Shown: one piece after another, positions 1 to 33,257 of the stretch
Position numbering within the stretch: the stretch's first letter is position 1
Layout of the letters: every line of letters begins with the position of its first letter
NCBI RefSeq assembly: GCF_000337195.1
Contig: NZ_AOID01000066.1
Coordinates: forward strand, 1-33,257
Length of the DNA stretch: 33,257 nt
Source of the DNA: Natrinema versiforme JCM 10478
GTDB lineage: Archaea > Halobacteriota > Halobacteria > Halobacteriales > Natrialbaceae
Reading direction: 5' to 3'
Notes under the pieces: model-generated
What the model was told of the DNA's origin: nothing
Database searches by the model: none
The model's input: only the letters and a program-made list of their open reading frames with translations
Position numbers and translations under genes: made by a program

Positions 1-383
1 CGTACTCGGTGCCGCGGCCGTAGCCGACGCCGCGGATTCCCTCGGGCGGGTAGCGGGTGGCCTCGACGAGCGCCCGCGCGTCCTCGGGCGTGTCGATCAT
101 CGGGGCCATCACGCCGTTGACGCCGGCGTCGAGGACGCGTTTGATTTCCGTCGGATCGTTCTCCGAGAGGCGGACGATCGCCCCAGGGTCGGGGTCGACA
201 TCTGCAGCGTCGATCGCGCGAGCCATCTCGGTGATCGTCTCGATCGAGTTCGTCGAGTGCTCGCCGTCAATCATCACGGCGTCGAACTCGAGGCGAGCGC
301 TGAGTTCGGCGATCGCGGGATCGCTCAGCGCGACCCAGGTCCCGACGAGCGGCTCTCGGTCGCGCAGGGCGGAGTAGAACGTC
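1..383 (-). CDS. HpcH/HpaI aldolase family protein, N-terminal part
   Basis: This is the 5' part of a gene that continues past the left edge. Starting from ATG at 383-381 the minus strand reads MTFYSALRDREPLVGTWVAL and continues without a stop to base 1. The stretch VMIDGEHST (about residues 38-46) followed by VNGVMAPMIDTPEDA and RYPPEGIRGVGYGRG is typical of the HpcH/HpaI aldolase/citrate lyase TIM-barrel family. These enzymes cleave or form 2-keto-3-deoxy or 4-hydroxy-2-oxo acids with a divalent metal in the cytoplasm. The family assignment rests on these motifs. The substrate cannot be told from the N-terminal third. Codon use is GC-rich and regular, unlike the broken genes that follow, so this may be the last core gene before an accessory block. 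Confidence 0.85.
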
Positions 384-860
384 ATGCCACCCTGTTCGCC
401 GATTCGTGAGAAAAGGTCATCGGTAACGGAATTGTAGCCCCGTGCGGTCACAGTCGAATCCTAACTCCGCCGCCTTCGAACTCACTTCGCGCCTCGTCTT
501 CCTCGATAGAGTGAGTAAAATAACTATTAGATATGAAAACAACAGGGCCATTAAGACGGAACAGGCGTCGAGAAAGATCAATGAACAACTTACCGACCAA
601 TTCTGAGCAACGAAATGGTAGGGACTCAGTCACTGTGCATAGGCAGTCGCTCGTCAGAGGTAGATCCCGGTATCCCGAATTTGTGTTCTCCTCTGCAGTA
701 GGGGACTTGTCTTAACCAACGCCCCCAGGAATGACCTCAAATTGTTGGTTAACACTCTAGAAGCTTGGGACCTGCTTCACCACCCCACCTGCTACTGACG
801 ATGTGTTTGTCGGCGCCGTGAGGCGCGAGGTGAGCTCTCACGTGCCTGGCGGGATTCACT
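384..860. other. intergenic stretch without a supported gene
   Basis: About 475 bases in which I see no credible coding region. Short open frames exist on both strands, but their composition (runs of R and S, no family resemblance) looks like chance. The only clear structure is the inverted repeat at 712-752. Composition drops in GC around 515-560. This gap separates the GC-rich aldolase gene from the mosaic of broken genes to the right, so it could hold one edge of an inserted element, but I found no tRNA fragment or direct repeat to prove that. Confidence 0.5.
712..752. repeat. 9-bp perfect inverted repeat with 23-nt spacer
   Basis: TTAACCAAC at 712-720 is matched by its exact reverse complement GTTGGTTAA at 744-752. 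It lies in the gene-free stretch upstream of the small gene at 861. It could be an operator, a relic of an IS end, or a weak hairpin. Nothing nearby decides between these. Confidence 0.5.
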
Positions 861-1028
861 ATGCCTGATCCAAATCCTCGCAATGACACAAGTGCCGACT
901 ACGAACAGCTCGAGAAGGGACTTCTCGTCCACGAGCCGAGCGGTACCACCTTTGATTTGACCACTCAACTGGCCGTCTTCCATCGCGGCTGGACGGCTGC
1001 CCGCGACGCCGACGCGGAGGCCGAGTGA
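861..1028 (+). CDS. small conserved haloarchaeal protein, 55 aa
   Basis: ATG at 861 opens a 55-residue frame beginning MPDPNPRNDTSADYEQLEKG and ending AARDADAEAE, with TGA at 1026-1028. The protein is acidic. Its middle, LLVHEPSGTTFDLTTQLAVF, looks like a folded small domain. I know of similar short haloarchaeal proteins encoded just before a zinc-ribbon gene of the DUF7558 kind, and here the stop codon overlaps the GTG of such a gene (GTGA at 1025-1028). No function is known to me. The tight overlap suggests co-translation with the zinc-ribbon protein, which is itself frameshifted in this copy. Confidence 0.6.
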   Translation: MPDPNPRNDTSADYEQLEKGLLVHEPSGTTFDLTTQLAVFHRGWTAARDADAEAE

Positions 1029-1361
1029 CGCACAAACCCTCGTCAACTGTGCCTTCTGTGACGCTCCGCCCGGCGCCGAGACTGGTGAGGCGCACACTTG
1101 GGGCCAGGATGAGCGGGTCACTCACCCGATCTGCGTGGACTGCGCGATCCAGACAGAGCGTATCCCGACGAGCGCGATCACGTCGCCTGTGACGGCTGTG
1201 GGCTGGTTGTCGACACGCTCGCGGCGCTCACCCGGTTCCGGGTCGAACTGGGACACCTCGAAGGCCCGTTGCAACTGTGCGCTCGCTGTAGTCCGGGTGG
1301 TCTTGCGACGTACTGGACGCGCGATCTTGAGGACCACCTCGTCACGGCGGCGGCGGAGTGA
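1025..1361 (+). pseudogene. zinc-ribbon (DUF7558-like) gene, two frameshifts
   Basis: Read across three frames, this stretch rebuilds one protein with four CxxC pairs: CAFC, CVDC, CDGC and CARC, ending DLEDHLVTAAAE with TGA at 1359-1361. The natural start is GTG at 1025, which overlaps the stop of the upstream small gene. After GTG ACG, the bases CACA at 1031-1034 carry two extra nucleotides (probable CA duplication), throwing the reading out of frame with TLVNCAFCDAPPG. A second shift of one base lies at about 1159-1163, between IQTE and DERDHVACDGC. The family name is from memory of similar haloarchaeal zinc-ribbon proteins. The frames and cysteine pairs are directly visible. Sequencing error is the main alternative to a true pseudogene. 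Confidence 0.75.
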
Positions 1362-1377
1362 CCCCAACACTCATTAC

Positions 1378-1400
1378 TGATTCACTGTAAACTGTAATCA
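1378..1400. promoter_or_regulatory. possible operator: tandem ACTGTAA inside TGATT/AATCA
   Basis: Just upstream of the winged-helix gene (GTG at 1411), ACTGTAA occurs twice in tandem at 1384-1390 and 1391-1397. The pair is bracketed by the inverted pentamers TGATT (1378-1382) and AATCA (1396-1400). The position 11-33 nt before the start fits an autoregulatory site for the gene's own product. This is inference from placement only. Confidence 0.4.
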
Positions 1401-1410
1401 AGAACAAACC

Positions 1411-2007
1411 GTGTCACGCACCTCAAATCGGGCTGACGGCGACATCGTCCGCGACTTCCTCTCGGTCGCGGACCTCCTCGAGGAGCCACAGCTGGCCCAG
1501 CTGTACGCGTACCTCGCTCGGGAGGGCGAGGCGACCGTCCAGGACGTGATGGACGACCTCGAACTCGCCCAGGGGACCGCCTACAGCTACGTCAACCGGC
1601 TCGACGACGCCGGCGTCGTCGACGTCACTGACGACGAGCAGCCCCGCCGGTACGCCGCCCGGGAGATCGACCTGACTGTAACGACGGCCACCGGCAACCG
1701 CGAGTACACGATCACGCCGGCGCTGATCGACGCCGTCGGCCGCCGAGAGACAGACGCCGACATCGACACCTACATCGACCGCCACGGCGTCGCCGGCCTC
1801 GCGACCGCGCTCACCTATGCGGTCGCCCGCGAACGCGGCGAGGTGACCCACCGACTGATGGCGGAAGACATCGGCATCTCGCCGCTGGCTGCGGAGATGA
1901 TCCTCCAGGCACTCCGGCCCGTCGTCCACGAGCACTACGACGTCGAGGAGTCAGGGTCGGGACTCGACGAGTTGGGCATCGACGGCGACGGCGCTGACGA
2001 CGCGTGA
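1411..2007 (+). CDS. winged-helix regulator paired with PIN-like protein
   Basis: The 198-residue protein starts at GTG 1411. Residues about 12-90 read as a winged-helix DNA-binding fold (FLSVADLLEEPQLAQLYAYL, then TVQDVMDDLELAQGTAYSYV and RLDDAGVVD as recognition-helix region). The C-terminal half (DIDTYIDRHGVAGLATALTY onward) resembles the haloarchaeal domain I recall as DUF7437. The tail is acidic. The stop codon overlaps the GTG of the next gene (GTGA at 2004-2007), so the two are translationally coupled. Regulator first and PIN-like nuclease second is the usual order of VapBC-type toxin-antitoxin pairs, so this protein may be the antitoxin or autorepressor. That role is inference. Confidence 0.75.
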   Translation: MSRTSNRADGDIVRDFLSVADLLEEPQLAQLYAYLAREGEATVQDVMDDLELAQGTAYSYVNRLDDAGVVDVTDDEQPRRYAAREIDLTVTTATGNREYTITPALIDAVGRRETDADIDTYIDRHGVAGLATALTYAVARERGEVTHRLMAEDIGISPLAAEMILQALRPVVHEHYDVEESGSGLDELGIDGDGADDA

Positions 2008-2513
2008 GCCGGCTCCACATCGCCGACACCGGCCTATTCGTCGCGATGGGGCAGCCGTCGAATAGCCGCTATCAGGCCGTTCGGCGGTTTGCTCGCGGAA
2101 ACGACCTCACCTTCGTCCTTCCCGAACGGGTGTACGAGGAGCTGACCGTCGACGATCCGGATGTCGAAACCCCGCTCGTCGACGCCGCAATCGACGAGGG
2201 CTGGGCGACGGTTGCGGCGCCACTGGAGTTCTCCAAGCCGGTCGTCTCGCGGGTGATGGACGGCGTTCAGCGGTACATCGCGAACACTGACGACCGCCCT
2301 GCCAACGATGTCGAGCGTGCGGACGCCGCCCTCGCCGCCCTCGCTGTCCAGCATCTCAGCGCGGGGGCGGCAACCGAGGTCTACATCTACACGACCGATA
2401 TCGCGGCCGGCGAGGGGGCCGAAACCGTGCTCGCGAGCGAGGGCTACGGGGACTCGGTGACGTTCGTGAACGGCTTCCGGTTCATCGAGGACCTGGTCGC
2501 CGGCGACAGCTGA
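2004..2513 (+). CDS. PIN-domain-like protein, putative toxin or nuclease
   Basis: The protein has 169 residues and starts at GTG 2004 inside the stop of the upstream gene. IADTGLFVAMG at residues 6-16 gives the first acidic residue expected of a PIN nuclease. VYEELT (about 47-52), DVERADAALAALA (about 101-113) and YTTDIAAGEGAETVL (about 129-143) supply further acidic positions, in the order seen in PIN folds. PIN proteins are Mg-dependent RNases that fold as small alpha/beta/alpha sandwiches. The gene is intact, unlike its neighbours on both sides. It could be the toxin of a VapBC-like pair or a domesticated nuclease. The fold is inferred from acidic residue spacing, and no substrate can be named. 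Confidence 0.65.
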   Translation: MSRLHIADTGLFVAMGQPSNSRYQAVRRFARGNDLTFVLPERVYEELTVDDPDVETPLVDAAIDEGWATVAAPLEFSKPVVSRVMDGVQRYIANTDDRPANDVERADAALAALAVQHLSAGAATEVYIYTTDIAAGEGAETVLASEGYGDSVTFVNGFRFIEDLVAGDS

Positions 2514-2515
2514 CG

Positions 2516-2775
2516 CTATTCGGGGTCGAGGCCACGAGCGTCGAGGTCGCCAGCGAGATACTGCTCTCCCGTTCGCGTGATATCGTAGACCCCGTTCCCG
2601 AGGTGGACGAGGAGGCCGTATTCGACCAGCGTCTTGCAGCGGGCATTGATGTGTTGGCGGGAGAAGCGAACCCAATCGCTGTCCGCCATTTCCTTTGGGG
2701 TATCGGGGCCGGCTCCACAGGATGCTCTAGAATACGGTCATCAGCGCGAGACATCCAGTCGGCGTCAAAGCGCAT
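2516..2775 (-). pseudogene. PhiH1-repressor-like winged-helix gene, frameshifted
   Basis: Reading from ATG 2775 on the minus strand gives MRFDADWMSRADDRILEH. A different frame then continues as DTPKEMADSDWVRFSRQHIN, then ARCKTLVEYGLLVHLGNGVY and DITRTGEQYLAGDLDARGLD, ending at TAG 2518-2516. Together these make the roughly 85-residue winged-helix proteins related to the halophage PhiH1 repressor, which bind DNA as small regulators. The frame change lies within 2705-2724, in the G+C-rich stretch between the first helix and the recognition helix, and fits loss of one base or gain of two. The gene is convergent with the PIN-like gene, three bases apart. It is unlikely to make a full protein unless the shift is a sequencing error. 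Confidence 0.7.
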
Positions 2776-2896
2776 AATCGCTTGTGGTTGCGCCGACGCT
2801 ATCCCGAACGCGCTAAGTCAACCAGAAAATCTTCAAGCAACTTCAATTGACTCATTGGTCTTTAAATGCCGGTCATCCTAAGGTTCGAGCGTTGAG

Positions 2897-3220
2897 ATGA
2901 ATTGCTCTTCAAGGACGGGGCCCGGGGCATCGCCGAACCTCGTCGTCGAGATTATCGAGACGCTCGAAGCGTGTGGATTGGATCGGGACGAGTACCAGCT
3001 GTACGACGCTGTCGACGTCGAAGCACTCGAGCAGATCTTGAACTCGTCGAACGGAAACGTGGAAGTACAGTTCACCGTGGAAGGAATCCGCCTTGCGGTG
3101 ACACCAGAAAGCGTCGACGTCCTGATCGACGACGAAGACTCGTATCCGACTCCGTCGCGAACAGTCCCGTGCTCGGTGGCAGTCGAAAGCCGAACGGAAC
3201 CTCGCCTACGGTCTCAGTGA
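2897..3220 (+). CDS. free-standing HalOD1 domain with read-through tail
   Basis: The frame from ATG 2897 contains IIETLEACGLDRDEYQLYDA, then VDVEALEQILNSSNG and VQFTVEGIRLAVTPESVDVL. This is the HalOD1 output domain seen at the ends of haloarchaeal signalling proteins. It is close in sequence to the second copy at 5481-5693. The first 15 residues (NCSSRTGPGASPN) do not belong to the domain. After about residue 78 the frame runs on through DNA that in another frame encodes a TFB, so the last 30 residues (PTPSRTVPCSVAVESRTEPR) are a nonsense tail up to TGA at 3218-3220. The gene is therefore a rearranged HalOD1 copy placed directly on a truncated TFB. No output function is assigned to isolated HalOD1 domains. 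Confidence 0.6.
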   Translation: MNCSSRTGPGASPNLVVEIIETLEACGLDRDEYQLYDAVDVEALEQILNSSNGNVEVQFTVEGIRLAVTPESVDVLIDDEDSYPTPSRTVPCSVAVESRTEPRLRSQ

Positions 3221-3755
3221 AATCCGGCGGATCGTTGCAAGTCTCGGCCTCGCACAGAGTATCCGGGATCAGGCGTGTTCGCTGTTCCGAACGGCACAAT
3301 CTGAACAGCTCTGTTGCGGACGACCACTCGAGGCGGTGGCTGCAGCCAGCGTCTACGCAACGTCTCGGTGTAACGGACTCGGACGATCACGGGCTGAAGT
3401 CACAGCCTGTGCGCGCTGTGATCACCAGAGACTCACCTCCGCCTACAACGCGATGAACATCGAACTCGAGTTACCGACACAGCCGATTGCAGCAACGGAT
3501 CGGATTCCGAGGCTTGCGACAGAACCCGGGGTCCCAGATCATGTTCGTCGACGAGCGCTCGAGTTCGCACAGACGGCACGCGAACGCGGACTGACAATCG
3601 GCTGCCGACCGAGTGGTGTCGCCGCGGGTTGTCTCTATCTCGCTACCCAGCGCGTCGGCTTGTGTCTCTCGCAACAGCAGATCGCCGATACCGCAGGCAC
3701 ATCACCGAATACGCTCCGCAATCGGCGAGACGAGTTACTCGAGATCGATACCTGA
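3147..3755 (+). pseudogene. transcription factor B remnant lacking zinc ribbon
   Basis: In a frame different from the HalOD1 gene, similarity to archaeal TFB begins at about 3147 with RLRREQSRARWQSKAERNLA. It continues through the first cyclin repeat (YGLSEIRRIVASLGLAQSIR) and the second (GVPDHVRRRALEFAQTARER, then GCRPSGVAAGCLYLATQRVG), to TGA after NTLRNRRDELLEIDT. A normal haloarchaeal TFB is about 310-320 residues. Here the N-terminal zinc ribbon and B-finger (about 100 residues) are gone and a HalOD1 domain sits in their place. No good start codon lies at the junction; ATG at 3336 would give only part of the core. Without the ribbon it could not recruit RNA polymerase normally, although a DNA/TBP-binding decoy is conceivable. 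Confidence 0.8.
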
Positions 3756-3873
3756 GTCGGATCATCGAAACCCAGAGAAGACGCTTGTAACGAGTAGATA
3801 GCGCGGTTTCTTTATCCGGAAATCTGGGCGATGATGAATAGAGGGATGGTAACGAGGTGTGTAGCAGCAATCA

Positions 3874-4311
3874 CTAGCGGTTGTGCGGTTTGCATCCGCC
3901 AAGAAGGACGAGAAGCGACTCTGGTTGCTCATCAGTGACGACGGTCACACTGTAGCATTCGTTTTCAGAACCTGTCGCAGCGTCGATTGTCGCGTCTTTC
4001 CACTCACTTTGTGGTGTCTTGGCTTGAACAGCCCACCGTTGTGCATTCGGATTCTCTCCCCACTCATTAATGGTGTACTGTGGCCGTTCTCGTTCTGATC
4101 CTGAGTCAAGTTGATACGACGCCTGATGAACGCGAGTTCCATCACGGAGGACTTCGAGCGAAACCTCAACCGACTTTGGGAGACTGTTTGCCAGCGTCAC
4201 TGAACCGAGCGTATCTGCCCGCATTCCCAGTTCGGACTCAAGAGTGGCGCATCCTGAGACCCAGGTAAAGGCTGTTGTACCGAGGGCCGCGAGGGCCTGA
4301 CGGCGGTTCAT
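3874..4311 (-). CDS. predicted secreted lipoprotein, 145 aa
   Basis: From ATG 4311 the protein begins MNRRQALAALGTTAFTWVSG followed by Cys at position 21. This has a twin-arginine pair and a lipobox-like VSGC, so it looks like a Tat-exported lipoprotein, common in haloarchaea. The mature part (TLGSVTLANSLPKSVEVSLE, then RDGTRVHQASYQLDSGS and NECYSVTVVTDEQPESLLVL) looks like a single beta-sandwich domain of a kind often found in haloarchaeal lipoproteins of unknown role. The open frame extends 103 codons upstream, but that region is A/T-rich promoter DNA, and ATG 4311 with its signal peptide is clearly the better start. On the coding strand an A/T-rich TTTACGTA lies about 25-30 nt upstream. 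Confidence 0.75.
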   Translation of the reverse strand: MNRRQALAALGTTAFTWVSGCATLESELGMRADTLGSVTLANSLPKSVEVSLEVLRDGTRVHQASYQLDSGSERERPQYTINEWGENPNAQRWAVQAKTPQSEWKDATIDAATGSENECYSVTVVTDEQPESLLVLLGGCKPHNR

Positions 4312-4458
4312 ATAAGCAGGCAAGTCACAAATACGTAAATCCTTTCTTATCGGATTAATATACGAACATAGACTGCACCGAACAATCGGTGCGTTCTCTG
4401 TACATGGTGTTGTTTTCTTATTATATTTTGAAATATATTGGAGGTGCTTCCTACTGTA

Positions 4459-4512
4459 ATGGAGTCTCTCGAGCGGTCCCTCGAGTATGTTTTTCTTCCC
4501 CCGAAGGGGTGA
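4459..4512 (+). other. possible 17-codon leader ORF with Shine-Dalgarno
   Basis: GGAGGTG at 4440-4446 is followed 12 nt later by ATG 4459, which opens a short frame ending at TGA 4510-4512 (MESLERSLEYVFLPPKG). It lies between an A/T-rich promoter-like stretch at about 4415-4440 and the ArdC-like gene. It may be a leader peptide or chance. A CCCC-GAA-GGGG hairpin overlaps its end. Confidence 0.25.
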
Positions 4513-4525
4513 GGGGCGTTCCAGA

Positions 4526-5578
4526 ATGGAGCGTCCATCGTCACAAACGATGACTCCGAGTGACTGTTCGCAGGTGTCCTTCGACGACTCAGACACCAGA
4601 CGTGAAGAGATGCAGAGCACGATGGAAGCATGGGTCGAAGATCTCGTTGACGAGGTCGATGATGCCGTCTCGAGCGACGAATTTCAGCGGTGGCTCGAGG
4701 TGCAGAGCCGCTTTCACGACTATTCACATCGAAATACGCTGCTGATCAATCGCCAGTATCCAAATGCGACCCGCGTCGCCGGCTATCGGACATGGCAAAA
4801 CGAATTCGATCGTCATGTGAAAGAAGGCGAAAGTGCAATCTGGATCTGGGCGCCGATCATCGCGAAGCAGTGCCCCGAGTGTGAGAACTCACCGTCGTAC
4901 CATGATCGAAGTGACTGCGAATACGACGAGACGCCGCCTGAGGAGTGGTCGAAAGGGCTCGTCGGCTTTCGACCAGCACCAGTCTTCGATATTTCCCAAA
5001 CTGAGGGGGAACCACCCCCCGAACTCGAGACCGAAGCGACTGGAACCGCCGATGAGCTACTGCCAGCGCTGCTCGAGGCAGCCTCGTCGCTCACTGTGGA
5101 CGTGGAGATCGTCTCCCGAGAGAATTGGCCTCATGGCGATGCCAAGGGCGTCTGTCAGTATCGGTCGCCTGCAGACCGACCACTCGTCAAAGCACGTGAC
5201 CGTGAGAACAGCGCCGATCTCGCTGTGACGCTCGTCCACGAGTACGCTCACGCGCTGTTACACAGTGGCGTCGACGACGAGACTGAACGGTCAGAACGTG
5301 AACTCGAGGCGGAGGCAGTCGGCTACATCGTTGGACGGTACTTCGGGCTGGATACGAGCGGCTCGGCGTTCTATCTCGCTGCGTGGCAGGGCGAAGAGCC
5401 GGAAGTGATCTTCGACCGACTCGAGCGGATCAGTTCGACAGCCGCAGAGATCATCGATGTCGTCGACGAGGTGATGATAGATGAGTGGGCAGGAACTCCT
5501 CTTCAAAATCGTCGACACGCTCGAGACGGCGGGACTCAGTCGCGACGAGTACCAACTCCACCGGGTAATCGATGTTGA
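4526..5578 (+). CDS. ArdC-like / HExxH metalloprotease, rearranged C-terminus
   Basis: The body matches haloarchaeal plasmid proteins joining an ArdC-type ssDNA-binding N-terminal domain (FQRWLEVQSRFHDYSHRNTL, then YPNATRVAGYRTWQNEFDRH) with a zinc-peptidase domain. HEYAH at residues 238-242 and the downstream ELEAEAVGYIVGRYFGLDTS give the HExxH...E metal site. A CPEC pair near residue 116 may bind zinc. ArdC proteins protect incoming DNA from restriction during conjugation. I start at ATG 4526; ATG 4487 and 4550 are alternatives. After about residue 318 (DVVDEVMIDE) the frame runs into the HalOD1 gene out of frame, so the last 30 or so residues (PLQNRRHARDGGTQ) are not native. Its natural C-terminus was probably replaced when the HalOD1 copy arrived. 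Confidence 0.75.
   Translation: MERPSSQTMTPSDCSQVSFDDSDTRREEMQSTMEAWVEDLVDEVDDAVSSDEFQRWLEVQSRFHDYSHRNTLLINRQYPNATRVAGYRTWQNEFDRHVKEGESAIWIWAPIIAKQCPECENSPSYHDRSDCEYDETPPEEWSKGLVGFRPAPVFDISQTEGEPPPELETEATGTADELLPALLEAASSLTVDVEIVSRENWPHGDAKGVCQYRSPADRPLVKARDRENSADLAVTLVHEYAHALLHSGVDDETERSERELEAEAVGYIVGRYFGLDTSGSAFYLAAWQGEEPEVIFDRLERISSTAAEIIDVVDEVMIDEWAGTPLQNRRHARDGGTQSRRVPTPPGNRC
5464..5473 (+). promoter_or_regulatory. ribosome binding site of second HalOD1 gene
   Basis: GAGGTGAT at 5468-5475 precedes ATG 5481 by 5 nt and matches the haloarchaeal anti-Shine-Dalgarno. It lies inside the ArdC-like frame and supports a separate start for the HalOD1 gene. Confidence 0.55.
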
Positions 5579-5693
5579 AGCACTCGAGCAACTCGCGGAC
5601 TCATCGAACGATGAGCTCGAGATTAGATTCTCGGTCGGAGAGTTTCGTGTCCTCGTCACGCAGTCCGATGTACGGGTCCTCACGGATCCGTAG
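5481..5693 (+). CDS. free-standing HalOD1 domain protein, 70 aa
   Basis: The protein begins MSGQELLFKIVDTLETAGLS and continues RDEYQLHRVIDVEALEQLAD, with FSVGEFRVLVTQSDVRVLTD at the end. It is essentially a single HalOD1 domain, the C-terminal output module usually attached to haloarchaeal receiver or sensor proteins. It overlaps the out-of-frame end of the ArdC-like gene by 98 bases and has its own Shine-Dalgarno. It is a paralogue of the copy at 2897, sharing the core pattern GL-RDEYQL-VDVEALEQ. Both copies sit on a broken neighbouring gene. No receiver or histidine kinase lies nearby, so its signalling partner is unknown. Confidence 0.75.
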   Translation: MSGQELLFKIVDTLETAGLSRDEYQLHRVIDVEALEQLADSSNDELEIRFSVGEFRVLVTQSDVRVLTDP

Positions 5694-5760
5694 CTTCAAA
5701 ACGGCGACACTTATATGGATGCGTTCTGTGTCGTGTTGCTATTAGTAGAAATCCCTATAG

Positions 5761-5768
5761 TATAAATA
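5761..5768 (+). promoter_or_regulatory. TATA box for candidate structured RNA
   Basis: TATAAATA at 5761-5768 stands 23-27 nt before the start of the strong outer stem at 5791, the spacing expected between an archaeal TATA box and its transcription start. The bases around it are A/T-rich in an otherwise GC-rich area. No start codon with a long frame follows closely, which favours a non-coding transcript. Confidence 0.55.
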
Positions 5769-5787
5769 TCTGCCAACTCACAATCAG

Positions 5788-5882
5788 TATGGAAGCCGCG
5801 CTCCACCTCGTCGCGGGGGCATGCGTTGAAATGCCCCGGGTGATGGCACACCCGAGACGTGGCTTCCAACCCGCGTGGGTTT
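5788..5882 (+). ncRNA. candidate structured RNA, multibranched
   Basis: A 10-bp outer stem pairs 5791-5800 with 5858-5867 (GGAAGCC/GGCTTCC plus three more pairs, one of them G-U). It encloses two further hairpins: GGGGCAT 5816-5822 with ATGCCCC 5831-5837, and GGGTG 5838-5842 with CACCC 5849-5853. A third hairpin follows directly: AACCC 5868-5872 with GGGTT 5877-5881. A 15-base single-stranded strand at 5801-5815 contains CACCTCGTC. Such nested complementarity downstream of a TATA box is what one expects of a stable small RNA. It might be a stand-alone regulatory RNA, a 5' leader element of the zinc-finger gene 100 nt downstream, or an orphan TnpB-associated guide-scaffold RNA. I do not recognise a known family. 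Confidence 0.5.
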
Positions 5883-5981
5883 GCAGGCCAAGTTTCGCTT
5901 ACTTCTAACGGGATATAAACGTCCCGCACGAGAGTCGTATCGCACTCGAGTAGCCGTCAATCCAGACAGTCGCCGCTCAAG

Positions 5982-6140
5982 ATGGCTATGAGCGAGAAGC
6001 GGCGGTCGGGAGAGGAGGAGGACTGGTCGCTGCCGCCGTGTCCGCACTGTGGGAAAGCAGTGATTCTGGTACACACGCGCGGTCCGATGGAGCATATTGC
6101 GGCACCGTGTGGTTGTCACGTCGCGTCGCCTGACCTCTGA
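5982..6140 (+). CDS. small zinc-finger protein, 52 aa
   Basis: From ATG 5982 the protein reads MAMSEKRRSGEEEDWSLPPC and continues PHCGKAVILVHTRGPMEHIA, ending APCGCHVASPDL at TGA 6138-6140. CPHCG at residues 20-24 and CGCH near residue 44 give a four-ligand zinc site. Haloarchaea encode many such 40-70 residue zinc-finger microproteins; a few are implicated in swarming or biofilm regulation, most are uncharacterised. A second ATG lies two codons downstream. A hairpin at 6208-6220 follows the gene and probably ends transcription. Confidence 0.7.
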   Translation: MAMSEKRRSGEEEDWSLPPCPHCGKAVILVHTRGPMEHIAAPCGCHVASPDL

Positions 6141-6207
6141 AGAAGACGCAATCGGTGACGCGATTGAGACCACCGGTACCACATCTTTTGAAGCGGTGTG
6201 ATCAACG

Positions 6208-6220
6208 CGGGTTTGACCCG
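6208..6220. terminator. hairpin between convergent genes
   Basis: CGGGT (6208-6212), loop TTG, then ACCCG (6216-6220) lies between the stop of the zinc-finger gene and the stop of the minus-strand gene at 6231. It could act on both strands. The stem is only 5 bp and there is no long T run, so the call is tentative. Confidence 0.35.
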
Positions 6221-6230
6221 TATCCAGACG

Positions 6231-6494
6231 TTAGTCTTCTGGCGTCGTCACACGAAGGTCGCCGTCAACCTCGTAGAAGTAGCCTCGATCGATCAACCGG
6301 GAGAGTGCATGGGTTGCGTCCTCGGGTTCGAGGGCCAATTCATCGGTACTGTGGAGAACCTCGAGCGCTTGCTCTCGCGGAATCGACTGGATGTCTTCTG
6401 TCTCAATTGAGTTACGACTGTGAGTACAGAGGACATCGTACGCGTCTAGGATCCACTCTGGAAGCGGTGGCCGTGGATCAGAGAGATCGTTCAT
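6231..6494 (-). CDS. conserved haloarchaeal protein, 87 aa
   Basis: From ATG 6494 the protein reads MNDLSDPRPPLPEWILDAYD and continues VLCTHSRNSIETEDIQSIP, then LEPEDATHALSRLIDRGYFY and EVDGDLRVTTPED. It resembles a recurring haloarchaeal hypothetical protein found beside small zinc-finger genes on mobile DNA. The helical first half and the closing LIDRGYFYEVDGDLRV hairpin look like a winged-helix domain, so DNA binding is possible, but this is inference. The open frame extends 47 codons upstream, without family resemblance, so the internal ATG is preferred. It is convergent with the zinc-finger gene. Confidence 0.65.
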   Translation of the reverse strand: MNDLSDPRPPLPEWILDAYDVLCTHSRNSIETEDIQSIPREQALEVLHSTDELALEPEDATHALSRLIDRGYFYEVDGDLRVTTPED

Positions 6495-6755
6495 CTCGAC
6501 GTCGTACCCCCATTCTTTGCTATCGGCTTGCTTAAGCGTATTCCTCAGCGAGGAACAGGTCTGACTCGTGAGGAACCACCCAGTCTCGGGGACTCCGTCG
6601 AACAAACGGAGACTGAGAACCCTGATCAGAACCAACTCGTCACAACCGATTCCCTGACTTGAAATCTGAGTTGTTTTTTACGCCTGATGGGTGAGGCGCG
6701 ACGATGTGTACCTCGAGAGTACCCATGAGTACAGATTACCTGATCCACCGAGATC
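6495..6755. other. gene-free stretch before TnpB remnant
   Basis: About 260 bases with no supported gene. Open frames here are short and unlike any family. CTCCGT/ACGGAG can form a small hairpin near 6591-6610. A TTTTTT run lies near 6674. Nothing else is visible. Confidence 0.4.
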
Positions 6756-6759
6756 AGCG

Positions 6760-7000
6760 CCATGACCCGAGGAGAACATAAGTAAGACGTGTCCGTGTTG
6801 CGGGCAGGTTCGTGACAGCAACCTGTGGAGCGTGGTCTGTGCATTTGTTCGTCGTGCGAGACGACGATGAACGCAGACGTGGTGGGGTGGACATTCGTCG
6901 AAAGATAACCCAGATTTCTCCAACGGAGGATATGAGTAACAGCTGGTTCGCACATCCTGGATTCTTCTTGTTCGACCGCGAGAGCGTCGTTTCAGACGAG
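6760..7000 (+). pseudogene. TnpB C-terminal remnant (IS200/IS605 family)
   Basis: PEENISKTCPCCGQVRDSN at about 6764-6820, then CSSCETTMNADVVGW at about 6850-6895 in another frame, are the paired CxxC zinc finger and the NADVxG motif of a TnpB C-terminus. TEDMSNSWFAHPGFFLFDRE (about 6925-6990) matches the usual final segment that ends in LFDRESGRF. TGA just before the first motif, a frame change between the zinc-finger halves and a TAA after TFVER show that it is dead. The RuvC-like nuclease domain, about 300 residues, is missing and no left end is visible. The element entered on the plus strand and is now a stub next to the ABC-permease operon. Confidence 0.75.
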
Positions 7001-7071
7001 GGAGTAGAGAGATACTATAAATTCCAATATCCCAATGTCTGGTTTCCTCCAGCTTTAGCCATCGGGGAATG

Positions 7072-8319
7072 TCAATGAAGCAATTCGAGTGGGGGAACAC
7101 GGCTAATCTTCCAGCCAGCAGTAGCTGCAGCAATTGTTCCGATAACTACGGCAATCCCAAGAGCCCCCGCATAAATCCACGGTGCAGTTTGCACGAGACC
7201 ATCAAAGCCAACAATGGTTGCTGCGAGACGATTGAGTACAGCGACAGCAGGCGGAGTGAGTAGGACACCTGCTCCTCCACCAAGAATTCCGATTATGAGT
7301 CCCTGTCCAACCACTGTTGCAATAAGCAGCGATGACGAGATACCTTGAGCAGTAAGCGCTGCAAACGTTTGGCGTTGTTGGTGAATCACAAGCGATAGAA
7401 GTGACATTGTTAGTGCGACACCAGCACTAATTGCCAAGAAAACAAGCACCCCTGCAGCTGCGAGTAAAAGCACTTGTTCTTGTAATACAGATGAGAGTTG
7501 CTCTTGATTCGACCGGATTTCGTATTCGGGATACGATTCTTCTAAGTCTTGCTGGACTGTGTCGACAGAACTACCATCCTCAACGGTTATCGTAATGAAC
7601 GTTGCCGGTTCAGTTTGTGTATTACCGGTGACTTCATGTAGTTCACTGAGTGGCATCGTCACTGTTGGCGTGCCGAGCATCTGTTCGAACGTCGGAGATA
7701 TTCCGACAATCGTAAATTCATTTCCCCTCGCAGCAGCCAGTGATCCGCCAATGTGGATGGTGTCACCGATTCCGACATCTAATTCATTAGCTGTTTCTTC
7801 ATCAATTAAGACTTTATTCGTCATCTCCCCCTCATATGTCCCATTAGCGTAATGAGGGTCTCCTTGAATCGAGTCGCCATCTGTTACGTGAATTGCTGGA
7901 CCACCCTGTGGCGTTCCCGTTGCAATAAACGTATTAAACTCACCACTACTATTTGTACCAGCATATACCGTATCAAAAGCTAATGGAATCGCGTGAGAGA
8001 CTCCCTCTTGAGACTCCATTTCGGTAGAGAGGTTTCGAGAGTCATAAAGTGTGTTTTCGAATCCACCACCACCTGCAGATGTGATTCGAGTCTCCCCTGC
8101 TGTAACCCATAAATCTCGTTCAGCGGCATTAAATTGCTGTTCTCCGGTTTCAAGAACACCGATACCTGTTCCAGCAAGTAACGTTATTGCGAGAACAGCG
8201 AGCGCAACACCGATTATCGCTAATAAGAGTCGGAGTTTTTGTTGTCGGAATTGAGCGATAGTAAGACTTCCTGCGGTACGAAGCCGAAGAAGGCTATCAG
8301 AGAGCCATTTAAACATCAT
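7072..8319 (-). CDS. FtsX/MacB-like ABC permease, set 1, second
   Basis: This is a 415-residue permease. A transmembrane segment at about 28-52 (LLLAIIGVALAVLAITLLAG) is followed by a roughly 220-residue extracellular MacB-type domain. Three more segments follow at about 280-400 (LLLAAAGVLVFLAISAGVAL, LIIGILGGGAGVLLTPPAVA, IYAGALGIAVVIGTIAAATA). That 1+3 layout defines the FtsX/MacB superfamily, whose members transmit force across the membrane or export lipoproteins and peptides rather than forming a classic pore. The start overlaps the stop of the upstream permease by 4 bases, so the two are coupled. It closely parallels the permease at 15848-17080: both contain the pattern DPHYANGTY or DSHYANGTY and VTMPLSEL or VTMPISEL. 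Codon use is more A/T-rich than in that copy. Confidence 0.85.
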   Translation of the reverse strand: MMFKWLSDSLLRLRTAGSLTIAQFRQQKLRLLLAIIGVALAVLAITLLAGTGIGVLETGEQQFNAAERDLWVTAGETRITSAGGGGFENTLYDSRNLSTEMESQEGVSHAIPLAFDTVYAGTNSSGEFNTFIATGTPQGGPAIHVTDGDSIQGDPHYANGTYEGEMTNKVLIDEETANELDVGIGDTIHIGGSLAAARGNEFTIVGISPTFEQMLGTPTVTMPLSELHEVTGNTQTEPATFITITVEDGSSVDTVQQDLEESYPEYEIRSNQEQLSSVLQEQVLLLAAAGVLVFLAISAGVALTMSLLSLVIHQQRQTFAALTAQGISSSLLIATVVGQGLIIGILGGGAGVLLTPPAVAVLNRLAATIVGFDGLVQTAPWIYAGALGIAVVIGTIAAATAGWKISRVPPLELLH

Positions 8320-9530
8320 GGGACACCTCCTGAAACACGGCGAGCTGCCACCAGTAGAAACGGTAATGAAAGCAGGCCAATTAATAGCGCAACGGAGATT
8401 CCATACCCAACAAACAGGGGATGAGAGACCGCTATTGGCTCAGTCGTTATTGTCCGAGTTGCGGCAATATTCATCAGTCGAATGCCGACTAGGCCACTAA
8501 CTGCACCAAGTAATCCTCCAACCCCCGTCATCACAATTGTCTGAACACCCACTAATTTGAGTTGGCTTTTAGTAGAAATTCCCATTGCAGATAAGATCGC
8601 TAATTGCTGGCGATCCGCAACGATCTCAAGCCCCGATGTTGTGACAACAAATAGCAACCCAATAGAAAGCGATACGAGGAACGCGGTAAGCGCAAGTGCT
8701 AACGACAAATCAGAATCACGCGTGTTACTTGCAGTCATTTCGCCACGAGAACGAACAGAGGAGTCCGGATAGATTTCCTGAAGATCACTCTGAACAGTTG
8801 GTGAGTTTGTACCAACAACGAATTGTTCCGCCTGATCATACGTTGTAGAGCCCGTTAGGGATTGTAATTCACTCAGTTGGACAAGTGCTGTCGGGACATT
8901 ACCAACAGAGCGAGATTGATTGTCAACAGCTGTGACAGTAAAGGAGTTGTTGCCGGCGACTGATATTGGATCGCCGGACGAGACAGAGAGAGTTTCGGCT
9001 GCACTCTGTGAAAGCACAGTATTCCCGGTCCATTCGCCCTTGTACTCTCCATTCGCGTAGTATGGATCGTTAGGGGTGAGTGGGCTAGAGCCGAGGCCAG
9101 AAACCCGATCTAGTTCGGGAGTATTTATAATTCCGACAACGAGAATATATTCCTTTGTCTCGTTAGTCCCCATTTGAAGTACTTGTGACAGTACTGGTGT
9201 CGCAGACTCCACCTCCTCGTGTTCACGGATACGATTGTTCGTCTCATGGACTGAACTGAACTGCGGATTATCAGTCGCAATCAACGGTGATTCTGGACTA
9301 TTTGTATCAGGGACAATCCAATAATCAATATCTTCATCGTACACCGTTGTACTAGTAGCAAGGCCGACACCGAGACTAGTGACCATGACCAGCAATGCAA
9401 TCACTATAGCTACGCCAAGAACGCTAAATCGAATCCGCTGTTTTGCCGTATAAGTTGCACGTGATGCCGTTCGGCGAATCCCAACGGAAACAAGTCCAAG
9501 CCACCGGATAAGCAACTTACGAATCTTCAT
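8316..9530 (-). CDS. FtsX/MacB-like ABC permease, set 1, first
   Basis: The protein is a 404-residue permease with one N-terminal membrane segment (SVLGVAIVIALLVMVTSLGV), a large extracellular domain and three C-terminal segments (LALTAFLVSLSIGLLFVVTT, TIVMTGVGGLLGAVSGLVGI, GISVALLIGLLSLPFLLVAA). It overlaps the ATPase gene by 14 bases upstream and the second permease by 4 bases downstream, so the three genes are one transcript. The extracellular part carries DDxDYWIVPDTNSPES and DPYYANGEYKG, patterns mirrored in the permease at 17083-18429. The heterodimer of the two permeases with a dimer of the ATPase is the expected assembly, by analogy with MacB/LolCDE-type transporters. The substrate is unknown. 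Confidence 0.85.
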   Translation of the reverse strand: MKIRKLLIRWLGLVSVGIRRTASRATYTAKQRIRFSVLGVAIVIALLVMVTSLGVGLATSTTVYDEDIDYWIVPDTNSPESPLIATDNPQFSSVHETNNRIREHEEVESATPVLSQVLQMGTNETKEYILVVGIINTPELDRVSGLGSSPLTPNDPYYANGEYKGEWTGNTVLSQSAAETLSVSSGDPISVAGNNSFTVTAVDNQSRSVGNVPTALVQLSELQSLTGSTTYDQAEQFVVGTNSPTVQSDLQEIYPDSSVRSRGEMTASNTRDSDLSLALALTAFLVSLSIGLLFVVTTSGLEIVADRQQLAILSAMGISTKSQLKLVGVQTIVMTGVGGLLGAVSGLVGIRLMNIAATRTITTEPIAVSHPLFVGYGISVALLIGLLSLPFLLVAARRVSGGVP

Positions 9531-10302
9531 CAGAGGAAGACTCTTGTTTCAGACGGTTAGTGACAGTTCCATCGCGTAGTTGGATTAGGCGATCACAGAT
9601 CTCAAGGGTTTCATGATCATGTGATGCTAGAACGACAGCGCGATTCTCTGCAACTTCTTTGAAGGCCTGCAGAATGGTTCGACCGGTGTCCGTGTCTAGT
9701 TCACCAGTTGGCTCATCAGCAACCACGAGATCCGGATCCGTTATCAGTGCACGGGCAATCGCAACACGCTGTTGTTCTCCTCCGCTAAGCTCTCCCGGAC
9801 GATGTGTAATGCGGTCCCCAAGTCCAACACGTTCAAGCAGTTCAGTCGCTTGTCGTCGACGTTGTTGTTTACCAATGCCCAGTTCGACAAGGGGGAGCGC
9901 GACGTTTGCGCGAGCTGAAAGGGAATCGAGTAGATGAAATTGTTGGAAAATGATGCCGATGTGCTTGAGTCGATGCCGCGTTCGATTTCGTTTCGACAGT
10001 GTTGCAAGATCAGTCTCCTGAAACAACACGCTACCTTCAGTTGGGCGTTCCAATCCAGCAAGGATGTGCAGCAACGTTGATTTCCCGCTCCCACTTGGAC
10101 CTGCGAGACCAACTATCTCCTCATTTGATATATCAAGTGAGGCAGAATCAACTGCACTGACAGTCGGTGGTTCTGAACGACCAAGGACTCGAGCAAGACG
10201 ACCAGGCTCAGATCCTCGCTGATAAACTTTCGTCACGTCATTTGCTGTGACGATAGTGGAGGGAGAAGATGTTTTCATGTCCGGTGCGGCGGACCTAGCC
10301 AT
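9517..10302 (-). CDS. ABC transporter ATPase (LolD/MacB type), set 1
   Basis: The 261-residue ATPase has a complete nucleotide-binding domain. Walker A is GPSGSGKST (about residues 69-77), the Q-loop is IIFQQFHLL, the signature is [15 protein letters not shown], Walker B is [12 protein letters not shown], and the switch histidine is in LASHDHET. These are hallmarks of the MacB/LolD/FtsE subfamily, which powers FtsX-like permeases. ATG 10302 is used here; ATG 10278 (MKTSSPSTI) is an alternative. An A/T-rich GTTAATTAT on the coding strand at about 10324-10333 lies 22-30 nt upstream and probably is the operon's TATA box. The IS6-type remnant begins only 60 bases upstream. Confidence 0.9.
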
Positions 10303-10323
10303 ATCTCTGGGACAGGACTATGG

Positions 10324-10333
10324 ATAATTAACT
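10324..10333 (-). promoter_or_regulatory. TATA-like box for ABC set 1
   Basis: On the minus strand GTTAATTAT lies 22-31 nt before ATG 10302, as expected for a nearly leaderless haloarchaeal transcript. The nearby IS end may contribute to this promoter. Confidence 0.4.
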
Positions 10334-10362
10334 GTTCCGCTTAATTGATAGACAGCTACCAC

Positions 10363-11050
10363 GGCACCGTCTAGTTTAGCACCTCCGCTGGCGTCTGTCC
10401 GTTGAGTGACTGGTGCGGTCGCTGTGTGTTATAGTAGTGTACGTACTGTTCAAGCCACTCTCTGACGCTCACCCGACTGCCGACCCACGAGTTATGGAAG
10501 CGGTCGATCCGCATTTTGAGCGTATGAAACCACTTTTCGATGTGGTTTCGATCAACGTAGTCGAGGTGACCGCTCAATCCTAATCGAGAGAGGGCAGTCA
10601 GATAGCCAGCACCATCGACGAGAAACTCAGCGTCGGAGAGATCGTGTTTCTCGGTGAGTCCATGCAGAAACGCAGCAGCTGGATCGGTGCCTCGCCGTCC
10701 AAAGAGCGGTACATCGAGAATGAGTTTCGTGTCGAGGTCTATTGCAGCGTACATCCAAGACCGGTCGCCGTTAATCCTGATAGCGGTTTCATCAACCGCG
10801 ACCCGCGACGGCTTCGCCGTCCTCAGAACGCGAAGCGTTCTGATGGGCCGCACGAGAGCTTTGCTCTCGTGGATGTCGGCGGGTCCGGCACGTTGTCAGC
10901 CAGCCGATGTACCCAGTTCCAGATCGCTTGATGAGAGGGTTCAACGCCGAGTGAGCGGAGAATAGCTTGTGTCTCCCGAAGCGAACAATCGGTCGCGTAG
11001 AGTGGGACGGTGAACGCCCTGACGGGGTCGCCGTCCGCTCAACCCATAAG
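10363..11050 (-). pseudogene. IS6-type transposase, truncated and interrupted
   Basis: The C-terminal two thirds is intact from 10853 to 10371: AKPSRVAVDETAIRINGDRS, LDTKLILDVPLFGRRGTDPA, LVDGAGYLTAL and RNHIEKWFHTLKMRIDRFHN. This is an IS6-family DDE transposase with D in VDETA, D in FLVDG and E in NHIEKW. Upstream, in other frames, the helix-turn-helix part is readable (CSLRETQAILRSLGVEPSHQ, then WNWVHRLADNVPDPPT), with a further shift near WVERTATP. A 56-nt palindromic insertion splits PDPPT from AKPSR. The first 25-30 residues and the right terminal repeat are missing. The left end carries GGCACCGTCTAGTTT at 10363-10377, which overlaps the stop codon. The copy is dead. Confidence 0.85.
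10807..10871. repeat. cluster of three perfect palindromes in transposase
   Basis: Three perfect hairpins with 3-nt loops stand almost back to back: GACGGC-TTC-GCCGTC (10807-10821), TCAGAACGC-GAA-GCGTTCTGA (10823-10843) and CACGAGAGC-TTT-GCTCTCGTG (10851-10871). The last two, with flanks, make up a 56-nt segment that is absent from the expected protein between PDPPT and AKPSR, so they look inserted. The first overlaps codons for TAKPSR. This resembles the small palindromic elements that invade coding sequence in other prokaryotes. Confidence 0.7.
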
Positions 11051-11090
11051 AAATACTATAACAGAAAATCTGAGAGATTGGCGACAGCTA

Positions 11091-13256
11091 CTACGAAGAT
11101 TGTCGGCGGAGCGCCAGCAGTGCTACTGATAGCGCCACGACAGTAACAATAAGCCCAAATCCGGGAACCGGTAATAGGCCTCCGCCATCACTGTCACTCC
11201 CGTCACTGTCTCCATCTCCGTCCTCACCGCTTCCATCACTGTCTCCGGTGTCACCGCCCTCTCCTTCAACTGTGATCGTCACAGAGTCGCTGTCTACTTC
11301 ATCAGCGTCATTCGTAACCGTCAACTCAGCCGTATATTCACCACTCTCCGTAAGGGTGGTAGTCACAGTTTCGCCGGAAAGGGTCTGATCACCGATTTCC
11401 CACTGGTAATCGACAATCTCGCCGTACCGGTTCTCAGAACTGGACCCATCGAGTTCGACTTCGCCACCGGCATCAATCGTCGTCGATGAGGCCGTTGCAT
11501 CTGCGGCTGGCTCACTTACTGCGCTAACCGAGAAATATGAGAATCCAGGTGTCTCAGCTTCTAGCACAACCACATCATCACGTTTCTCAACGAGAGTAGT
11601 TTGAAGGCCTTGCCACTTCCCCTTCTCATCGTTGTAACGGTTGACGCGGAGGTCCTCGGCATCGGCATCGATCTCCTCAAGACGGGCGGTTGAAACCTTT
11701 GTACGGATTGTCGCGCTCGTGTTCTTCGCATTATCCGGGACAACAATCTCGGACACTGATGCAGAGACACCGGGGGATGGCCCAGTCTCATTAGGTTCGC
11801 GGTCAAGATCGCGACTGGTCACATCGCCGGTGATGTCAGAGCTATCAAAGACAATCTGCTCAACATTCGTCTTCTCGAACGATGCTGTCGCCTTCCCTTT
11901 CTCCGTATCAACTACTGGGGTCGATTTCTCTTCTTCTGTCACAGTGGCGTTATCGTCATCTCCATCACCAGGGGTAGGATCCGGATCACCGTCATCGTCG
12001 TCACCGCCACCACCGCCACTACTCTCTACTTCAAGCATCCCGGTATTTACCTGAATTTGATCGCTTGAGGAACCAGATGCAACGTGGATCCAGCGGTAGT
12101 CCGTTTCTGTCCAGTTGTCATATGTTTCTACAGTCAGGGTCGTGGTTTCATCTGCTTGGACCGCAGTACTAGAGGCATCAAGGCTGATCCCATCACCGGA
12201 TACCTGCGTTCCTGGTTCGTCCACATCTGCATTATTTGAGAGGAAGCTAACGACATTGCCAAATTGGACGAGCCCTGTCCCAGTCCGACTTTCTAATGAC
12301 TGTCCGAAGAATGTTACATCGTCCTGAAGATTCTGCACACCGTTGACTTCCTTAATATCGTGCTTGATTGTAACATCTTCAGTTGAGAGATCCTTGCTCA
12401 ATTGTTCACTGATATTAACAGCCATTGTACTCTTAGTGAACGAGTTTTCTTCATAGAGCACGACGGAATGTGAGGTTTCACCACTCAATTCGGCTGCATT
12501 GACATTGAAGTCAATATCTTCACCTGGTTCTGCCGAGTTCGGAGCCGTTACATCAGATGGACTGTTCTGTGCGGCGAGTTGCTCAACACCGACAATCGTT
12601 GTTTCACCGTTGATCTCGAGGTCATCCTTCTTACCATCACCATCCTCATCAGTGGCCTCAAGGTTGTCACCAGTCGCAAGCACATACATATATTGACCAG
12701 GCTTGTCCGGTGTGACCGGTGTCGTTAGGTTGCCGTCTCCATCGAATTTAACGGAGTGGTTGAGACTAAACGAAACGTTATCGTTTAGGTTATCGATATT
12801 TTTGGACGTGAGCTCGTCCATTAATTCTTGGCCGGTTGTTGGTACATCACTCAAATCGTTTTCACTCACATCTTCCTCAAGATAGCCGGTGAGAAGCTGG
12901 ACATCATCCCTGGATTCGAAGTTACTTGTATCAGTATGTTCTCCGAATGTAAGCGGTATTTCCTCGTTCGTCTCGAATACCGCAAGAGTATCACGGTGTA
13001 AGCTGGAATCACCGCGTTCTGTTTCTGCACCAAGCCACAGATTATCGACAGTGACTGCGCCTGTCGCGCTTGTATTTGCGCGAAGTGAGATCGGTGATCG
13101 GTCCCATACTGTTATGTTCTCTGTGGTATCAATATACTCACCGTTCGATGCTGTTGATGCGGCCGTGCTAGTTCCACCCACCACCCCGGCGATCGGAGTG
13201 AGAATCATCATAGCACACACAAGGAGTGTGATGATGAATCGCTTATGTCTCGACAT
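11091..13256 (-). CDS. PGF-CTERM surface protein with PKD domain, 721 aa
   Basis: An N-terminal signal peptide (FIITLLVCAMMILTPIAGVV) is followed by a long extracellular region with many N-glycosylation sequons. A Gly/Asp-rich linker lies at about 435-460 (GGGGGDDDDGDPDPTPGDGD). A PGF-pre-PGF-type domain ends in ETPGFSYFSVSAVSEPA. Next is a PKD domain (STTIDAGGEVELDGSSSENR, then YTAELTVTNDADEVDSDSVT) and a Ser/Gly/Asp linker. The terminal LLPVPGFGLIVTVVALSVAL with basic tail LRRQSS is a PGF-CTERM signal. Archaeosortase A would cut and lipid-anchor the protein to the outer face of the membrane. It is the largest protein here. It lies between two inverted IS6 remnants and between the two ABC-FtsX sets. 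Ligand or structural role is unknown. Confidence 0.85.
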   Translation of the reverse strand: MSRHKRFIITLLVCAMMILTPIAGVVGGTSTAASTASNGEYIDTTENITVWDRSPISLRANTSATGAVTVDNLWLGAETERGDSSLHRDTLAVFETNEEIPLTFGEHTDTSNFESRDDVQLLTGYLEEDVSENDLSDVPTTGQELMDELTSKNIDNLNDNVSFSLNHSVKFDGDGNLTTPVTPDKPGQYMYVLATGDNLEATDEDGDGKKDDLEINGETTIVGVEQLAAQNSPSDVTAPNSAEPGEDIDFNVNAAELSGETSHSVVLYEENSFTKSTMAVNISEQLSKDLSTEDVTIKHDIKEVNGVQNLQDDVTFFGQSLESRTGTGLVQFGNVVSFLSNNADVDEPGTQVSGDGISLDASSTAVQADETTTLTVETYDNWTETDYRWIHVASGSSSDQIQVNTGMLEVESSGGGGGDDDDGDPDPTPGDGDDDNATVTEEEKSTPVVDTEKGKATASFEKTNVEQIVFDSSDITGDVTSRDLDREPNETGPSPGVSASVSEIVVPDNAKNTSATIRTKVSTARLEEIDADAEDLRVNRYNDEKGKWQGLQTTLVEKRDDVVVLEAETPGFSYFSVSAVSEPAADATASSTTIDAGGEVELDGSSSENRYGEIVDYQWEIGDQTLSGETVTTTLTESGEYTAELTVTNDADEVDSDSVTITVEGEGGDTGDSDGSGEDGDGDSDGSDSDGGGLLPVPGFGLIVTVVALSVALLALRRQSS

Positions 13257-13279
13257 ATACTACATGGTTACACTCAACC

Positions 13280-13288
13280 ATTTTAATG
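13280..13288 (-). promoter_or_regulatory. TATA box of PGF-CTERM gene
   Basis: On the minus strand CATTAAAAT lies about 25-32 nt before ATG 13256, matching a haloarchaeal TATA box for a leaderless or short-leader mRNA. The IS6-type terminal repeat begins only 14 nt farther upstream. Confidence 0.5.
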
Positions 13289-13301
13289 TTATCGGGTAGA
13301 C

Positions 13302-13592
13302 GGCACTGTCTAGTTAAGTTAGTTTAAGAAACGAGCAGATCACTGAATGAATTGGTTAAGATGCTCGCAGATCTGCTCAGTGAGCATTAGACGGAAAATT
13401 TAGAACAACCTTGGGGAACAAGCAGACCGCGATGCCTGTCGGATTGTTGCCTCCATCATATGGTTGTTCGCTTGGGGAGACAACAACGGCTCTCGCTGAA
13501 CTGGGCGTTAAATGGTCTCATGGGGAAGTCTGAGTTTGAAATGTCCGGATAGTTGGTAGCAGACGCGACCCACCGACATTCACGGGAGTCAA
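13302..13592 (+). pseudogene. IS6-type 5' remnant with terminal repeat
   Basis: GGCACTGTCTAGTTAAG at 13302-13318 matches the IS end at 10363 (GGCACCGTCTAGTTT). ATG 13361 then opens MLADLLSEH followed by TAG; in shifted frames CSLGETTTALAELGVKWSHG and DPPT are readable. These correspond to the N-terminal HTH part of the same transposase family found at 10363-11050. Stop codons and at least two frame changes make it dead. Homology stops just after DPPT, where GACATTCACGGGAGTCAAG resembles the start of the palindromic insertion of the other copy (GACATCCACGAGAGCAAAG). Everything downstream of the palindrome is lost. It lies between the stops of one secreted-protein gene and the promoter of the other. 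Confidence 0.75.
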
Positions 13593-13615
13593 GATGACGT
13601 TTAACTGTCAGTCTA

Positions 13616-14743
13616 TCACTGTGAGGCTCGGTACCCAACGATGAGCAGTGCGAGAAGTGTTAGGGCCGGAAACATCCCTGGGATTCCAGATGCGTCGTCC
13701 GTTTCTTCAGTCTCACCGGATGTATCCGATTCATTATTTGGCTCAAGTATCTGGTCTTGACCAGTGTCTGAGCTAGTGTTATTATCCCCATCATCAATTA
13801 CAGAATTTTCATCATTACTGTCGCCCCCGCCAGTGGAGTTAGTTTCGTTTCCAGTGTCTGTCTCATTTCCAGAGGGATCAGTGGTCGAGTTATTATCGTT
13901 TGACGGCTCAGATTCATTCCCAGTGTTGTCATCTGGTAAATCGCCGCTATTTCCACTACCGCCGCCAATATTTCCACCGGTACCATCTCCGCTGCCTGTA
14001 CCCTCCGATACCACTGTAAATGTTGCACCGTTATCAACCGCTACCGGTGCAGGATATCCCTGTGCTTCCTCTTCACCGAGTACACCACCGTAAACATTGT
14101 ATTCCCCTTCATCGAATTCGCCAGATTGGACGGTTGTACTGTACATACCATCTCCATCCGACTCTAACTCAAGCTCTGTTACTTCCTCACTGTCATCGTT
14201 CCAGATCGCGACATCAACTGTGTCGACATTTGATGCCGCCTCGGTAGGATCGATCGATGCAGTAAACTCAGCCTCTTCACCGGCTTCCACGGTTTCAGGG
14301 AACTCAACCGTCAAACCAAATTCCTGCACTACGACGGGATAAACCTCTTGTCGACCCTCCCCACGTGGTTCTAACGATAGCATATAGGTTCCCGGTTCAA
14401 GGTTGCTTGTGTCAAGTGCGTCGTCCTCAGTTCCCATTTTCACATGAGTTTTATCAGCGTTCCACACCTCGTCATACTCCGATTTCTCATCCGTATTATA
14501 CAAGAAGATACGGTACTGCTCCGAAGACGAGACTTGGATCTCGATCGGCTCGCCCGGCTCAATAACGCCGACACCATTAACCTGATATTCTGTTCCTTCG
14601 AGCTCAATCGTCTCCTCAGGCGTCGAAACTGAGTTAACGACTTCAAGACTGTAATCCGATTGTGATGCGACCGGTACGGCGACCGAAACCGTTGCAAGTA
14701 CCACTAAGACAACGGTTACAACTGAAAGGGGACCTGTTCGCAT
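13616..14743 (-). CDS. secreted, C-terminally anchored protein, 375 aa
   Basis: A Sec-type signal peptide ([20 protein letters not shown]) precedes two beta-sandwich-like modules: about residues 30-145 ([20 protein letters not shown], then [17 protein letters not shown]) and 146-245 ([20 protein letters not shown]). A low-complexity region of about 100 residues, rich in N, S, G, T and D with many N-x-S/T sequons, forms a glycosylated stalk. The last 25 residues ([17 protein letters not shown], then YRASQ) form a short hydrophobic helix plus basic residue, like a PGF-CTERM signal but with PGM instead of PGF. The first module resembles domains in other haloarchaeal envelope proteins. It is divergent from the TFB gene, with 88 bases between starts. 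Function unknown. Confidence 0.8.
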
Positions 14744-14760
14744 AGACTACTTTTCCAACA

Positions 14761-14772
14761 TTACGAATAAAG
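14761..14772 (-). promoter_or_regulatory. TATA box of 375-aa secreted protein
   Basis: CTTTATTCG on the minus strand within 14761-14772 lies 20-28 nt before ATG 14743. It shares the 88-bp divergent intergenic region with the TFB promoter. Confidence 0.5.
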
Positions 14773-14800
14773 TCTTTCCGCTGTTACGCGCGAACAAGGG

Positions 14801-14808
14801 CTTAAAGA
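14801..14808 (+). promoter_or_regulatory. TATA box of TFB gene
   Basis: CTTAAAGA at 14801-14808 lies 24-31 nt before ATG 14832, fitting a near-leaderless transcript. The back-to-back promoters could let the TFB influence the divergent secreted-protein gene. Confidence 0.5.
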
Positions 14809-14831
14809 TCACTGGGAATACACTCCATGTT

Positions 14832-15794
14832 ATGGGTCGGCCGACTCGCCAGCGTGAGCGCGAACCAGAAACAGATCAACAAGAGACGGAGTCCACAAAT
14901 GAGCAAACATGCGACGAATGTGGCTCGAGCGAACTCGCCACGAGCGAGGATCAAGGGGAACTCGTCTGTGAGGACTGTGGGTTGATTATGGAAACAACCA
15001 ATATCGACCGAGGACCAGAATGGCGAGCATTCAGTCACTCTGAGCGGGAGGGCAAGTCCCGTGTTGGGGCACCCACAACTCAGACGATGCACGACAAGGG
15101 CCTTACCACTCAAATCGACTGGAAAGATCAGGATGCCTATGGTCGCTCCTTATCCTCAGAGAAGCGGTCTCAGATGAACCGTCTCCGCAAGTGGCAAGAA
15201 CGCATCCGAACGAAAGATGCTGGCGAACGCAACCTCCAGTTTGCGCTCAGTGAGATCGATCGGATGGCAAGTGCGCTGGGTGTCCCACGCTCGGTTCGCG
15301 AGATTGCTAGTGTCATCTATCGACGAGCATTGGATGAAGATCTTATTCGGGGCCGCTCGATCGAAGGGGTTGCGACGAGTTGTCTCTATGCTGCTTGTCG
15401 TCAAGACGGCATCCCACGTAGCTTAGAGGAGATCGCTGATGTCTCACGGGTCGAACGGAAAGAAATTGGGCGCACATACCGCTACGTAGCACAGGAACTA
15501 TCGCTCGAGATGGAACCGGTCGATCCGAAAGAGTACGTTCCACGGTTTTGCTCTGAACTCGACTCGAGTGAGGAGGTCCTAGCCAAAGCGAACGAGATTA
15601 TCGATGTCACTGCAGATCAAGGGCTCCTGTCTGGAAAATCCCCGACAGGGTATGCTGCCGCTGCAATCTATGCCGCCTCGCTCCTGTGTAACGAGAAGAA
15701 AACCCAACGTGACGTTGCAGATGTCGCCCAAGTTACCGAAGTCACGATTCGAAACCGCTATCAAGAGCAGATTGAGGCGATGAATCTCCGTTGA
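14832..15794 (+). CDS. tfb: transcription initiation factor B (TFB/TFIIB)
   Basis: This is a full-length 320-residue TFB. The N-terminal zinc ribbon has C27-x2-C30 and C46-x2-C49, the B-reader region is [20 protein letters not shown], and two cyclin-like repeats follow (about 125-215 and 220-320; for example [20 protein letters not shown] and [20 protein letters not shown]). TFB bridges TBP on the TATA/BRE element and RNA polymerase and is needed to start transcription. Haloarchaea carry several TFBs with different promoter preference. This copy lies alone between two minus-strand envelope operons and diverges from a secreted-protein gene. A local regulatory role is plausible but inferred. 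Compare the ribbon-less TFB remnant at 3147-3755. Confidence 0.95.
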
Positions 15795-15847
15795 TATCCG
15801 ACTCCGCCTGAGCCGTGGTATTGGCCCGTTCCGCGTATAAAACCGTA

Positions 15848-17080
15848 CTACTGTCTACTGTGAAGTTTGTCGACATGGGCGTATTGCGCCGCCCGCCAGC
15901 CAGCGACGACGGCACCAAGCGTCCCGATACCGACTGCAATCAGGAGTCCAGTCGCATAGATAATCGGTGGTGTTCGCAACAGATTCTCGAATCCAACTAA
16001 TGAGGCAGCCAGATGATCGAGTGCGAGTACGGCTACCGGCGTCGCGAGGATCCCAAGGACACCACCAAGCATACCGAGAGTAAACCCCTGACCGCCGACG
16101 ACACCCGCGATCAGTCCGCGTGAGAGGCCGATCGCCCGTAAGGCCGCGAGTTCCTCGCGCTGCTGGACGGCCACGAGAACGAGAGTGTTCATCGTTAGCG
16201 CGATCCCAGCTAGGAGGGCCAATACGACGAGCGTCGCTCCGCTTGCGAGCACCAGCAGGTACTCGCTCAGCATCGATTCGAGTTGTTCTTCGCTTGTTCG
16301 CACGTCGTATTCTGGATAGGACTGCTGGATGTCTTCACTGACAGCGTCCCGATCGACACCGTCTGCTGCAGTGATGGTCACATATGTCGCCCGGTCAGTT
16401 CCAGTGGTGCCGGCAATTTCCTGTAACTCACTGATCGGCATCGTCACCGTCGACGTACCGAGGAACTGCGAATATTGCGTCGAAATACCGACAATCTCGA
16501 ACTCGCGTTCCGCGGCGTTCATCCGACTCGTCCCGACATAAATGGTATCGCCAACGCCGACATCGAACAATTCAGCCGTCTGTGGATCGATGACGATTTC
16601 CTGGCTCATCGGTCCGTCGTAGGTACCGTTGGCATAGTGGCTGTCGCCTTCCGAGAAACCGTCGCCATCAACGGTATTGGTATTCCGAGTACCGGGGACA
16701 CCGACGCCCGTCACGAGTTCAAGGTCGTCTAGCTCAGTACCGACGTAGACCGCGTGGAATGCCAGTGGAGAAGCGGTTTTAACATCGTCACGGTTCTCGA
16801 GGTCGGCGGCGAGCTGGTGGGAGTCAGCGATCGGGTTTTCGATACTGCCGGTCGCCGTCAGTTCGACAGAGTCGCTTGTGACCCAGACATCCTGTCCGGC
16901 CTGGTCGAACCGTTCTTCACCAGTCTGCAGGACGCCCAGCCCGAGGCTGGCGAGGAGCGTGACGGAGAGGACGGCCAGCGCGATGGCAAGGACCACAAGC
17001 ACGGTTCGTCCGCGTTCGTGACGTACCTGTGCGACCGCATAGCGTGTGATCGCACGTCCTTTGGTGAGTAGGTTGCCCAT
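15848..17080 (-). CDS. FtsX/MacB-like ABC permease, set 2, second
   Basis: The 410-residue permease has a first membrane segment (TVLVVLAIALAVLSVTLLAS), an extracellular MacB-type domain, and three C-terminal segments (LVLASGATLVVLALLAGIAL, LGMLGGVLGILATPVAVLAL, IIYATGLLIAVGIGTLGAVV). Signature patches such as VWVTSDSVELT, DSHYANGTYDG and VTMPISELQEI are shared with the set-1 permease at 7072-8319. It starts two bases after the stop of the upstream permease. It is convergent with the TFB gene, with 53 bases between stops. Composition is GC-rich, unlike set 1. The protein probably pairs with the next-upstream permease to form a heterodimeric transmembrane unit. Confidence 0.85.
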   Translation of the reverse strand: MGNLLTKGRAITRYAVAQVRHERGRTVLVVLAIALAVLSVTLLASLGLGVLQTGEERFDQAGQDVWVTSDSVELTATGSIENPIADSHQLAADLENRDDVKTASPLAFHAVYVGTELDDLELVTGVGVPGTRNTNTVDGDGFSEGDSHYANGTYDGPMSQEIVIDPQTAELFDVGVGDTIYVGTSRMNAAEREFEIVGISTQYSQFLGTSTVTMPISELQEIAGTTGTDRATYVTITAADGVDRDAVSEDIQQSYPEYDVRTSEEQLESMLSEYLLVLASGATLVVLALLAGIALTMNTLVLVAVQQREELAALRAIGLSRGLIAGVVGGQGFTLGMLGGVLGILATPVAVLALDHLAASLVGFENLLRTPPIIYATGLLIAVGIGTLGAVVAGWRAAQYAHVDKLHSRQ

Positions 17081-17082
17081 GG

Positions 17083-18429
17083 TTATCGTCCCAGTTCGGC
17101 GACGACGTTTGTTCGTGCGACGAGGTAGAGCGGGTACGGTAGTGCGAGGACGCCGGCAAGCAAGGCAACCCCGATGGCATAGGGAACGAACGCCGGCCGT
17201 AGCGTTGCGATCGGCCGCGGTGCCATGGTCGCTGTAGCGACGTGGTTTGTGATCGAGATACCGACGATACCAAGCACGACACCGGCCACCGCACCGGCTA
17301 GCGTCAGGCTGAGTGTCGTGATCGCGACGATGGCCAACCGTGAGCGAACCGAAAAACCGACTGCCGCGAGCACGGCGATTGTCCGCCGATCCCGATCGAT
17401 AGTCAGCGCTGACGATGTGGCGACGAACAACGAGCAGATCAGTATCGCAACCACTAGTGCAACGAGACTCGTCGCGAGAGCAAAGTCGTCACTTCGGATC
17501 GACCCGAAGTCGCTCTCACTTCCGGACTGGATCGTCGCGGTCGGATACGTGTCCGCGGCCGCCGATTCGGCGGCTGCTGTCGATGTCCCTGATTCCGTCT
17601 CGACGAGTACCTGATCGGCAAGGTCGTCATCGTCGGCACCAGTAATCGATTGTAGTTCACTTAGATGGAGCATGACAAGTGGGAGCTCGCCAGTCAGATC
17701 GTTAGAGTCCGTTTCCTCGACGGTAGTCGCAGTGTAGATAGCGGATCGTGACTGATTGTTTCTTTCTTGCCGGAGTGATGCGCTGGGCGTGGGACTCGTG
17801 ACCTCGAGGTTGTTACCCGACGATGCGTTGAGTCCGTTGGCAGCAGAGTCCGTCAGAACGATTTCTCCCGTCCGTGCCCCATCATAGGTACCGTTTGCGA
17901 AATGTGGGTCACCCGGCTCTAGTGAAGCAGTCGAAACACCCTCAATCGTGGCTGGTTCCTCTGGTGGGATGACACCCATCGCGAGTACGGTTTCGAATTC
18001 ATCGCTCCCCTCGGTTCGAATCTGAATTACTTCCGTGAGGACCGGTGTTGCATACGCGACATCATCGCGTTGATCGATTGACGCCGCCGTCTCATGGACG
18101 CTTCCGAACCGCGCGCTCTCGACATCAACGACCGATGAGAGCGTCCCTCCGCCTGGAGGAAGAACACGGATATCGGCCTCATCGTCTGCCGTCGAATCGA
18201 CCGCGAGCCCTGCCGAGATGCCGGTAACAATGATCAGTAGTGCAATTGTAAGTGCCACAAGGGCGACTGTCACGGCGGTCTGTCTCGGCAGTCGCCGCAG
18301 TTGCGATGCGAGTCTCCCGACAGAGACCCGGAAGAGACCGAGCCACCGTCGAAGCCGGTGGACTCGTGGTCGCTCTCGTGATTGAAGTGATCGCTTCTCA
18401 GCCATCGCTTGGGAGATCCCTACCGTCAC
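17083..18429 (-). CDS. FtsX/MacB-like ABC permease, set 2, first
   Basis: The protein has 448 residues, with a first membrane segment at about 52-75 (TVALVALTIALLIIVTGISA), an extracellular domain of about 250 residues, and three C-terminal segments (ATSLVALVVAILICSLFVAT, LTLAGAVAGVVLGIVGISIT, AIGVALLAGVLALPYPLYLV). It contains DEADIRVLPPGGG and DPHFANGTYDG, counterparts of patches in the permease at 8316-9530. It is longer than that paralogue, partly through an N-terminal basic extension (SLQSRERPRVHRLRRWLGLF). ATG choice among the first residues is uncertain; M9 (MAEKRSLQ) is an alternative start. Its start overlaps the ATPase stop by 4 bases. Confidence 0.85.
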   Translation of the reverse strand: MTVGISQAMAEKRSLQSRERPRVHRLRRWLGLFRVSVGRLASQLRRLPRQTAVTVALVALTIALLIIVTGISAGLAVDSTADDEADIRVLPPGGGTLSSVVDVESARFGSVHETAASIDQRDDVAYATPVLTEVIQIRTEGSDEFETVLAMGVIPPEEPATIEGVSTASLEPGDPHFANGTYDGARTGEIVLTDSAANGLNASSGNNLEVTSPTPSASLRQERNNQSRSAIYTATTVEETDSNDLTGELPLVMLHLSELQSITGADDDDLADQVLVETESGTSTAAAESAAADTYPTATIQSGSESDFGSIRSDDFALATSLVALVVAILICSLFVATSSALTIDRDRRTIAVLAAVGFSVRSRLAIVAITTLSLTLAGAVAGVVLGIVGISITNHVATATMAPRPIATLRPAFVPYAIGVALLAGVLALPYPLYLVARTNVVAELGR

Positions 18430-19208
18430 TCATCGGTCGTTATCTCCCCGTCGAGTAGTCGGAGGACACGGTCCGTCACATCGATTGCCCGTTCATCATG
18501 GGTCGCCACTAGGACTGTCTGATCCTCTGCAACATCGACGAGCAATTCCAGTACCTGTGCTCCCGTTTCCGTGTCGAGTTCACCTGTCGGCTCGTCGGCG
18601 AGGACGAGTTCGGGATCAGTTACCAGCGCTCGTGCGATCGCAACACGCTGTTGTTCTCCGCCACTGAGTTCGCCGGGCCGGTGGCTCAAACGATCACCCA
18701 GACCAACCTGCTCGAGCAACTCGGTCGCCCGTTGCTGTCGCTCGCGTCGCCCCACGCCGCGTTCGACCAGTGGGAGGGCAACATTGTCGCGGGCCGATAG
18801 CGCCGGCAACAGGTGAAACTGCTGGAAGATGAACCCGATGTGATCACGACGCAATCTCGTTCGCTGAGAACTAGAGAGTTCGGTGAGATCCGTACCGAGG
18901 ACGTCGACAGTCCCCTCAATCGGCTCGAGTAAGCCGCCGACGACGTGAAGCGCCGTTGACTTGCCGCTCCCGCTCGGACCCACGAGGCCAACGATCTCGC
19001 CGGCGTGAATATTGAATGAGATTTCCTCGAGTGCGGTCACCGTTCGCGATGATGCAGAACGAAGCCCTGAGGAGTTGTCACCGTACTCGTGAGTTACCTC
19101 ATCACAGTGGACGGTAATCGGTGCTGTAGCGGACGCTCGAGCAGGCTCATCGGAAGTCGGGGGTCCTCGAGCGGCGTCGTCCACACTCGACGGTGTATCG
19201 GGTGCCAT
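18426..19208 (-). CDS. ABC transporter ATPase (LolD/MacB type), set 2
   Basis: A complete nucleotide-binding domain: Walker [11 protein letters not shown]-loop FIFQQFHLL, signature [15 protein letters not shown], Walker [13 protein letters not shown] and switch LVATHDER. It is strongly similar to the set-1 ATPase over the whole domain, including the run [21 protein letters not shown] use ATG 19208 ([15 protein letters not shown]); a GTG at 19259 would add 17 residues without family support. The first 40 residues are a low-complexity acidic/Ala/Pro lead. It heads a three-gene operon with the two permeases and would supply ATP-driven force to them. Confidence 0.9.
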
Positions 19209-19466
19209 GCGACTGTCTCGTCTGAGGACTATCGGCGGGCAGTCATTGTTTCGATCCACCTACTGCGTTTCGCGTGCAATTTCACGAGATCAACTACGAT
19301 CCCGGATCGGAAGCTGACTCATTCCCAGTGTCCTTAGAGTAGCTAAAATCTAGCTCTATCTCGAAAGCACGAATTACCGTGGAAACCAACTCCTGTCTCT
19401 ATCCCGCTACCGAGAACGGCAGACGAACAGTGGTTGTCTCGTTTCCATCGATACGGATGATCTGTA
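19209..19466. other. short intergenic region upstream of ABC set 2
   Basis: About 260 bases between the ATPase start and the stop of the hydrolase gene. Both genes are on the minus strand, so it must hold the operon promoter. A small inverted repeat AGCTA...TAGCT lies near 19345. I see no strong TATA box. Confidence 0.35.
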
Positions 19467-20024
19467 TCAGTTGATCCATCGAACGGTACGCTCGAGCTCG
19501 CACCGAACGTAGCCGAGACCGGGCATATTGTCGCGATACCAGATGATGAGTGCGACGACGACGAGTCCAAGCTGAGTCCACTCATAGAGACCCATTGAAT
19601 AGCGAAGGAATCCAGCAAGAATTCCGTCAACCGGTTCGTACGCTGGCGGCTCGAGGACGGGCCAGAATAGAAACGTTGTTGCTGAGAAATCTCCGGAGAG
19701 GATAGCCGACGGCGGAACGTCTGTGAGCAGGTGTGATGCGTGACCAATGGCGAATGCGGTTCCGATGTCGGGGCGGTTGACACGGAGGGTGAGACTATAG
19801 ACGGCCGGAAGTAAGAGCGCGGCGACGAACACCGAATGAGTGAGCGTTCGGCCACCGGGGAGTACTCCGAACGTCCACGCGAATGGCTTGTCGATCAGGT
19901 CGGGAAACTGCGAGCCGATAGCTAGGGCCATCACTGGCACCGCTTGCGGAGAGTGTCCGTTGTGCCGGTGGCTATAAACGGTATACAGTAAGTAGGCGAC
20001 GGCAAGGTGTCCCCAGGGCCACAT
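19467..20024 (-). CDS. membrane-bound metal-dependent hydrolase (YdjM/DUF457-like)
   Basis: The 185-residue protein starts MWPWGHLAVAYLLYTVYSHR, with the early His in WGHLA. It then has the motifs SQFPDLIDKPF, RTLTHSVFVA and GHASHLLTDV, whose His and Asp residues form the metal site of the YdjM-type (LexA-binding inner-membrane-associated) hydrolases. Four hydrophobic segments are visible (VPVMALAIGS, SVFVAALLLPAVYSL, AFAIGHASHLL, LGLVVVALIIWY). In haloarchaea such proteins are common single-gene units, with proposed roles in lipid or phosphate ester metabolism at the membrane. Substrate is unproven. Its start lies 164 bases from the divergent MoxR-cluster genes. Confidence 0.85.
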   Translation of the reverse strand: MWPWGHLAVAYLLYTVYSHRHNGHSPQAVPVMALAIGSQFPDLIDKPFAWTFGVLPGGRTLTHSVFVAALLLPAVYSLTLRVNRPDIGTAFAIGHASHLLTDVPPSAILSGDFSATTFLFWPVLEPPAYEPVDGILAGFLRYSMGLYEWTQLGLVVVALIIWYRDNMPGLGYVRCELERTVRWIN

Positions 20025-20188
20025 TGACTCGGACTTTCGGAGGTATCCGCAAAGGTGTGTCGTTCACAGAGCAGAGCGATCTGCGAGTCGAGATTGAGGG
20101 ACAACCCGAAGAGAGACTATGTTTCGACCATCCGTACGTGACGAAAGTGCGCTACGTTTAGGTAGCCCTATGTTGCTTATTGGAGTAG

Positions 20189-20470
20189 ATGCCAACCCAG
20201 CGTCGGATGCGGTTCGTTCGCGGGCACGTCGCGTGGATGGTCGCGACGGTGCTCGTGCTCGCGTTGCTAAACGCGCTTTCCTACGAGCTATTCTTCGTTC
20301 TCGCCCTGATCGGATTTCTGATTATCACGGAGCTAACGGCCCCGTTCAACGTCACGCTGACGTGGCGACGCCGGCTGCGATGGCTCATCCTGCTCGGCCT
20401 CGTCGGCTTCGCGGTCGTCGTCGTCCGACGAATCCTCGAGATTCTGCCACCGGAGGTGCTTCCGGTATGA
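20189..20470 (+). CDS. small membrane protein heading MoxR cluster, 93 aa
   Basis: A 93-residue protein with a basic N-terminus (MPTQRRMRFVRGHVAWM) and three hydrophobic segments (VATVLVLALLNALSYELFFV, LALIGFLIITELTAPF, LILLGLVGFAVVVVRRILEI). Haloarchaeal MoxR/DUF58/DUF4129 loci regularly include a small membrane protein of this size next to the DUF4350 gene, though I cannot name its family with confidence. It precedes the DUF4350 gene by 49 bases on the same strand and is probably co-transcribed with it. It likely forms part of a membrane complex with the DUF4350 and DUF4129 proteins; that is inference. Confidence 0.65.
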   Translation: MPTQRRMRFVRGHVAWMVATVLVLALLNALSYELFFVLALIGFLIITELTAPFNVTLTWRRRLRWLILLGLVGFAVVVVRRILEILPPEVLPV

Positions 20471-20507
20471 GCTACGGTATAAGGAATGGGCTGTCGAATC
20501 CTGTCTC

Positions 20508-20515
20508 GGAGGTGA
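20508..20515 (+). promoter_or_regulatory. strong Shine-Dalgarno of DUF4350 gene
   Basis: GGAGGTGA at 20508-20515 lies 4 nt before ATG 20520. It is a near-complete match to the archaeal 16S anti-Shine-Dalgarno and is unusual here, because most genes in the window look leaderless. It supports translation from an internal position of an operon mRNA. Confidence 0.7.
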
Positions 20516-20519
20516 CCCA

Positions 20520-21644
20520 ATGAGCTGGCATCGGGGCGTACTCGGTGACGGGAGTAGAATCGACTGGCCGCGAGTGTTGTTACTCGCACTCACCGTGACC
20601 ATGCTGGTTGCACTGGGCACCGTGGCCGCAACATCGTCATCTTCGTTTGGACTCTATAATCCATCCTGGGATGGCACATCTGATCTCCGGGGAGCCGCGG
20701 AGGATGACCCGACCGTCGAAAGCCACCTACTACGCGATACCGCAGAGTACGAGGAACTGCCAGCCAACGATACTGTTGCCTTCGTCATTTCGCCGGACGA
20801 ACCGTATGAAGGCGAAGATGCCGAACGGATACAGGAATTTGTCGCGAACGGAGGGACGCTAGTTGTGCTCGAGAATTTCGGCGAACCGGGGAATTCGCTG
20901 CTAGCCAATCTCGAGACCGAGGCACGTGTAGATGGGCAGCTTCTGCGGGACGAACGCCACCATTTCCGCGGCCCGACGATGCCGGTCGCAACGAATGTTG
21001 AGAATTACACGTTCACCAGCGGCGTCGATCAATTGACGCTCAACTATGGGACTACTGTCAACCCCGGAAATGCGACAGTGTTAGTTTCGACTAGTGACTT
21101 CGCATACCTCGGTCCCGAGGAAGATAACCTGGATGAACAGGATGAGCTTCGATCATATCCGGTTGCTACCGTTGAGAACATCAGTTCGGGACAAGTTGTC
21201 GTTATCGGAGATCCGAGTATCACGATCAATACGATGTACGGCCAGCCAGACAACGCTGCGTTCGTACGCGGACTATACGCCGACGCCAATCACGTTGTCT
21301 TCGACCGTTCGCACGGTGCTGCAGTGCCGCCACTGATGGGTGCGCTACTAACGATCCGCGACTCACCAGTGTTCCAGTTACTCGTCGGTACTATCGGGAT
21401 CGGGCTCGTTATGATACTCTCACAAGTACGCGTTCGATCCGCGCTAGAGACTTTCCAGTCTCATTTGCCGGCACGCTTTCGGTCCGCTGAGAGTCGTGCT
21501 CATGGGCTGGATGGCCCCGGTCTCTCCGATTCCGAGCGTGCCGAGTATCTCCGTAGACATCACCCCGATTGGGACGAAGAACAAATCCAGCGGGTTACAA
21601 CAGCGCTTAACACGCCCCGTTCGGAAGGGAAAAACAACGAATGA
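20520..21644 (+). CDS. DUF4350 domain membrane protein
   Basis: The 374-residue protein has a membrane segment near the N-terminus (VLLLALTVTMLVALGTVAAT). An extracellular DUF4350/GATase-like domain follows (SSFGLYNPSWDGTSDLRGAA, then VAFVISPDEPYEGEDAERIQ and VANGGTLVVLENFGEPGNSL). A second membrane segment lies near 288-306 (FQLLVGTIGIGLVMILSQVR) and a charged cytoplasmic tail ends the protein. DUF4350 proteins accompany MoxR ATPases and DUF58 proteins in many bacteria and archaea and may bind sugar or peptide ligands at the surface. The stop overlaps the MoxR start (ATGA at 21641-21644), so the two are coupled. Confidence 0.85.
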   Translation: MSWHRGVLGDGSRIDWPRVLLLALTVTMLVALGTVAATSSSSFGLYNPSWDGTSDLRGAAEDDPTVESHLLRDTAEYEELPANDTVAFVISPDEPYEGEDAERIQEFVANGGTLVVLENFGEPGNSLLANLETEARVDGQLLRDERHHFRGPTMPVATNVENYTFTSGVDQLTLNYGTTVNPGNATVLVSTSDFAYLGPEEDNLDEQDELRSYPVATVENISSGQVVVIGDPSITINTMYGQPDNAAFVRGLYADANHVVFDRSHGAAVPPLMGALLTIRDSPVFQLLVGTIGIGLVMILSQVRVRSALETFQSHLPARFRSAESRAHGLDGPGLSDSERAEYLRRHHPDWDEEQIQRVTTALNTPRSEGKNNE

Positions 21645-22678
21645 ACGGCACCACTGATCCGGGCGACGGGGAGAGTAGCGATCCCGAAGCCGTCTACGAT
21701 CTGCTGCAGACGGAAATCAACCGCGTTCTCATCGGCAACGACGAGGCGATCGAATACCTCACGATTGCATTACTGACCCGCGGCCACCTCCTTCTTGAGG
21801 GGGTCCCCGGCATCGCCAAGACGACACTTGCGAATCTCTTTGCTCGGACGACCGGCCTCGAGTACAACCGGATCCAGATGACGCCTGATACCCTTCCGGC
21901 TGATATCACAGGAACTCATATCTACCGGCAGGGAACAGGGACGTTCGAACTCCAGCGGGGCCCGGTCTTCGCAAATCTAGTGGTCGCCGACGAAATTAAT
22001 CGCGCCACGCCGAAAACCCAGTCTGCCCTGCTCGAGGCGATGGAGGAGCGTCGCGTCACGATCGAAGGAGAGACGCTCTCGTTGCCTGATCCATTCATGG
22101 TCGTCGCGACGCAAAACCCGATCGAATCCGAGGGTGTGTTCCAGCTTCCGGAAGCCCAACGCGATCGGTTTCAGTTTAAGCTCACGCTTGATCTACCGGA
22201 GCGAGCCAACGAGCGGGAGCTACTCGACCGGTTCGATACTGATCCGGAACTGGGGCCCGAAGACGTCGAACAGACCATTGATCCATCGGTACTCGTCGAT
22301 GCGAGACAGACCGTTCGGGCGGTCTACGTCGCACCGGCGGTCAAAGAATACGTGCTCGATCTCGTTGCTGCGACGCGAGAGCATGCTGATATCGACCACG
22401 GTGCATCACCGCGCGCGACGCTCGCATTTCTCAACGGTGCCAAGGCACGCGCCGCGATCAATGGCCGCGACTACGCCATTCCCGACGACATAAAGTCGAT
22501 CGCCGAGCCAGTGTTGCGCCACCGGCTCGTTCTGAGTACTGACGCCGACCTGAGCAATGTCGATCCTGCAGCGGTCGTTGCGGAGATTGTCGACACGACC
22601 GAGCCGCCGAGCGCCGAGACAGATCAAGCGTTCAGTTCGGCCGCGGCGAGCGACGGTGGCAACGAGACCCTCGAGTGA
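21641..22678 (+). CDS. MoxR-family AAA+ ATPase
   Basis: The 345-residue protein has Walker A GVPGIAKTT (about residues 52-60), Walker B LVVADEINRA, sensor 1 VVATQNPIE and an arginine-finger region LPEAQRDRFQFKL. The C-terminal lid domain includes SPRATLAFLNGAKARAAING. This is the standard MoxR architecture: hexameric AAA+ chaperones that work with VWA/DUF58 proteins, for example to load metal or assemble membrane complexes. It follows the DUF4350 gene with ATGA overlap. The DUF58 gene it would partner lies 1.6 kb away on the opposite strand. The tail after the lid (about 20 residues) is low complexity. Confidence 0.95.
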   Translation: MNGTTDPGDGESSDPEAVYDLLQTEINRVLIGNDEAIEYLTIALLTRGHLLLEGVPGIAKTTLANLFARTTGLEYNRIQMTPDTLPADITGTHIYRQGTGTFELQRGPVFANLVVADEINRATPKTQSALLEAMEERRVTIEGETLSLPDPFMVVATQNPIESEGVFQLPEAQRDRFQFKLTLDLPERANERELLDRFDTDPELGPEDVEQTIDPSVLVDARQTVRAVYVAPAVKEYVLDLVAATREHADIDHGASPRATLAFLNGAKARAAINGRDYAIPDDIKSIAEPVLRHRLVLSTDADLSNVDPAAVVAEIVDTTEPPSAETDQAFSSAAASDGGNETLE

Positions 22679-22760
22679 GGAGTGGGTCTCTATGACGCAT
22701 TCACCCTAACTCGGATCGACGTTGTTATCGTCGCTTTCGTAACGCCATTACGGAAGTGCG

Positions 22761-22796
22761 AGGAGAAAGCCCCGCCTTTAGGGCAGGGAGGATGTC
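22761..22796 (+). mobile_element. orphan IS200/IS605 right-end hairpin
   Basis: AGAAAGCCCCGCCTTTAGGG followed by CAGGGAGGATGTC matches the conserved right end of haloarchaeal TnpB elements as I remember it (CCCCGCCC-TTTA-GGGCGGGG then AGGATGTC). One C of the left arm is missing and one arm base is mismatched, so the hairpin is decayed. There is no TnpB or TnpA here. The motif lies between the convergent MoxR and minus-strand genes and abuts the latter's stop codon at 22795-22797. Confidence 0.6.
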
Positions 22797-23736
22797 AAGC
22801 TGCTTCGTTACTGCTGTCGTTCTCATCAGCATCGACGGTAGCCGTGTCGGCGGTTTCACCGTCACTCACGTCCCACCGACAGGTAACCAGCCAGTCCGAT
22901 CGTTCGTCGCCTGTCGAGACCTCGAGTCGGATCGGACGCTCAAGTCCGGAGACGAACCCAACTGCGAGGAACGATGCAATCGGGTGGTCAAAGCGACTGA
23001 TATCGCCAAACGAACTGTCGTTGATCGCGATCGTGACACGGCCTGCAGACGCATCGGTATCTGGTTCAGCGCCACCCGCGAGTTCGAACTGCTCAACGAT
23101 CCCGTCCGCGAGCTGAGTCGCAAGCGGTGCTGGTGCGGTCGCGAGATCGCCGGTCAGTGCACGCTCGAATGACTCGAATAGCGGTGAACCCGTCGGTTCG
23201 AGGGCGAGGCCACGGTGATCGGGGTCGGTTAGAATTGCCCCCTCGAGTTCGTCGAACGTGGGCAACTCATCGGCTGATCGTTGGGGGAGATACAGGCGTG
23301 CATCCGCGGCGTCGTTTGATGGGAGATAGACATGGTCGTCATCTAGACCAAGTTCTTCGGCGATTGCGGCCTCATTGGCCGCCATCGCAGCGTAGATTCG
23401 CTCGCCAACATCGGCGGCGACGAATGTTCCAGGCGTCAGGTAGTAGGTGAGGACCCCGCCAAACAGTCCCACCGCGGCAAGCACGAAGAGCACCTCCCTG
23501 CTGTCGGGAAAGAGGGCCGCAGCGAAGGAAGCAAGGATGCCAACGATCGCAAGCCCCGCTGCGGTGCGACGGTACTGTGACTGTCGGGCGCGAGTGTACT
23601 CGTCTCGTAGTCGCTCATTTTCCTTCTCTAAGAGCTCTGCCCGCGCTGCGAGTGCGAGCTGGTCATCTTGGTCATTGGCTCGGTCGGTCTCTTGTTCGGT
23701 TATCGGCTCGTCGCTCTCGATATCATTCGTACTCAT
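22795..23736 (-). CDS. membrane protein with coiled coil, MoxR cluster, 313 aa
   Basis: An acidic N-terminus is followed by a coiled-coil stretch (ALAARAELLEKENERLRDEY, about residues 28-55). Two adjacent membrane segments come next (AAGLAIVGILASFAAALFP and VLFVLAAVGLFGGVLTYYLT), then a soluble C-terminal domain with LDDDHVYLPSNDAADARLYL, PLATQLADGIVEQFELAGGA and GRVTIAINDSSFGDISRFDH. It looks like a haloarchaeal family restricted to these loci (possibly DUF7982; I am not certain of the number). Its ATG overlaps the stop of the upstream gene (ATGA). Its stop codon touches the IS200/IS605-type right-end motif, so the last few residues (NDSSNEAA) may have been altered by that insertion. Confidence 0.65.
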   Translation of the reverse strand: MSTNDIESDEPITEQETDRANDQDDQLALAARAELLEKENERLRDEYTRARQSQYRRTAAGLAIVGILASFAAALFPDSREVLFVLAAVGLFGGVLTYYLTPGTFVAADVGERIYAAMAANEAAIAEELGLDDDHVYLPSNDAADARLYLPQRSADELPTFDELEGAILTDPDHRGLALEPTGSPLFESFERALTGDLATAPAPLATQLADGIVEQFELAGGAEPDTDASAGRVTIAINDSSFGDISRFDHPIASFLAVGFVSGLERPIRLEVSTGDERSDWLVTCRWDVSDGETADTATVDADENDSSNEAA

Positions 23737-24302
23737 ATGTCAGTAGAGAGGTCAGTGGTTGTCTTCGCGGACGACTCGGTCGTCTGTTCGTCGGTCGATT
23801 CTCCGGTCGCAGGTGACGACGAGCCGCCATCGTCATTTGGTACCAATCCGAGTCGAACGAGCTCATACCGGTGGCAGCCGTATACGGTGATTGCGAACAG
23901 TAAAAGAACCGTTGTGGCGGCCAGTTGGATCGACTGTAAGTCGGCAACCAACCATGCAGTGCCCGTCAGCACGACCGAACTGGCGACCGCGACAAGTGCG
24001 ATTCGCCCGGGACTTGCGGTCCGACGGACAGGTGCAAGCAGGACGACGATAAACGCGGCTTCGACGATGACGACAGCGAGCGGATCGATCCCGCTCGGGG
24101 CGGACGCGACGAGTGCGACGTGGCCGACTGCCAGCGCGTACGGTGTGCCGAGTACATACCAGACGACTGCGGTCGCGATCCCTGCCAGCGCGCCGAGCGA
24201 ACCAGCGACGACGGTGAACGTAGCGACCAGTATGGCGAAGGTGCCGACAGTCAGCCAGTCGCGACCGGTCGCAGCCGGGACCGCATCGATGCGGACACTC
24301 AT
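23733..24302 (-). CDS. polytopic membrane protein, MoxR cluster, 189 aa
   Basis: Most of the 189 residues are hydrophobic, with about five or six membrane segments (TVGTFAILVATFTVVAGSLG, ALAGIATAVVWYVLGTPYAL, LAVVIVEAAFIVVLLAPV, RIALVAVASSVVLTGTAWLV, LAATTVLLLFAITVYGCHRY). They are followed by an acidic Ser/Thr-rich cytoplasmic tail. It resembles the DUF7519-type protein of haloarchaeal MoxR-DUF58 loci, but I give that name with reserve. It is coupled on both sides by 4-base ATGA overlaps, with the DUF58 gene upstream and the coiled-coil protein downstream. The three therefore form one operon, DUF58 first. Confidence 0.6.
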   Translation of the reverse strand: MSVRIDAVPAATGRDWLTVGTFAILVATFTVVAGSLGALAGIATAVVWYVLGTPYALAVGHVALVASAPSGIDPLAVVIVEAAFIVVLLAPVRRTASPGRIALVAVASSVVLTGTAWLVADLQSIQLAATTVLLLFAITVYGCHRYELVRLGLVPNDDGGSSSPATGESTDEQTTESSAKTTTDLSTDI

Positions 24303-25828
24303 GCGCGACCACCTCTCGAGCGGCCCGCTTCGAGGACGGCCGATAGCCGGTCGGCCGGACCGACCTCGAGCGCTGTTACGCCGTCCATTCGAGCGAGTTC
24401 CCGACGGAATTCCTCGAACGCGACGTAGCGGTCGTAGGCCTGTTCGATATCTGCGAGTCCACCCGGCTCGTAGAGCACAGAGGGTGCGAGCAGAACCATG
24501 ACCTCGTTTCCGCCTCGATTTGCGAGCGCGACTGTCTCGCGTAGTTCCGCCGGCTGCGAGTCATCGGTACAGATGACGGTCCAGAGCGAACCCTGTGCAC
24601 TTGTTACGCCCCGTTGAATAGCTTCGTACAGCGGAGCCTCGGCGATGCGCTCCCGATACACTTGCCGGTCGGCATAGAACGGGCGCAGTGTCCGCGTGAA
24701 GGCATCGTCCGCTCCCTCGAGATCGGAAAGCACGCGTTGAATATCACTGGGTGTCGTATGTCGCTGCAAGAACGGGGCGTGACTAGCTCCCGCGTTACTC
24801 GTCGTCGATAGAGACCGTGAATCCGAAGGGTTGTCTGCCGCTTCCGAGTCGGTCCGGCCGGAGACGGCCGTCGTAGGACTCGCGTCCGTAGCGGCCGTCG
24901 GTTCGAGAGCGAGCAGTCGACGCCGGACCGAGCCGTAGTTGACGGCCGGTGAGGCGAGTTCGAGGTGGTTGGTGATCCCATCGTCGCCGACCGTAATGAG
25001 TCCGAGTGGGTCGTTGAGCCGCCGTGCAGCCCCTGCGATGGCCACTGCGACCCCGCGGAGCATCTCGAGTTTCGTATTGGCCCGGGGCCCGGTCGCGAGT
25101 GCGGCCCGGTGATCAACGACCAGCAGCGTCCGCCGATCGGTCTCAGCCTCATACTCGCGGACGTACGGCGTTGCATGTCGTGCCGTCGCCTTCCAGTCGA
25201 TTTCTGTCCCCATATCACCCGGGACATATTCGCGCAGTTCGGCGAGTTCAATCCCTGATCCAGCCCGGCCAGCGTTGTGGGAGCCGTATGAGGCGGCGAG
25301 GCGATCGCCGCCTTCACCCACGTGGATCGTCCCAGAAGTGGGCGGTTCGACCGTTATCATTGGCGTCGAGCCCGCGGTAACCCTCTCACGAAACAAGCCA
25401 TCCGTCGCTGTCACGGTCGCTGCATTGAACATGTGTCGGCCTGCGACTGGCCAAGTAATCGTTTGCGTTTGACTCGTCTCCTCAGTATCCGGCCCTAGGA
25501 TCACCGAGACTGGTTCTGAGACAGTAGCTGCGACCGGGAGTCCAGCGGTAATCTCGAGTGTTAGTTCCGTGTCACTCCCGCGTGTTACAGCGAGCGTGAC
25601 TGGGACCTCGTCCCCGGTTTGGAGAGTCGTCCGTGCAGGTGATTGAACGACCGACAGCGACTTGACCGTGTGCTCGAGGTCCCGCGTGAAGCGATACTGC
25701 TGTGTCAGTAGCCACGCGCCGACAAGGGCTGCCCCGAGGAGCACGAGCGGGCGTGCGAACACCACTGCCAAGACGGCGAGCACGACAGTGAGTGCGACGA
25801 CCGTCCACCCTCGGCGCGTGAGATACAT
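24299..25828 (-). CDS. DUF58 domain protein (VWA-like MoxR partner)
   Basis: From ATG 25828 (MYLTRRGWTVVALTVVLAVL) the protein has 509 residues. Two N-terminal membrane segments come first. A beta-sandwich region follows (TTLQTGDEVPVTLAVTRGSD), then the diagnostic DUF58 motif YVPGDMGTEIDWKATARHAT at about 225-245, and a VWA-like fold (TLLVVDHRAALATGPRANT). A Ser/Asn-rich insert near 330-375 is unusual for the family. DUF58 proteins bind metal through a MIDAS-like site and are activated by MoxR ATPases. The frame is open 88 codons further upstream, but that lead shows no family resemblance and overlaps the divergent DUF4129 gene, so 25828 is the right start. Confidence 0.9.
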   Translation of the reverse strand: MYLTRRGWTVVALTVVLAVLAVVFARPLVLLGAALVGAWLLTQQYRFTRDLEHTVKSLSVVQSPARTTLQTGDEVPVTLAVTRGSDTELTLEITAGLPVAATVSEPVSVILGPDTEETSQTQTITWPVAGRHMFNAATVTATDGLFRERVTAGSTPMITVEPPTSGTIHVGEGGDRLAASYGSHNAGRAGSGIELAELREYVPGDMGTEIDWKATARHATPYVREYEAETDRRTLLVVDHRAALATGPRANTKLEMLRGVAVAIAGAARRLNDPLGLITVGDDGITNHLELASPAVNYGSVRRRLLALEPTAATDASPTTAVSGRTDSEAADNPSDSRSLSTTSNAGASHAPFLQRHTTPSDIQRVLSDLEGADDAFTRTLRPFYADRQVYRERIAEAPLYEAIQRGVTSAQGSLWTVICTDDSQPAELRETVALANRGGNEVMVLLAPSVLYEPGGLADIEQAYDRYVAFEEFRRELARMDGVTALEVGPADRLSAVLEAGRSRGGRA

Positions 25829-25979
25829 GTCTGGATAGATTTCGGTAACCGTGTTCAAAGTATTGATTACGTCGTCAGACGCCCTTCTAGAGAGACGGTA
25901 GGATACTGTCTGTGTCCCGTGGTCGGATCCTGTCGCTCGAGAGAATACCTTATTTGTGTGCGCTGCAAACCATTCAGCC

Positions 25980-28070
25980 GTGAATACTGCCGCCGGTCGT
26001 GCGCTCGTCATCGCTCTCGTTGTCGTCTCAATGGCCGGTACTAGTGGTGCCGTGCTAACGGATCCGGCTGTTGCTGCCGACGGTGACGACATCCAGCGGG
26101 TTGTGATCCAACAATCTACTGCAGATGAGGAGCAAAACGAGACACCCTCCCATCGAAATCCCGATAGCTATTCCGAGGGCGGCAACATCGAAGGCGTCGA
26201 GAATTGGTTGACAGACCAGCTAACGTCTCAGCTTGGAGACGGAGCGATCCAGCTGAGTGAAGGCGAATATGAACTCGCAAATGAGTACGTCGGCGAGGAA
26301 TATCGTGACCGACTGAGCCAATACGCCGATGTGGCAGGGCAGACAGAGGGCGAGAGTCTCGAGGAAGACTTCGAAGAAGCCGGCGAAAACCAGTCCCGAT
26401 TATCCGAAGCCGTTGCGGACTATCGAGAAACAAAAGAGGAGTATGAGGCGGCCCGGGAGGCAGGCAATGAAGAACGGGCACGCGAACTCGCGCGAGAGCT
26501 CGAGACACTCGCCAACGAAATCGAGACTCTTGGCGGTTCCGTTCGCGAGAGCTATGATGAGATCGAAGCAGCGACTGGAGCAAATCTCTCTGAGTCGGAT
26601 GCAGCGGTCGAGGAAGTCAACAACGACATCCAGACCGAACAGGAGACCGTTCGTGAACAGCAGTTCGAGGAGACGGAACTGACGCTCGAACCAGAACGCA
26701 CCGATATCTCGTTTACGGAGCCGCTGATCGCAGCGGGTGAACTACGAACAGCGGATGGCAATCCGATCGCAAATGAGGAGATCCAGCTCGCTATCGGAAA
26801 CCACTCCGAGCGGGTCGCGACCGATTCGGCAGGCAGATTTACACTCGAATATCGTCCGGCCAATGAGTCGCTATCGACCGATGAGCTCGAAGTACAGTAC
26901 GTTCCAGAGACACAGTCGACGTATTTGGGCGACGAAACTACAGTTAACGTCTCTATCGAGCAATCCGAGCCGGCCGTCTCACTGAACGAGGCCAGTAACG
27001 AGGTATCGTACGGTGAGGAAGCAACCGTTGTTGGCGAGGTGACAGTCGACGGCGTCCCGGTCGACGGTGTTACTCTCGCAGTGGTCCTCGAGGGAGAGCG
27101 GATCGGAACGGCTGAGGTCCAGAACGGGATATTTGGAACCTCAGCAACGATCCCGGCATCCGTCGAGAACGGTGACCAAGACCTACGTGTTCGACTTCCG
27201 TTCGAAGAGCAGGCCCTCGCTGCGGCCGCTGACGCGACGACTGTAACGGTCCGAGAGACCGAGAGTGCTCTCTCAGTCGAAGCGACATCGGTCGGCGAAC
27301 GGGAACTCATGGTTAACGGTACCCTCGCCACGGCTGGTGGTGACGGGGTCGCTAGCCAGACTGTTCAGTTCCGGATCGACGGGATGACTGTCAGCAGCGT
27401 TACGACTGAGGACGGCGGAACGTTCGGTGACACTGTCACTGTTCCTGAATCGGTCGATGAGGGCGAAGTGACGGTGAGCGCCACTTACGACGGACGCGGC
27501 TCCAATCTCGAGCCAGCAACAGTGGAGACGGTCATTACGATCGGCGAGACGGGGCCGCTCTCGACGGCTGTCTGGGTCGCAGGTGGTTTCATCGTCGTGA
27601 TAGCGGCCGGACTTCTCGTTTGGTGGTTCCGTCGCTCCGGCGATGACAAGGCAGTGCCGGTCGGTCCCGCAGATGATCAGGGGACTGCCGTAAGCGGGGG
27701 GACTGTCGCGGATCAGTCATCGAGCACACCTCCCGACACCGTCGAACCCTTACTCGAGCAGGCGAGCGAACAGCTCTCAAACGGACAGCCCAACAACGCG
27801 GCACGAACTGGCTATGCCGCCGTTCGACGAGCGTTATCGTCACAGATCGACGAGCAGGGGAGCCTAACCCACTGGGAGTTCTACCGTAACTATCCCAGTG
27901 ACGACGGCACAGAGACCGAGTTGCTATACGAGATCACTTCCGAGTATGAACGGGCTGCTTTCGATCGCGGCGACGTCTCGACGGACGAGGCTGCAGGCAC
28001 GCTCGAGACGGCACGGCAGCTGTGCAGCCCCGATGACTTGGACGACAGGTACACTCACGCAGACGACTGA
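25980..28070 (+). CDS. secreted/membrane protein with DUF4129 C-terminus, 696 aa
   Basis: The frame starts at GTG 25956 or GTG 25980. I prefer 25980 because a TATA-like ACCTTATTT lies 25-35 nt before it. A signal peptide (ALVIALVVVSMAGTSGAVLT) is followed by an acidic coiled-coil region (about 110-220; ESLEEDFEEAGENQSRLSEA) and two or three Ig/CARDB-like beta domains (about 225-500; for example ISFTEPLIAAGELRTADGNP and TVVGEVTVDGVPVDGVTLAV). One membrane segment near 525-545 (VAGGFIVVIAAGLLVWWFRR) precedes a cytoplasmic DUF4129 domain (NNAARTGYAAVRRALSSQID, then YERAAFDRGDVSTDEAAG). DUF4129 is the usual partner of MoxR and DUF58. The extracellular coiled-coil/Ig part suggests a surface tether or sensor. 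Confidence 0.85.
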   Translation: MNTAAGRALVIALVVVSMAGTSGAVLTDPAVAADGDDIQRVVIQQSTADEEQNETPSHRNPDSYSEGGNIEGVENWLTDQLTSQLGDGAIQLSEGEYELANEYVGEEYRDRLSQYADVAGQTEGESLEEDFEEAGENQSRLSEAVADYRETKEEYEAAREAGNEERARELARELETLANEIETLGGSVRESYDEIEAATGANLSESDAAVEEVNNDIQTEQETVREQQFEETELTLEPERTDISFTEPLIAAGELRTADGNPIANEEIQLAIGNHSERVATDSAGRFTLEYRPANESLSTDELEVQYVPETQSTYLGDETTVNVSIEQSEPAVSLNEASNEVSYGEEATVVGEVTVDGVPVDGVTLAVVLEGERIGTAEVQNGIFGTSATIPASVENGDQDLRVRLPFEEQALAAAADATTVTVRETESALSVEATSVGERELMVNGTLATAGGDGVASQTVQFRIDGMTVSSVTTEDGGTFGDTVTVPESVDEGEVTVSATYDGRGSNLEPATVETVITIGETGPLSTAVWVAGGFIVVIAAGLLVWWFRRSGDDKAVPVGPADDQGTAVSGGTVADQSSSTPPDTVEPLLEQASEQLSNGQPNNAARTGYAAVRRALSSQIDEQGSLTHWEFYRNYPSDDGTETELLYEITSEYERAAFDRGDVSTDEAAGTLETARQLCSPDDLDDRYTHADD

Positions 28071-28235
28071 TATACAGGCGTGAAAAGGCGATTTCTAAGG
28101 CCGTCTGATATTCAATTTTCTTGGAATGACAGAGGATAACGCTCTCGACCCACTTGGATCGGGTATATCCAAATAGTACCGTCGTAGCTAGTGGAGCACC
28201 GAGAGTGGCCGCCGACTAGTCCGTGCTATCGATTC

Positions 28236-28245
28236 GTTTTTATCG
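28236..28245 (+). promoter_or_regulatory. TATA box of DUF1616 gene
   Basis: TTTTTATCG at about 28236-28245 lies 24-33 nt before ATG 28269, and supports that start over the in-frame GTG at 28191. Confidence 0.45.
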
Positions 28246-28268
28246 CCGTCAGAGATACTAGGAATCGA

Positions 28269-29387
28269 ATGGTCGCTTTCCGGTCACTGTGGCTGTTGCT
28301 TCCACGGCTAATCAGGCGCTTACCGGCCGATCTCGCCGCAGTAATTGTACTCGTTGTTGCGACAAACGTTGCCGCGCTGGCCCCTCTCATCCGAGAGACG
28401 CCGCTTCGGGTTCCGCTCGGGCTCGTATTCGTGTTGTTCGTCCCCGGCTATGCATTCATCGCGGCACTATTTCCCGAGGCCGGCGAATCACCTGTGTCGG
28501 CAGACGAGGCGAGTTCATCGGTCAACAGCGAATCGATGACCGACGACGCTGATTCAGATGGCTGGTATGCGTCGATGACGACACAGTCCGGAATCGATGG
28601 CGTCGAGCGCGTCGCTCTCTCCTTCGGGCTCAGTATCGCAATCGTCCCCCTGATCGGGCTCGTATTGAACTTCACGCCCTGGGGAATTCGACTGGTTCCG
28701 ATCATCATATCGGTCAGCGGGTTTACGCTCATCGCGACGGCCGTCGCAGCAAGCCGCCGGCAAGCACTGCCCGTCGAGGAGCGGTTTCAGGTTCCATATC
28801 GGGAATGGTACGCCGCCGGTCGAGCGGAGTTACTCGAGCCAGATACCCGAGCTGATGCAGCACTGAACGTTCTACTGGTACTCTCAGTCGTGCTCGCGGC
28901 AGGGAGTGTGGGATATGCAGTGACGGTCCCGCCTGATGGCGAGCAGTTCTCATCGATCTATCTCTTGACTGAGAACGATGACGGAGAATTAGTTGCTGAC
29001 GACTATCCGACCGAATTCGTTCAAGGTGAGAGCCAAGAGGTGATCGTCGGTATCGACAACCACGAACAGGAAACGACGGAGTACACGGTGGTGGTCCTCG
29101 AACAAGATGTCGAGGTGGTCGAAAACGAGACGGCTACCAGCGAGGGAGAGGCTAACACAACGGTCAATGAGACGATCGTACAGGACCAGCGCGAACTCGA
29201 CCGATTCAGCACGACGATAGCACACAACGAAAGCTGGCATCAACCGTATGACCTTGAGCCCACGATGTCCGGCGAAGACCAACGTATCGTTTGGTTGCTC
29301 TTCCCCGGAGGTGACGTGCCGCCTGAGCCCTCGATGGCCGATACAGAGTACTCGGTTCACCTCTGGGTGAACGTTTCCGAGGAGTGA
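28269..29387 (+). CDS. DUF1616 membrane protein, 372 aa
   Basis: From ATG 28269 the protein reads MVAFRSLWLLLPRLIRRLPA and has four N-terminal membrane segments (LAAVIVLVVATNVAALAPL, LGLVFVLFVPGYAFIAALFP, LSIAIVPLIGLVLNF, LVPIIISVSGFTLIATAVAA). A fifth lies near residue 205 (ALNVLLVLSVVLAAGSVGYA). After it comes an extracellular DUF1616 beta domain containing FSSIYLLTENDDGELVADDY and QEVIVGIDNHEQETTEYTVV. The protein ends with DTEYSVHLWVNVSEE. DUF1616 proteins occur in archaeal S-layer, glycosylation and MoxR-type envelope loci. A Ser/Asp-rich loop with SSVNSESMTDDADSDG separates the second and third segments. The role in the complex is unknown. Confidence 0.9.
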   Translation: MVAFRSLWLLLPRLIRRLPADLAAVIVLVVATNVAALAPLIRETPLRVPLGLVFVLFVPGYAFIAALFPEAGESPVSADEASSSVNSESMTDDADSDGWYASMTTQSGIDGVERVALSFGLSIAIVPLIGLVLNFTPWGIRLVPIIISVSGFTLIATAVAASRRQALPVEERFQVPYREWYAAGRAELLEPDTRADAALNVLLVLSVVLAAGSVGYAVTVPPDGEQFSSIYLLTENDDGELVADDYPTEFVQGESQEVIVGIDNHEQETTEYTVVVLEQDVEVVENETATSEGEANTTVNETIVQDQRELDRFSTTIAHNESWHQPYDLEPTMSGEDQRIVWLLFPGGDVPPEPSMADTEYSVHLWVNVSEE

Positions 29388-29393
29388 CCTCTT

Positions 29394-29413
29394 CCTCGCC
29401 GTAAACGGCGAGG
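29394..29413. terminator. strong hairpin after DUF1616 gene / IS right end
   Basis: CCTCGCCG-TAAA-CGGCGAGG forms a perfect 8-bp stem with a 4-nt loop, 7 bases after the DUF1616 stop. On the plus strand it can end the DUF1616 transcript. On the minus strand it is placed like the right-end hairpin of the TnpB remnant that follows, so it may be both. Confidence 0.6.
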
Positions 29414-29700
29414 TACCTTCCCATACCCCGTAGGATATTTGCCGGTTCACAACACGACCGGTTCTCTCGTTCGAAATATCCCGTTCTCGCGGTCGAACAG
29501 GTGTGTCGATGGCTGTGTCGTTCGAAAGTCGCGAAAGCGCCTTTCGTGATGACGAGAGACCTCCGGTCTCTCGAGCCACCACACACCCGTTACTCCTATT
29601 CACTATTTGAGGACTCGGGGTGGGGGGGGGGGTACCTTTCTGGCGAATGTTCTCAGCACCGTTCGCATCCACGTTTGCCACAGCACTCCCATAGATAATA
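29400..29700 (-). pseudogene. TnpB C-terminal remnant, second copy
   Basis: Minus-strand reading from about 29690 gives VANVDANGAENIRQKGTPPP, then SNGCVVARETGG, matching the NADVNGAENIRxK segment and the DRSNGC...LFDR tail that close TnpB proteins of IS200/IS605 elements. The remaining residues (TAIDTPVRPRERDISNERTG) drift from the family, and the frame runs on as antisense into the DUF1616 gene. The nuclease domain is absent. A run of 11 G at 29622-29632 lies inside the remnant, at the QKGTPPP codons. The hairpin at 29394-29413 would be its right end. Confidence 0.6.
29622..29632. repeat. G11 homopolymer tract
   Basis: Eleven consecutive G after GGGGT, inside a decayed TnpB fragment. It is the longest homopolymer I noticed in the window. 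It could mark slippage or an assembly or sequencing problem. Confidence 0.8.
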
Positions 29701-29819
29701 AAACTAACATATAATTTAGTTATGAAACACTCATATTTAGTTAGAAATAATCTCGATGGTCCGAGAAATAGTAGTTGATTTCCGACAGATTCAACCTTCA
29801 AATCCCTAACTTCTATGTA

Positions 29820-30032
29820 GTGGCTGATATCGAACTCGAGCTTGAGGATGAGTTGATCACGGTAGATGATTACAACCAGCAACGACGATTCATAGCTGCA
29901 AAAAACGGCAGCACGTGGCGCATCTTTGAGGGGGTGATTGACGGACCACAAGCACTCTCGAAACGGACGACTGTCGAAACGTCGACCCAAGTCTTGGTCG
30001 AAGCGTTACGGTGGCTGACTGAGGATGACTAG
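29820..30032 (+). CDS. small acidic protein of unknown function, 70 aa
   Basis: From GTG 29820 the protein reads MADIELELEDELITVDDYNQ and continues QRRFIAAKNGSTWRIFEGVI, ending TQVLVEALRWLTEDD at TAG. It looks like a complete small alpha/beta domain (strand-rich first half, helix at LVEALRWL). The frame is open to 29775 (TTG), but those extra 15 residues add a basic/aromatic lead with no obvious sense. I do not recognise the family. It stands alone, between a dead TnpB stub and a long A/T-rich gap, and no partner gene is adjacent. The balanced composition and typical halophile codon use suggest that it is real. Confidence 0.55.
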   Translation: MADIELELEDELITVDDYNQQRRFIAAKNGSTWRIFEGVIDGPQALSKRTTVETSTQVLVEALRWLTEDD

Positions 30033-30137
30033 CACTCACTTTGGTTCAATTCCACAGTAACAGACTTGAGATCTCTCTACACGAATTCAACTTATCGTCT
30101 GCTGGTTTGATCAGTAGGTAATTCTCGTTTCAGTCGA

Positions 30138-30151
30138 TAACACTAGTGTTA
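30138..30151. promoter_or_regulatory. 14-bp perfect palindrome, possible operator
   Basis: TAACACTAGTGTTA is perfectly self-complementary. It lies 20-33 nt upstream of a TATA-like GATTTAAATT (30171-30180). This placement fits an activator or repressor dimer site for whatever starts near 30200. No regulator gene is adjacent. Confidence 0.45.
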
Positions 30152-30360
30152 CCATCTTATATGGCCAACAGATTTAAATTTCACTATATCCAATATGAAT
30201 GTGGCGGGGGAAAGAGTCGGTCACTTTACCATGTCCGATTCCGAGACATCACTTTCCACTCGCCACGCTGAGATCGCTCCAACGTGATGCCAATTGCCAA
30301 CGTATCAAACGGTCGATCTCAGATCCATCCTGCCTGATCACCATTCAGGAAGGGGGCTCA

Positions 30361-30381
30361 ACGCTGGCTTCTAGCCGGCGT
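30361..30381. terminator. hairpin in gap, possible terminator
   Basis: ACGCTGGC (30361-30368), loop TTCTA, GCCGGCGT (30374-30381) pair over 8 bp with one G-T pair and are followed by TTCTT. It may end the transcript starting near 30200, or be the outer end of the IS200-type element that begins just downstream. Confidence 0.35.
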
Positions 30382-30449
30382 TTCTTGAAGTCTCTGACTA
30401 ATTTGTCCTGACAGCGATCCGGTTTCTAAACGAAAAGCAGCGCAAGTTT

Positions 30450-30979
30450 CCCGCCCCACCGTGGGCGGGGGTGAAACGCGTCACTCTGGCGCGTGTTCTA
30501 TCTCCTCGATATACCGTTCAACCACTTCCTCCGACACCGCATCTGTCGTCCCCCCGTAGTATCCGATTTTCCAAAACCCACCTCTCCAGAAATACGACTC
30601 CCGAATCTCAGGATACCGCTTCAGTAAGTGCTTCCCAGAGTACGACTTGAACTGCCGAGCGATGTCCGCTGGACTGTGCTTCGGGTCGCACTGCACAAAC
30701 ACGTGTATGTGGTCGTCCACGATCTCCAAGGCGATGACGTGGTGCAAGATCACGCCGACCGGAATGCATCGGTGAATATCGTGTGACGCGAGACGACGAA
30801 ACTCGACGGCAACACGACGAATTACCGGACTCACAAAACCCAGCCGCAGGTACGGGTGGTCCGTCTGTCCGGGTCGGGGCGCGTAAGCCGCCCACCCTCA
30901 TCCCGCTCGCTCGCCGAGCAGGGAGTGCTACCACACGGCTGAGGAAACTACAAAAGCCTCGGGCCACCGTGCCCGAGGC
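30450..30979 (-). mobile_element. IS200-type element with TnpA and end hairpins
   Basis: The element is bounded by two hairpins with the identical 6-nt loop CACCGT: CCCGCCC/GGGCGGG at 30450-30469 and GCCTCGGGC/GCCCGAGGC at 30956-30979. These fit the subterminal hairpins that a Y1 transposase (TnpA) binds at the two ends of IS200/IS605 elements. The transposase gene lies between them on the minus strand and there is no TnpB. Exact cleavage sites cannot be fixed from the sequence alone. Confidence 0.65.
30481..30834 (-). pseudogene. tnpA: TnpA Y1 transposase (IS200/IS605), degraded N-terminus
   Basis: The C-terminal 75 residues are typical: DDHIHVFVQCDPKHSPADIA holds the HUH motif (HIH), FKSYSGKHLLKRYPEIRESY follows, and SEEVVERYIEEIEHAPE holds the catalytic tyrosine in ERYIE. 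TnpA is a single-strand DNA transposase that makes a 5'-phosphotyrosine link at the hairpin ends. The first 40 residues (VIRRVAVEFRRLASHDIHRC) do not show the expected opening with YHxVWCPKYR, so the 5' part is mutated or missing. GTG 30834 is the longest available start. The full protein would be about 130-140 residues, so activity is unlikely unless the start lies in a lost frame. Confidence 0.75.
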
Positions 30980-31067
30980 TGTTTACAGCACTCCTATTCG
31001 GTAGCCAAATATTCATTCAATCCAGCCAATTTATAGTCCAGTCGTCCTATTGATTGGTTGTCTTATA

Positions 31068-32312
31068 ATGATATCAACTACGTCCGCAATTCTTGCGGTG
31101 ATTTGGGCTATCTTCTTACTATATTCCGCCTCAATCGTGTTTTGGTTGCTTGAGGTAGTCATTCTCTCATGGAACCAACTCGTATCCGATGATGAGTTAA
31201 TGTACGATCACAAAGACGTTCAAGTGCGTATTTTGACGATCGAGGCAGAGGCGGTTGTCCAAGGAACAGTCAACTCTATTCCGGAGGAAGTCAGCGATAT
31301 TCGCGTCATCGCCGAACGAGACATCCAAATTGACGGAGCAACAGTTCATGTCGTTCCAGATGGGTTCGTCTGTGAAGCACGTCATAAGGGCCGCGCACTC
31401 GAATGGGCACGCCGAAACGTCCCCTGCTCTCGAGAGTTCATTCTATATCTGGACGAAGACACCATCGTTCAGCAGTTCAAGGGTTTACCGGATGCGGATG
31501 TCGTTCAGATAACCGAGATGCCGATATTCACCGGGTCGTGGATTGCGTATCTCTCGGAGACGTTCCGAATCGGGTACCAGTATGAACAGCGAGCATTCGG
31601 TCGGTTCAAGTATCCACTCTACGCATGGGGTGGCGGGATTGCTATTCGCAAGTCGGTAGAAGACCAGATCACGTGGAACGCAGAAACGATCACCGAGGAC
31701 ACAAATTTCATCTGGCGTGCTGCGGAAGCTGGCAGCCTCGATTTCCGCGTTCTCAATTTGAAATTCCGAAATCAAGCTCCGCCGACGTTGCGAGGGATGT
31801 TCCGCCAGCGGCGCCGCTGGTTCGCTGGGACCCAACACTCATCAGACCTACTCCCACGCCGGTATCGGCTCTTTCTCTCTTTTCGGATGGTAGCTTGGGC
31901 GTTGTCTCCGATCATTCCCGTTTTGTCTCTTCTACTGTTTCTCTTCCCACAGTACGTCCCGCAGACATCCATATATCAAGTAGCCTCTGCCCTCGGATTT
32001 ATGATGTTGTTCATCATCACCTGTGTCGGCGTCGTCGTTTACGCTCGCCACGAACGAGTCACACTACTTGCAGTACCATTGACACCGCTTCTAGTCGTAC
32101 TGAACACTGCTGGCGCATTATGGGGATACGTCTCGCCGGTACAGACGTTTACCGTAACAGAGAAGGTCGCACCCGGAACAGAGAAAGTCTCGGCTGAGAC
32201 ACTCGAACAAACCAATCCATGGCTCGAGGAAGGTGATCTCGAGAACCACGACGGGAAGGAGATACTCATTCCTGACGGAGGTATTGACGATGTCATGTTC
32301 GGCGATGAGTAA
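31068..32312 (+). CDS. family 2 glycosyltransferase, membrane-bound
   Basis: The 414-residue protein starts at ATG 31068. A first membrane helix (SAILAVIWAIFLLYSASIVF) precedes a GT-A catalytic domain: VQVRILTIEAEAVVQGTVNS, the metal-binding LDEDT at about 130-134, the catalytic-base region AETITEDTNFIWRA, and the QxxRW-type motif MFRQRRRWFAG near 252-262. Three or four C-terminal helices follow (WALSPIIPVLSLLLFLF, ALGFMMLFIITCVGVVVY, LLAVPLTPLLVVLNTAGALW). This is the layout of processive beta-glycosyltransferases (cellulose/hyaluronan synthase-like), so an exported polysaccharide or glycolipid is likely. A TATA-like TTTATA lies at 31030-31035. The stop overlaps the next gene's ATG. Confidence 0.85.
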   Translation: MISTTSAILAVIWAIFLLYSASIVFWLLEVVILSWNQLVSDDELMYDHKDVQVRILTIEAEAVVQGTVNSIPEEVSDIRVIAERDIQIDGATVHVVPDGFVCEARHKGRALEWARRNVPCSREFILYLDEDTIVQQFKGLPDADVVQITEMPIFTGSWIAYLSETFRIGYQYEQRAFGRFKYPLYAWGGGIAIRKSVEDQITWNAETITEDTNFIWRAAEAGSLDFRVLNLKFRNQAPPTLRGMFRQRRRWFAGTQHSSDLLPRRYRLFLSFRMVAWALSPIIPVLSLLLFLFPQYVPQTSIYQVASALGFMMLFIITCVGVVVYARHERVTLLAVPLTPLLVVLNTAGALWGYVSPVQTFTVTEKVAPGTEKVSAETLEQTNPWLEEGDLENHDGKEILIPDGGIDDVMFGDE

Positions 32313-33257
32313 CAGGAACACACTGTTGCTGGCGCTGATCAACCATTTGTTCATCTTCGGAAGATCACACTCCTTCCTTAGTTCATGTGGAAAAGAGAAA
32401 GATCCCCAGACTGGCTTCCGTGAGGCCCCGCTCCGATTTGACTCGCTCTTCCGGCACAACTGGATTGCGGGGACGACCGGCTACGGAAAGACGACTCAAC
32501 TCTTGAATATGATGGTGCAGTGGGCGTATTCGGGCTACGGCTTCACATATTTCGATCCGAAAGGCCGTGATTCTCGAGAACTGCTCCGAATGCTCCCCAA
32601 GCATCGCCTCGAGGACGTGGTCTGGATCGAGCCCGGGTCGACAACCCACGAGAACACGGTCGGGATGAATTTCCTCGAGGTGCCCGACTGCGAGACGACT
32701 GAGGAACTCGAGAACGAGATTGAAAACCGGGTCGAGAACCTGAAAGCGGTCTTCGATACGTCCGACTACTGGGGCATCAACATGGAAGCGATCACTGAGT
32801 CGATGGCTCGGGCGATGATGAAATCCGAGCAGCCGTTTTCGGTCATCGATATGTACTTCATTCTGTTGAATGCTGACCGTCGCGAAGACTTCGCGCTCGA
32901 TGTCGAGGATCCCTATATCCGAGAATTCTGTCTCGAGATCGCGAATATGGAAGAGGAGACGGTCCGCCCGCTCTTGAAACGGATCAAGTCCTGGGTTGAA
33001 AACTCGGTGATTCGCCGGATTATCGCTCACCGGGAGAGTACGATTAACTTCCGCGATATCATTGAGAACGATCGGATCGTCATCGTCCGAACTCCCGTCG
33101 AGAACACGGACATCAAGAAGATGGTGACGCTGGGTGTGATGCGAAATCTGTGGAGTGCGATTCAGCGACGGTCGTACGAACTCGATACCGATCCAGACCC
33201 CTACTTCGTTCTCTGTGACGAGTTCGACGATATCGCGAGCGACAATCTCGATATCGA
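32305..33257 (+). CDS. HerA/TraD-like conjugation ATPase, partial
   Basis: The gene starts at ATG 32305 inside the stop of the glycosyltransferase (ATGAGTAA) and runs off the right edge after 317 codons. The protein begins MSNRNTLLLALINHLFIFGR. Walker A is WIAGTTGYGKTTQ near residues 60-72, a FDPKGRDSRELL strand follows, and Walker B with the acidic pair is YFVLCDEFDD near 305. In between lie TPVENTDIKKMVTLGVMRNL and related motifs. This is the type IV secretion coupling/HerA-VirB4-like ATPase common on haloarchaeal plasmids and integrated conjugative elements, where it would pump DNA. Coupling to a glycosyltransferase is notable. A large antisense frame on the other strand is a shadow of this gene. 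Confidence 0.9.
   Translation, partial: MSNRNTLLLALINHLFIFGRSHSFLSSCGKEKDPQTGFREAPLRFDSLFRHNWIAGTTGYGKTTQLLNMMVQWAYSGYGFTYFDPKGRDSRELLRMLPKHRLEDVVWIEPGSTTHENTVGMNFLEVPDCETTEELENEIENRVENLKAVFDTSDYWGINMEAITESMARAMMKSEQPFSVIDMYFILLNADRREDFALDVEDPYIREFCLEIANMEEETVRPLLKRIKSWVENSVIRRIIAHRESTINFRDIIENDRIVIVRTPVENTDIKKMVTLGVMRNLWSAIQRRSYELDTDPDPYFVLCDEFDDIASDNLDI

Follow-up and report, generated by a model that had tools for sequence, protein, structure and literature searches.

The window analyzed here, a 33,257-nt stretch of Natrinema versiforme JCM 10478 DNA (contig NZ_AOID01000066.1), contains at positions 5761 to 5882 a segment that is dense in complementary strands, carries its own TATA box and lies upstream of a small zinc-finger gene. 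A sequence-only reading of the window had offered three answers: an undescribed haloarchaeal small RNA, a leader element of the zinc-finger gene, or an orphan scaffold for a TnpB guide RNA. To decide among these, we considered the fold of the segment, its relatives in other genomes, and the genes that follow them.

Structure of the element

The sequence-only reading had correctly placed the TATA box, the closing stem of 10 bp and the two hairpins inside it; a further hairpin, P4, follows. The parts of the element and its downstream frames are as follows.

5761..5768, + strand: TATA box TATAAATA, putative own promoter of the element, about 30 nt upstream of P1
5791..5800, + strand: P1 5' strand GGAAGCCGCG, partner 5858-5867; 10 of 10 pairs with double compensatory changes in alignment A3
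5816..5837, + strand: P2 hairpin inside P1, stem GGGGCAT/ATGCCCC (5816-5822/5831-5837)
5838..5853, + strand: P3 hairpin inside P1, stem GGGTG/CACCC (5838-5842/5849-5853), 6-nt loop
5858..5867, + strand: P1 3' strand CGTGGCTTCC, candidate switching strand common to P1 and the pre-start helix
5868..5881, + strand: P4 hairpin AACCC...GGGTT (5868-5872/5877-5881), directly 3' of P1
5885..5889, + strand: pre-start strand AGGCC, predicted alternative helix with GGCTT at 5861-5865 (one G-U), from a permutation test, pair counts and energies
5890..5991, + strand: leader-peptide frame of 33 codons, ..FRLLLTGYKRPARESYRTR.., AAG at the start position, stop TGA at 5989-5991
5909..5926, + strand: P5 hairpin CGGGA-TATAAACG-TCCCG (5909-5913/5922-5926) in the leader-peptide frame, with pair changes among copies
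5988..6140, + strand: Cys4 zinc-finger ORF (CPHCG...PCGC), whose ATG overlaps the leader-peptide stop as ATGA

In the window P1 consists of 10 bp, one of them a G-U. Folded as a single sequence, positions 5780-5890 reach -50 kcal/mol, compared with -42.6 +/- 3.5 kcal/mol for shuffled sequences (z = -2.1), and 3 of 200 shuffles were as stable as the window fold. This is mildly unusual and suggestive, but it is no proof. The earlier claim that the complementarity exceeds chance is therefore only mildly borne out by the single-sequence fold, and its real support comes from covariation across the family and from the five copies in the same genome.

Covariation among relatives

Compensatory base changes in the outer stem had been proposed as the evidence that would support a structured RNA, and they are present at all ten P1 pairs in alignment A3, which holds 46 diverse copies, as well as at three of the five P3 pairs. 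Across P1 and P3 together, 108 cells carry double changes as opposed to 23.4 +/- 4.6 after shuffling, and the covariation score is 0.484 as opposed to 0.156 for shuffled alignments and 0.05-0.12 for slid controls; these counts lean toward P1-P3, since the model used to align A3 includes those helices but not the pre-start helix. Despite this bias, the number of pair types and the slid controls leave little doubt that the predicted P1/P3 structure is real. All cells in P3 are paired (100%), and 94% are paired in P2, where one pair is changed on both sides (alignment A1). P4 differs in length among copies, is paired in 64% of cells and enters the alternative fold described below; it is weakly supported because the local alignment is poor there.

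G-U is common among the P1 pair types in A3, which suits an RNA helix and is unsuited to a DNA duplex. This matters for the proposal that the repeats are a DNA-level element, such as a transposon end, a MITE or a recombination site, with no RNA involved. Several copies per genome, dispersed and in tandem, would be natural for such an element, but neither the G-U pairs nor a promoter and start codon held at fixed positions would be, and we regard this explanation as very unlikely.

Distribution in the haloarchaea

The genome of N. versiforme carries five copies, as found by BLAST and also by covariance model R1, which was built from an alignment of 34 copies that begins at the TATA box and reaches into the downstream frame. 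Of 125 genomes from its family, the Natrialbaceae, 73 have BLAST matches, many with at least six copies, six per genome being the number scored in this survey. R1 matched 127 of 391 Halobacteria genomes, with 15-19 copies in each of three genomes of one genus. A second model, R2, built from 46 diverse copies, matched 233 of the 391 sampled genomes and 75 of 86 genera; copy numbers under R2 are lower bounds because only about ten candidates were scored per genome. Named carriers include Natrinema, Natrarchaeobius, Haladaptatus, Halarchaeum, Halorubrum, Halovivax, Halosimplex and Natrialba. Among 295 genomes sampled across the phylum, no match was seen outside the order, and all 23 positives fell within it. 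The SWIM gene on plasmid 5 of Halalkalicoccus jeotgali (L193) has an apparently divergent leader, with GTCGG/CCGAC before the ATG, that R2 misses, so the leader class is probably wider than counted.

Copies also occur in tandem, with four within 6 kb at L201, pairs 494 nt apart at L202 and L203, and a pair about 1.1 kb apart at L204. The element is found on some IMG/VR contigs, clearly on L123, L152 and L188 and weakly on L139. A phage origin was considered, and no match was found among 50,697 phage records, either by DNA or with a SWIM protein.

No Rfam 15 family was found at the element in the window, even at E values up to 5, nor did any family reach its gathering threshold in the relatives; the best sub-threshold matches on a relative (mir-7927 and nadA) were far below their gathering scores. 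The element would therefore be a previously uncatalogued RNA structure and, judging from its relatives, a member of a haloarchaeal class. To this extent the suggestion of an undescribed haloarchaeal RNA was right, insofar as no Rfam family matches.

The same searches bear on the orphan TnpB guide RNA (sot or omega RNA) that had been proposed. No sot family matched at the element or in its relatives, no TnpB was seen beside the copies read, and the ORFs that follow the copies are mostly Cys-rich. The only point in favor of such a guide is that a sot2652 RNA exists in another part of the window, at 30821-31000, and we give the idea almost no credence. That sot2652 RNA (RF02657, 154.8 bits, + strand) lies beside an IS200-type Y1 transposase ORF (30481-30834, - strand), and on its other side is a glycosyltransferase ORF at 31050-32312, with no TnpB.

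Position between promoter and start codon

Measured from the 5' base of P1, TATAA occupies position -30 in nearly all of 40 related copies from the Natrialbaceae, where a conserved C precedes it at -37; more distant copies have an AT-rich box between about -32 and -28. At the other end, nearly all copies finish in CC-ATG or AC-ATG, and in nearly all of them this ATG opens an ORF. The element thus has a promoter on one side and, on the other, the start codon of an ORF that runs in its own direction, as a cis-regulatory mRNA leader has.

What the ATG opens differs among families. In the Natrialbaceae the first ORF is a leader peptide, usually of 28-60 aa, with a conserved ..(G/R)(Y/H)KR(P/L)AR.. 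motif; the next ORF, which usually overlaps its stop and often does so as ATGA, encodes a small Cys4 protein with the consensus P-x-CPxCGxPVxxVTxxGPxxHxAxPCGCRV. Outside this family, the protein that begins at the ATG is mostly a SWIM, HNH or small C-rich protein. On a Haladaptatus plasmid, an annotated SWIM CDS starts exactly at the ATG of the element (L191 8001). An ORF with a zinc motif lies downstream at 88 of 113 loci, compared with 43 of 271 background ORFs and 31 of 916 60-aa windows; the count is crude, the loci are not independent, and several of the "negatives" do encode C-x-x-C...H...C proteins. Some copies have no recognizable zinc-finger ORF downstream, and some SWIM genes have no such leader.

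These positions bear directly on the remaining proposals. A discrete small RNA made from its own TATA box and acting in trans, with the downstream gene merely adjacent, would account for a promoter at fixed spacing and for the few copies that have no clear zinc-finger ORF. It would not account for an ATG that nearly all copies share in position and that opens ORFs of unrelated proteins, for pre-start bases that covary with P1, or for a hairpin, P5, that falls within the ORF; we think this alternative quite improbable. The element is best read as a 5' leader, rather than as a free small RNA or a TnpB RNA, which lends good support to the earlier proposal of a leader for the zinc-finger gene in that the predicted RNA ends at the start codon of an ORF that either overlaps or is the Cys-rich gene. 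The same reading had seen no coding frame here; this part needs some correction, since the start codon of the family lies just past the 3' end it gave the structure, and P5 lies inside the frame.

The window copy departs from its relatives at this point. It has AAG at 5890-5892 where nearly all have ATG, together with an in-frame TTG at 5881-5883, and the copy may therefore be decaying, altered, or able to start differently. It scores well (87.5 bits with R2), and its zinc-finger ORF is intact whether counted from 5988 or from a second in-frame ATG at 5982.

By sequence, the zinc-finger protein has no significant relative among solved structures. Its AlphaFold model is modest (pLDDT 77), and a Foldseek search with this model returned mostly ribosomal zinc ribbons, every one with an E value of 0.75 or worse. 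With regard to a defense role, no PADLOC family was found for the zinc finger of the window. A HalOD1 ORF occupies 5484-5690 of the window, shortly before the element, and at L036 the ORF after the leader fuses the same CPxCG..PCGC finger with a part that matches HalOD1 weakly. At L096 a 59-aa leader ORF overlaps a RAMP/Csm3-like gene (PADLOC Csm3, E 1.4e-5), an unexpected partner. Relatives of one SWIM protein occur at up to 22 places per plasmid on Haladaptatus plasmids, for example NZ_CP085339.1. The plasmid records L190, L195, L196 and L200 list no CDS over the leader and zinc-finger ORFs.

A hairpin within the leader-peptide frame

In the Natrialbaceae, P5 reads either CGGGA-TATAAACG-TCCCG or CGAGA-..-TCTCG, and its variable pair is G-C in 24 copies and A-U in another 24. 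Double-change cells number 25, as opposed to 7.3 after shuffling. Because the change of this pair replaces two amino acids simultaneously (G by R and P by L), a constraint at the level of nucleic acid is favored. On a tree, P5 needs about six or seven changes, with poor branch support and few supported independent events. We consider P5 supported as a probable hairpin in the Natrialbaceae. As a universal part of the element it was rejected, being clear in some distant copies but not significant overall (z = 1.8 against codon shuffles). A second TATA-like string at 5914-5919 had been a candidate promoter for the zinc-finger gene; it need not be one, because it is the P5 loop and codes for part of the conserved peptide ..GYKRPAR...

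Two predicted exclusive folds at the start codon

In members of the family, the bases directly 5' of the ATG are complementary to the P1 3' strand, with examples such as GGCTT/AAGCC-ATG, GGTTGTC/GACAACC-ATG and GGTCTTC/GAAGACC-ATG. Among 33 distant loci the mean Watson-Crick run between the two strands is 5.36, compared with 3.72 +/- 0.20 when strands are swapped among loci, and the maximum of 2000 such shuffles was 4.33. For all 55 loci the permutation test gave 5.04 compared with 3.72. The near group alone gave 4.61 compared with 4.45 +/- 0.07 (maximum 4.65), which is not clearly significant because the near sequences are too alike. Column counts for the pre-start helix show 18 double-change cells as opposed to 8.3. 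Since the pre-start bases pair and covary with the P1 3' strand, the two predicted folds would exclude each other. Constrained folding of 24 members placed them within about 4 kcal/mol of each other in 14; the pre-start fold had the lower energy in 9 members and the P1 fold in 15, and the gap exceeded 6 kcal/mol in several, such as L075, L080 and L090.

The explanation we favor, and hold to be probably correct, is that the element is the leader of a short mRNA and belongs to an uncatalogued class of cis-regulatory RNA with two exclusive folds at the start codon. Transcription would begin about 30 nt past the TATA box, at P1 or slightly upstream of it, and the leader would then fold either as P1 around P2 and P3 or with the P1 3' strand paired to the pre-start bases. 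In the latter fold the start codon would abut a stable hairpin, and because the helix abuts the AUG it should hinder ribosome loading and initiation; P1 would free the start codon and would be the putative "on" state. In the Natrialbaceae, translation of the two ORFs should be coupled, because the leader-peptide stop usually overlaps the zinc-finger start, whereas in other families the first ORF would usually be the Cys-rich protein itself. From these pairings we infer that the element is a translational switch that may turn zinc-finger genes on and off. The structure and its covariation, the promoter spacing, the position of the ATG, the ORF overlaps and the gene association are shown by the sequences; the transcript 5' end, the switching and its direction are the parts of the model that we infer, as is the trigger, which could be the ribosome or a protein, perhaps the zinc finger encoded downstream.

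Possible triggers

Outside the start region, almost no unpaired position reaches 80% identity in distant copies, and the highly conserved unpaired pocket in which a ligand would sit is thus lacking. With so few conserved unpaired bases, a protein or the ribosome is favored over a metabolite as trigger. A strict riboswitch that binds zinc or a metabolite would fit the bistable fold at the start codon, and zinc-binding proteins in unrelated families suggest a shared signal; but the scarcity of conserved unpaired positions is unlike a typical aptamer, and P3 loop sequences differ widely. We regard it as unlikely.

Because the encoded proteins have zinc binding in common, control may be autogenous or linked to zinc. 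In a special case of our favored explanation, the zinc-finger protein would bind its own leader and shift it between folds. A Cys-rich, probably zinc-binding protein follows most leaders, its ORF usually overlaps the leader peptide, and conservation is mostly of pairing with few unpaired bases kept, as in ribosomal-protein leaders. Against this, unrelated zinc-binding families (CPxCG..PCGC, SWIM, HNH-containing and others) would all have to bind one class of RNA, and no RNA-binding relative was found with significance by sequence or fold. Such autogenous control is conceivable, though we doubt it.

Comparison with known systems

We found no description of the element in the open-access literature, and an earlier account elsewhere is possible. 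In Haloferax volcanii about two transcripts in three are leaderless, and a synthetic haloarchaeal riboswitch has been described (PMC8241225). The same source names the fluoride switch of Thermococcus as the sole native archaeal riboswitch with experimental proof as of 2021. Against this background we offer, tentatively and at somewhat less than even confidence, a broader proposal: a widespread, native, haloarchaea-specific translational switch in which a P1 strand exchanges with the bases before the AUG, and in which a common trigger would govern a dispersed zinc-finger regulon of unrelated families. The leader class occurs in more than half of the sampled haloarchaeal genomes, with two predicted folds meeting at the start codon. 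Such a class would allow a direct test of how initiation is controlled in archaea that do not depend on Shine-Dalgarno sites. It also brings together, under a single regulatory element, many micro-proteins that lack annotation, and provides a genome-wide marker for finding them.

With sot RNAs and TnpB omega RNAs (RF02657) the element shares only that it is a structured haloarchaeal RNA; it has no sequence or structure match to them and no TnpB. The resemblance to translational riboswitches is closer. Like the archaeal fluoride riboswitch of Thermococcus (cited in PMC8241225), the element is a structured 5' leader; its structure is conserved and backed by covariation, and two apparently exclusive folds, one engaging the translation start, would differ in start-site access as judged from sequence and computed energy. 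Unlike these riboswitches, it has no known ligand and few conserved unpaired bases, has been seen only in Halobacteria, and pairs through a strand immediately 5' of the AUG, not at a Shine-Dalgarno site. Ribosomal-protein leaders, including the S15 leader in Halobacteria (PMC7247131), are likewise cis-acting with covarying structure, and zinc-binding proteins can be their targets; the genes behind this element, in contrast, are small zinc-finger or other Cys-rich, non-ribosomal genes, and its copies are many and dispersed. The encoded proteins resemble the C(P)XCG zinc-finger micro-proteins of haloarchaea (PMC11241148, PMC10716476) in being mostly under about 70 aa and having paired cysteines. 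No leader of this kind was found described for those micro-proteins in the open-access literature. In the proteins encoded here the first pair is CPxC(G); they differ in that the second is PCGC (C-x-C), and in that a conserved, structured leader and a leader peptide that overlaps the gene precede it.
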